From assembly GCA_964035545.1 (NCBI GenBank), contig OZ037765.1, positions 35,167,504-35,231,503 of the forward strand: a stretch of DNA of 64,000 nucleotides. The letters run 5' to 3'. Below are positions 1 to 64,000 of this stretch, one piece after another. Made by a program: the position numbers and the translations under genes. How positions within the stretch are numbered: position 1 is the first letter of the stretch; every line of letters starts with the position of its first letter. A model generated the notes under the pieces. The model was given only the letters and a program-made list of their open reading frames with translations, made no database searches and was not told where the DNA came from. Source of the DNA: Bugula neritina. Taxonomy: Eukaryota; Bryozoa; Gymnolaemata; Cheilostomatida; Bugulidae.

Positions 1-316
1 GAGTACTGGTCTCTAATTCAGGAGAAGACGATTACAAATCATTTGACTTTAGTTTAAAGATGACATTACGTTACATTCGTGATATTAAAACTTATATAAA
101 TATAACTTTATAGTGTCAGTGGTAAAAGGGTTTAGAAACCATCGTAATACATGACGTTTGGTGAAACCTCAACATACGGAGAAATATTGGACAGAATGAC
201 AAGATAGTGACATCTATGTGACATCTGCGTGACGTGTGCGTGACATCTGCATGACGTGTGCGTGACGTCTGCATGACATCTGCGTGACGTGTGCGTGACG
301 TCTGCATGTGACTAAC
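1..316. other. Intronic DNA of CNBD2-like gene, with minisatellite
   Basis: This stretch follows the 5' splice site (GTTAGT on the minus strand) of the last exon recognised in the window. Positions about 196-310 hold a short tandem array of a unit like GACATCTGCGTGACGTGTGCG. A pyrimidine-rich 3' splice-site-like sequence reads on the minus strand at about 13-40 and could open the next exon at the extreme left edge, but too little of it is present to call. Confidence 0.45.
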
Positions 317-3300
317 CTTGGCATTCCTCTCTTCAGCCTCAGCGTACAGCGAGTTCATCTTAGCCTTTCTTTCCTCACAGTAGGGAGATTTCTTGTCTGC
401 AAGGACGTTGGTGACTGTAGACTGTCTATACTCCTTCCAGCCGAGTAGGGACGTGTACCTCTGCAGTAGTTCACTGTCATTAGGGTATCTGCCAGGAACA
501 CAGGCTAGTATTATCAACTGATTATAAAACTACACATTAGTGGCTCAGGTAATGGGTAGTACAGCTGTACAAAGTACTTGCAGTCACAGACGGGGGGGGG
601 GGGGGGGGGGGGGACTTTAAAAATAATATATTGAATTATTAACAAATGTTTCACAAACATATTCTTAGAGCAAATATAACTGTAGAGTTACTGTTTATAT
701 TACATAACTCACTTTTCTGCAGCTGTGATAGTTTTGATGTACTGCAGAGCCTCGAACTTGGCCAGTCTGTAGAAATCTGCTCTCTTAATTCTCAGCATCT
801 TAGCCCCAGAACTTACCAGAATTAGGGAACTCTGAGGGAGGTTAGGGTCAGCCCCCCACAGTATTGAGTGCAGGTCCTACAGGTTATGTTTTGACATTAC
901 AAAACACACGAGTGATTAGTGAGCTATTAAAGCTTTTCTTCTATAGTCAGATATTTCTTACTTCAACAGGTTTACAGCCCAAACAACTCACAAAGACAAT
1001 AAATGCATCATGGTGGTCAATTATAAACAGTAAACAATGTTGCATTCAGGTATTATTTTTAAAGACGCAAATAGAAATCTAGATGGAGGAGACAACCCTA
1101 AAAACACGTGAAAAAGTCGTCTTACAAAGACATCTTGTTGATGGACCTCAGCGACTTGTACAAACACGACGTCTTCTCCCCTCTTCTGGGCGTTTCCTCT
1201 GGCGTGACGCATGAGGTAGGAGAGAGTTCTGAGTCCGCTGACGAGGTTGCTGCTTTCCTCGTTCTGGTCTCTCGTCTGCTGCTTGATCTCTTCCACCTAT
1301 ACAACATAAAAGGGGTCTAGCTACTGGAGATGTCATTGTGTTGCTGCGACTGAGCAGAGAGAGTGGATAGCATAGAAGGCTTGCTAATGGTAATCAGAAA
1401 ATATAGAAAGATTTTTGTATCTTTCAAAGTAAAATTCCATGTCATGGTGTAAAAGAAAGTCAAACTGTTGACACTTATAACCACTTTCATTAATTTTTTG
1501 TCACATAATATAGTTTGCTTCCTTAATTTTAATGAATTGATTCTTGTGTAAAAAATTGAAGTATTTCATAAATGAAGTAAATTTACAACAATTAACTGAG
1601 TATTAGCAAAGCACACAAAAGGTCTAAACTAATACAACATCTGCAGAAATGTGGTACTGAATACACTATAAATTGGGTTGCTTTTATGAACACAAATCAG
1701 ATGAAAGCTATAACTAATTTTTCTATAATAAATTAGTTGCTAATACAATTAGCCTGAGCTAGATGAAAACATAATCATATGACAGTAAGTCTATAGTACT
1801 AGTAAAGGTGATGCCATAGAAACTGTTAGAGCTAAGGCTATGGCTGTTACAGGATGTGCTGTATATACTTTACCTTGGCGTAGAAATTCATGTCATCTCT
1901 ACCTGTCTACATATACGTTGTACATAATATATATTACATAATATATGTTGTATATAATATATATTGTTTAAAATATACTATATATTTAGAGACTAGACAG
2001 TGTATAGTGTTTGAAGACATGGGATCTAATTTAGATAAACAGGAGTAGACAATTGTCACCAACTACCCACCAACTACCCACCAGTTAACCACCAGTTACC
2101 CACCAGTTACCCACCAGCTACCCACCAGCTACCCACCAGTTACCCACCAGTTACCCACCAGTTACCCACCAACTACCCACCAGTTACCCACCAGTCACCC
2201 ACCAGTTAGCCACCAGTTACCCACCAGTTACCCACCAGTTACCCACCAGCTACCCACCAGTTACCCACCAGTTACCCATCAGTTACCCACCAGCTACCCA
2301 CCAGTTACCCACCAGTTACCCACCAGTTACCCACCAACTACCCACCAGTCACCCACCAGTTACCCACCAGTTAGCCACCAGTTACCCACCAGTTACCCAC
2401 CAGCTACCCACCAGTTACCCACCAGTTACCCACCAGTTACCCACCAACTACCCACCAGTCACCCACCAGTTACCCACCAGCTACCCACCAGTTACCCACC
2501 AGCTACCCACCAGTTACCCACCAGTTACCCACCAACAGAATAACAGCATATGCCTGTGTTACCTGTTGGTGAACTCTGAACCACTCAACTGCCATGGAGT
2601 TTAACATCTGAACTTTGTTTAAATCTTCCTTTTTCTGTTCACAGTCTGTGTTTGTGTCAGATCTGCTAGCTTTAGTATCTACACAATAGAGTACATGTAA
2701 ATAATAGTATATAGTTTATTTTTATATGCGGAGTTTTGTAGTCTTACTGTCGGCTGTCCATGAATTACTTGTGCAAAGTTTACCCGACGAGAATTTATTG
2801 GTATAGCAGTTACCTGCGTGACGATTAGACTTGGAAATCTCTCTGGTGATGTTTGAGAAGAGGTCGTAACTCCCATCTGATGATTCTTCACACTCAGGAG
2901 TTAGCTTCTCTTTTAATGCTAAACCTTTCATAATTCTACACTTTCCCTACAAGTGGCATTGTATTATATCTAATGTGTATTATGTAATGTGTATTATATA
3001 TACTGTGTATTATGTAATGTGTAGTAGCATGTAATGTGTAGTAGCATGTAATGGAGGTATTGCCACATTACTACCTTCTATTGTATTATATTATTTTCTA
3101 ATTTCTTCAATGAAGGAAATATTTGACTGCATTATAAGCAGTGACCAATCACAAACCTGCATACAGATGTACATCCAATCATCTACCTTGCTGTCAGCTA
3201 CTATAACCTGATCATTCTTATAGTGTTTGATCTGTCCGTTGAAGCATATGGACTGCAGACTGCTCTCTCCCCACAGGTTGCACACAAATATCGGCAATTC

Positions 3301-6300
3301 TCTAAATATAGTAAATCAATAATGCAAATTAATTGCTAGCAAGTTTAAGCAACAGAAAAAATATTTACAGATATTGATTGTTGAAGCTTACGAGTGTTGG
3401 TTTATGTTAGACAAACATGTTACCTGATAAAGTTCAACTTCTCCTGCATTTCCTTCTCAAATATGGCCGGACATACTTCTGCAAACACTTCGCTGTCGAC
3501 TGTCAGCAGTTCACAGTCCTCTCGGCAGGTTATGGTAGCTGTCCTGGCAGTGTTCCTCAACAGAGCCAATTCCTGGTAAATATTGTAATAAGACGGAGGA
3601 GGTAACTCCTAGTAAATGTTGTTTTATAAAGATAGAGTAGAGGTAAATATCTGACATATTTGATTTTATGACAATCCTTTGTTCATGCCAGTTATTATTA
3701 TTAAATTAAAAAATTATGAAACTCTACATCTAAACAGGAAAATATACAAAAATCCTCTATGGTTTTAGTGGAATTTTGTTAACAAAAATTGCCAAAATAT
3801 TCTACTCTCTTTGCTTAGTCTAAAATAACTTAATATAAAATCAGCAAATTAATTATAATAATGGGAATATTTAATGTTTTGTAAGAAGCGAAACATGTGA
3901 CTGTTTTCCCTCACTCTAAAACTACCTTCTCAAATATCGAGCTGACACAAGCAATGTTTCAGCTTCAACCAGCCGACAGTAAGTCAGAATAATCCTGTGA
4001 CCTTTCAGTTAGCTCGTTACTTAGTGCTCTTAGAAGCAATATGAAGATCCCAGATCACAACATCTGTTCATACTTCAGAGAGAGCTATTACGGGTATACG
4101 TATGATTGGGTATAGAATAAGTTCTTCCCTTACTGGCAGACTGATAACTTAGTGGTGCTTTAGTAGCACCGGCCCACAGCTTGTTCTGAATAGCACAGGC
4201 TAATGTGTAGCAACTAGCTTTATAAGAAATGAGAAAATGAAAGCATAGCGTGTAGATGGAAAAGCCAGAAGCAGATGAAACGAGATGAGAAAGAGAAAAA
4301 GTTGAGACGACTACTCACTGTGTAAGGTCCCGCTATGTTCTATAAAACATCATTTCATTTTTATTATTTTAGTAGAAAAAGGGCTTTGCATAGTATAACT
4401 TGATGGCTAAAATATATTACACGCAGACAGAATGCTGAGTTTCATTTGCCTGAAGCATACTAAAAGCTGTAAGTTGTATTAATATTTTATCACTTATTAT
4501 AACTACTAACTACCATAACTATTAGCAAATAAATACCATGTGGGAAAGTTTTAGTTTGATCAAGAAGTGCCAAATTGCGCTCAACATTATTCTAATACCG
4601 TAAGTGACGCTAAACTTGACCAAAGAATAATCTTGAATGAATCTTCTTTTAAAAGTTTCTACTGACAGTTTTTCTCAATTGGAATCAAAATAAATTGTTT
4701 CAAAACAAACTTGTGTTCGTATTGCTCATGACTAACACAAATGTAGGACGTATTTACCCCAAATGAGTCCCCCCTGTGGAGGGTAGAGACGGTCTTAGTG
4801 AATATCTTGTTCTGCCGGTTTGTGTCCTCTACGTTGACAAAAGCTGATCCGCTGTACAGGAAGTAGAAACACAGGCCCGGGTGTCCCTTCCTCAGAATTA
4901 TTCGCTTTGCATCTACACTAGAATCACATGACATTCAGGGCTATTTAGTTTGTCATAAAGTATAAGACTTAGCGGACATTTTACAATGATATATTTTCAT
5001 ATATGTATGACTTTTACTAAAGTTAAAATTAGAATTCAAGCTTTGATAATGTTTTGTTAGACTAACACTTTTGAATCAGGTGCAAAAAGTCCTAAAGATT
5101 TAACTTTATAAGGCAAACAAATATTGTATATTATATAATGTTTCATAAAAGATAAAACCTGTACTAATTTTACTAATACAGATTATATTTATTCTTCAGA
5201 TTTACACAGCTCTGTCTCCACTCACAACTCATATCTCATGGCCTTGCACATTGCCTTCTGTATCTTCTCTGTGAACTTTTCAAATGAGCGGAGAGGCCTC
5301 AACAAGGTGTACAGTTTGCTGCAGTCACTTTCAGTTCTCCACTCAGGGGGCTTTCTGAGGAGCTTCTCTGCCCAGGCTGGAACTTTTGCTGATACCTGTA
5401 GAGTGTACACAGAGTTACCAGTATAGGCAGAGTTACCTGTAGACATAGTTACCTGCTGACATTGTATCTACTCAGAAAGCTGGATTTTAATATTATTGAA
5501 ATTTTATTTCTATACAATCATTCATTAAGCAAATAAATCTATTTTATTGTCAACTCCTTATATGTGCCTGTCTTTTATTTCAAACGACTCAAGATGAAAG
5601 AGTTTATATTTGACATTCAATTTCTTGCATACAAAGTAGCTAAACTGACTTATTTACTGGTAATACATCTTACTTATCCATTCAGTATACAATATCGTGC
5701 TCAATACTTCTGAGTATAGCAATTCAATGAGATATTCATATTATATATCTCTATAGAGATACTATTATAACAACTCTAGCAACAACACTTTGAGAAAACC
5801 CTGTTACTTTAGCCCTCAAACTGACTGTTGCCTTAGCCCGTAGAATGTTACTATATAAGTATATATATATAGCTTATTCGAAGCTCACTCACTCTAGTCT
5901 TACTAAACTCCTCTTTCTTGAACTGAGTGATGGAAGAGTCTGTGTTTCTGGTGTGCCAGTCTATCTCCATGGCCGTCATCACCATCCTGTCTCTACTGAT
6001 GGCAATCATCACTCTCTTCCACCTGATTATCCACATCACTTTCCAGATGGCCTTGCCAAACCTCTTCACCGCCTGCAACCAATAACTCACATACTTCTCT
6101 TCTATAAACATTAGGCAATTTGAAAATGTCTTTCCAGACGTTTCATTGCTTAAGGTATAAGTAAATAACAGCAACACACCAATGCCTTCCTTGCCAAAAG
6201 CTCCAATTCTTGCCTTTCTCTTTCCTTCAACACCTGGTAATAACTCTCAACTTTCTCTTCAGCTGTCTGTCTGTGCTTTCTCACAATGTTAGTTCTATCT

Positions 6301-7427
6301 TCAGAAGTCAGCTTAGCTGAACGTCTGCGGCAGCTTTGCGCTCTCACTTTACTTACAATGTCCACTCTCTCACATGACCTGGTGTTAGACGAAAGTTCAA
6401 TGAATAAGTACGACTTGATCATTATGATTCTTATCAAGTAGCGTATCACTCACTTTAAATACTTTCCAACTCACTCTGAATACTCAGATCCCCGAATAGA
6501 AAAGATTTCTGAAGTGTGTAGACATGAATTAGCTGTCACCGGTCTTCTGCTAAGGATCTTTCTAGAAGCAACAGAACCACTACAACTACAGGAAACAGGT
6601 TATACAACACCAACGTTATATATATACTCTGCCCTACATCTACTATGTCTATTGAAATATATTATTTACTTCACTATATCTGCTATGTCTATTGTGGCGT
6701 GCCTTTCAAAGTGAAAGAATGTAAAGTTAGCATTTACTCTGATGTGGTAGAATTGAAAATTTCAGTGAATATGGAAAGCTGCAGCAGAACTATCTAAGTG
6801 AACAAGAATATAAATGTGTTTGAGCACCTACTAAATCTAAACAATTTAATTTAACAAATTAAAACAAGTGGCATAGAGCTGATGCCTTCTGGGTACAGAA
6901 ACTACTGCTAGGTCAACCGTGAACAGACAGATCTGGTATAGCAAACTACACCTCAATAGATGAAAACCTCAAAATAAAATAGTTTGACTATCTAAATAAA
7001 ATATTATCTTACAGTTTTGAAATAACTTTGTGTAAAAAGTGAAAATATTTTTCCTGCATGTGATTGAAAATGGTCACCTTTTGTCATCTTGAGAAAAACT
7101 ACGCGTGTTTCTTCTGCTAGTTGAAGCTTTCCTGTAAATGTAGTTTTCTCTACCAACACCCTTAACGTCTGCTGGACAGGTGTCTGCTGCCTTGACGTCT
7201 GCTGCCTTGACGTCTGCACACACTTTGCTGAACTCAGCATCTGCTGTTTTGGGTCTAGACTTGACATGACCCCAGTTGTGGGCTGCTTTGACTGCTGCCG
7301 CTGTGTGAGGTCGAGGCTGACTGTGGGTGCTCATGGCAGCTTGTCGGGTTTTGACCAGTTCCTGTTTTGTGCTGATTGTCCAGTGTGAAGGTCTCAACAC
7401 ATTAATATTTGATGAGTCACTTTCCAT
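317..7427 (-). CDS. CNBD2: CNBD2-like cyclic nucleotide-binding domain protein (5' twelve exons)
   Basis: Twelve exons join with consistent GT-AG sites and phases: 7427-7078, 6378-6180, 6072-5904, 5388-5226, 4917-4758, 3572-3424, 3301-3157, 2946-2814, 2678-2563, 1296-1126, 876-713 and 488-317. Together they give 697 codons from an ATG at 7427; the gene continues left of the window. The N-terminus is low-complexity and charged. Exon 5 shows the cyclic-nucleotide-binding beta-roll (GLCFYFLYSGSAFV, then GDSFG) and exon 6 the phosphate-binding cassette region (ELALLRNTARTATI). The helix upstream (WRTESD, then LRSFEKFTEKIQ) and a second, degenerate domain (ILWGADPNLPQSSLIL) match the vertebrate CNBD2 plan, a protein linked to sperm and cilia; this is family recall, not a search. 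The PBC lacks a perfect cNMP-binding Arg-Thr/Ala pair in an obvious place except NTARTAT, so binding is plausible but unproven. No promoter was recognised. Confidence 0.82.
590..613. repeat. Poly-G run
   Basis: An uninterrupted run of about 22-23 G lies in an intron of the CNBD2-like gene. Similar but shorter runs occur near 8196-8206 and 29200-29217. Such runs can form G-quadruplexes and are also prone to sequencing length error. Confidence 0.8.
2047..2536. repeat. 11-bp minisatellite (GTTACCCACCA)n
   Basis: About 44 copies of an 11-bp unit, with variants GCTACCCACCA, ACTACCCACCA and GTCACCCACCA arranged in partly repeated higher-order blocks. The array starts 26 bp beyond the 5' splice site of the 2563-2678 exon. 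On the minus strand each unit contains GGTAACTG-like sequence, resembling that exon's donor (CAG|GTAACA). Confidence 0.9.
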
Positions 7428-10400
7428 GCTTCAGAAACTGCAGAGTCAATCATATAAAGTTTTACAATTATAGACCAATCATATTAGGTTTTACCATTGT
7501 ACACCAATAATATTAGGTTAATTACAATTGCCAACAAATTAAATTGAGTTTACCATACTAAGCAGACGTACTAAGCTGAGTTTATAGGAAAATATTTGAC
7601 AGTGAAAATTGAAAAGCTATTACAATATTATTAATATTGGTGTTACAACCTTACTTGATACGCTCTCGGCAGTATTTATATTCAACAGGACACAAAGTCA
7701 TTATCTAAACAAATAAATAGCTCTAATAATAGCAGCCAATTATGTAATTTGTAATTATTTTGCACACTGTACCCTGCATATAGCGCCAATATATAGAGAA
7801 AGGAAAGCAGTATAATAATAATATATTGATTAAGATTGACCACTGTATTCAATTGAGTCAGTAGAATTCACTCTTAAAATAAGACAATAGGAATTCAGTG
7901 GACTTCTAAATGACTTGAGATTCTAAGTTTGTAATAAGGGCTTCTATTGGACAGACTAAACTCTGACAAAACGTGATAATCAGAAAGCATTGAAGTCGCC
8001 TACATAATATGCATCACTGAGTAGCCTTAAAATACAAAACAATGTTAATAATGATTTTTTGGAAACCAGCGGTTTGTCTCAAACAGAACTGTCAGCATAA
8101 CTTGATGGTTTTAAAAGATGCACAAGAAGTTTAATTTTACTCACATAGGCAGTTATTTCCTAGCCTAGATGCTACAAATATGTATATGCTAGAAGGGGGG
8201 GGGGGTACTTCAGCCGCCCATGTAATGCGGAATATATGCCTACCTGATTAAACTTGAGAGCTCATCCCACCACATTCAACAGAGATGTGTCACACTGTAG
8301 GTGTCAAATTGTAGGTGTCACACTGTAGGTGTCACACTGTAGATGTCACACTGTAGGTGTTACACTGTAGGTGTTACACTGTAGATGTCACACTGTAGGT
8401 GTTACACTGTAGGTGTTACACTGTAGATGTTACTCTGTAGATGTTACACTGTAGACTAACAGAAACAACCACTCTATTTGTAACCAAAGAGCTGTGTGCA
8501 AACACAGTAGCAACACTTGTATGTGCTGTAACCAATCACTAATTCATGATATTAGAGAATTATAGAATGTAAATACTATAAGCTGCTGCCTTGTAAAACT
8601 AACATGACTAGAGTTGACAGGGTAAACAAGTATTGAGGCAGCATATAGCTATATGTTCACACTGCAGGTGTTAGGGCAGCTAAGTCATCATATTCTAATA
8701 AATACCAGCAACCCTTAACTTTGAAAAAATAAATTTGCGATAAAAATTATTACACCTTAAAAAAATCCTGCATATAATTTACAAAAACTGATGTGAACTA
8801 ATTTCTAACATAGTTGATGATTCACAAGTAATCTTCTCTCTGTAATTTGATTCAATTTCTATTAACTTAAAGTAAACACTAATGCAACATAGTACAATAA
8901 ATTATAGTCTATAAATTTTAATACAATGAAATATAATATATTTTACAATAGGATATCTCACAATAGCATATAATATGACATAATAGAATCAAGTATAATT
9001 TATTAATACAATAAAATATACTGAAATAATACAATAAAGTATATTATGATATGAAGTAATATTTTAGAATAACATATTATATCATTATAATAGATTATAA
9101 TATATTGTATTATATAATATAACACAATATAATATAATAACACAATAAATTAGTATAACATAACATAATTAAGTCACAGCATAATAGAGTACTATATAAG
9201 ACAATATAATATTAGTGTATCACATGAACCCTGGTAGACAGAAGAATCAACGAACTGGTGTCTTGTAGAGTTATATAATCATTTAATATAATATTTCCTA
9301 ACGTTCCTGGTAAACGTTTCAATCTCGATACGGAAATACAATTACAAAACATAAAAAAACAAATAATGTCATAAAAGATTAATATGTACAATAACAAAAA
9401 CAGCTCAAAAACAAATATATGCAAATGTATAACTTGTCAATTATAGAAATAATCAATAGATCACAAGGAGTTGTCACCTTTTCCTCCTTTTAGGTGAATT
9501 TGTGATAATTTAACAAATATAAAACAATTTCAAACTGAATACTAATTTCTATAATACTGTAAATTTGCTCCTCTCATATTTTATTTAATCAAAGCCAGCC
9601 ATCATAAAGCTATAAAGCTGGCTTTCAAAGAAGATAGCTGTCATTATAGCTATAAGAAAAACTGCCTTTAATGTAATTTATGCTTCTATACTGACTGTAT
9701 AATTATGCTACAAGTATTACACTGTCATAACATAATGTGGTTATACATTATGTTATATCAAAGTATATAAATTATAATATAGTATTATATAGTACGTCAT
9801 ATATCTACCACACTCCCCCCTGATATCACCTATTGCACAGTCTTACAGCAGCTTGCTAAACCTCTTGTACTCTTTTGCTTTCATAAACTTATTTGAACAC
9901 TTTTCTATGATTCCACTGAATGCCGTGGATACTTATATAGCTGACGTCAGCACAACAGCCGACAGCATATGTTTCAGCTGCCATAAATACAATTGTTGCA
10001 CCAGCTTCATGTAGATATACGTAGACAACCCTGTGTAGAGAGATAATGCTTTATTTGGATAAATTGTTTGTTTACAAGATTAAATACTTTTGCATTTTTA
10101 TACAATAAGGTAAATATTATACTAACATTTAAATAATTATGCATTTTAAATAAATTAATGTCTTTACTTAATTATCATGGAATTGTTGTTAAAATTCCTT
10201 TAAACTTTATCAGTTGATTTAGAATCAGTTTAGGGAAGCCTTCAGTTAAGGCTGTACGTATTATTACTGGCAATGAGCCAACCCTTATATACTCGACTGC
10301 AGATCGTGTGTTTATACTGTTGGAGTGATTTGAGGGTTTTAAAGCAAATATGTTTCAATATTGTATCAACTTTTGCTAGTGAAATATCAAGAATGCTGTA

Positions 10401-12807
10401 ACTTGATTATTTATAATATTTTGACTTCAAAGGTTACCCTGCAATACTCTTGTTTGAAATTCTAACTCAACTTAGCATTTTAAGCTCTTTGAACAATCAG
10501 CACATTATGCCTACAGTAAGATGCATATACACCACATATATGTGTAAACCTGCTGTTATATATACATAAAATACCTCCAACATATATGCATATATTAATC
10601 TTGTGTTGAATATATGTATAGAAATACTCAGTTCAAATTGCCACAAAATATTATTTATTCTTTCAAGAAACTTTCAACAACATACAAAAATAGATTGAAC
10701 AAAAATAGATTAAATAATGAAGTTATTTTGCTAGCCATCAAAAACAGTTGTGCCAAAGAGCTGTTATCTAAAATATTATCACAAACAAAAATACAATATT
10801 ATGCATCACATATGACAATATACCAAATATATAAAAATATATCATATATTATTATGTATTACAAGATTGTTGAGCAATAGTAAAAACATTACTTTAAAAT
10901 ATTTCAGAAGTCATTAAAACCACAATATAAAAATAAAAGTTTGTTTTACAACTCTGGAGATTGCTTTTAGCAGTTGATACAAAAGTCATGACTTTCTTTT
11001 GACATTTTCAATGACATTTTTTATGGCAATTATTTCAGTTGCTGAAAAATCTATAACAAACTGAAATTTCAAACACTTTTGAAAGTAAACCTTGCGTTCA
11101 CATACCTCCTACTTATAGCCAAAAATAATCTTGTGTGCTATTATTAGATCAGCAATAATAAACCCTGCTAGGGATTGCAACTCCAAAAAACCAAACCTTG
11201 CTTCTTTTTCACCATCATAACAATCAGATTAATAATGTGCCCATCTTGTAAAAAGTTTAAAACTGAGCGGCTGAGAGAAAGAAGTGTGTAAATCATAAAA
11301 CAAACTTTATAAGTACGTAGAAACTATATAGAACTAAACTTGTTAGCAGCACTTCGGTGTTGAGTGAGAAATCAGAGAGATTATAAAGTGACATAACCTT
11401 GACGTGGAGTGGAGCCTATATAGGGTGCACCTTACCACTACAAATAAAAGCAGTAAGATCTCAGGCTTCAGGGGCCACTTTGTTTCTGAAACACAATGAG
11501 AGGACAATTCATAACGTGACTAAAGAAAGTATAACGATTTATACAGTAGGATTTTATGCTAAACAATTTTTATACCAATATGAGTAATTCAATTGATGGT
11601 TAGTGAAATAAATAATTACAATTTATCTTAAGTTAGTTATTTCATGAAAAAGTGATTCAAAGAGAGTTATTAAATAGCCATTTTGTTTCTCAGCTAGATA
11701 CTGAAGCGATAGCCCATGCTAGTATAAACACACAGCAAGCTGATTGGTTGTTAGAGAAAACTTACGTGGTTGGTGGGCGGTAAGGTAAATCAGTTCCACT
11801 ACAAAACAAGCGTTAGAGTTAAAAGCAAACCCGAGTTTAGTAGCAAGTAGTGTCATACTTGTAGTTATTATACTAACACAACTCGGTGAGACTGAGTTCC
11901 CTACAGTTCAACACTTCAACTTGGTAGATACAATAATATTACATAGAGTAAATGATTGGATTGTTAACAGTCTAACAGAGCAAGGTATGTTGCTTAGAGT
12001 TATGGTGACCCAACAGAAAGCTTCTGGTGAGGAGATAAACTTTGTGTTTCCAGTATTAACATTTACTGTTTATCATTTAGTTTTGCTGGTGTGATGTTTA
12101 CATAAAGTGCAGTTGAAATGATGCTAATAACATGGTCATACAACTCCTGACGAATTAAACCGTAATTCATTGGACGAGATTAATTAGGTCAAGTACGTTG
12201 AACTATTCATATCTAGATGAAAATAGACAGAAGTAGACAGAGAAAAGAAACATTAGAAATGGAAAAGTTGACAAACAGTTTAATTATCTCAGAATCAGTG
12301 ACTGAAGGCTATTGGTACAGATGAAGTTAGCAACACCCAAGTTAGAATAGGATAGAGGTGGATCAATAGAGAGTATAAACTGAAGAACTTTAGTAAACTT
12401 CTTCAGCAGACTAAGAATCTGAGAGAATAGAACAGATATTGTTCAAACTTGGATATTTATTTTCAGTTAAAGAAGGTCAAGGTTATGTTTCATTCTTTCT
12501 TTGGCTGCTTAGGTTAACGCAGACATTGAAAGTCGGGAAAAATTTTTTCACAGAACTTTTGAAAACTAATTTTGTTTGATTGTCATAATACTTCTGATGT
12601 CATTTCCTGTGACGAGACACGAGTTACTATGACTTGTGTCAAATGAAGGAATTGACAGCAGGAGTGATATCTCTAACAACTGAAGAGGGCAGATGGACAG
12701 AAGTAGTACTGCTCAGGGGGTTAGAAAAAGCCTGGGTAGTACTGCTCAGGGGGTTAGAAAAAGTATTATCTATCATTAGAATGAAAACACTTCAAAAAAG
12801 CCGTTAT
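7428..12807. other. Intergenic AT-rich DNA between the CNBD2-like and prominin genes
   Basis: No exon with coding character and paired splice sites was found here. The sequence is strongly AT-rich (for example 8880-9230), with a 14-bp minisatellite at 8287-8456 and a short G-run near 8200. Short ORFs at 10614-10880 and 11399-11587 show low-complexity composition and no recognisable motif. The prominin 3' UTR must lie within the part just left of 12808, and the CNBD2-like promoter just right of 7427. Confidence 0.55.
8287..8456. repeat. 14-bp minisatellite (GTGTCACACTGTAG)n
   Basis: About twelve tandem copies with GTT/GTC and AGG/AGA variants, in intergenic sequence upstream of the CNBD2-like gene. 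No function is evident. Confidence 0.85.
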
Positions 12808-15800
12808 TTAAACATAATGTTTGAACCTTTCTGGTCGGTATTTCCAATTGTCATCTTTACTCGGTGAACTGAAACAAAGAAAGATCTACTTTTGAAAGAA
12901 AAACCTGTTAAAGGGAATGTTTGTAAGGAAGAGGTGTTAATATTGTTTATACTTTCCAGAATATTGCAGTGTCGCCCTGAATGCTCATGAAACACCACAT
13001 AGCATAAGATCTGAATGAAGTATTCTTTACTTACGGGTCATCAGGGTGAAGCTCCTTCATTATTCTGATGTGTTTGGCTAGTTTCACGGATAGAATCAGT
13101 CCTAACACCATGAAGGCAATAGACCAGCCCAGACTAAACCAGACACAGTTCTGCAAGAGAGAAGTGAGTTACAGCTTTACTATGTATACTTACTCTGTAT
13201 ACTTACACTACACACCTATACTATACACTTACACGGTATACTTACACTATATACTTACATTATATACTTACACTGTATACTTACACTGTACACTTACACT
13301 ATTGCTACTCTCTAGACAATGAAAATAAGCTGACTAGTACAGCAGCCATGTTTATGACTCACCCATGAGTCAATGATAGATCCACAAAGAGTGTTCACCA
13401 AGATAGACTGATAGACATTGGAGATTGGCTTGCATTTCCCTAAACTGGTTCGAATTGTGTTGTTTACAAATGTAGCGTACTGTTCACCAACACCCACAAC
13501 TCTGTATGCAAACTTGCTAGACTCCTGTGAAAATGTAACATACACTGACAGCTCAATGATATGAATATTCAATAACTGAGTTCGATTACTGAAAATGTGA
13601 TAATAAAAAATCGACACAATTTTCAAAAAGACGAGTTCAAATTAATGTAGAAAGAAAATGAATGAAATGAAATCAGCTTTTAATCAGCTAAGGGGATGCT
13701 TTGAACAGGCAGGAAGTTGCACTGAAAGAGGAAGTGATGACAATCAGGAATTGAGTAACATACGTTCTTGATGATTTGCTCTCCGTCAACCTGTAACACG
13801 GACTGTGTGCTCTCCAGAGCTGCAACGAGGGAGTCAATTTGATCGGGAACCGGGGTTGCTGTATTCTCCAGGTTCTGAACACTGATATACATTTCGTCCT
13901 GTGACGTCTTTACGTCTGCATAATCTTCTGCTTCTATTCTGTCCAACTCGGCAATGTGGTTTATGAGGTTAGCCTGGGGAAACAGACACAACTCAGCATA
14001 TATATATCCTTATTTTATCATACAGGAATTTATGTCATCATAGTTATAACTGTCTCATATGTTGGCATCATTGCCAGTGGATAAATAAGTGCTTTATTTA
14101 CAACAAAATGACAAAATCAACTGGCAAAAATTAATTCAACATATTGTCTCTTGACTTTTTAAATAAAAATAGAGTTGACATGTAAATACAGTATTTTGTA
14201 TATACATACATGGCAGTACCTAAGGGGTTGGGTTAGTCTATACATACCGTACTACAGTACTAGAGTACAGTACTACAGTACATTATACACATACAGTACT
14301 ACAGTACAATATAGACACACAGTACTACAGTACAGTATACACATACAGTACTACAACGTACTACAGTACAGTATACACATACAGTACTACAGTACAGTAT
14401 ACACATACAGTACTACGGTACAGTATACACATACAGTACTACAGTACAGTATACACATACAGTACTACGGTACAGTATACACATACAGTACTACGGTACA
14501 GTATACACATACAGTACTACAGTACTACAGTACTACAGTACTACAGTACTACAGTACTACAGTACTACAGTACAATATACACATACAGTACTACAGTACA
14601 GTATACACACAGTACTACAGTACTATAGTACAGTATACACATACAGTACTACAGTACTACAGTACAGTATACACATACAGTACTACAGTACAGTATACAC
14701 ATACAGTACTACAGCACAGTATACACATACAGTACTACAGTACAGTATACACATACAGTACTACAGTACAGTATACACATACATGCACAGTATCCAAAGG
14801 ACTGGGTTGTCCTTGTGTGTTGGAGGCAGCATCCTGTAGAGTAGCTCTGAGACTCTGAAAGTCAGCGGTTACTGTCTGCTCCGAGAGCTCAGACTTAAGA
14901 CCAGTGAAGTCAATACCGTCAATAGCATCTCGCATGCTGATCAGCTCAGTTTTGGTATCGGGACTAATGAGTTCAATTGTGGAAAGGTCAACGCTGATCT
15001 TGTCTATCTCAGTGTCTACGTCAATTGTCTGCAACAGAAAGTAAGGCAGCGTGCTGACAAATTCTTGGTTTTAATTTTTTAATTGTTCAACCTGAATCAT
15101 GGCTGAGCATAACTCTGCTTATCAGTCTCACATCCTTAGTAACTTAGTATCTACTCAGTAACTTATTCACAAGTCATTCGTCTTTGAACTCACGAACCGA
15201 TATAATCAATACACACAAGTTTACAAAGAAGTCTCACAATACTGGAGCAATGGGGAGAGTAGCGAATGAGATAATAGTTACTAGAAGTTAATCTAATATA
15301 ATCCAAGCTATTAAAAGTTGCAGGTTATTGAAAGTTGTTATAAATTGAAATATTTTATTAGAAGATGTTACAAGATACTCAAAGCAATTTTGATATACTT
15401 TAAGCTATCATTAAAAGTCATCACTATCAAAAAGAAATATGTAATAAATTGTATTCGAGCTGAAGCCAACATAGTATGCTCTGGTTTTGGTATTCTTACA
15501 GATTTGAAGTCTAGAACTTCGTTCAGATCAAAGAAGTTGTCAACGTAAAGGGCTTCCCAGGCTGATTTGTCGTTTTCACAGTCGGTGAGCATCCCAGAGA
15601 CAGTGAGAGGAATAGAGGGGTCTCCAAATGCCATATCACCTAGCAGATACCCTTCCTGGTCTCCCAGAATGGTGGTGTGGGGGCCGGTGTCTGGACTTCC
15701 ACCATCTATTAGCTGAGAGAGTAAAAAACCAACAATGCAGACACTGTATGCAGGGAGTATTTACTAGTAAAATATGACTAGCAGAATAAGATTAGTAGAG

Positions 15801-18800
15801 TGTGACCAGTAGAGTGTGACTAACAGAGTGTGACTACTGGAGTGTGACTAGTAGAGTGTGACTAGTAGAGTATGACTAGTAGAGTATGACTAGTAGAGTG
15901 TGACTAGTACACTGTGCATTACTATAGTAGAGTATGACTAGTAGAGTATGACTAGTAGAGTGCGACTAGTACACTGTGCATTACTAGTAGAGTATGACTA
16001 GTAGAGTGTTACTAGTAGAGTGTGACTAACAGAGTGTGACTAGTAGAGTGTGACTAGCAGAGTGTTACTAGTATAGTGTGACTAGTAGAGTGTGACTAGT
16101 GAGTGTGACTAGCAGAGTGTTACTAGTATAGTGTGACTAGTAGAGTGTGACTAGTAAAATGTGACTAGTAGAGTGTGCATTACTAGTAGAGTCAGAATGT
16201 TTGATAAAGAGACTTACATTTTTAAAAATGGTGTACTCCGGATCTCTGAGATTGACACAAGCGATCTCTTCAAGCGGAGCTCCGACAACATAAGTCAAGG
16301 TCACTAGCAGCATTATAAGGGATCCAAATATAAACACTAATCCCACAGACCTGCAACCGAGAAATCACTAGAGGTCCTTGTGCATTGTTTAGTGCAACTA
16401 CCAACTAAATGTGTAACACAGTCTTAGTTATTGTCACAATCAATGATTATATTTATAGCAACAGTGACAGGCATAGTGATGGTTTTATTAGTCACAATGT
16501 ATTTTAGTCCTTAGTACCAAACAAATTTGTGATTAATAGAGATCTACTGTAACTACAAGTGGAGAATGGTATAGATCAAGTTTGTATAATTCTTAGTCAT
16601 CATATAAGAAGCTAAACTCACGCCATCAGCAGGAGACCACCACAGTTACTAACTTTTCCTCTCTCTGTTGGCGTACTGTTCTTATCACCACAGCAACAGC
16701 AGCCGAGGCAACCAAACACCAAACCAACCAGCTGCAGCAGGAATATTAGCAGCACGAAGCAAGTCAGTGCCACTCCTCCAGCCCACCTAAGATATCAAAT
16801 CAGCAACTTTTTAGTTTGCTTTTGACAAATTTAATAATGTATTCGCAGTAGCTAACTAAATATTATTTTCACGGGCTTGAAAAAACCGCTATACTCCCCT
16901 CTCTCCTACTAGGCGTTGAAAACCACCTGGCTCAACCACCAGGAGATAAGGCAGCTGGTATAGCCACTTATCAGTGCTAAAGAACCTGGTGTAACCACTC
17001 AATACTGATAGTGATTGCAATACCTGTATGTTTCCAAATCATCAACTGTGAGACTTCCGGTGAGAGTCATGTTTCCAAGGTTACCTATGGTACTTGTAAG
17101 ATTGGAAATTGAGTCAAAGAGGGTGAGCATGTCACTTACTCCCCCCAAAGCGTCTCCCACTACTGTTTCAAAGTCTGACACCATGCCAGTTATTGCTGAA
17201 ATTCACATCACAGAAGATAAATTAACGGCTCTGCTTTGAGTCACATTAGACTTACAACAGAAGAAGTTTTAGAATCTAGAACTTCTTTTCACATTGTAAC
17301 AAATTCTGCAGCACATTCTGAACATCATGCAGATTCTTTGCCTCAAACTATATCACATCACTGCTGGTTGAAACGTATTATCACACAGAATTATTTATGC
17401 TGAAGCCATTTTGAAAATAACCAATAACTTACACATCCTCTGATAATATAAAATGTGTTATGGTAGTCCACTAGACTGTACTAGACCACACCCCTAACTA
17501 CTAAATCACACCCATTGCAGCTAGACCACACCCCTAACCACCTATACAACTAGACCAATGAGAAGTCAGTATTACCCTGAACAGTGGACTGGGACTCCGT
17601 CTCTACTCGCACTGAGATGTTGTCAAACTCCTCCTGTCCTTGAATCACCAGACCGGTTAGGTTGCTGTCTTGTACGTCTTCCAGATCCTGCAGCTCCGAG
17701 GAAAAGTCCGGCATCTGAAATAATTTACAAAATATATTGTCATAGTCATATTGTCACAGTGGTGTTGTCATATTGTCACAGTGGTATTGTCACAGTAGTA
17801 TTGTCACAGTAGTATTGTCACAGTGGTGTTGTCACAGTGGTATTGTCACAGTGGTGTTGTCACAGTGGTATTGTCACAGTGGTATTGTCACAGTGATATT
17901 GTCACAGTAGTATTGTCACAGTGGTGTTGTCACAGTGGTATTGTCACAGTGGTGTTGTCACAGTGGTATTGTCACAGTGGTATTGTCATATTGTCACAGT
18001 GGTATTGTCATATTGTCACAGTGGTGTTGTCACAGTGGTATTGTCACAGTGGTATTGTCACAGTAGTGTTGTCACAGTGGTATTGTCACAGTGGTATTGT
18101 CACAGTGGTATTGTCACAGTGGTATTGTCACAGTGGTATTGTCACAGTGGTATTGTCACAGTGGTATTGTCACAGTAGTATTGTCACAGTGTTGTTGTCA
18201 CAGTAGTATTGTCACAGTGGTATTGTCACAGTGGTATTGTCACAGTGATATTGTCACAGTGTTGTTGTCACAGTGGTATTGTCACAGTGGTGTTGTCACA
18301 GTGGTATTGTCACAGTGGTATTGTCACAGTGGTGTTGTCACAGTGGTATTGTCACAGTGGTATTGTCACAGTGTTGTTGTCACAGTGTTGTTGTCACAGT
18401 GGTATTGTCACAGTGGTGTTGTCACAGTGGTATTGTCACAGTGGTGTTGTCACAGTGGTATTGTCACAGTGGTATTGTCATATTGTCACAGTGGTATTGT
18501 CATATTGTCACAGTGGTGTTGTCACAGTGGTATTGTCACAGTGGTATTGTCACAGTAGTGTTGTCACAGTGGTATTGTCACAGTGGTATTGTCACAGTGG
18601 TATTGTCACAGTGGTATTGTCACAGTGGTATTGTCACAGTGGTATTGTCACAGTGGTATTGTCACAGTAGTATTGTCACAGTGTTGTTGTCACAGTAGTA
18701 TTGTCACAGTGGTATTGTCACAGTGGTATTGTCACAGTGATATTGTCACAGTGTTGTTGTCACAGTGGTATTGTCACAGTGGTGTTGTCACAGTGGTATT

Positions 18801-21800
18801 GTCACAGTGGTATTGTCACAGTGGTGTTGTCACAGTGGTATTGTCACAGTGGTATTGTCACAGTGGTATTGTCACAGTGGTATTGTCACAGTGTTGTTGT
18901 CACAGTGTTGTTGTCACAGTGGTATTGTCACAGTGGTGTTGTCACAGTGGTATTGTCACAGTGGTATTGTCACAGTGGTATTGTCACAGTGGTATTGTCA
19001 CAGCGTTGTTGTCACAGTGTTGTTGTCACAGTGTTGTTGTCACAGTGGTATTGTCACAGTGGTATTGTCACAGTGGTATTGTCACAGTGGTATTGCCACA
19101 GTAGTATTGTCACAGTGGTATTGTCACAGTGGTATTGTCACAGTGGTGTTGTCACAGTGGTATTGTCACAGTGGTATTGTCACAGTAGTATTGTCACAGT
19201 GGTATTGCCATAGTGGTATTGTCACATTGTGTATCATGATCTTGTGATGTGTTGGCATTAGACAAAGAGCTATGCTATATCATAGTATTATGCAATGCTA
19301 TATCATAGTATAGTACAATGCTATGTCATAGTATAGTACAATGCTATGTCATAGTATAGTACAATGCTATGTCATAGTATAGTACAATGCTATATCTGGT
19401 TTAATTATGATAGCAAAGGACAATGAATCCTAACAACATGAGGTCACATTCTCCTCCTCTTTCAAAGAAAGTCAAAATCTGATAGGTTAGATTGAGAAAA
19501 TCACCAAAAACTAGTTCAAATAATGAGTCAGCGTATTTACATAAACCTGAGTTTGGGCCACTACAAGTTGTTAGTAGCTTGCTTGTGTGCAGAACCAAAC
19601 TAATGCTGCATGATATACTTCTATTTGCTGACGTATGACTTACTTGACTCATTGTGACTTACTGTGACTTACACTAATGTACTGTGACTTACTTTCATGT
19701 ACTCTGACTTACTCTCATGTATTATTACTTACACTCATCTACTGTAACTTACACTAATGTACTCTGACTTACACTAATGTACTGTGACTTACACTCATTT
19801 ACTGTGACTTACTCTCATGTACTGTGACTTACTCTTGTCTACTGTGACTTACTCTCATGTACTGTGACTTCACTCATGTACTGTAACTTACTCTCATGTA
19901 ATGTGACTTACTCTCATGTACTGTGACTTACACTCATTTACTGTGACTTACACTTATGTACTGTGACTTACACTCATGTACTGTGACTTACACTCATTTA
20001 CTGTGACTTACACTTATGTACTGTGACTTACACTCATTTACTGTGACTTACACTTATGTACTGTGACTTACACTAATGTACTGTGACTTACTCTCGTGTA
20101 CTGTGACTTACTCTCATGTACTGTGACTTCACTCATGTACTGTAACTTACTCTCATGTAATGTGACTTACTCTCATGTACTGTGACTTACACTCATTTAC
20201 TGTGACTTACACTTATGTACTGTGACTTACACTCATGTACTGTGACTTACACTCATGTACTGTGACTTACACTTATGTAATGTGACTTACTCTCATTTAC
20301 GATTACTTACACTGTCAGGGTCAAAATTGGTGCCGGCTTTCAGGTCGGTGGTGTCGGGGGCTGAGCCGCATGTAGAGCCACACGTAGCGAATGTTGAGTC
20401 GATGTCCGTAGCCAGTTGAGTCATGGAGCTATCCAGCGCGGAGATGGAAGTTTTGATTGCCTGCTTTTTGTTCTCCACGTCTGTCAGGTCGGCTATCATA
20501 TTCACCAGAACTGAAAGAAGAAGGAAACCAGGCTAAACTGAAGGGTATGGTAGGCCTGTAACTGACAGAGTGATACTATATACTGTAACTGATAGAGTAA
20601 TACTATATACCTGTAACTGATAGAGTAATACTATATACTGTAACTGATAGAGTAATACTATATACTGTAACTGAGAGAGTAATACTATATACTGTAACTG
20701 AAAGAGTAATACTATATACCTGTAACTGATAGAGTAATACTATATACTGTAACTAAGAGAGTAATACTATATACTGTAACTGAAAGAGTAATACTATATA
20801 CCTGTAACTGATAGAGTAATACTATATACTGTAAGTGAGAGAGTAATACTATATACTGTAACTGAAAGAGTAATGGTGTGGTGGTTCGTGGAACTACCAG
20901 CAGCACAACATGTAGGATCGCGTAATTGACCCGGAACAATGGATAGCCAATTAGCGTAGTTGATAGTTAGCAGCAATTGTAGTTTCCCGCTGCTAAGTCA
21001 GTCGAAGCTAGAGTGTGAAATAGATTAGATGTGTAACTTGTTGGAAATAATGTATCGTGTTTTTATAATGTATAATTGTGTATAAAATATACTCGTTCAC
21101 TCGACTTAGCCTGGTGCAGTTCTATATTAGATAAATAGACTCTCTGGATAGCATATCAACCCTAAATCTGAAAACTATAACAGTGGTGGCAGCGGTGGGA
21201 TAGTGCATCCAAGATGGAGACTGAAAATGCTGAAACTCAACCACCGGCAATCGAAGGTGAGCGTAGAGACAATGCTGTAGAGACAATGCCTGTTAACCAT
21301 GTAGTAGAAGAGCGAAGGGTTCCGCGAGAACTAGCTGAAGACCGCTACAGGTTAAAGGCGCCCACCTTCACGGGTGAAGAGGAGGTGGAACAATTTATCC
21401 AAGAGTTTAGCGACGTAATGGACGTCGCTCAGTGGCCCCCTAGGGTGGCCCTGCTGAAGCTTAGAATGGCATTGATGGACAAAGCCAAGCCCTATGGGCT
21501 GGGCGTAGACATTGATAATATCTTTGCTTCTCTGCGGGCCCGCTTTGGCCTCTCGACTACAGATGCCAGGGCCCGATTACAGAGGTTGCGGCGTGATCCC
21601 CGCACCCCGCTGCGGGAGCATGCCACCGCGGTCATGAAGCTGGCACAGATCGCGTACAGCGACTTGCCCCCAGTCAACCGCGAGAGGTACACCCTCGACG
21701 CTTTCATAGCATCTGTCGACGATCTGGGTCTCCACCACCAGTTTCTAGCTAGGGGAGTCACCACCGTTGAAGATGCTCTGACTGAGGGGGAAGCTTACCT

Positions 21801-24800
21801 CCTAGCTAACCAAATGCATAAAAGTCGCGGAAGCTCCCGCCAAGTGGAGATAGACCGCGCAGACACGGCCGCGGGACAAGGGGAGGAAACCCCCGCCGCG
21901 GCTGCCGTGTCCCAGTTGGCGACGGCATCAAAAGTCACTCAACTGACGGACATGCTAGCCAAGCTGATAGCAACACTGACCCCACAAAACCCAGTGAGTA
22001 CCGCCCCTGAGCCCATGCGGCCATTGGCGCCGCCACAGGGAGAAACAGTCAGTTTTTGCTGGGAGTGCGGAAATCAAGGACATTTCCGCCGATATTGTCC
22101 CTTCCTAAATCAGGGGTTAAACTACCGCGGCCCGCAGATGTTCCCACCTTCCGCGGGCCGACGAAACCTCTAGGGAAGAAGAAACGCAGGTCACCCAGAC
22201 GGGCACCGCGTACTGGCAACCAACAGTGGCAACAGCCGCGACGGACCAGCAAGGGGCTTCGCCCCGCGGCTGCCTTTTCTATGCCCCTTCACAACAGATT
22301 CACAGGGCTACAAGTCCAAGAATCTGGATGGGAGCACACAAAGGTAGCTGAGAAACCAGCCTCGGCACCCCCGAGGCCTACCCATCACCGCCCCAAGAGA
22401 CCTCCTTCGCGACCCAAAGCGAGGGAGGTACTCCCTGCGAGAGTCAGGCCTGAAGGGAGAGTTCAGGTGCAGCCCCATGGGAACAGCTATTTCTTGCCCG
22501 GTAAACTGGAAGGCAAAGCTGTTACTTTTCTCATTGATTCGGGCTGTACCACAAACCTCTTAAGCCGCCAACTCTTCGACACCCTCAGTGCTAGGGTCAG
22601 GGGCGAGATGGAAGCATACGAAGGGGAATACGGCACCCTAGCTGACGGGTTGTGCCTTCCCTTCTATGGTATAATTGAGCTGACGGGACGAGTCCGCGAT
22701 CAAACGATCCAAGAGACGTTCATCGTCAGTCAGCTCAAGGAGGATGCTATCCTCGGGATGCCGTTCCTTAAACGGCACGGATGTCACATAGATTTTAGCA
22801 GATCTGCAATGATGATGTCCGGGCGGGAACTCGCCTGCGTCGACAAGTTCGGCTGCCCTTTAGTGGGAGGTGTGCAAGTGGTACGCAACCGTACCATACC
22901 AGGCCGCTCCCGGGCTACCATTCACTGCAGGGTGAATAGTAGCCGGATCTCTGGACTCGGGGTGGTTGAAGGCGCGCACGAAAAGATCCAACTTGCCAGC
23001 AGTCTGAATCAGCTGACTGAGCAAGGGGAGATCTTAGTGCAGTGCGTCAACCCCTTTACCGAGCCTATCAAGCTCCCGGCTGGGTCGATGCTGGGCCGTT
23101 TTCACTCTGTTCAAGAGGGAGACGTAGGCCCGTCGCTGGGTGATGCGACAGAGGCCCCCCCTCGACACCCTATTCAGGGACGAGGGGCAGTCCCAACACA
23201 TCTCCGGGAGTTATACGAGACGGCCAGTGGTGGCTGCGCGAGTAACAGAGAGCGCCAAGCTATGGCCAAGTTACTACGCGACTACGGTGATGTGTTCAGC
23301 AGCGGAGAGCATGACGTGGGACTGACTGGAATTGTCAGACACGAAATACCGCTGACTGCAGGGACAGTCCCTGTCCGGCAGCCCACACGCAGGTTGGGGC
23401 CGGAGAAAGAGAAGGAGGTTAGCCGACAAGTACGGGATCTTCTGGACCGGGGACTGATAGAGCCCGCCCATAGTGCGTGGAGCTCGCCAGTCGTACTGGT
23501 CCGGAAGAAAGACGGCAGTTGGCGGTTCTGTGTGGACTACCGCAAACTCAATAGCGTAACCATACAGGACGCCTACCCTCTACCTCGTATTGACGAGTCA
23601 TTGGACGCCCTAGCCGGCAGCAAGTACTTCAGTACGTTAGACTTGCTAAGCGGCTATTGGCAGGTTCCTCTGAGTCCCGACGCCCAAGAGAAAGCGGCGT
23701 TTATCACACGGGACGGTTTGTGGAAGTGGAAGGTGCTGCCCTTCGGGTTAACCTCCGCCCCAGCCACCTTCCAGAGGCTGATGGAACAAGTCCTTAGCGG
23801 ACTCCATTGGAAGACACTGCTGGTCTACCTCGATGATGTCATCGTAATCTCTCCAGACTTCGAGACACATGTCAGTCGTCTGCAGGAGGTTTTCGAGAGA
23901 CTCCGAGGTGCCGGTCTTAAGCTCAAACCTTCCAAGTGCGCTCTGTTGCAGCCGGAGGTCAAGTACCTGGGGCACGTTGTCGGTCGAAACGGCGTGGCAA
24001 CGGATCCCGAAAAGGTACGGGCAGTAGAAGACTGGGTCACCCCTCAAGACTTGACCGGACTCCGGGCTTTCTTGGGGCTGGTAGGGTATTACAGGCAATA
24101 CATACCAGACTTTGCGGGCATAGCCCAGCCGTTAAACCGGCTTACCGCAAAGGGGGTGACGTGGCAGTGGACTCCAGTCGAACAAGAAGCGTTCGACCGC
24201 CTCAAGGGCTGCCTCCTAACGGCGCCCATCTTGGCCTACCCAGACCCCACTCTGGAGTACATCTTAGACACGGACGCCAGTGACCAGAATGTTGGCGCTG
24301 TGCTGTCACAAGTGCAGGAAGGCCGAGAAGTAGTCGTAGCCTACTACAGCAAGTCTCTCTCTCCCGCTGAACGAAATTACTGCACTACCCGCAAGGAGCT
24401 GCTGGCAGTAATCAAGTCAGTGAAGCACTTCAGACCATACCTATATGGCAGGAAGTTCCGGCTGCGTACGGATCATGCCTCGCTGATCTGGTTGTGCAGG
24501 AGAGCAGAGCCCTCTAGTCAGGTCGCCCGGTGGCTCGAAATCCTAGCTGAATTCTCGTACCGGATCGAACACCGACCGGGCAAGAGACACAGCAATGCGG
24601 ATGGGTTGAGCCGCCGACCTGACGGAGGTTGCAAACAGTGTCTCAACATCGAGAGGAGGGATGGAGGTCCCCCTCGATGCGAGTTGGAGACGCTGGCTCA
24701 TCACGGAGCACCGTTTGACTGGGATCAAGGTCAACTCAGGCAAAGAGTTGACGAGTCCCCGGAGGATATACAAAACCTCCGCGCCAACCCTGTACTGGCC

Positions 24801-27800
24801 GGTAATGTTCGAGAGCTGAAGAAGCTCCAAGAAGAGCTGCCTGGAGTCGTGGCAGACATCTACCGGGCCAAAAGGGAAGGGCGACGACCCAGCGAGGAAC
24901 GCATAAGACAGGGATGCGCCGAATTCCGGCTATACTGTCAGCGTTGGGACTCGCTGCGGATCGGGCAGGATGGGTTGCTAACCATCTCTCTAGCTGCCAG
25001 CGGCAGACACCCGGAAAGGAAGAGGGTAGTCTGCCCCACAGCCATCCGCCGTGAGTTGATTTGGGATACTCACAAGCAGGCCCACGCAGGGGTCAAGCGA
25101 GTGATGTCCAAATTACGACTCCGGTGGTATTGGCCGCAGATGGAGCGTGACGTCCGGCTCAGAGTCAAACAGTGTGAGATCTGCCAGGCCAGTAAGCATA
25201 GCCGCCCCCCTGGTGAAGCAGGACGGCGGAGGCTATATGCTGGTAGGCCCTGGCAAGTAGTCGCTGTAGACCTGGTCGGACCCATGCCCCTGACCCCCAG
25301 AGGCAATAATTGGATCCTAGTACTAACCGACCACTTTACTAGGTGGGCGGATGCTCTGGCTATCCCAGATGCATCAGCCCCAACAGTGGCCAGGGCACTA
25401 GACCAACACGTATTCTGTTATTTTGGGCTTCCCGAACAGATACACTCTGATCAAGGCGCTCAATTCCAGTCTCAACTGATGAGCGACCTTTGCCACCTCT
25501 GGGGAGTAAATCAGAGCAGGACCACCCCCTACCACCCTCAAGGTAACGGGGTGGTGGAGCGCAACAACCGGATGTTAGGTGATGCGCTCCGGAGTCTCCT
25601 CCTTGGACGAGGTCAAGAGGAATGGGATACGGTGTTGCCGCAAGTCATGCGTGCATACCGTAGCACCCCACACACCAGTACTGGTGAGACCCCAAACCTC
25701 TTGATGCTCGGGAGAGAGACTCGTGTCCCTGACCATCTCACCTATCACGTTCCAGAGCAAGATAACTCAGTCCACGAGTATGCCAGTGAACTAGTGGAAC
25801 GGATGAAGGCCGCACACGAGATACTGCGTCAACAGCAGTGGAAGGTGCGGCATGAAGATTCCGATGAACCACCCCTCTATCAAAGAGGAGATAAGGTGTG
25901 GATGGTCAATTACCGTAGGCGCCGCGGACAGGCTGATAAGCTGAAGCCTAAGTTCGTAGGCCCCTACGTGGTCGTCGAGGCTATGCCCAATCATACGTAC
26001 AAGATTGAGCGCTCAGGACAGGTGTCTATCCAGAATGAGTCTCGCTTGAAACCGTATTGGGCTAGCCCCGGCGGAGTGGGAGAAGCCCCCCCGTTGTTAG
26101 AGCCCAGGAGGCAGACAACGACGCGCGGGCGACGGCGGCATGGACCTGAATACGAAGTGGTCATACCGCGGGAGGAAAACTTGGTGAGAGAGGAGCGGCA
26201 GCTTTTGTCAACAGAAGCGTGTCCGCCACCGCCAAGTCTAATTCCATCACTTCCAGCAACCGAGCCGGTTCCGGAAGTGCAAACCCCCACGGAGGGAGGG
26301 GCTCCATCCGGAGAACAAGAAGAGGTGACCACTAACGGTGAAGTAGAGACGCCATTTGAGGCCCCTACTAACGAACCGGCAAGCGTGTCACCCCCCCTAG
26401 ACAGGGGACAGCGTACGAGGCAACCCCCCGCATACTTGAAGGACTTCGTATGTGACTGCGTTAAAAGCGGCACACATGAAAGTCTAGGGGAAAACCGTAC
26501 GAGAAAAGAATCGAGCAAATGTGGGAGTTGTCAACACCACGGAAATATCAACTTTTGTATCGGCGGAAGTAGGAACAAAATTCATCCGCCGGGTGCACAA
26601 AGTCTTAGTCACGCACCCCAACCACGTTGCTCGATCTTTTCATACGCTGATGCAGTCAAGAGTAGACGTGTTTCTAAGCAGTAGTTCAAACCATTTCACA
26701 TATTCAGTATGTCTTACGACAACAGATCGTGGGGTGAGTTAACTATATCTTAATACGAAACTAGATTGCATCGCTCAGCTCTGACTCACTGAGTCAATCG
26801 AGCTGGAGATAGGTTAGTGAAATACCGTAGTAAGAACTCAGTTTGACTTAGAGATTTTTATAATCTCATTGCAATACGGTTCTATCTGACTATTCACTAT
26901 CATTAATCTCTACGAGGTAACTGAATTAGGAGTTGCCAAGCTGTTCAAGCTGACAACACAGCAGTGTAATGTACTAACACTGTTGAAACTTTTTCAGATT
27001 ACACTCGACCCGCTACAACCAGGGTACGGGATAGAACACGTCCCGCTCCATATCCGGAGGACTATGCTAGTGGTGACCGGCCTGAGCCACTACGCCGCCG
27101 TTGGCGGTGGGTGTCTCCACAAACCGAAGAAGAAATAGAAACAGCCTGGGGGTCCAGAGGACGGACGAGATGCCAGATCTGTGGTGAAGATTGCGCCTCT
27201 CACCGCTCCCTTAAACTACACGTCAATGCTCATCTCCTACTGACCTTCTGCCCCTGCGGGTACAATGATGTGTATCCCTACCCCGTCACCAGACACAGAG
27301 CGGCGGGCTGTTTCCCTGGAGAAAACTATGTGGTCGACGCTAAGCTGTACCCAGAGTTCCTCACACATATACGACCTCTGGTAAAGAAGGCAATGCTACT
27401 AGCCGTTCTATCCTCGGGGTTCCAAAGTGTGTTAGACAACGCCCGCCAACAATCCCCGTTGGTGTCTGACCGCCCTCCAATTACCTACACCCCCGAGGAA
27501 ACTACATATCCAGAAGAAGGAGAGATCTCCCCTACCCCGGCGAAGAGACGGACCAGGTCCCCCAGTCCACCATTACGCCGCAGACGGACACCGTCCCCAG
27601 ACCCAGTACGACTAGCCACAGTAGAAGAACGCCTCCTACGATTACAAGAAGAGTTCACCCAGCTGGCGCCAGATCTACTCAACACTACCACAGGACTCTT
27701 CCAGCTGAAGGGATCCGTATGCCGTATGAAACGGAAACTGCGTACATGCCAAGCCAAGCACCGGCGTGCCCAACAAGGACTCTAGTATGCTACCCGGAAT

Positions 27801-30800
27801 ACTCCACATTTGGTGAAGAACCAAACTCGTGTAAATGCTTAACTGCTAGACAGGTTATTCCTTGTCTAATACCACAGCTAGCTAGTATTCCTCGTCTATC
27901 TACAGCTGGCCAATTGTATGCAACGGATCGTTATAACGACTCTGTGTATTATTATTATGTCTCTTCCTGTATATTATGTATTATTTTTGTCCACTGATGT
28001 ATGCAATTACTATTGAATGTTTTTTTTTATATATATATCAGAAAGATGGCTTTCTGCTGGTGGGGGCGGTGTGGTGGTTCGTGGAACTACCAGCAGCACA
28101 ACATGTAGGATCGCGTAATTGACCCGGAACAATGGATAGCCAATTAGCGTAGTTGATAGTTAGCAGCAATTGTAGTTTCCCGCTGCTAAGTCAGTCGAAG
28201 CTAGAGTGTGAAATAGATTAGATGTGTAACTTGTTGGAAATAATGTATCGTGTTTTTATAATGTATAATTGTGTATAAAATATACTCGTTCACTCGACTT
28301 AGCCTGGTGCAGTTCTATATTAGATAAATAGACTCTCTGGATAGCATATCAACCCTAAATCTGAAAACTATAACAATACTATATACCTGTAACTGATAGA
28401 GTAATACTATATACTGTAACTGACAGAGTAATACTATAGGTATACTAAGGCTTATACTAAACTTTAGAATGTTTGTCAACATACCTGGATCCAAGGCTAA
28501 GAGTTGTGTGAAGGTGGCATCAATTCCAGACTGCTGACTAAGAGACTCCTCTACAGCCCCGCCCACTATAGGTCCAATATCTGTCACATGTGAAAAGGTC
28601 AGATTAGATATTAAACTGAGTTCTAAGAAATATTCTGCTTCATCATTCAACTTTCATGTTGAGTGGCAGAAACAGATTCAACTGTTTTATTATTGATTCA
28701 ACTTATTTCTATAATAACTGCTTCTGCAGCGTAATAAACAAAGGTGAGAGGTCAACTGTATTCAGGCAGGTCAACATGCTGCTAACTAGGTACTTGATTT
28801 AACTTGTCAACAGCAAACTATGGGATGACAACTTCTCAATACAAGGGTCATAATTTCAACTTGTATCATAGTAATATGTATACTATTACAGTATCAGTTT
28901 GCAGTAGCTTGATAAGAGACAACTCTGACATATAGAGGAGTTATTCCACCCTGCTAGATATATAATATTCCAACTTACTGTTGAGGTCTCTCAGCATGAC
29001 CTTTGCTGTGAAGTTGAACCCGTCTAAAGCCACGTAATTGATTTGCTGAAAGTAATAGGAAACACTCATTAGAGATCAATGCGCTCATATGATACAACAT
29101 GCAGATGAATTAACCTCCTACAGCGAACTATTTCCCTATTATTACTAACTTAGTACATTGACCTCTCCTTTCATAGACCTACACTTACCTGCAACTATAC
29201 GGGGGGGGGGGGGGGGGACTAAAGAGAACCTAAACTTCCTTAACTTACGTTAGTAGAGAATTACAGAAATTAAACAGATGTATGTATTCTATGTGTGGGT
29301 GGCTGACATAACCCAACAGCAAATCAAAGAAGTTCCTACATTCTCAGATTCAACACTGGTTGTGGCAGCAGCAAGTAAACATCAGCTTTGCTAGATTGAG
29401 GCTTAACATCTCTAGTAGTAAACTGTAGACTTAGCTCAAGTGGCAACTTAAATTGTATGTTGCTAGGAATTTTGGTAAACAGAAATATGCTTTGATATTA
29501 AGAAGGTCCACAATGCAGCTCTAAACTTTACTTATCCAATAGACTCTCAGCTCACAAGACTTATGGCATGCAGATGTGCTGTCTGCCAGGATATTTATAG
29601 CAAGTTTCTCGTCAATCAGTTGGTAAACTATTCGCTGCCTATGACTCATATAAAGACTTTCTAGAAGCTGTTAGATGTAGGTAGATCTATAGTGCTGTAG
29701 TAAATAGATCGTAGATACAGTTATGATGCTAGAATGTTCCATGACATTCTAGAAAGAGTTACCGTAATGGTGTTGTTGCCGAAGCTCTGGAGGTCTACGG
29801 TATTCTCCTGAACCGTCTGCGTTACTTCTGAGAACAGAGTTGACATTCTCTCGTTAGTCACGTACGTGCAGACCATGCCGCAGCTACAACGAGGATGGTA
29901 TTTCATATAACAATAATAAAAATCTCAAGCAAGTTTATATAAAGAGTATATATATATATATGTACATATGGAGTACATATACTTAAAGAGTATATATACA
30001 TATACATATGGAGTATATATATAAAGAGTATATATATATATACATATGGAGTATATACAGTATATAAAGAGTATATATATATATAAATATGGAGTATATA
30101 ATTATAAAGAGTATATATATAAAGATATACAATTAATTATCCTAAAAAAGACATGCTAACTAAAACAAATTACTGCACGGCACACAGAACAATCCCTTAA
30201 CAAAGACTAAGGATTCAGTCATTCAACCTGAAGGGAATGCAGATCAATAACAGCTCAACCAGTCACTGTGACAGCATAGAAACAGTCTGTAATATCAGTT
30301 GGACAACTATTCAACTTTGAACATAGCATTTAGCTTTATGAAGCAATCGAGAAAGGTTTAGCAACATTCATATCTGAAAGTTTAAACCCGTTCACATTTG
30401 CTGTCAACAGCTCTAGCACTATGATGTCATATCCTTCTTCCTATCTAATATATTAACACTAAGATGTTCAAGGGCAAAAATCTAGATAAAACGAGTGTCA
30501 ATAAAATCTCCTTGAACATGAGATTACGAAATAGCATCATACAAATCCTCTTGTACTCAGAAACCTAAATACTTGAGAATATTCAGCAGGTAAAGAGGGA
30601 ACAACTTACAAGAGGAAGGTGCAGCTGAGGAACAGAGTGATGATGTAACAACACCTCCAGGCAGACGTATTGTCGTCTCTCTTCTGCATCATCTTTCCTC
30701 CGCAGTTTGAGCAGCAGCAGCGGCAGCAACAGAAGCAAAACCCGACGATTGGGAATATCAGGAAAAACAGAAAGCCGATGACGAGGCACGCAGCGTATCC

Positions 30801-32736
30801 GCCGGCCCATTTCCCGAGCTGAAAAGTAAAGCAACGTTTATTTCATTTGTAAACTTTTGTTTCTAAACAGGATGTAGTAGTCTATTTGCAGCCCTCCTAT
30901 TTCTATTACAGTAACACAAATTATATTTAATGGGATAAATAAGTATAAGTTCTAGGTTTTGGAAGTTATGCTCTGTAACTGCGACTGTGGATGTCCCCAT
31001 CTAGCCAGTTACAGTCATGTTGTTATCATCTTAACAGACAAACGACATGGTGAAAGTTACACTTTTACCTTCTGGTAAACAAGTAGATTTCTACTGTATT
31101 CAGCTGGTTCAAACAATTAGCTCATAACTTGGTAACTTAATATTTGAGTCATAACTTGGTCTCTTAATATTTGAGTCATAACTTGGTAACTTAATATTTG
31201 AGTCATAACTTGGTAACTTAATATTTGAGTCATGACTTGGTAACCTTAACCTGAAGGTAGCAGCTGGAGTAACCCAGACATAAAATAACGGAAGATACAT
31301 AATTGAGTGGATTTGAAATTAATTCAAAGCTAATATACCTTGAGACTCAGTGAATGCCTCTATTACTTTAAACAATAAGGCTAATTCACTCGGTACAGGT
31401 GTAGTTAAACACAAAGCTAGGTCTACCTTATAGCTAACTGCTTATAGCTACTTTATAATATGAAATTGAATTACGTACTGGACTAGTTCAAGACAGCTCG
31501 AGGACTACAAAATCGATATCTTTTTATTAAGAGCCTTTTGTGTGCAGACAAAGGGGGTTGAAGGGGGTATTGTTATGTCCCTGTATGTATAGTGGGTTGT
31601 GTCAACCGCATTACTTGCATTTCGTGAAGTTTGTTTACTGTAGTTACTAGTTACACTACGTTAGTGTCTGTGACTACACCACTATTATAATATCTAGCTT
31701 TTTTATCATAAAAACAATATAATATAACATAATATAATATAATATAATATGCTATATATAACATGAATATAATATATAACACATCAAATAAAAACAAAGG
31801 GTTTTAGGACGTGCAAATCTGTGATAACAGAGGAAAGTAATAACTGCATGTAAAGCTATGACTTATACGTGCAGATATAAAACACTCACCTCTAGTATAG
31901 TACTCTGACCTCTAGTATAATGCACTTACCTCTAGTATAGTACACCTACCTCTAGTATAGTACACTTACCTCTACTCCTCTAGTATAGTACACTCACCTC
32001 TAGTATAATACACTTACCTCTAGTATAGTACACTTACCTCTAGTATAGTACACTCACCTCTAGTATAATACACTTACCTCTAGTATAGTACACTTACCTC
32101 TAGTATAGTACACTTACCTCTAGTATAATACACTTACCTCTAGTATAGTACACTTACCTCTAGTATAGTACACTTACCTCTAGTATAGTACACTTACCTC
32201 TAGTATAGTACACTTACCTCTAGCATAGTACACTTACCTCTAGTATAATACACTTACCTCTAGTATAGTAGTCTGGTCAAAGCTGACTGAACCATCAACT
32301 AGTCCTAAGAAAGTATCTGCAAACAAATCAAAAGTGCAATCAACACAACAAAATTATTTGTTACTATCTAGTTCAAGTATATTATATACTAGATGGTATA
32401 TATACTGTCTAGTATATATACTATCTTATACACTGTCTAGCATATAAACTATCTAGTATACAGATGACACCCACCCCAAGGTGTTTCCTTGCCGAAGGAT
32501 ATTCCCACAAAGCCCTGCATTCCATTGATGAGCGGCAGCAGACCCTGGTACTTGTACTCATCCGGCTTCACTATATACTCTATCCCCTCTGGAATGGCAG
32601 CGTAGGTCAGCTGACTCTCCTCGTCAGCATAGTTACCGTTAGAGTCAGTGATCGTCTTTGGCGACAGCTCCTTGTTAGGATTACCATGGCAACAGACTAT
32701 GTATAGTGACAGTAGGGTCAGCAGGCAGCTCTTCAT
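12808..32736 (-). CDS. PROM1: Prominin, pentaspan membrane glycoprotein (complete)
   Basis: Seventeen exons: 32736-32475, 32316-32258, 30818-30610, 29883-29763, 29045-28979, 28580-28485, 20510-20311, 17714-17576, 17195-17024, 16786-16622, 16350-16218, 15712-15500, 15028-14783, 13973-13764, 13524-13363, 13150-13035 and 12868-12808. They total 2631 nt, 876 residues plus TAA, the usual prominin size. The protein has an N-terminal signal peptide (MKSCLLTLLSLYIVCCHG). TM1 ends in the Cys cluster CFCCCRCCCSNCGG and is followed by TM2 (CCYIITLFLSC). After the first extracellular loop, TM3 runs into a second cluster (GCLGCCCCG), then TM4 (VGLVFIFGSLIMLLV). A second large loop precedes TM5 (WFSLGWSIAFMVLGL) and a short basic cytoplasmic tail. 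Prominins organise cholesterol-rich membrane protrusions such as microvilli and ciliary membranes. The symbol denotes the family; orthology to PROM1 versus PROM2 is not resolved. Confidence 0.94.
13187..13305. repeat. Minisatellite carrying GTAAGT motifs
   Basis: About eight irregular copies of a TATACTTACACTG-like unit lie in the intron between prominin exons 13524-13363 and 13150-13035. On the transcribed (minus) strand each reads GTAAGTATA, a good 5' splice-site match, downstream of the genuine donor at 13362. Confidence 0.8.
14236..14782. repeat. 26-bp minisatellite adjoining a prominin 5' splice site
   Basis: Roughly twenty copies of a unit like ACATACAGTACTACAGTACA followed by GTATAC, with a local ACAGTACT trinucleotide-like expansion near 14515-14570. 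The array begins exactly at the donor of exon 15028-14783; on the minus strand most units contain GTATGT, the same hexamer as the real donor. The 227-codon open frame across it is repeat-derived. Confidence 0.9.
15780..16195. repeat. 14-bp minisatellite (AGTAGAGTGTGACT)n
   Basis: About 28 degenerate copies in the intron between prominin exons 16350-16218 and 15712-15500, starting about 20 bp past the donor of the former. Unlike neighbouring arrays its units carry no GTAAGT on the transcribed strand. Confidence 0.88.
17740..19232. repeat. 14-bp minisatellite (TTGTCACAGTGGTA)n, ~1.5 kb with higher-order repeats
   Basis: More than one hundred tandem copies, with GTA/GTG/ATA/TTG variants at the unit end. 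Diagnostic variant blocks recur at a spacing near 490 bp (for example the TCATATTG pair at about 17986-18015 and again at 18477-18506), so a 35-unit block has itself been duplicated. Because 14 is not a multiple of 3 and the unit lacks stops, long open frames of a 14-residue period run in all three plus frames; none is a gene. It lies in the prominin intron between exons 20510-20311 and 17714-17576. Confidence 0.93.
19263..19395. repeat. 23-bp minisatellite
   Basis: About five copies of a unit containing ATAGTATAGTACAATGCTAT, in the same prominin intron as the 14-bp array. Confidence 0.8.
19640..20310. repeat. 20-bp minisatellite carrying splice-donor sequence
   Basis: About 33 copies of ACTGTGACTTACACTCATGT with single-base variants. 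The array abuts the donor of prominin exon 20510-20311 (minus-strand GACAGT|GTAAGT). Read on the minus strand nearly every unit contains GTGTAAGT, reproducing that donor. Parts of the array are duplicated as blocks (19860-20040 resembles 20100-20280). Confidence 0.92.
20562..20874. repeat. ~27-bp minisatellite, gypsy target site
   Basis: About eleven copies of a unit containing GATAGAGTAATACTATATAC. The Ty3/gypsy element at 20877-28375 is inserted inside it, and two more copies follow the element at 28376-28432. Confidence 0.88.
20877..21182 (+). repeat. Element 1 5' LTR
   Basis: 306 bp, TG...CA, identical by eye to 28070-28375. A TATAAAATATA stretch near the middle is a plausible promoter core. 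Confidence 0.93.
21184..21201 (+). promoter_or_regulatory. Primer-binding site of element 1
   Basis: TGGTGGCAGCGGTGGGAT begins one base after the 5' LTR. It is complementary to the 3' end of animal tRNA-Leu(AAG) as I recall it (ends in CCCACCGCTGCCA plus CCA). The identical 18-mer follows the LTR of the element at 60 kb. Confidence 0.8.
21214..22173 (+). CDS. gag: Gag polyprotein of element 1
   Basis: 319 codons. The central retrotransposon gag region (capsid-like: the LKAPTF...VEQFIQEF start, then LRARFGLSTTDARARLQRLRR and LREHAT) is followed by a zinc knuckle C-WE-C-GNQG-H-FRRY-C at about residues 286-299, which binds the element RNA. The start ATG lies 13 bp past the primer-binding site. 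The last 118 nt overlap pol in the -1 frame, with a slippery site before the TAG at 22171. No lesions. Confidence 0.93.
   Translation: METENAETQPPAIEGERRDNAVETMPVNHVVEERRVPRELAEDRYRLKAPTFTGEEEVEQFIQEFSDVMDVAQWPPRVALLKLRMALMDKAKPYGLGVDIDNIFASLRARFGLSTTDARARLQRLRRDPRTPLREHATAVMKLAQIAYSDLPPVNRERYTLDAFIASVDDLGLHHQFLARGVTTVEDALTEGEAYLLANQMHKSRGSSRQVEIDRADTAAGQGEETPAAAAVSQLATASKVTQLTDMLAKLIATLTPQNPVSTAPEPMRPLAPPQGETVSFCWECGNQGHFRRYCPFLNQGLNYRGPQMFPPSAGRRNL
22116..22177 (+). promoter_or_regulatory. Programmed -1 frameshift signal at the gag/pol overlap
   Basis: Slippery heptamer GTTAAAC (22116-22122; gag frame G TTA AAC), a 5-nt spacer, then an 8-bp perfect stem CGGCCCGC (22128-22135) with GCGGGCCG (22153-22160) and a 17-nt loop. 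Loop bases TTCCC (22141-22145) can pair with GGGAA (22173-22177), giving an H-type pseudoknot. GTTAAAC is the heptamer known from equine arteritis virus frameshifting. The pol frame is -1 to gag, as required. Function is inferred. Confidence 0.75.
22122..26684 (+). CDS. pol: Pol polyprotein of element 1 (protease, RT, RNase H, integrase)
   Basis: One open frame (open from about 22056), entered by -1 frameshift at 22122. Numbered from 22056: aspartic protease active site DSG at residue 161 with ILGMPFL further on; reverse transcriptase with FCVDYRKLN, LPFGLTSAPATFQ and the YLDD catalytic box at about 591; RNase H TDAS at about 740; integrase zinc finger HHCC about 1006-1043; integrase D1072, D1132 and E1168 with exact D-35-E spacing; then a GPYVVVE module typical of Ty3/gypsy integrases. 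No chromodomain is seen. The C-terminal ~170 residues are Pro/Glu/Thr-rich and unmatched. All catalytic residues are present, so the protein is probably active. Confidence 0.95.
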   Translation, partial: LPRPADVPTFRGPTKPLGKKKRRSPRRAPRTGNQQWQQPRRTSKGLRPAAAFSMPLHNRFTGLQVQESGWEHTKVAEKPASAPPRPTHHRPKRPPSRPKAREVLPARVRPEGRVQVQPHGNSYFLPGKLEGKAVTFLIDSGCTTNLLSRQLFDTLSARVRGEMEAYEGEYGTLADGLCLPFYGIIELTGRVRDQTIQETFIVSQLKEDAILGMPFLKRHGCHIDFSRSAMMMSGRELACVDKFGCPLVGGVQVVRNRTIPGRSRATIHCRVNSSRISGLGVVEGAHEKIQLASSLNQLTEQGEILVQCVNPFTEPIKLPAGSMLGRFHSVQEGDVGPSLGDATEAPPRHPIQGRGAVPTHLRELYETASGGCASNRERQAMAKLLRDYGDVFSSGEHDVGLTGIVRHEIPLTAGTVPVRQPTRRLGPEKEKEVSRQVRDLLDRGLIEPAHSAWSSPVVLVRKKDGSWRFCVDYRKLNSVTIQDAYPLPRIDESLDALAGSKYFSTLDLLSGYWQVPLSPDAQEKAAFITRDGLWKWKVLPFGLTSAPATFQRLMEQVLSGLHWKTLLVYLDDVIVISPDFETHVSRLQEVFERLRGAGLKLKPSKCALLQPEVKYLGHVVGRNGVATDPEKVRAVEDWVTPQDLTGLRAFLGLVGYYRQYIPDFAGIAQPLNRLTAKGVTWQWTPVEQEAFDRLKGCLLTAPILAYPDPTLEYILDTDASDQNVGAVLSQVQEGREVVVAYYSKSLSPAERNYCTTRKELLAVIKSVKHFRPYLYGRKFRLRTDHASLIWLCRRAEPSSQVARWLEILAEFSYRIEHRPGKRHSNADGLSRRPDGGCKQCLNIERRDGGPPRCELETLAHHGAPFDWDQGQLRQRVDESPEDIQNLRANPVLAGNVRELKKLQEELPGVVADIYRAKREGRRPSEERIRQGCAEFRLYCQRWDSLRIGQDGLLTISLAASGRHPERKRVVCPTAIRRELIWDTHKQAHAGVKRVMSKLRLRWYWPQMERDVRLRVKQCEICQASKHSRPPGEAGRRRLYAGRPWQVVAVDLVGPMPLTPRGNNWILVLTDHFTRWADALAIPDASAPTVARALDQHVFCYFGLPEQIHSDQGAQFQSQLMSDLCHLWGVNQSRTTPYHPQGNGVVERNNRMLGDALRSLLLGRGQEEWDTVLPQVMRAYRSTPHTSTGETPNLLMLGRETRVPDHLTYHVPEQDNSVHEYASELVERMKAAHEILRQQQWKVRHEDSDEPPLYQRGDKVWMVNYRRRRGQADKLKPKFVGPYVVVEAMPNHTYKIERSGQVSIQNESRLKPYWASPGGVGEAPPLLEPRRQTTTRGRRRHGPEYEVVIPREENLVREERQLLSTEACPPPPSLIPSLPATEPVPEVQTPTEGGAPSGEQEEVTTNGEVETPFEAPTNEPASVSPPLDRGQRTRQPPAYLKDFVCDCVKSGTHESLGENRTRKESSKCGSCQHHGNINFCIGGSRNKIHPPGAQSLSHAPQPRCSIFSYADAVKSRRVSKQ
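26709..27785 (+). CDS. Third gene of element 1: spliced zinc-finger protein
   Basis: Predicted as microexon 26708-26733 (ATG at 26709, preceded by TATTCAG, followed by GTGAGT), intron 26734-26997 with branch-like TACTAAC and TTTTCAG, and exon 26998-27785. The join keeps one frame: 8 codons plus 1 nt meet 2 nt of the next exon, and the frame is open to the TAG at 27783. The protein has a C2H2 finger (C-QI-C-x12-H-VNA-H), a second C-x-C-x12-H-x4-C finger, an Arg/Ser/Pro stretch (RTRSPSPPLRRRRTPSP), and a C-terminal helix (TVEERLLRLQEEF...TGLFQLKGSVCRMKRKL). It sits where env lies in errantiviruses but has no signal peptide or membrane segment. A homologue exists in element 2. The role is unknown; RNA or chromatin binding is a guess. 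Confidence 0.8.
27786..28069 (+). other. 3' untranslated region and polypurine tract of element 1
   Basis: No open frame of note. It ends in a conserved block, GCTTTCTGCTGGTGGGGGCGG (split here: GCTTTCTGCT then GGTGGGGGCGG), that is also present before the 3' LTR of element 2; the purine part would prime plus-strand synthesis. Confidence 0.75.
28070..28375 (+). repeat. Element 1 3' LTR
   Basis: 306 bp, identical by eye to 20877-21182, directly followed by the interrupted ~27-bp minisatellite. Confidence 0.93.
29937..30125. repeat. AT-rich minisatellite
   Basis: Five or six copies of a ~33-bp unit built around AAAGAGTATATATATA and ACATATGGAGTATAT in the prominin intron between exons 30818-30610 and 29883-29763. 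Confidence 0.8.
31128..31240. repeat. ~26-bp minisatellite
   Basis: Four copies of a unit containing TTGAGTCATAACTTGGTAAC in the second prominin intron. Confidence 0.75.
31886..32270. repeat. 20-bp minisatellite made of a duplicated exon-intron junction
   Basis: About nineteen copies of CACTTACCTCTAGTATAGTA. The right end overlaps the 3' end of prominin exon 32316-32258, whose last 13 nt are the repeat. On the minus strand each unit reads ...CTAGAG|GTAAGTG, a copy of the true 5' splice site at 32257. Use of any downstream copy would read into TAG within one unit. Confidence 0.92.
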
Positions 32737-33708
32737 ACTGCTGCCAGCAATGTCTGTGGCTGTCAGCAGATCTGAGTCTACATCAGAAGTAAGTAAAGGA
32801 GGTGGCTGTGGAGTTGAACTAGTTTATACAAGGAGAGCTGCCATAATGACACTTCATATCACTTGTGTAAGTATTTCACACATCGTGAACAAATATATTT
32901 CTACTAAAAACAAAAGGCAAGGGAGGGGAGTGCACAGTAAACAGCCAAGTTAATAAAACAAAGAGGAACAGCCTAGTCAATAAAACAGGGAGTGTGTAGG
33001 GAACAGCCAAGTTAATAAAACAGGGAGTGTGTAGAGAACAGCCAGTTTAAAAAATGGGCACTGTGCAGGGAACAACCATGTTGATGGAAAACTAAAGTAA
33101 TGTTTACTTTGCACTTCAAAGTGAAGATTGAAGATAATTTTACTACTTCACTATCCTAGCATCTCCGCACCATGAAGCTGTTATGAGGCATGAAGTTCTA
33201 GTGTTTACATAGTTTAACTTATATTATAAGAGGGTATATGCTCTCTGAGTGTGAATCCTGAGGGTACAATACATTCTACTATCTATGCTGGTGGTAAAAG
33301 AAAACAGCTAATTCTATGCTGAGATATCAGCCCTCCATCAGTATCGTAAAACTCCTAGCTATTCAATAAACAGTGGATAGCATCTCCACCTGTGATACAT
33401 GCCACCTTGACCTAGATGACTTATGACACCTTGGGTAACACATGTGACCTTGGGTGTCACATGTCACTTTGGGTGACTTGTGACACCTTGAGCTGGGTGA
33501 CAGGTGCCACTTTGAGTCACAGGTGGTTTCAGTGATGGGAAACTTCTTAAGTTATCTGATCAACTCCTAAATAATTATCAAGTAATGCTTAAGAGTGACT
33601 GGAAAAATAAATTAAATGTTGTGCTTTTAAGCTAACTGAGCTCAGTGATAGCTTCAGAAAACCACAGTCTAATGACTTATGTTTTGTCAACACTTTGCTC
33701 CATTCCTG

Positions 33709-33955
33709 GGAGCACTTGCTGAGGGCACTTGCTGAGGGCACTTGCTGAGGGCACTTGCTGAGGGCACTTGCTGAGGGCACTTGCTGAGGGCACTTGCTGA
33801 GGGCACTTGCTGAGGGCACTTGCTGAGGGCACTTGCTGAGGGCACTTGCTGAGGGCACTTGCTGAGGGCACCTGCTAGTGACACCTGCTAGTGACACCTG
33901 CTAGTGACACCTGCTAGTGACACCTGCTAGTGGCACCTGCTAGTGGCACTTGCTA
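33709..33955. repeat. 13-bp minisatellite (GGGCACTTGCTGA)n
   Basis: About twelve near-identical copies followed by seven or so copies of a related 13-mer (ACACCTGCTAGTG). The minus-strand frames through it (SASALSKCPQQVP repeats) are products of the repeat. Confidence 0.9.
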
Positions 33956-35291
33956 GAATCGCTTGTCAGAAGTAAAAATGCAAAGTGATGGAAACCAAAC
34001 AATAAACATGGTTCTTTTACAAAAGTGAAACATCTCTAATATATAGCAACTAGCAGCCTCCTAGCAACATCTGTCATATTTATGAGTTGTGAGATAACAG
34101 AGGTTGATATAAATTACACAATGTTGTACAACTTACACAATAGGACAGTGCAGTTGGTCTACAGGAAGTAGAAGTAAGAATACTTTGACTGTTGTTAGCT
34201 ACAGGTATAGGGAATACCTGTAGCCACATGTCAGTTGAATGAAATTAGAAACTGAAGCTAAGTAAAATCACATTTCTTTGTGTGAAAAGCAATCATAGCT
34301 TGTTGAAAATATTGAAATGGTGGTTTATGAAGAATTTTGTGATCCGAAATCACAACTAACCTGCTTGCTTTGTTGTCTTGAGTTGAAGAAAAGACGGTGG
34401 ATCAGATATCACCGAAAGGGAAGGTGAAAATATATTCTTTAGTCAACTGCGTCAAGTTGAATGAACAGTACGGAGCGCATGCAGCTACTGAGCTTAACAC
34501 CGCCGTGCTGTGACCGGATCACGTGACTCGCATTACTGGGCAACTAACAAACATATTATTGACCACTTTGTCTTTAGTGGGACTGAGAACGACACGAGTG
34601 AATGCTGCTAACAGCTATTTATTTAAAGTAATCATTCATTGAAGTTGTAGCTCCCTGTAATATTGATTTTATTGTGAACATTGCCTACACCTAGTTAAAT
34701 CAGTAAAGTGGAGACTTTCTAAAGCCTTTATTTAAGTTTGAAGACTACAATTAACCCTGAAACAAACAACCTTAAAATTAACAATGTGCTGAATTCCTTC
34801 TGTTTTTCAAGCTACTAGTTCTAAATGCTACACCAGTTGTCTATTATAAGTATCAGTTTGTTGCTTTTATCTCTTTCACAACCTTAATGACAAAAAATGG
34901 CCCACTGTGCCCCAGTACCGGGTACAATGGGCTACTGGGTGGGACTCAACAAATGTAGTAATACTTTGCTGATTTGGTTGCATCTGATATTTATAAATAC
35001 ACAAGTAAATAAAAATAATCTTTCATATCTATAGCAAAACCCATGTTTTACCTGTACAGTTTGTGGCACCACAGATAGCAGGGGGAGGCAAATCAACAAA
35101 ACTACAATGGCTGAATAATTATGTCAATACCTTTTTATTAAAGAAAATTACAACTCTAAGTCAATAAGTTCTCTCACAATTTGACCGGTTTGTTGCACCC
35201 CTATGACTGTTGTGCCCACCAAAAATTATGCAGTGCTACAAAAAAATAATAAATAGACTGTATTAGAAGTTGTCACCACTTTACAACCTGA

Positions 35292-35487
35292 GCATACACA
35301 CACACACGCACACGCACACGCACACGCACACACAGGCACACGCACACGCACACGCACACGCACACGCACACGAATGCGCGTGCGCACACACACACACACG
35401 CGCACACACACACGCGCACGCACACACGCACGCACGCACGAACACACACACAGTAAATAGAAAGTAATTTAGTATAATATATTATAG

Positions 35488-35556
<69 letters not shown>
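35292..35556. repeat. (CA)n then (TA)n microsatellites
   Basis: Interrupted CA/CG dinucleotides at 35292-35453 and a pure TA run of about 65 bp at 35492-35556. The open frames across these are spurious. Confidence 0.92.
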
Positions 35557-35560
<4 letters not shown>

Positions 35561-35584
35561 CATATTGTATAATATATTATAGAA

Positions 35585-36249
35585 ACAGAATAACAGAGTA
35601 TAGGAAAGGTTACCTTATCAGAGGATATACTAAGTAATGTTTACATTAACTGATAGTGAGTGGTTAAGTAACTGAGTACAGTTCAAATTCCAACCTTAAA
35701 TACATTATAGCATGACAAACTAACATGACTATTATATAATACTATAATATACTATACAATATGACTGTATAATACTATAATATACTATACAATATGACTA
35801 TATAATGCTATAATATACTATACAATATGACTATATAATACTATAATATACTATACAATATGACTATATAATACTATAATATACTATACAATATGACTCG
35901 ATATAATACTATACTATACTATACAATATGACTATATAATACTATAATATACTATACAATATGACTCGATATAATACTATAATATATTATATAACATGAC
36001 TAGATATAGTACTATAGTATATTATACAATATTACTATATGTCATGTTGTATAGTATATTATAGTATTATATAGTCATATCGTATAGTATATTATAGTAT
36101 TATATAGTCATATTAGTATATCATGCAAGTGTATTTAATGTTGGAGTTTGACCTGTACTCAGTTACTTAACCACTCACTATCAGTTAATGTAAACATCAC
36201 TTAGTATATAATCTGATAAGGTAACTTTACTATACTCTGTTACTCTGTA
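35585..36249. repeat. 665-bp inverted repeat (foldback or MITE-like)
   Basis: Arms of about 130 bp (35585-35715 and 36119-36249) are inverted copies with roughly 90% match, for example AACTGATAGTGAGTGGTTAA on the left and its complement on the right. The centre is an AT-rich ~35-bp tandem repeat (CTATATAATACTATAATATA) that flips orientation near 36040. Termini read ACAGAATAACAGAG and CTCTGTTACTCTGT. No transposase and no clear target duplication. Confidence 0.8.
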
Positions 36250-36569
36250 GTTACAGTCTACACAGTGTCACACAGGCACATAGTTTATTGAATACAGTAT
36301 GGAGTTTTCAGCAACAGGTGGGTGTGGCCATGGTTGATGTCTCAAACATTATAACATAAAAGAATATATTATATTATATAATATAATATATTATATTATA
36401 TTATATGTTATACTATAGCATTTAGGACTGTCATATTTCTGGGTTGTGATATGAACAAGATGGAGTCAAACATGTACACAACAATGTTTTAACCAGAGAA
36501 TGATTTTATTTAAATTAGAATCACTATCTATATATTTTATAAGTTTACCAGAAGATTTAAAATAACGAT

Positions 36570-36617
36570 ATGCGTGGGGTTACATCACTTCTATTTCTTA
36601 TATCAGTCTATATTCAA
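36570..36617 (+). CDS. Possible first exon with signal peptide
   Basis: ATG at 36570 opens MRGVTSLLFLISVYIQ, a convincing hydrophobic signal sequence, and is followed by GTCAGT as a weak 5' splice site. It would begin a secreted or membrane protein on the strand of the LRR gene. The phase (0) does not match the next recognised exon (42463, needs one preceding base), so at least one exon between is missing from the model. The tandem repeat that follows makes the longer open frame meaningless. Confidence 0.4.
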
Positions 36618-36955
36618 GTCAGTAGACACACAGACAGACTACTTACTGTAGACACACAGACAGACTACTTACTGTTGACACACAGACAGACTACTTACTG
36701 TAGACACACAGACAGACTACTTACTGTAGACACACAGACAGAGTACTTACTGTAGACACACAGACAGACTACTTACTGTAGACACACAGACAGACTATTT
36801 ACTGTAGACAAACAGACAGACTAGTTACTGTAGACACACAGACAGACTACTTACTGTGGACGCACAGACAGACTACCTACTGTAGACACACAGACATACT
36901 ACTCACTGTAGACACACAGACAGACTACCTACTGTAGACACACAGACAGACTACA
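36613..36955. repeat. 26-bp minisatellite, BEL-element target site
   Basis: About thirteen copies of a unit containing GTAGACACACAGACAGACTA. The BEL/Pao-like element is inserted in it; three more copies continue at 42257-42335. Confidence 0.92.
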
Positions 36956-36962
36956 AACTGTA

Positions 36963-37369
36963 TGTATTGGTATGCCACCAATCGTTGAAGGTTTCTTGCT
37001 TTATTAATACATTCATCAAAAACTTTTATTAGCTGGCAGTACTGTTGCTATAGTTTACTGTCCTTAGCACAGCACAGGTCAGTGTGTTCTAATCAAACAG
37101 CCATAGAGAAGCATTTATTGACTTTCCTCTTTCAACAGACGGCTCACTACAATTGCTATAACATTATATGATCACACAGTTTTATACTCCAACATTTACA
37201 CTCTGAATAGACCATCAGTTTTGACATTGGGATGACAAAGAATCCTATCTGTGCATCAATATTGGTACGATTTGATAGTCAATAAACTTAAGAATCTGTT
37301 GTCAAGTTGGCTAATAGATAAAGTACATCACATTCTAAGTCACCCAGATACTGTCACAGACCTGATACA
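36963..37369 (+). repeat. BEL-like element 5' LTR
   Basis: Near-identical to 41849-42256 with a handful of substitutions and small indels near the start. It contains an AATAAA-type signal (CAATAAAC at about 37281) compatible with a polyadenylation site. Confidence 0.9.
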
Positions 37370-37384
37370 GTACCAATATTGATG
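37254..37384 (+). promoter_or_regulatory. Candidate self-priming pair: LTR segment and post-LTR complement
   Basis: CATCAATATTGGTAC inside the LTR (37254-37268) is the exact reverse complement of GTACCAATATTGATG at 37370-37384, which starts at the first base after the LTR, where a primer-binding site belongs. No TGG-type tRNA site is present. Tf1/sushi elements prime with their own RNA 5' end in this arrangement; extension to this element is inference. Confidence 0.6.
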
Positions 37385-37392
37385 AGGCTGAC

Positions 37393-39012
37393 ATGGACCG
37401 ACAGGCCATAGTTCATCTCAAGAAGCAACGTACTACTCTAAGGTCTAAAGTAACAATGCTAGCTAATCTCATAGAATCAGCATTCTCTAGTAGCAGCTCT
37501 ACAAAAGTGAAGTGTCTGCGATCTCAGCTTGAATTTACATATCAAGAGTTTCTAACTATCCATTATGACTTTTCGGAATACGTTTCGTCAGATGAGTCCA
37601 TGGAAGACATTGCTTACGTTAATAAGATGAGTCCAGTAGAGTACTATGAAGCTGTAAAGGCTATTTATGACAAACCTATTTCTGACTGTAATACTTAGCA
37701 TAGCAAGTCACAGTCACAGAAAACCATAAATCTGATCCATCTGTGGTCCGGTCCGGTCTCCCAGAGAGCGGTATGGGTGGCTGGGGGTCACTTTCAGGGG
37801 GCGCGGGTCATGCACCGACTATGGTCGCGTCGGGTCAGTTGTCTTCTCCTAGATTACACCCTAGCACACGTGAGGTTACTCTTGCACCAAATCCAGATAT
37901 CACAGCAAGCGGTAAGGACAGGCAGGTACTACGGAAAGACCATACATCCAGTGGAGCTTTGGCATCAAATCCAGCTGTCATAGCAAATGCCAATGTCAGA
38001 GATATTTTTTCTTCTAAATTTTCAAGACGTGATCTTCATGGTAATACTGATCGTGCAACTCATTCTAAATCTTTGATTCAAGGCGCAACCTCCTCGGTTG
38101 TCAATGCATATGATAGCTACCCTAATGGAACAAGTCAAATAAATTATGACCCTAGACATACAGGTGGAAATAACTTCAATAGATCTATACATAAAACTTA
38201 TTCGCAACTCAAGCCATTTAACGGAACTAGATGTCATTGGCCGGAATTTAGGTCAGTATGGCTAAGATATGCCACTATGTTTTACGATGATGTCAACAGG
38301 GCTTGTGAATTAAAAAAATTTCTCACAGGCGAAGCTCTGGAGATGATTCAGCCAATCTTCGCAACTCAACCTCAAGCTTACGAGAAACTGATGTGTAGAT
38401 TACAAGAGGTCTACAATGATCTTAGCATGAGTGTGCAAGCAGTCTTCAACAATCTACAAGAACTAAAGCTATTAAAGGAAGGAGATGCATGAGAACTCGC
38501 CAAAATGGCCAACGCAGTAGAAAGTTCGTACAGCCAACTCGGTGAAGCAGGACTTTTGCAAGCTTTTACGCTGTCACAGGTCGATACTTGCAAACCTATT
38601 ACCTACAAGCATTAGACGAGACTGGGATAGGCACTTTCACATACTTACTCACGAGGAGAGAATCAAGCCATTCCCACACCTCATGAGGTTTCTAGAGCAG
38701 GAACGGCAAATAGCCCTCAGACGCATAGAAACAGTAAATCCGGAGTCCTCCAGCATGCATAAACAAAAGGTGAAAGTGTTCTACACTGAAAGCAGTGGCC
38801 CAAAATCTAGCAGTAACAGGTCTAATAATAATAACACAATCATTGATAGTAAGAATTACTGTTTTATTCATTGCAATAAACGTCATTGTCTTGTTGAGTG
38901 CAGAAATTTCTTGGCGTTGTCTGTAGATGGAAGATACAAGTTATTAAAAACTAATTCTCTATGTGTTAGGCGATTGAGCGCCCATGAGCCTAAGTGCTGT
39001 CCAAATTTTTGA
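37393..39012 (+). pseudogene. gag: BEL/Pao gag, disrupted
   Basis: Three frame segments. 37393-37698 is an N-terminal alpha-helical piece (KKQRTTLRSKVTMLANLIES). 37743-38492 contains the retrotransposon capsid-like stretch (LKPFNGTRCHWPEFRSVW, then FLTGEALEMIQPI). 38542-39012 contains a helical region and a CX2-3C-H-C-type knuckle typical of BEL/Pao gag (FIHCNKRHCLVECRNF). The segments are separated by a frameshift near 37700, a TGA at 38490 and another shift near 38540. In BEL/Pao, gag packages the RNA; this copy could not make a full protein. Confidence 0.7.
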
Positions 39013-39079
39013 ACCCCTTGTTCAGTCTGTAATAAAACAACTCACCATGTGTTATTGAGCATCAAATCAGCTGAAACTG

Positions 39080-39700
39080 ATACAAATACCAATTGTAATA
39101 CCAAGTAAAAACTGATCAAATTAGGTACAAGAGTAGGGAGAATCCTGGAGCGTCTGCTGTTCGCACCAGGGTCTATGTGTCTCCTAATCATGAAGTGCAC
39201 AATCATCCAGGAAACACTACAGTACTTGCCATTCAGCAGGCCCAAGTTATAGTGGGTGCATCTCATACAGCTATTATATTCTTCGGTGGAGGATTTAATG
39301 CTTCATTTATATTGGAGAGAGCTGCTAGAGCATGGGGTGCGTGACAGATAGATAAGGTGAACTTGGAAATGAACACACTTGGTGAACATAAAGTTAATGA
39401 AACTTCTACTATTTATAAAGTAAAGTTACAGACTACAAAAGGAAGGACTTATACCATTTTAGCTTACAGTCTTTGGAAACTCACAGGGGCTATCAGCAGG
39501 CCACTTGATGCAAACATCCTCAGATCTCTGTTTCCAAAAGTAGACACTAACAAGCTATTGAAGAAGACCGGACCTATCGACCTGCTAATTGGTAACGATC
39601 TTCTTAGATTGCATCCAAAACACCAAGTTGATCAAGCAGGACCTCACCTCTATGTATATTCCGGACCCTTTGGACTGCGGCCCTTAACAACTTTTCTATG
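39080..39700 (+). pseudogene. BEL/Pao aspartic protease remnant
   Basis: A frame with FFGGGFNASFILERAARAWG at about 39280 aligns to the Asp protease active site, in which the expected D-S/T-G reads GGG, so the catalytic Asp is lost. The downstream half (39357-39700: YKVKLQTTKGRTYTILAYSL, IDLLIGNDLLRLHP, then GPFGLRP) follows the BEL/Pao order up to the point where RT should begin. A TGA separates the two halves. Confidence 0.6.
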
Positions 39701-41640
39701 CTTCCATTTTCATCTTTCCATGTACAGGCTACCATGATGCATGAGAAGTTGGAGAAAGTTAAATTTTCTCAAAGCATTGCCGACACGCTCAACGGCTGTG
39801 ATCTGGACTTGTCTACAGTTTCTCTGCCGACCTACAGTGTCAATAGTCCCGACGCGTCTCCTAGTCAGTTTACAAGGTCATTTTCAAGGTCACCTGGTAC
39901 AAGGCAAAGTAAATGTGACAGCTCTAGTAATAATAACTTTACCTGTGACAACGTATCACCTGGCAGTGTGTACTACTTGGAGCAGGGATCTGAAGGTTAT
40001 AATGTGAATATGAACACCTCAGTTGAAAAAGGTGAATCGAGTAATGATACAGTGTAGTCTCAGTTTCAAGCAAGCCATTTATCCAGATAAAGGGTCAATT
40101 AGTAAATGAAGATGACTCCCCAGCCCTCCATGACTCGTGGGATGCAAAGGTCAACTTGAGCTCAACTTCGACCTCTGAGTCAACCAGTCAGGAGCTAGAA
40201 ACATCTCCAAACCCAGCAAATCTCACATATAGTTTTAGCAATAATGACTGCAACCCCCGATCAACGTCACTAGAACTATAGAAACTAGGCCTCAGGCTTT
40301 TATAAATTGTGGTGAATCTCAGACTACAGCCATTGGATTTTGTATGAATGAGTCAGCTGATGACTCAGACCAGTTACAGAGCACTTTCTGCCCGGGAGAG
40401 CCAGACACTGAGTCTGCAGAACAAACCAGTTCTGAACAGTTGAACAGAACTTTAGAAGTCAATAACTCTATGCCCATGTCTATAGAGAATAAGACAGAGT
40501 ATGAAATTACTAGTAGTACCTCTATTACACATTCCACACCTGTCTCAGCCAATAAAAGGGCAGAATCTAAAGTGACTGCTAAAGGGGTAAACAAAGCTCC
40601 AGCTAAATGCAGGAAATCCAGTCTACTGCAGGTAAAGAGTGGCAACTCGGACAAGCGACAATCTCTGCCTGCTTTTAGCAAACCTTCTAAACTTGCAAAA
40701 CCACGGGAGAGCCTTTTACTGCCCCCACCCGCTACAAGGGACAAGTTAGATCTTCTCATCAAGCCTGTGATCCAGAAAAGTAAGCCTAAGAGTAAGTGGG
40801 CTGATGTAACTAAACAAATAGAGGAGAACACGAAGGGCCCACTTAAAGCTACACCTAGAAATATGCAGTCTAAATTACACACATCTCCAGCCAGAAAGAA
40901 TGTGGAAAGGTCACTGAGTGCATGCAGTAATACGTCACAACAAAGCCATGCATCTGCTGTGTCTACTAAGAAACCACTGAAGATACAATGTTTATTACCT
41001 CCTATATCAGCCGGTGTAAAGAAAGATTTTAAAAAACCTCGGGCATCTCTCCTACCCGCTCTTTCATCTAAGCTGAAAGCTGACAGCAAAGCTTCTAAAT
41101 CGGGTTTTGGATCCGCCACTGTTGCACCGCAGACAGCCCCAGTGTGCATGTGAATGGTACAGCACCCATCAATGTAATCAATGGTAATGCAGCCAGTATA
41201 CAGAGGGGTAGACCCCCGTCCCAGCAAACTGGCAGACTTCAGAAAGCAGCAACAGAGAAAGGCACCAGGAAGTCCTAAAGTCTGCTTCAAACTAGAGACT
41301 AGAGGAAATAACTAGACTGTGTGATGAGAAGAGTGTCTACAGCAGTGGACTAAAATTTGAGCTCTTATCTGCATGTCGCAGTGTAGAGAGTTTTGGAGTT
41401 GTCATACAGTGTCTAAGGAGAGTGGTAGAGGGGCAGAATATGAAGCTAGGTAAAGCTTGAGAATCTCAGCAACTGATGGTAAAATCTTACAAATCAAACC
41501 ACAGAATTAGAACTTCTAACACAAAACTATAAGGTAGTAGGAAAACTGAGAGACTATGTAGGCTGTAAAGACACTGTCATAACCCGCAGCTTGCGTAGGT
41601 TGGCTTTATCAACTGAGGTGAACGCATAAGTGACTGATCC
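39695..41640 (+). pseudogene. Captured intronless coding sequence (unidentified host-like protein)
   Basis: Begins after a 3' splice-site-like tract (TTTCCATGTACAG) with GCTACCATGATG, a good start context at 39730. It continues in segments 39730-40057, about 40060-40280, 40319-41150, about 41140-41275 and 41290-41457, linked by single-base shifts; each segment has long stop-free, codon-like sequence. The product would be Ser/Thr-rich, then Lys/Pro-rich (KSKPKSKWADVTKQ; RESLLLPPPATRDK), then helical (LKFELLSACRSVESFGVVIQ). No retroviral motif is seen. The order (basic disordered region, then coiled coil) recalls cytoskeletal proteins, but I do not identify it. Confidence 0.55.
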
Positions 41641-41848
41641 ACCTTATTGGCCGCGTGTACGCTCGAGTCGCTAGAAGAGGGTTCTCATTTGATCGTACCT
41701 TCGTGGGACTGGCTGGCGCCAAATTAAAGGAGTCAGTGGATCGGTGCAAAAATTTCATGATCTGTGACTGATTCTATTTTTGTTTTAATTTACATAATTT
41801 ATCAATATTTGTCAGAATAGTATCTGCAAAACAATTCGACCCCACCGA

Positions 41849-42256
41849 TGTATTGGTATGCCACCAATCGTTGAAGCTTTATCTTGCTTCAACACATTCA
41901 TCGAAAATTATTATTAGCTGGCAGTACTGTTGCTATATAGTTTACTGTCCTTAGCACAGCACAGGTCAGTGTGTTCTAATCAAACAGCCATAGAGAAGCA
42001 TTTATTGACTTTCCTCTTTCAACAGACGGCTCACTACAATTGCTATAACATTATATGATCACACAGTTTTATACTCAAACGTTTACACTCTGAATAGACC
42101 ATCAGTTTTGACATTGGGATGACAAAGAATCTTATCTGTGCATCAATATTGGTACGATTTGATAGTCAATAAACTTAAGAATCTGTTGCCAAGTTGGCTA
42201 ATAGATAAAGTACATCACAATCTAAGTCACCCAGATACTGTCACAGACCTGATACA
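41849..42256 (+). repeat. BEL-like element 3' LTR
   Basis: 408 bp, paired with 36963-37369, followed by the CTGTA target duplication and the remaining minisatellite copies. Confidence 0.9.
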
Positions 42257-42462
42257 CTGTAGACACACAGACAGACTATTTACCGTAGACCCACAGACAG
42301 ACTATTTACTGTAGACACACAGACAGAATACTTATAGTGTGTATAATGCTATTGTCAGCTCAACACAAACCTCAGAGTCACAGAGTGAAATTGGATATAA
42401 ATAAGGTGTTTTGCTCAGTTATTCAGAGTTCATTTATTTGTGTAAATATCATATAATTGTAG

Positions 42463-42691
42463 AGAAATACAGAGTCTGGTTCAGACACTCTGGAGAAGAG
42501 CCACCTGATGATGAATGGTATCAAAGTGGCACAAGAAAATACACCATAGATGGTATAAAGAAGGAGGTTAAAGGTCACACAATCACCCACATGATAGTAG
42601 ATGGAGATCTACCATATAATATTCATCTACTGGCTCCAGAGCTGAGTCACCTGAGAGTGAAGAATGTCAAATCTGTCTCTAACCTGTCTGG
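42463..42691 (+). CDS. LRR gene, exon upstream of the LRR array
   Basis: A 229-nt exon between ATTGTAG and GTAAGT. It encodes a hydrophilic segment (YRVWFRHSGEEPPDDEWYQS, KYTIDGIKKEVKG) leading into a Leu-rich approach (IHLLAPELSHLRVKNVKSVS). It ends with two bases (GG), exactly the phase needed to join the one-base start of each LRR exon at 54241 and beyond. The segment looks extracellular and resembles capping sequence before an LRR domain; I know no family name for it. Confidence 0.7.
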
Positions 42692-44151
42692 GTAAGTATC
42701 CGATTATTATTAAGATGTTTAGGTAAAATAAAATAGGATGTTTTCAGTGGAGGTGCTAACATGTGAAAGTAGTCGGGTGGAACACATCAATACTAACCTT
42801 TTCACTACCAAACCAACATTCCTTGTTTTGTATCTGGAGGCAGAGTTCACATGATATGTAATTGTTTGAGTGATTGAAGTTTTTTATTTAAATTTTTACA
42901 TAAAAATCCTGAGTAAAGATTGACATGTGGACAGAGCCTATGACACCATGTGTTGCTTTTCTGGAAATTTCTGATATTCTCTGAGCTGACACTTTACAGC
43001 TAATTTTTAGGATGTAGACACTCTATGCTCTATAGTGTCCTCTTGACTCCAGTTCAGTCTGACAAATACAACTTTTTCTACAGTTTTGAAATTTAAAGAT
43101 TTCAAAATCAGAGTTAGCTCCCAGGTTTTAAAAATTTGCTCTTTCATTCAATATTATTGTGTTTTATCAATTGAGTTATTACTATTCTGGTATAAATTAA
43201 ACTTCAGTTAGGAATGATGAGCTGATGAAGATTAATCTACAGAGAGTGGTTATTGGCTGATGAGTTGTGTCTTTAGATTTTTCTGTATCAGTTGGACCTG
43301 TCTTTGAGGTCAAAATAAAAAGAGGTCCTTTTGTTACACTAAATACTTATAAAATTATCTCCCAACTATAGATAGACAAAAAGTTGAATATGTAATACAT
43401 GTTGGCGCAGTGGTTTTGTAATGTATAACATGTTACATACAGTGTATAGTTTCTTAGACTAAAATAGTTGTATATGAAATAGACTAATATGTTGCTAGCT
43501 ATTTCTTAGGACAATATAAAAACATAATTTTCTCTTATGTCTAAATACATTTCCGACTTTTCTAGTCAACAGAAAGTTAATTCATTAAGTTATTAGAAAC
43601 ATATTTCCAAGGTGTAATGCAGCTCAAAGTAACGGCTATCACATTGTACTTTTATTCCATTGCTTCTATACTACATTTTATATAGATTTTAAGCATTTTA
43701 GATAGGTTTTGGCAAATAACCACAGTATAATAGTTTGAAATAATTTTTTATCCACTGTAGACATTTTTTACAAAGGCAGAGCAGCTTAATTGATTACTAT
43801 ACAACACCTAGGTATGTTAATTAATATCTAAATGTTGTGACAGATGAGAAAAGTGCCATGTCACAAGCATATAGCCACCTTCTGCATGTCTTTTAATATT
43901 GTAACGTTTTGTTGTTGGGACATTACATGAGCTTGGAAAGCTTGTGGAATAATTACAGCTTTACTTGTATTATCATAGCTAAATATATATATGTTAGCTA
44001 CATTATGCTTTCCTACAATGATTTTTGCTATTACAGAATAGCTATATTTTTTTGACTGTTATATAAACCCAGCATTTTCTGTTATTCACTCTCCTTTCTC
44101 TTTTCATTCAGTTTGCGATAATAAACACACAAATATATACATATATATATT

Positions 44152-44233
<82 letters not shown>

Positions 44234-45496
44234 GTTTATTATCGCTGTGCTGCAGTAATTGTAGTTTATTTAAACATGGAAAATGCTGGGAAGATACAAA
44301 CACTCAGTCTCAGCTACTTAAGGCCAGCTCTCCTGTTTAGTTTTATACTTAATTCATGCTAATTTTTTCTTAATGGAGAAGTTAACATATTATGCAAGAC
44401 CAGGTTTTTGATGAATGCCGACATGGTATTTTATCTTATTCTTATAATATATTATAAACATGTTTTTCCTGCAGTATGTATACAACATAACAGTCTACAA
44501 TGAGAGTAACTTTATTTTTATTAAAAAGCAATTGGATACTACAGATTTTACTTTCTCTGTCGGCACATTTCATTTGCTCTAGCACATTTATAAGGCTCTG
44601 TATGTACAACTATGTGGTGTATCAACTATAACGTATATAATATAGTACAAGTTTTGGTTACTATGGAATGTCTAATCGAAAGGATCTGTACGCTGCTGGT
44701 TAAAACTCCCAATGTATTTCATGTTTTAGATTTTCTGATTAGCTTCTAATAAAGCATTCAGTATCATTTATTATATTTGAAGTTTAAGGATTTTGTATAG
44801 ATTATATGTAATAGTATCATTGCTTTCAATAGTGCAGTCAATGTTCCTCTGTATAAATGTTTATAGATGAAGTTTTATTGTAAGTGTACAGCGTATATAT
44901 AGTAGTTTATTCATTATTGAAAACAGCTAAGTGAGCCAGGAAACTTATTAGTAATGCATGTGGGGTAGAAAAAAAGCTTTCATATATATTTCTAAAGTCT
45001 GCTTATAATTTATTTTTTATAAATGATTCAAAAAACATTTTTACAGTATATATATTGTTCTGAATTTATATCGTTAGTTCACAATGCGTGTGGGTTATGT
45101 GTGTTTGAGCATGAAAAGACAAGACAAGACAAAAAAAAAATAATATGATACGCCAGGTATCCAGTTAGAATAGCCTACAGAGGGCGACTCCTGACGATAA
45201 AAGAAAAGTCGGAAGATGCACTAAAATGTTATAGAGAATACAAAAGTGGCCGTGATAAAGAACCTCCACCCAAGAAAAAAAATAGACCAATGTTTTACAC
45301 GACAAATAAAACTGTGCCCTGTGCGATAAAATGTTAAAAATGTACAAGAAGAAACACTGTCGGACTACGGCCCGATACTGATTAACACAGCAGAAAACAG
45401 CAGAAAGGCCCTGTAGCTAGGTCAGCTGAATGAGTAGCAATACAATATTGACAGCTACCCATCCAAAATATTAGACAGAATGCAGATACTAACTAC
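42692..45496. other. LRR-gene intron, first part
   Basis: AT-rich with no recognised exon. A TA microsatellite at 44140-44232 is bracketed by the inverted pair GCGATAATAAAC (44113) and GTTTATTATCGC (44234). A ~50-bp stretch at 44358-44405 resembles 54045-54100, just upstream of the first LRR exon, so this intron may descend from a duplicated LRR-exon region. A 60-codon plus frame at 45160-45340 (RLLTIKEKSEDALKCYREYK) looks codon-like but has no splice context. Confidence 0.5.
44113..44245. repeat. (TA)n microsatellite in a hairpin
   Basis: A ~90-bp TA run flanked by 12-bp inverted repeats GCGATAATAAAC and GTTTATTATCGC, so the whole can extrude as a cruciform. Confidence 0.8.
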
Positions 45497-45907
45497 CTGT
45501 GACTGTCTGTCTACTACATAACAAGTCCTGCAGACGGGCAATCTTTAAGCTAGTCTGGTGGTGTTCATTGCCCGGACGAGAGAAGCCCTCCTTCAATTTG
45601 TCAATTTGTGCCTGGATGTCCCTGTCGAGGATCTCACTGGGCTTAGGGGTTGTCTTGGTCTTTTGCATGTTCTCACGACGGTAAACAGAATGAGGGACAT
45701 TGCTGGCTAAGTTGCGGGTCTGCTGGTCAAGACTAGCTGCTACTACATGGAGGGGACGAGTCTCTATGACAGATAGAGGAGGGCCAACTAGATTCGGAAA
45801 TGCATTTGCATTGCCAGAATCACTTTCTATGGCCGGCCTAGTGTTTGGGAAGCTTAGAAGAGAGAACTCTCTATGTGCTGATGATGGAACATGGAGAAGA
45901 ATGAGAT
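45497..45907 (-). CDS. Unidentified minus-strand exon inside the LRR-gene intron
   Basis: 411 nt, stop-free in one frame, with CACAG|GTAGTT as donor and TTTTGAG as a modest acceptor. The translation has ordinary protein composition: SFPNTRPAIESDSGNANAF, then YRRENMQKTKTTPKPSEI and LDRDIQAQIDKLKEGFSR. The last part is a charged helix. No family is recognised. It may be one exon of a nested gene, a captured exon, or part of a decayed element; the adjacent gypsy fragment ends about 230 bp away. Confidence 0.4.
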
Positions 45908-46139
45908 CTCAAAATTCAAGATCATTATTCTCATAGATGTGCCCTACATAACATCCAGCCGCTCAATAAAAATGATGCATTCCACAGAGGCAGAATGTGA
46001 CAGCAAAATGTTGTAGAACATGCAATTTCATTCTTTTCATAGTAGAAAAAATCCTGCGAGCTTTAGTACATTGTGTGTTTTGATCGGCCTGAGAATTGCC
46101 TGTATAAGTAACTTAATGTGTCAAGAGATCTATGCAAAT

Positions 46140-47590
46140 TTATTTAATAATACTTGAGGTAGTTGAAATTAGCCCGTAGTAGCAGGAGCTTGTATGTGCC
46201 CCCTCTACCACTCCTAGGTCGGAGATTTTCTTACAGTTTACTCTGCAGCAAACTGTAGCCCAGGAGCACTCAGAGATGATACAGCACTGCACCACCTGCA
46301 GTCCTCCCACAAAAGGCCTGCTAAATTTTTCAACACAAGCAAGCTCGCGCCTGTTAAAACCAATATGACACTTTTGACTTTTTAAGAGCAGCATCCCATG
46401 GATGATATCCTCCTTCAGCTGACTGGCGATGAGAGTCTTGGTGATCACCTGATCACGGACTCATCTTGTCAGTTCTATTACACCCTAGAATGAAAAACAA
46501 GATCCATCCGCCAATGTACCGTGTTTCCCTTCATATTGCTCTAGGTTGACCCTGTCTCGCGCGCTGTGTGTCAAAAAGACGTCTGCTCAGAAGGTTGGTA
46601 GTACACCCAGTGTCTAACAGGAATGTTGTAGCTTTGCCGGCAAAACTGCCTGACATTGAATAACTGCTTCCACATGGCTGGACGCTCTTTGAGAGGCTGA
46701 TCTCTGGAGGCAGCACATCTTCTGCATTGAGTTTGGGATGCACCCCAGCTTTCTGATTGTGTGGGGTATTTGAGGCTCCGTGGGCAGTCGAGAGAAATCT
46801 TCCTCTTGCAATCTCTCAAAGTGATTTGTGAGTGGCCAAGGCCAAGCAGGAGGCATTGGCATACCTCAAAGTCTGCTAATTTTCTAGGGAGGCTTGCCAC
46901 TCTGACGGAGGAGCCTCCTCACTTTACTGGGTTTGGGTCTAGGCATTGGTCTTAGAGCCGTTAACCGAGGCCCAGGGTGGACGAATTCTACCGCCGAGGT
47001 TTAATGACGTCCTCCTTGCGTGGGGACAGCTTTTCAGGAGGTGTCTTGCAGTACCACACTCCCAACAAGCAGAGGGGCGACCTCCAGCAGTAGCTGTCTT
47101 TGGCTGTGAAGGCTGTTCAGCTACTAATAGCTGTCAAAAATGCCTAACCTCAGCCAGCAGCTATTTGACAAGACTAGCTGTCAAGTTGGGTTCAGCAGCT
47201 GCTGTCGCTGATGTGGCTGTTGCCATGTGAGCGGGTACAGCTAAATTATATGGTGGCGGCTCGTCTTTGGCTTCTATCTGCTAAGTATTCACCCCAGGCT
47301 AGGATGCACTATTGGCTTGAAAATAAGCACTCCCAAGCCGAAAGGCTCTCTCCATTGAGTCAATTTTGGTGACCATCAAGTGTCGCTTCAAGTCAATGTT
47401 GTTGACTGTTTAAAGAAATGCCTCTAATGCAAGACTCCTCCAACCTTTTACTAGCATGTCGCCATAAGTGATTTGCACCAGCCATTCGACTACAGTTACG
47501 TGTTCCCGCAGGGGCATTTTAGAATCACACTTAAACCCCTGCAGTCATGCATGCGCATCTTTAGTGGTGAGCCCGATCCGAGCCCTCAAC
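46140..47590 (-). mobile_element. Decayed Ty3/gypsy fragment (element 3): gag and protease
   Basis: Reading on the minus strand: gag capsid-like piece (47590-47280, with stops), zinc knuckle C-WE-C-GTAR-H-LLKS-C at about 47035-47077, protease FLLDTGCTTNLLSRRLFD near 46645, and a protease C-terminal piece to about 46190. No RT, LTR or third gene is present. Gag residues (MERAFRLGSAYFQA) are closest to the 60-kb element rather than element 1. Multiple stops and shifts; the fragment is truncated at both ends. Confidence 0.75.
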
Positions 47591-47601
47591 CCAACCCAAC
47601 T

Positions 47602-47635
<34 letters not shown>

Positions 47636-47638
<3 letters not shown>

Positions 47639-47975
47639 AATTTCATCTAAAAAGAAGTGTTTTTATGGTTGGAAGAAATTTAGCATTGAGATTCTCTATA
47701 TAGATATGGGGATTAACATCATTCCAGAGCAAATATTGAGTCGACCTACACCTTTTGATGTTATACAACCCCAGAACATAACACCGATAGGGTGCTTAAT
47801 TGTTCGAAGAATACTTTAGGGGCTATATTCCTCATACTGGTCCCTTCTAACAAAAAAGTTTCCAGCCTGATTGTTCACATTAAATGTGGATTCATCTGAA
47901 ATAATTACTTTTTTCTAATCCTTCACTGTCTAACTACCATGCTTCTTAGCCCACCGTAGCTGGTTTTTTTGCTAC
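47636..47975 (-). pseudogene. Tc1/mariner transposase, 3' part
   Basis: Minus-strand frames give WAKKHG, VIISDESTFNV and VMFWGCITSKGVGRLNI, which are the second-Asp block and the following strand of a Tc1-type DDE transposase. It continues the 5' part at 52964-53340; the gypsy element 47976-52959 splits the two. A TAA and frameshifts interrupt it, and it is cut off at a TA repeat (47607-47634). Confidence 0.7.
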
Positions 47976-48343
47976 TGTTATAAATTTGTGCCTGTGGGTT
48001 CAGGTGTACTAGCTACTTATTGCATTGTTCAGCAACTCCACAGATTGTTCGCTTTGTAATAATAAAGTCTCTATATTTATACGAATAATACACACAAGGA
48101 AAATTATGCACTAATGAAAACTGCTACATACATAAACACATCTTGCTACTCCAATGTCTCTAACTCAACTCTATTAATTAGCCAGTCATGCTAACGTATC
48201 TAACTAATGTCCCTCCTGATTGGACAGTCATTTAGAGGCCACGCCATCCTTGCATGTCAGCTGAGTGCTGCATTCAGAGTATATCAAAAAGGGGAAACTG
48301 GCGAGTCCTTGTTTCTATTATTGTGGCTCCGCGAGCCACTACA
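47976..48343 (-). repeat. Element 2 3' LTR
   Basis: 368 bp, reads TGTAGTGGCTCGCGG...TATAACA on the minus strand, preceded by the conserved purine tract GGTGGGGGCGG. Confidence 0.88.
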
Positions 48344-48661
48344 CCGCCCCCACCAGCAGAAAGCTTACTTTTTGATAAAAAAATACAATAATAGAAACGG
48401 GAAAAAAACACTATACTACATAATATAAGAACACTAATATTAAAACATATATGTATATAAAACCATAATATAAAACCCAAAAGATAATAAGACAATATGC
48501 AAGAGGAGGAGTATCACACAGATACATCAGTAATTACCCCGCAGGCAAGAACTGTCATCTACATGATCACAACGTTGTAGTTGGAGAATTCCCAGGAAGG
48601 ACATTCACAGATATTACTGCGTCCGCCAAGGAACGAGAGGAGGGGAAGAAGAACAGGAACG

Positions 48662-49685
48662 TCATCTCTCAACCTGAGAGCGACTCTTAGCTTGTCGGGC
48701 ACGCAGCCTTCTTTTGATTCTGCCTACAGAGTCCTTGAGTTGGCTTAATCCAGTCGTTGTGGATAATAAACTAGGAGCCAGCTGTGTGAAATCAAACTGC
48801 AACCGTAGGAGTCGCTCCTTCACGGTTGCCAAGCATGTCTGTTTTTCTGTTTGCAGTCTAGGAACTTTGGGGGGTGACTCTGCCTCTTCCTCTACAGTGT
48901 TGTGGGTTGAGTCGGCTATAGTGGCTTATGTCTTGAGGTTGGTCGGGCACCACGAAGGATTTCCGTCTGGCGACTTCTAGGAGGGCGGAGAACCCTTGGG
49001 TCAGGGCAGCTAATAACCCATGCCTTGCGAACTAGAGGGCAAGTATCTGCATCGACGATATACGGGCCTCCGGGGTGGCATCCTTTCGCCATGTATTTGA
49101 TGATTGGATGCGGTTGTATATCATGCCGTCCGCAATGGTAGAAAGTTAACAGGTAGTGTGTGTTCACATGTATCCGCAATGAGCGGGGTTGGGTTGGTCC
49201 TCCTGGCATACCTGGCATCTGGTGTTTTTGCGGGGTCCACATGCGACTTCTATCAATTTCTCCGTCTCTGGCGACACCCACCGGCTGCGGCGGCGGAGCG
49301 GTACTGCCAGTCTTTCTTCCGTCTCATCGCCATCCTCCATGAGTGCGGAGGAAAATGAGTATAGAGTGGAGTCTGGAAGTCCCGCGGTGGTGGTGCGAGT
49401 GTTACTTAAAAGAGTTCAACAGTGTGAGTTATTTACACTGAAGTGCTGCCGGAACCTGGAAAGTTATGACGTTAAACTAACTGTGTAGGTTGGTGGACCG
49501 TTGGCTGAGAGCGTGACTGCGTTGAGGATTACAAAAATCCCAAGTCAGTCTACGGTCTTGCCACTGATTTTCACCAATAGTATCTCCAGCTAGTTAGTTC
49601 AACTGGGCTAGCTGACTGATGCAGTCTAGTTTTTGTACTAGCAAAAGATAGTTAACTCACCCTGAGATTCGGTATAGTCGGACAT
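48662..49685 (-). pseudogene. Element 2 third gene (spliced zinc-finger protein), decayed
   Basis: Mirrors the third gene of element 1. Microexon 49686-49661 has CCAG before T-ATG and GTGAGT after, and again has 25 nt from the ATG. The intron is 49660-49405 (256 nt) and the second exon runs 49404-48662. Homologous blocks: RCQVC (finger Cys pair), SLRIHVNTHYLLTF, GPYIVDAD, and the C-terminal helix LATVKERLLRLQ...FTQLAP...TTTGLSQLKDSV, ending in TGA at 48664. A one-base shift splits the first finger, another affects the start of exon 2, and the second finger has lost ligands (YHCG, KYMAKGC). Confidence 0.72.
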
Positions 49686-49699
49686 ACTGGAATTATTCA

Positions 49700-51528
49700 G
49701 AATGATTATGAGCTATCTTTAGTACGTCTACTCTCGACTGCATTCACATGTGAAAAGGCCGAGTAGCGTGGCTGTGGCATGTGACCAAGGCGCTTTACCC
49801 GGCGGATTAATTATACTTGTAGCTCCGGCCTTGCAAAAGTTGATTTTTACGTGGTGCTCACAACTCCCACAACCAGTTGGGGTTTCACCGTGTCATACCC
49901 CGCTAGACTTACATACTTGCCGCTTGGCACGCGGTCATATGTGAAGCCTTGTAAGTGTGCTGGGGTTTGTTTGGTGTGTTGCCCTCGTCTCAGAGGGGGT
50001 GGCGTATCCACCGGCGGCCTACTAAGTTCTGACCACAGAACTTCTGGCTCATGGGTGGTCGCCTTCTTTCTGCTTTCTCCGGACGGAGCCCCTCCTTTCG
50101 TGGGGATTTGCACTTCCGGAACCGTCTTGGTATCTAGAAGTTATGGTGTCAGACTTGGCGCTGGAGGCGGCGGGCCCACTCCCGCTGAGGGGAGTTACCG
50201 TTCGTCTCTTGTCAGGCCTTCTTTCCGCGGCACGACCACTTCATACTCTGGTCCACGCTGCTGCCTTCCCCGCATTATTGTCTGCCTCTTGGGCTTCAAC
50301 AACGAGGGTGTAGTTCGACCAGGTCGACGGTTCCTGTCTACCCTGACCATCTAGCATCCTGCCGCCCCGTCCCATTGAGGGGCCAGCCATGTTTGTTAGC
50401 CTGACAATCTTTACACCGTTTCACTTTGTGCCGTACGTCTCGCCCCATCTTGGGCCAATACCACCGGAGTTGTAGTCTGTTGATCATCTGCTGGACTCCT
50501 GCGTGAGTCTGCTGGTGGGTAATCTCAATCAACTCCCGGCGCATGGCTTCGGGGCAAACCACCCATTTCTTTTCAGGGTGTTTGTCACTGGCAAACAGTG
50601 TGATTGTCAACAGCTCATTGTTTTTGATCCACAGTGAGTCCCAACTTCGGCAGAGCAGCCAAAATTTAGCGTATCCTTGTCCAAGTTGTACTTCATTGGG
50701 TCGCCGCCTCTTCCTTTTTGCTTGATAGACGTCAGCTACTACTCCAGGGAGGATCATTTGGGCTTCTAGTAGCTCTGTGATGTTATTTGCTAAAACAGGG
50801 TTAGCGCAGAGGGTTTGCACCGCCTCTGAATCTTTGCTGACTACCGGTGTGGGTTGACTCTGGCCCCAGTTGGTCCTTGCCACTGGGTTAGCCTGTGTCT
50901 CTGTATCGGATCTCGAGGGGCCCCCGTCCCTCCTCTCAATACTGAGACACTGCTGGCCCCTTCTCTCCAGAGGGCGGCCAAACTTGTCAACGCAGGCGAT
51001 CTCTTGCCCGGACATCACTATTACAGACTTACTAAAGTTAATGCGACATCCGTGCTGTTTCAAAAAAGGCATGCCGAGTATAGCATCCTCCTTTAGCTGA
51101 CTTACGATAAATGTCTTTCGGATAGCCCGATCTCGGACATATCCTGTCAGCTCTACTAGACCATAGAAGGGAATGCATGACCCGTCTGCCAGGGTGCCGT
51201 ATTCTCCTTCGTATGGCTCCATCTCGCCCCGGAGCTTAGCGCTCAGGGTGTCAAAGAGTTGGCAACTTATGAGGTTCGTAGTGCAGCCTGAGTCTAACAG
51301 GAAAGTGGCAGCTTTACCCGCTATCTTGCCGGGTAAGAAATAGCTGTTTCTGTGGGGCTGCACTCTGACTCTCTCACCGTGCCGTTTCTTGACAGGGGAC
51401 ACCCCTCTCGCTGTGGGTCCGGTTTGAGGAAATCTCCGATGGTTGCGGGCCGAGTTCAGCGGGGGGGGGAGGTACTCTATGCGAAGCTTGTACCAGCCCC
51501 CGTCCAGACTCTGGCGCCGGCAATCCAT
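49700..51528 (-). pseudogene. pol: Element 2 pol, deleted
   Basis: Protease with FLLDSGCTTNLIS (about 51300) and ILGMPFL is followed at once by sequence equivalent to the linker after RNase H (QQCLSIERRDGG). RT and RNase H are therefore gone, in frame. The integrase zinc finger survives (HQQTHAGVQQ, CKDCQANKHG), but the DDE core is missing after about 50345. The remaining part to ~49700 is a frameshifted pol C-terminus. Confidence 0.85.
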
Positions 51529-51719
51529 TGGGGCTGTTGCGGGTGGCCTATAGGAGGCAGCCTTTGGGTAGTGTTCCCTGTCTACCCGCCTCGGCTGTTT
51601 CTACTCCCGAGCATCCATTTGCGGCCTCCCTTCAGGAGGTGCGCGTCTCTTCTTCCCTGGAAAGTTTACCTCCGGCTCGCAGCTGGCGGCAACCCCTGTG
51701 GGCCGTGATCATTCAACCC

Positions 51720-52565
51720 ATGGGACAGAAGAGGGCAATATCTTCTGAAGTGTCCTGGGTTCTCACATTCCCAACAGAAGGTAGCTGTGTCCCCCGTCCC
51801 CCACCGACGGCCTAGGGGGCCTACGTTCAGCTAACATGACGGTCAGTTGTGCGACCTTCGACGCTGCTGTTAACTGCCCTACAGCAGTGGTTGGGGAGGT
51901 CCTGCATTGGTGTCGTCTTGAGCGGCCAACGACCCGACTTGCACCTGGTGGGAGGCTCCCCGATTCCTGTGCATCTGATTCGCCAGGAGGTAGGCCTCTC
52001 CCGCCACGAGGGCGTTTTCAACCGTCGTGACTCCCCTCGCCAGGTACTGGTGATGGAGCCCTAAGTGATTGATGGATTGTACGAAGGCGTCAAAAGTGTA
52101 CCACTCACGGTTAGCTTGAGGCAGGTCGCTGTACGGGCTCTGCGCCAGCTTCATCACTGCGGTAGCATGCTCTTGCAGCGAGATGCGGGGGTCACGCCGC
52201 AGCCTCTGTAACTGGGCCCTGGCGTCTACAGCGGAGATGCCAAAACGGGCCCGCAGCGAAGCGGAAATGCTGTCAATGTCGGGTCCCAACCCATAGGGTT
52301 TGGCGTTTTCCATCAACGACATCCGCAGATGCAACAGTGCCACCCGGAGTGGTCACTGAGTGACTTCCATCACATCACTGAACTCCACGATGAACTGCTC
52401 TACATCTTCGTTGCCCGCAAAGGTAGGAGCCTTCAACCGATACCTATCCGCAGCCAGCTTTCTATAAGCCCCTCTCTTTTCTGCCATGGGATTCTCCATA
52501 AAAATGTTATGACAACGTTCATTTTCTATCGGCCGTGGTCGAAGTTCAAAATCATCTTCTGCCAT
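51720..52565 (-). pseudogene. gag: Element 2 gag
   Basis: ATG at 52565 and clear similarity to element 1 gag throughout (DRYRLKAPTFAGNEDVEQF; LRARFGISAVDARAQLQRL). A TGA at about 52353 replaces a Trp codon in the same frame. A zinc knuckle C-WE-C-ENPG-H-FRRY-C lies near 51742-51785, with a frame disruption before it. Confidence 0.85.
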
Positions 52566-52603
52566 CTTCGATACGCCAGCAATAATCCAACTGCTGCCAC
52601 CAC

Positions 52604-52959
52604 TGTTATAAATTTGCGCACGTGGGTTCAGGTGTACTAGCTACTTATTGCATTGTTCAGCAACTCCACAGATTATTCGCTTTATAATAATAAAGTCTCT
52701 ATATTTATACGAATAATGCAGACAAGGAAAATTATGCACTGATAAAAACTGCTACATACGTAAACACATCTTGCTACTCCACTGTCTCTAACTCAACTCT
52801 ACTAATTAGCCAGTCATGCTAACGTATCTAACTAACGTCCCTCCTGATTGGACAGTCATTTAGAGGCCACGCTATTCTTGCGTGTCTGCTGAGTGCTGCA
52901 TTCAGTGTATATCAAAAAGGCGAAACTAGCGAGTCCTTGTTTTTATTATTGTGACTCCA
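52604..52959 (-). repeat. Element 2 5' LTR
   Basis: 356 bp, paired with 47976-48343, ending TATAACA next to the primer-binding site at about 52585-52602. Confidence 0.87.
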
Positions 52960-53340
52960 CTACTTCTCGGTTAGTAGAGACTTCCGTTTTGATTTGCAGC
53001 CACGTAGACCATAGCTCAGCAATCTTTGCTTTATCTGGGATATTGAAGCTGCTGTTCCTGTTGATTTTGAGTGTTCTTTGCCAACTCAGGACTTGTTTTA
53101 TGATAATCCCTTTGCTGATCCAAGTGAGAACAGCTTGTCATCTTTCGGTGTGCTTTTTCTCGGTCGTCCACTTCCAGGTTGATCTGCTACACTGCCAGTC
53201 TCCACAAACTTCTTGATAATTTGATGTACAGTTTTCTTTGCTTCGCCAACCTTTTCAGATATTTTCCTAATTGAATAACCTTCGTTATGCAGGAAAATTA
53301 TTACAAACCTTGCTTTTAAAGTAAGATTTACAGCTTTCAT
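52960..53340 (-). pseudogene. Tc1/mariner transposase, 5' part
   Basis: ATG at 53340. The N-terminal paired-type helix-turn-helix reads FLHNEGYSIRKISEKVG then VHQIIKKFVETGS, followed by the GRPR-type AT-hook motif (SGRPRKSTPKDD). A shifted frame then continues through STGTAASISQIKQRLLSYGL to SKRKSLLTEK, at which point element 2 is inserted. No terminal inverted repeat was recognised upstream. Confidence 0.8.
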
Positions 53341-54240
53341 TTTGTCTATGCGCAGCGCCTAAGTGGACACCATGTAAAAGCTCACAACTAAATAAGAGAT
53401 TTCAAATTATGGAAGAAAGTCATATACTTTATGATATCATGATGCTATGCACAAAGTAAAATTTCACTATTTAGCCTTTAGTGGTTATCAGAAGCGATAA
53501 ACACTGGAAACATAAAAACACAGGAGTTGCGCTTTTCTAGCTGCTTGTATAGTTAGCCCGAAAATTGGTAAAAAACATCACAGCAGCAGAAATTTATGAG
53601 GTGGAAATTGTAGCACACATTCGAAAGGTCACTTTGATATATAGGAAAATACTAAGAACTTCGAAGAAATGTCTAATAAACAAGCTACATAGAAATTTCT
53701 GCAAGCATCCTTAAACTTTTTCACAGCACCGTAGGTTTGTTGACATGAAGCTTCAGGGCAGGTTATTTTGTGAACTATGTTGTGTAAGTGTCCTTTATTA
53801 GTTTTGTCGTTGATGCTGAAATGCGAACTTAAGGGAATTCCTTTGAATATAATTCAGGCATTAAGTTCAATTGGAAGTGAGTCTGCAATGAATTTGTTGA
53901 GAAAATGAAATATAGCTTTTCTCCTGCTACCCCTTTATAACGTAGTTGAAGTAAAATGTGTTTCCTGTTGTCCTTTTCACTGAGTAGTCCGTCACGAATG
54001 TTGGTAACAGTTTTCTCTATTATGTATACACAATTCAAATTTGGTTAATTGTTGCTAATTCTTCTTCAATTGGGAAGTTGACATATCGTGCAAGACCAAA
54101 CTTATAAAAGTGTCACTAAATTTTTTCAAATTTCAAATAAGTCTGCTGAATTTAGCCTGCCAAATACATTTTATTTCCTTTAGAAATAGATAGATGTATA
54201 CTATATATCACATGTCAACTAGTATATATGTTTACTATAG
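53341..54240. other. Intronic DNA between the Tc1 remnant and the first LRR exon
   Basis: AT-rich with no recognised gene. It ends in TTTACTATAG, the acceptor used before each LRR exon. Confidence 0.5.
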
Positions 54241-57200
54241 CATGTCTAATCTGAAGAATCTGAAGACTCTTAATATGTCATGGAATAACTTCAGTGAAGG
54301 ATTACCTGATGTAGTCACATCAATGACATCTCTAAGGAAGTTGGATATGTTTAACTGTAACCTACCAACTCTACCTGAGAGGTTAGTGAAACCAACTTCA
54401 TATGAAATTTTCTTTCAGTAATTTCAAAGAATTATTGAATTATATAATTCGATAATTAGACATACAACTATGATAGTAAATACAATTTGCTTTTAGTTTT
54501 GCAAATACATTTTATTTAATTCAAAATATGTTATTCGATCTATTATATTATATTATATTTAATTACATCTAATATTTTTATTCATTATAATATTTTATTA
54601 TATTGCATCGTATCTCAAATAGTATATCATATATTTACCATAGCATGTCTAATCTGAAGAATCTGGAGACTCTTGATATGTCAGGGAATAACTTCAGTGA
54701 AGGATTACCTGATGTAGTCACATCAATGACATCTCTAAGAGAGCTGAATATGTATAACTGTAAGCTACCAACTCTACCTGAGAGGTTAGTAAATGCAAGC
54801 ACCCTCCTATAAGTGTTTTGCCTCCATGTTTATAGACATGCATCTCCTGTTGCTATATATTGTTAAAATTATTGCAAATTTCTTATTCTATATTTAAAGT
54901 TAACCAAAAAGATGCTAAATAATGTTTGAACTCAAAAGAAATATCATGTTGAATATGCTACTCTATTAACTTATTCCGTAAAAAGCTGCATATATCCTGC
55001 TATATAAAATGTCTCAAATAGTATATGTTTACTATATAGCATGTCTAATCTGAAGAATCTGGACACTCTTAATATATCAGAGAATAACTTCAGTGAAGGA
55101 TTACCTGATGTATTCACATCAATGACATCTCTAAGGAAGTTGGATATTAGTGACTGTAAACTATCAACTCTACCTGAGGGGTTAGTTAAACCAACTTCAT
55201 ATGAAATTTTCATTCAGTAATTTCAAAGAATTATTGAATTATATAATTCAATAATTAGACATACAACTATAATAATAAATACAATTTGCTTTTAGTTTTA
55301 CAAGTACATTTTATTCAATTCAAAATATGTTATTATATTTATTATATTATATTTAATTACATCAAATATTTTGTTTTATTATAATATTTTATTATATTGC
55401 ATCGTATCTCAACTAGCATATATTTACTATAGTATGTCTAATCTGAAGTATCTGGAGACTCTTAATATGTCAGTGAATAACTTCAGTGAAGGATTACCTG
55501 ATGTAGTCACATCAATGACATCTCTAAGAGAGTTGGATATTAGTGACTGTGAACTACAAACTCTACCTGGGAGGTTAGTAAATGCAAGCACCTTTCTAGT
55601 GTTTTGCCTCCATGTTTATAGACATGCATCTCCTGTTGCTATGTATTGTTAAATTTATTGCAAATTACTTATTCTATATTTAAAGTTAACCAAAAATTTA
55701 GAATTTACCTGCATGTTTTGAGACTTATATTTTTTTGCTAAATAATTTGTGAAAATTTCTCAAATCTGTTGAATGTTTGCTTATATGATGTATACAATAT
55801 GCAGATAAATAGAAGCTAATAAAGAGATGCTATACGTAATATTATAACATGTGGTTATATGGAATATATAAAACATGTTCCAATATTTTAATTTCCTATA
55901 ATGCTTGAATTAAGTAGAAGCTATAGTAAGCTGAGTTTATTAGACTTTTCTTGAAAAATAAAAAGCTTAAGCTTTATTATGTAATATCCTGCAGACTAAA
56001 ATCAGGTTCTGACCTAGCAATATAATGTATAGTTGATATCTAAATAAGTTATACAGTCGTTTGTTATACTATAAGCAGTAATAACCTTTAATTGAAGTGT
56101 TATAAATAATTAATTTGTATTTTGAAGTATGAAACAAAAATGAATTATTTTAGCAATTATCTGTAACTATGACAAACATTATTATATATAAAAATATAAA
56201 TGCATAAACTGTGAAGGGTATATACTTTGTATTCAGCTTGGTGTTGAAAAAAAGGACTCATGCAGTATATTTCACATGTATATGTGAAATTCATATCTAC
56301 TGATGTCTTTTATTCCAACTTGATACTCCATTAAATGAAATTTATTATAAATCAATGGGAAACTTTATGCTAAAATTATGTTTCTATTGCTTTAGATGGT
56401 TGTATTACTACATGATGTCTCAACTAGTATATGTTTACTATAGCATGTCTAATCTGAAGAATCTGGAGACTCTTAATATGTCAGGGAATAACTTCAGTGA
56501 AGGATTACCTGATGTATTCACATCAATGACATCTCTAAGGATGTTGGATATGTTTAACTGTAACCTACCAGCTCTACCTAAGAGGTTATAGTGAAACCAA
56601 CTACATATGAAATTTTCATCCAGTAATTTCAAAGAATTATTGAGTTATATAATTCAATAATTAGACATACAACTATAATAATAAATACAATTTGCTTTTA
56701 GTTTTACAAATACATATATTTTGTCTTATTATAATAACTTATTATATTGCATCGTATCTCAACTAGTATATGTTTACCATAGCATGTCTAATCTGAAGAA
56801 TCTGGAGACTCTTAAAATGTCAGGGAATAACTTCAGTGAAGGATTACCTGATGTATTCACATCAATGACATCTCTAAGGAAGTTGGATATGTTTAACTGT
56901 AACCTACCAGCTCTACCTAAGAGGTTATAGTGAAACCAACTTCATATGAAATCTTCATCCAGTAATTTCAAAGAATTATTGAGTTATATAATTCAGTAAT
57001 TAGACATAGAACTATAATAATAAATACAATTAGCTTTTAGTTTTACAAATAGATATATTTTGTTTTATTATAATATTTTATTATATTGCATCGTATCTCA
57101 ACTAGTATATGTTTACTATAGCATGTCTAATCTGAAGAATCTGAAGACTCTTGATATGTCAGGGAATATCTTCAGTAAAGGATTACCTGACGTATTCACA

Positions 57201-59609
57201 TCAATGACATCTCTAAGAGAGTTGAATATTAGTGGCTGTAGACTACCAACTCTACCTGAGAGGTTAGTAAATGCAAGCACCCTCCTAGTGTTTTGCCTCC
57301 ATGTTTATAGACATGCATCTCCTGTTGCTATTTATTGTTAAAATTATTGCAAATTTCTTATTCTACATTTAAAGTTAACCAAAAATCTAGAATTTACCTG
57401 TATGTTTTGAGACTTACATTTTTTTGCTAAATAATCTGTGAAAATTTCTCAAATCTGTAGAATGTTTGCTTATATGATGTATACAATATATATGCAGATA
57501 AATATAAGCTAATAAAGAGATGCTATGTAATATTATGACATGTGGTTATGGAATATATAAGGCATGTTCCAATATTTTAATTTCCTATGATGCTCGAATT
57601 AAGTAGAAGTTATAGTAAGCTGAGTTTATTAGACTTTTCTTGAAAAATAAAAAGCCTAAGCTTTATTATGTAATCTCCTGCAGACTAAAATCAGGTTCTG
57701 ATCTAGCAGTATAATGTATAGTTAGTATCTATAAATAAGTTATGCAGTCGTTTGTTATACTATAAGCAGTAATAACCTTTAATTGAAATGTTATAAATAA
57801 TTAATTTGTGTTTTGAAGTATGAAACAAAAAGGAATTATTTTAGCAATTATCTGTAACAATGACAAACATTATTATATATAAAAATATAAATGCATAAAC
57901 TGTGAAGGATACATACTTTGTATTCAGCTTGGTGTTGAAAAAAAGGACCCATACAGTATATTTCACATGTATATGTGAAATTCATATCTACTGATGTCTT
58001 TTATTCCAACTTGATACTCCATTAAATGAAATTTATTATATATCAATGGGAAACTTTATGCTAGAATTATATTTCTATTGCTTTAGATGGTTGTATTACT
58101 ATATGATGTCTCAACTAGTATATGTTTACTATAGCATGTCTAATCTGGAGAATCTGCAGAATCTTAACATGTCATGGAATAACTTCAGTGAAGGATTACC
58201 TGATGCATTCACATCAATGACATCTCTAAGAGAGTTGGATATTAGTTATTGTAGACTACCAACTCTACCTGAGAGGTTAGTAAATGCAAGCACCCTCCTA
58301 GTGTTTTGCCTCCATGTTTATAGACATGCATCTCCTGTTGCTATGTATTGTTAAAATTATTGCAAATTTCTTATTCTATATTTAAAGTTAACCAAAAATC
58401 TAGAATTTACCTGCATGTTTGGAGACTTACATTTTTTTTGCTGAAAAATCTGTGAAAATTTCTCAAATCTGCATGTTGAATGTTTGCTTATATGATGAAT
58501 ACAATATGCAAATAATTATAAGCTAATAAAGAGATGCTATGTAATATTATGACATGTTTATGTCAGTGAGTGTTCCAATGTTTTTTAATTGTTATTGTAA
58601 TCGTTTGTGGATAAACAGATATTGTGATAAGAAAGTTTGGGTTAGTTTCGTGTGATAGGTAATCTTTAATCTGTCTCAAACCATAAGCCAGAGAATGTAC
58701 TACAAACACACAATGAAGTAATACTGGTATAAGTAATGCTTAGACACAAAAATATTATATAACCAGTACAAGTAATTACTATAACGTATGCTACAGAGTT
58801 TACACATAATACAAATTATTATAATAACCTTGTAACAATAGAATGAAGATGGGAAGCCAAACATATCAGCGTGTTGGGTTATAACTGTTATAGGTTAAAT
58901 TGCTACAGAGTATTAGTATTAAGTATTTAGCTGATAGCCTGAGGTCTAAGTCAATTGTCAGACACTATCATCAACATCTCCTTTTCTTTTATAAAAAGTT
59001 GGTATAAGTTTGATAATGTAATGAATGAATTATAATTGATTAGGTCAATATAGTTTTAGTAGCAAAAGGGTTGATACGATAAAAGCTTAGTTAGTCTAGA
59101 TCATGGGCTACTCCAACACATAGTCCTGGTATTTTGGATGCATTTTGAAGTGGGAAACAAAAAGGAATTATTTTAGCAATTATCTGTAACTATGACAAAT
59201 ATTATTATATAAAAACATATAAATGCATGAAATGTGAAGGGTATATACTTTGTATTCAGCTTGGTGTTGAAAAAAAAGACTCATGCAGTATATTTCACAT
59301 GTATATGTGAAATTCACATCTACTGATGTTTTTTATTCCAACTTCATACTCCATTAAATGAAATTTGTTATATATTTCAATGGGAAACTTTATGCTAGAA
59401 TTATATTTCTATTGCTTTAGATGGTTGTATTACTACATGATGTCTCAACTAGTATATGTTTACTACAGCATGTTTAATCTGAAGAATCTGGACACTCTTA
59501 ATATGTCAGGGAATAACTTCAGTGAAAGATTACCTGATGTATTCACATCAATGACATCTCTAAGAAACTTGTATATGGAGCAATGTCAACTAGTAACTCT
59601 ACCTGAGAG
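54241..59609 (+). CDS. LRR gene: nine tandem 141-nt leucine-rich-repeat exons
   Basis: Exons at 54241-54381, 54644-54784, 55040-55180, 55433-55573, 56444-56584, 56783-56923, 57122-57262, 58135-58275 and 59469-59609. Each starts with one base completing a codon (AG|C or AG|T, Ser) and ends with two, so all are interchangeable without frame change. Each encodes 47 residues, two LRRs: NLKNLETLNMSGNNFSEGLP then DVVTSMTSLRELD and LPTLPER. The acceptor is TTTACTATAG and the donor GTTAGT; exons 56444 and 56783 have the altered donor GTTATA. LRR arrays of this type form ligand-binding solenoids. The gene may continue right of 59609; no transmembrane or death domain is seen here. Confidence 0.8.
55433..58560 (+). 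repeat. 1.69-kb tandem segmental duplication in the LRR cluster
   Basis: Exons and introns recur together: 55433 to 57122 and 56444 to 58135 are offset by 1689 and 1691 bp, with long intron stretches almost identical (for example about 55690-56440 against 57385-58130). A third partial copy spans about 59135-59610. Confidence 0.85.
58560..59135. other. Unique insertion within the third duplicated LRR intron
   Basis: Where the other copies of the unit run on continuously, about 575 bp of unrelated sequence is present. It has no coding frame. Parts (TCATCAACATCTCCTTTTCT, then TTTTATAAAAAG) have the feel of a retroelement LTR, but no paired LTR, target duplication or coding part is seen. Confidence 0.45.
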
Positions 59610-59819
59610 GTTAGTAGGAATGCATTAAATAAAATATTCATCAGTGTGAAGGATATAGTTCTGCAATAAGAGTATTTATTTTTCAAGTAAAATTATCTAA
59701 AGGTTTTAAAGTTAAGCTTGGAAAGTTCTACAGAAACAGTTTTACATACTTTTTGGGATTCCCTAAGTACAATATATCAGGTTCACAGTAGAATCACAAG
59801 TACCAATTGTGTTAAATAC

Positions 59820-59900
59820 TTCCCACTGAGAATCAACCTCCGGCTTGCCAACTGAGGCTCTAACCATTACACTCTAAGGACCACTGGGTAATGTCAATGC
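59820..59900 (-). repeat. tRNA-derived SINE head
   Basis: The minus strand reads as a decayed tRNA: A-box-like TAATGGTTAGAGC, anticodon-arm-like CAGTTGGCAAGCCGGAG, and B-box-like GGAGGTTGATTCTC. The tail continues to about 59700 without a clear poly-A. The B box lacks the expected GTTCGA, so it is not a working tRNA gene. Confidence 0.45.
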
Positions 59901-60333
59901 TACACTAAACTGTTCACATGTGCATTCAGTTCTGGGGTCCCATAAAGCTATTCTGTGTACAGTCACATATCTCTAATCACAGCAGACTATAATATAATTC
60001 TACATACCCCCTGCCTTCAAATGACATCACAATTACTATAAGACACCAAATTATCATAAGCAGATTCTATGGAATGAAATATTAATATATAATTATATTA
60101 TTATTATTATTGCAGTTATGTGTCATAAGGAAACCTCATCTTCATGTTGTTTAGAGACAAAACAGTTGCATTAAGGGCAGAGTTCATCAAGTTGTATTTT
60201 ATATTAGGTTGCATGTAATACATAAGGATTTATATATCGAAACAGTTGTATACAGATGTAACTTTTTAAATGACAAATTTGAAAAAAGTTGCTCGTTATA
60301 AATCTGCAATCATGTTTGCAAATTAATAAATAT

Positions 60334-60747
60334 TGTAATGGATTTCAGTGGTTCAATTAATTGTTAGTTATTATATTGAAAGGGTCGACTCTATATTGTA
60401 TATTATTGTGGATATCGACAGCATCGACCTCCAGCGACTTGTATCTATGGTCGACAGTGGCACCACTAATAACAGCCAATCAGGACTGACATGCTAATTG
60501 GTAGCAGGTGGAGCTAGCTACTCGTAGTGGAAGCCGCTGAGTAGCTAGCCAGGCAAACCAGCTTGGGACTTCGCTTAGAGTAGTTGTGTGTAAAGTCTCA
60601 CTTATTATGTAATCGTTCAATTCATGTTAGCAGTAATTCAATTCTTGTATCTTGTAAATAATAAACTTATCATAACGTAAATAACCTGGTGTAGTAGCTT
60701 TGTTTAAGTCGACCCACATAACATAGTGAATTGTGAAATTCACTACA
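60334..60747 (+). repeat. Element 4 5' LTR
   Basis: 414 bp, starts TGTAATGG and ends CACTACA, matching 63600-64000 at about 97% by eye. Confidence 0.9.
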
Positions 60748-60748
60748 G

Positions 60749-60766
60749 TGGTGGCAGCGGTGGGAT
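60749..60766 (+). promoter_or_regulatory. Primer-binding site of element 4
   Basis: TGGTGGCAGCGGTGGGAT, one base after the LTR, the same 18-mer as in element 1 although the LTRs of the two elements are unrelated in sequence. Confidence 0.8.
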
Positions 60767-60779
60767 TCCACTTGATACA

Positions 60780-61680
60780 AATGCTCCTAGCCAGGGAGTA
60801 GAAAGAAGATAGCCGACGAGGACGACGCGCCCGGACAGGAACCGGCAGCATTAGAGGAGGATCACATAGGCGGCCCAGCGCTGCCTATGGACAGGTACCA
60901 CTTGCGGGCTCCCATCTTCTCAGGGGAAGGAGATGTGGAGCAAGTCATCACTAAGTTTAGTGATGTGGCGGCCATTTGCAGATGGCTGAATAGGGTTACT
61001 CTGATCCAGCTGCGGTTATGTCTGACAGGGCCGGCGAAACCCTATGGAATAAGCAAGAATGTCGGTGACATATTTGAAGCATTACGAGCTTGGTTTGGAT
61101 TAACCGCTCGAGATGCTCGCGTGCAACTCCAGGGGCTTAGAAGAAATCCTAAGACTAACCTGCGAGAGCATGCTACCGTAGTCGAACGACTGGCACAAGT
61201 CGCCTAAGGCGACTTGCCTGCTGATAGTTGACAGAGCTTAGCACTGGATGCATTCCTCCAGTCTATTAACAACCTTGGGCTGAAACAGCATCTGCTGGTG
61301 GCCGAGGTTGAGACTATGGAGAGAGCTCTAAGGCTTGGGAATGCTTATTTCCAAGCTGATAGTGCGTGCCGACCTGGTACGACAATACAGCAGGTCGGAG
61401 CAGACGACGACGTGTCGACGTCACCGGCGAAGACAGCTGTACATGTCGCCTCGGCAGCAGCCGACGAGCCGACTAGCTTGACCACAAGCTTGGTTCGAGA
61501 ACTGCTAGCCGAGATCAGGCAACTGCGCCAGCAGTGGACAGCCGAGTGACCCAGGAGGTCGTCGGTAGCTGTCGACGACAGGCGCCGCCCCGTATGCTGG
61601 GGCTGTGGTAGTGGTGGGCACTTCATAAGAAGTTGCCCCCGCGGTAGTGGGAGGCAGTTAAACAGCAATGGCCCACGATA
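60780..61680 (+). pseudogene. gag: Element 4 gag
   Basis: Frame segments 60887-61207 (YHLRAPIFSGEGDVEQVI; LTARDARVQLQGLRR) and 61298-61549 (MERALRLGNAYFQADS) are interrupted by TAA at 61205, TGA near 61228 and TGA at 61547. A zinc knuckle C-WG-C-GSGG-H-FIRS-C follows at about 61594-61640. The closing TAA is at about 61678, just after the slippery site. Confidence 0.85.
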
Positions 61681-61699
61681 ACTTCCGCCGACCGTGGGC
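61657..61699 (+). promoter_or_regulatory. -1 frameshift signal of element 4
   Basis: GTTAAAC (61657-61663) is read G TTA AAC in the gag frame, as in element 1. After 7 nt comes the stem GCCCACG (61671-61677) with CGTGGGC (61693-61699) and a 15-nt loop. The stem differs in sequence from element 1 but is again perfectly paired. The -1 frame is open into the protease region. Confidence 0.72.
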
Positions 61700-63220
61700 T
61701 CCAGTTTAACCCCCCAAGGCAGAGGCCAAGGCCCAAACCCCACCGGGTAAGGAGGCCGCCTTCGTCAGAGTGGCAAGCCCCAAGGAGAGTTAGTAGGCCG
61801 CAAGGCCCGCCAAAACTTCCGGCTTGGGCACTCAAAAATCGCTTTGAAGGTTTGCTTGATGAGGGAGTGAATGACGAGTGAGAGCGAAACAGGGATTTTC
61901 CTTGGTTGCCCACACGAGCATCAGCCCGAGAATTCACTCGGCCACCTGTGTGTGAGCAAGACCGAGATGTAACCTGCTTGCCCACGCGACGTCGACGACC
62001 CCCTCGCAACCGAAAAGCACAGGTGCATCCCCAACTCCATGCACATGAGGTGTCGTCTCAAGAGACGAACCGCTCAATGAGCGCTCAGCCATATGGAAGC
62101 AGCTATTTCCTCCCGGGCAAACTTGCTGGCAAAGCTGTCACATTCCTGTTGGATACTGGGTGCACCACCAACCTACTGAGTCGGCGTCTATTCGACACTC
62201 TCAGTGCCAGGGACAGGGCTAGCCTAGAACCATATGAAGGGGAGCACGGCACGTTGGCGGACGGGTCGTGTATTCCTTTCTATGGGGTAATCCAGTTGAC
62301 TGGTAGAGTCCGTGATCAGACGACCAGTGAGACCTTCATCGTCAGTCAACTCAAGGAGGACGCCATCTTGGGCATGCCATTTCTGAAGCGACACAGGTGC
62401 TACATCGAATTTAACAAGTCGGCGGTGGTGATGGCCGGGCGTGAGCCGGCCTGTGTCGACCAATTTGGCCGACCTTTGGTGGGGGGAGTGCAGGTGGTAG
62501 AGCGTTGTACTGTACCTGGGCGCTCCCGGGCTACAGTTCGCTGCAGAGTGAACTGTAGGGAAATCTCCGAGTTAGGAGTGGTGGAAGGTGCACTGGGGGG
62601 CGTCCAGCTCACTAACAGTCTGAATAGGCTAGATGAGCGGGGGAGTTCCTGGTCCAGTGCGTAAATCCTTTCACGGAGCCGGTAGAATTGCCGGCTGGGT
62701 CTCTAGTGGGGAAGTTCCACTCCGTGCAGGAGGAGGATGTAGGGCCCGCGCTGGAGACGGCGGACGAAACCCATGGGGTACCCACTAGAGCCAGCAGGGG
62801 GCCGGTGCCTGAACACGTAGCGGAGTTGTACAAGGATGCCTGTGATGGCTGTGAGAGCAAGCGAGAACGCCTGGTGATGGCCCGGCTACTCTCTGAGTAC
62901 AAGGACGTGTTCAGTTGCGGCGACCATGACATGGGTCTGACTAAGACTGTCTGTCATGAGATACCCCTGGCGGCGGGGACGGCGCCCATTCGACAGCCGA
63001 CCCGCCGGTTAGGTCCTGAAAAAAGGAGAGAGAAGTGAACCGTCATTTGCATGACTTTCTGAACCGAGACCTGATTGAGCCAGGCCATGGGGCCTGGAGT
63101 TCTCCAGTCGTCCTGGTTCGGAAAAAGGATGGTAGCTGGAGGTTTTGCGTTGATTATCTCTTATGTACCCAGGCGCACCCACAGAAAGAGGAAGGGTACT
63201 GGCAATGCGCCCCGAGATGA
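61680..63220 (+). pseudogene. pol: Element 4 protease and start of RT
   Basis: Protease FLLDTGCTTNLLSRRLFD near 62145 and ILGMPFLKRH are intact within 61906-62664. Shifts near 62640 and 63030 lead to frames 62688-63038 (FHSVQEEDVGPALE; KTVCHEIPLAAGTAP) and 63035-63155 (LIEPGHGAWSSPVVLVRKKD). The RT is cut right after FCVDY. The YLDD box, RNase H and integrase are absent. Confidence 0.85.
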
Positions 63221-63599
63221 CATTGGCCCTGACTAGTCCCTACTAGCAGACATCAAGAAACTACAGCGGCGTATGGCTCGCCTCAGTAAAGAACAGAAGC
63301 GAGCGGCTCCTGAACTGGCTAAGTTGCAAACACGACTGGAGAGACGACTGGCCAAAGAGTGACAGAGGAGCGGTTTCCCCCCATTGAGACTGTGTGTCGC
63401 GATGGTAATAGATAGGCGTTACTGATTATGCGTAGTAGAGACTCGATTATTCTACGTATACTGTTCTGTATTATATATTTTTTTTCCAGTTTTTTTGTTA
63501 TCTCTAGCTTTGTAAAACCCTATGTTAGTTCCAATCTTTTTATTTTTGTTATCATATCAGCGTTAACCATAGAGTGTACCTTTCGATAGGTGTGGCGAG

Positions 63600-64000
63600 T
63601 GTAATGGATTTCAGTGGCGCAATTAATTGTTAGTTATTATATCGAAAGGGTCGACTCTATATTGTATATTATTGTGGAGATCGACTGCATCGACCTCCAG
63701 CGACTTGTATCTATGGTCGACAGTGGCACCACTAATAACAGCCAATCAGGACTGACATGCTAATTGGTAGCAGGTGGAGCTAGCTACTCGTAGTGGAAGC
63801 GCGCTGAGTAGCTAGCCGGGCAGAGCAGCTTGGGACTTCGCTTAGAGTAGTTGTGTGTAAAGTCTCACTTATTATGTAATCCTTCAATTCATGTTAGCAG
63901 TAATTCAATTCTTGTATCTTGTAAATAATAAACTTATCATAACGTAAATAACCTGGTGTATTAGCTTTGTTTAAGTCGACCCACATAACATAGTGAATTG
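63600..64000 (+). repeat. Element 4 3' LTR (cut by window edge)
   Basis: 401 of an expected 414 bp. It is preceded by a purine-containing tract (GATAGGTGTGGCGAG). Confidence 0.9.

Follow-up and report, generated by a model that had tools for sequence, protein, structure and literature searches.

In elements that depend on a full-length transcript, the genomic RNA must remain unspliced and exit the nucleus even though it carries host splice sites. To our knowledge, the manner in which the unspliced RNA of LTR retrotransposons leaves the nucleus is still largely open. Among the systems that bear on this question, lentiviral Rev uses a short arginine-rich motif, and the errantiviruses, such as Drosophila gypsy, have env as a spliced third gene after pol. 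Within the literature searched, available in part, CERV of the Cer1 element is the one LTR-retrotransposon factor shown to be necessary for export of unspliced RNA; it is translated from a spliced mRNA that shares its first part with gag, and it is required for nuclear exit of the unspliced genomic RNA (PMC10309623). In plants, the accessible text of the sources describes an extra ORF between pol and the 3' LTR of the retrotransposons Bagy2, Grande and Retand, together with splicing in Bagy2 and a nuclear protein in Grande (PMC7264820, PMC11963269); the term zinc finger is absent from PMC7264820. Spliced accessory or third genes are thus already known in Ty3/gypsy elements (Cer1; PMC10309623).

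The element analyzed here lies at about 20877-28375, on the plus strand as are all of its features, in a 64,000-nt stretch of the Bugula neritina genome (contig OZ037765.1), termed the window. Similar to Cer1 of Caenorhabditis, it holds a non-env ORF, here called ORF3, between pol and the 3' LTR (compared with the accessible parts of PMC10309623 and PMC3315495). The 5' LTR (TG...CA, ends set by eye) occupies 20877-21182, and repeat comparison places the 3' LTR at 28070-28375, with the polypurine-like GTGGGGGCGG immediately upstream. The two share a 300-nt block without mismatch (matched at 28068-28367 in the 3' copy), which suggests a young insertion. A primer binding site, TGGTGGCAGCGGTGGGA, follows at 21184-21200; the complement of its 13-nt core has 602 matches in the genome and none for the reversed control, and a search for the primer tRNA in 30 loci returned one tRNA-Gly, located away from the matched site. 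The gag ORF (21214-22173) encodes a CCHC knuckle close to its end, for which the Pfam zf-CCHC match (E 0.15) is below the cut-off. The pol ORF (22011-26684), in the -1 frame relative to gag, encodes protease, reverse transcriptase, RNase H and integrase, followed by a long tail, as identified by Pfam searches of the protein in pieces. LTRs, primer binding site and polypurine tract are all present and the pol domains follow the Ty3/gypsy order; by structure and domain order, the element is classified as a Ty3/gypsy LTR retrotransposon. It sits within a tandem array of approximately 27-nt units (20529-20901), which resumes past the 3' LTR (28376-28460), and large arrays of 14-nt and 20-nt units occur in the vicinity, at 17703-19247, 19605-20401 and 31829-32336.

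The main exon of ORF3 spans 26998-27785 and contributes most of a protein of approximately 270 residues. A search of the 215.8-Mb assembly that contains the window yielded 142 scored matches from 941 candidates, and about two-thirds of those listed (counted by hand) are free of stop codons. A protein search recovered 59 relatives, with 43-99% identity across the covered part, while a search of viral contigs confirmed none of 31 stretches. For comparison, 80 stretches containing ORF3 copies were fetched from 79 places (L072 and L073 being one place fetched twice), five of which were already among the earlier genome-search matches. The copies were divided into family A, which is that of the window, family D, comprising nearer relatives, the more distant families B and C, and singletons, L067 and L054 among them. 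Against the window, the dN/dS ratio of ORF3 is 0.06-0.14 in 15 of the 18 comparisons made, the remaining three being saturated, and ORF3 is thereby shown, at the level of sequence, to be a protein under purifying selection. Fourfold-degenerate sites have diverged more in ORF3 than in gag of the same copies in seven of eight pairs, for example 40.5% versus 9.6% (L029/L090), 44% versus 25% (L044/L125) and 55% versus 15% (L074/L106), the exception being L054/L102, with 59.5% in ORF3 and 63.6% in gag. This pattern suggests either that the ORF3 module has been swapped between element lineages or that it changes unusually fast. Another copy, L076 (G000:C2:374786-375586), resides in an open frame of 1396 codons and is perhaps a natural fusion to an upstream coding sequence.

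The sequence-only reading of this locus had proposed that the third gene is spliced, and its landmarks are present in the DNA: an ATG at 26709, a GTGAGT donor at 26734-26739, a TACTAAC motif at 26972-26978 and an acceptor ending at 26997, after which the frame stays open to 27785. The coding part of the start exon (26709-26733) places 25 nt between the ATG and the donor, such that the ORF3 frame resumes in phase 1 at 26998. In 40 family A copies, 79-99% identical to the window and not selected by a start-exon pattern, this exon is conserved, with 18 mismatches in 1000 cells; of 240 cells in the donor hexamer one is mismatched, compared to 405 of 8640 in the intron interior. Families B and C retain the ATG, the donor and the phase, the coding part in family C being 22 nt, i.e., 3 nt shorter and in phase. 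The strongest evidence comes from copies in which the intron, here numbered intron 2 (26734-26997), is missing. A pattern for the precise joining of start exon to ORF3 exon matches the genome six times and its reversed version not at all, compared to 251 matches for the intron-bearing donor pattern. Reading of each of the six loci (L051 and L139-L143) revealed that the intron is absent to the base and that the pol tail is unbroken up to the start exon. RNA spliced at these sites must have been reverse transcribed, and removal of intron 2 as an intron is shown by the genomic copies themselves. The six copies form at least three identity groups, whereby L139, L140 and L142 are 98-99% alike, L141 is 95-96% identical to these, and the family B copies L051 and L143 are 99% alike. 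The close similarity of L139, L140 and L142 raises the possibility that an intron-less copy has itself spread, in which case the intron would not be absolutely needed in cis.

The ORF3 protein may have more than one beginning, since a second donor, GAAG/GTGAGC at 21257, is located 43 nt past the gag ATG and defines a potential leader exon whose coding part is 21214-21256. This alternative start is missing from the sequence-only reading. We compiled 37 5' regions, each containing the primer site: 7 from a separate set of 20 fetched stretches and 30 from loci among the 602 primer-site matches. In 24 of these, an AGGTRAG motif is placed precisely 43 nt from the first ATG; 5 have the motif at a different distance, and it is missing from the remaining 8, two of which (L110 and L115) carry the weaker GGGTGAG. 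The loci L110, L112, L113, L115, L126, L130, L131 and L135 share the same primer site and a related gag (38-44% identical) and are devoid of the AGGTRAG leader donor. Twelve of the 30 primer-site loci have a start exon downstream by exact pattern, and the leader donor is present in all twelve; no match to the start-exon pattern occurs within 9 kb in the 10 further loci with the donor or in any of the 8 that lack it. Since this pattern is specific to families A, B and C, the counts are weak evidence of an association between leader donor and start exon. In 10 of the 12 loci with a start exon, the distance from the primer site is 5.5 kb, compared to 3.2 kb in the family B loci L127 and L136; these two elements are apparently shortened within pol, and family B copies keep both the intron and ORF3.

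Use of the leader exon is recorded in two sources. The L144 locus, of the related family C, is a natural cDNA in which a leader with primer site and 43 nt of gag continues directly into the ORF3 exon. The short pattern by which it was found gives 1 match versus 11 for the reversed control, and proof of the junction is the reading of the locus rather than the pattern count. The metagenomic protein P0027, from a 5320-nt JGI contig, has the N-terminus MAEEGTELPIPRNE followed by DHTRLT, and the gag of L127 and L136 (family B), read from DNA, starts with MAEDGTELPIPLNE, which resembles it. Joining of leader and ORF3 exon is thus shown for family C and for the metagenomic relative, and, by this junction and this fusion, ORF3 can begin at the gag ATG with the first 14 gag codons. 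A spliced mRNA sharing the start of gag, as described for CERV, is therefore found in L144 and P0027, and from the splice sites we infer leader-exon use in the window's own family A. L144 also bears out the proposal of more than one intron in the third gene. Both exons end in phase 1, and either would consequently yield the same ORF3 frame, such that two in-frame N-termini would be available, MSY... from the start exon and METENAETQPPAIE... from the gag leader. Combining both in one RNA would place the gag ATG out of the ORF3 frame, and a genome pattern search in family A for a leader joined to the start exon, within about 4-60 nt, returned 0 copies.

The upstream border of the start exon differs from the one first suggested. 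A 26-nt microexon beginning at 26708 is not supported, in that the AG at 26706-26707 is missing in 24 of the 65 copies aligned, families B and C among them, and occurs in the other 41; the pattern for a junction of leader to 26708 gave 1 match versus 8 for its reversed control, and no copy was found to use this acceptor. The 65 are part of 75 copies found by start-exon-like patterns, and counts of ATG and donor in that set are accordingly biased. A better candidate acceptor is the AG at 26654-26655, inside the end of pol, which is kept in 63 of the 65 copies, even where the codon has changed, and is preceded by a pyrimidine-rich stretch; copies showing splicing to this AG number none among those examined. 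In the adjacent segment 26585-26640, third positions of pol are changed in 10 of 760 cells, versus 378 of 5159 over the whole pol tail, and a further RNA-level constraint may act there, ahead of the candidate acceptor.

Beyond its splice sites, intron 2 has the properties of a conserved RNA structure, which the sequence-only reading had missed. The copies of the intron that were measured are 256-276 nt long, although those from outside family A share 67-81% identity with the window intron. Constraint was initially gauged by divergence, and the first such measure, 4.7% in the intron versus 25% at third positions of ORF3, was discarded, ORF3 being an outlier relative to gag. With fourfold sites of gag as the reference, the divergence ratio of intron to gag is about 0.4 to 0.7 in four pairs and 1.2 in L074/L106, where the intron (18.3%) exceeds gag (15.4%); by this standard the intron appears only moderately constrained. 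A structural test took the place of the divergence measure. The window intron folds with -69.8 kcal/mol (z -2.9), and nine single introns from five families give z values of -2.5 to -4.2. From 58 introns, 33 below 97% identity were retained, and 21 were picked by family for a consensus. At a mean identity of 74%, these form 62 pairs, with 95.0% of cells paired and 13 compensatory pairs (counts are from the lowest-energy of three alignment modes); sliding the partners by 1-3 columns reduces pairing to 31-49% and compensatory pairs to 2-4. The consensus score is -72.1, compared to -35.1 +/- 4.0 in 40 column shuffles (z -9.3), and a repeat with 60 shuffles gave z -8.6; since the sequences are related, such z values are not true probabilities. 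Varying the alignment mode (three) and the scoring scheme (two) leaves z between -7.3 and -9.9, and the intron subsets A+D, B+C and A+B+C give -6.1, -7.5 and -8.1. Under RIBOSUM scoring the total consists of -30.0 from folding and a covariation bonus of 42.2, and under default scoring of -28.4 and 3.4, respectively.

Four neighboring segments (21, 14, 21 and 21 sequences) passed through the same pipeline with z values of -1.3, -2.2, +0.9 and +0.6, and the reverse complement of the intron also folds (z -6.5). Structures fitted to these flanks have 80-88% of cells paired and 13, 11, 17 and 4 compensatory pairs, which become 13, 8, 11 and 5 after sliding by 2. The bare count of compensatory pairs thus does not distinguish the intron from its flanks, whereas the energy test and the slid contrast (13 versus 2) do. 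The conserved fold comprises a hairpin at 26776-26805 (6 pairs, 1 compensatory, 122 of 124 cells paired), a long central stem at 26806-26910 (29 pairs in four helices, 7 compensatory), a second hairpin at 26935-26954 (6 pairs, 3 compensatory), and a third at 26962-26982 that holds the TACTAAC branch-site motif (6 pairs, 1 compensatory, 123 of 126 cells paired). A closing helix, 26736-26742/26983-26991, joins the donor region to the start of the pyrimidine tract; one of its seven pairs is compensatory, and most of the others say little, because conserved splice-site letters pair there. An Rfam search of 26500-27100 returned no family at the gathering score and two matches far below it.

The protein itself carries two conserved Cys/His motifs, in agreement with the zinc-finger-like motifs initially proposed. 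The C2H2-like finger (27171-27233) has the spacing C-x2-C-x12-H-x3-H, each of its ligands being at least 90% conserved in 32 sequences, and matches Pfam zf-C2H2 below the cut-off (E 0.11; 13.4 bits versus 25.2). The second motif (27249-27311), CxC-x12-H-x4-C, has invariant first and last cysteines in 47 aligned sequences, its second cysteine and histidine being at least 90% conserved. An RS-like stretch, also proposed, is found in closer relatives and is not conserved beyond them. The AlphaFold model, based on 47 sequences and of moderate confidence (mean pLDDT 64), predicts a long C-terminal helix (residues 208-260; 27621-27782) ending in a basic segment, the last 30 residues containing nine R/K and no D/E. 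Foldseek comparison of the model with PDB folds gave none at E <= 0.001, the closest being weak matches to C2H2 finger arrays at E 0.58 or worse, and a search of PDB sequences gave one match, at E 0.75. The idea that the third gene occupies the env position as a spliced gene and is not env-like is borne out by the intron-less copies, the natural cDNA and dN/dS on the one hand, and on the other by the lack of an env match in Pfam, PDB sequences and PDB folds.

These features allow a closer comparison with the known systems. According to the parts of PMC10309623 and PMC3315495 available, CERV resembles ORF3 in its spliced mRNA, whose first part has both frame and peptide in common with gag, and in its Cys-rich finger, and both elements contain host splice sites that must be skipped for genomic RNA. 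CERV differs in being a protein of 517 residues from five exons with H, M and G domains, and a structured intron is not among the features reported in the accessible text (PMC10309623); in ORF3, approximately 270 residues in length, a C2H2-like motif is joined by a CxC-H-C motif and, at the C-terminus, a long basic helix, the two proteins being compared here by domain descriptions. The multi-intron accessory gene had been considered unusual for this class of retroelement, which holds, but CERV had already provided a case of a spliced accessory protein in a Ty3/gypsy element (PMC10309623). Intron 2 is comparable to the RRE recognized by Rev, and to the CTE of simple retroviruses, in being a structured RNA carried by unspliced RNA alone, and Rev, like ORF3, is made from spliced RNA (PMC10309623). 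Unlike Rev, ORF3 has Cys/His motifs in place of a short arginine-rich motif; a sequence relation between the systems was looked for in Rfam, with no family at its gathering score. The errantiviruses likewise express a third gene after pol through splicing, yet ORF3, unlike their env, has no envelope match in the searches made. The extra ORFs of the plant elements, as described in the available text, differ from ORF3 in being env-like or antisense (PMC7264820, PMC11963269).

The reading we favor, at a probability of roughly 0.4, is that ORF3, made from spliced RNA, and the structured intron together form a module for splicing control and export, resembling Rev/RRE or CERV of Cer1. The Ty3/gypsy element would make its third protein from spliced RNA, and the structure of intron 2 would hold a fraction of the element RNA unspliced. 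Such partial splicing is suggested by two properties of the structure: it is confined to RNA from which the intron has not been removed, and its outer helices take in the donor, the branch site and the first part of the pyrimidine tract. Equipped with Cys/His motifs and a basic helix, the ORF3 protein would then re-enter the nucleus after its translation, bind the intron structure, and promote retention and export of full-length RNA, as Rev does with RRE or CERV in Cer1. Recognition of the intron by ORF3 is proposed because the gene plan is that of Cer1 and the structured RNA is limited to intron-bearing RNA; on this analogy we infer binding, nuclear action and export by ORF3. A more specific version, that a two-part Rev/RRE-like system has evolved in a Ty3/gypsy lineage, in which a Cys/His protein from spliced RNA recognizes the structured intron of its own gene, i.e., RNA unable to make the protein, and so feeds back on splicing, is held tentatively and with considerable doubt. 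A conserved structured RNA confined to unspliced RNA, as expected of a Rev/RRE-like system, is what the intron comparison found. The repeated reverse transcription of intron-less RNA and the existence of three similar intron-less copies, which suggest that such a copy may itself have spread, count against the export part.

The structure could also act alone in cis, masking donor, branch site and pyrimidine tract, such that splicing is inefficient and enough genomic RNA stays whole, with a different job for ORF3. The helices 26736-26742/26983-26991 and 26962-26967/26977-26982 indeed extend over the donor, the branch site and the first part of the tract, and intron-bearing donor patterns outnumber exact intron-less junctions by 251 to 6. 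Nevertheless, 10 of the 13 compensatory pairs belong to the central stem or the 26935-26954 hairpin, off the splice sites, where masking alone needs none, and we regard this explanation as unlikely, albeit a serious competitor. It is improbable that the intron serves as a packaging or dimerization signal for unspliced RNA, or as a CTE-like site for a host export factor, with ORF3 unrelated: six copies derived from intron-less RNA and one from leader-ORF3 RNA were all reverse transcribed, although the restriction of the structure to unspliced RNA would suit such a role, as would family B, whose copies retain intron and ORF3 with 3.2 kb instead of 5.5 kb in the two loci measured.

Quite improbable as well is a role of ORF3 as a DNA- or chromatin-binding factor, be it an LTR regulator, a determinant of integration targeting or a suppressor of silencing, the intron structure merely tuning its dose. 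The C2H2-like finger and the weak fold likeness to DNA-binding finger arrays point in this direction, but the Pfam match is below its cut-off, the Foldseek values are 0.58 or worse, and the basic helical C-terminus suits RNA equally with DNA. That a chance open frame lies beside pol with chance splice motifs has next to no probability, having already been refuted by conservation, dN/dS, the precise intron-less copies and the natural cDNA.

Within the literature searched, in which subscription papers were mostly outside the scope and sources were available in part, no Ty3/gypsy element was found whose third gene has a conserved structured intron; by that measure the novelty lies chiefly in this intron, and also in the ORF3 protein family and its two alternative starts. 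Protein, splice pattern and candidate RNA target are packed into about 1.1 kb, an arrangement found in many copies and across several families, and the natural cDNAs provide built-in evidence of splicing, which renders the link between protein and RNA directly testable. As judged from the fold of its intron, the element may, like some retroviruses, determine for itself if its RNA is left unspliced. If the proposed recognition is true, a Rev/RRE-like arrangement would have arisen outside the retroviruses.
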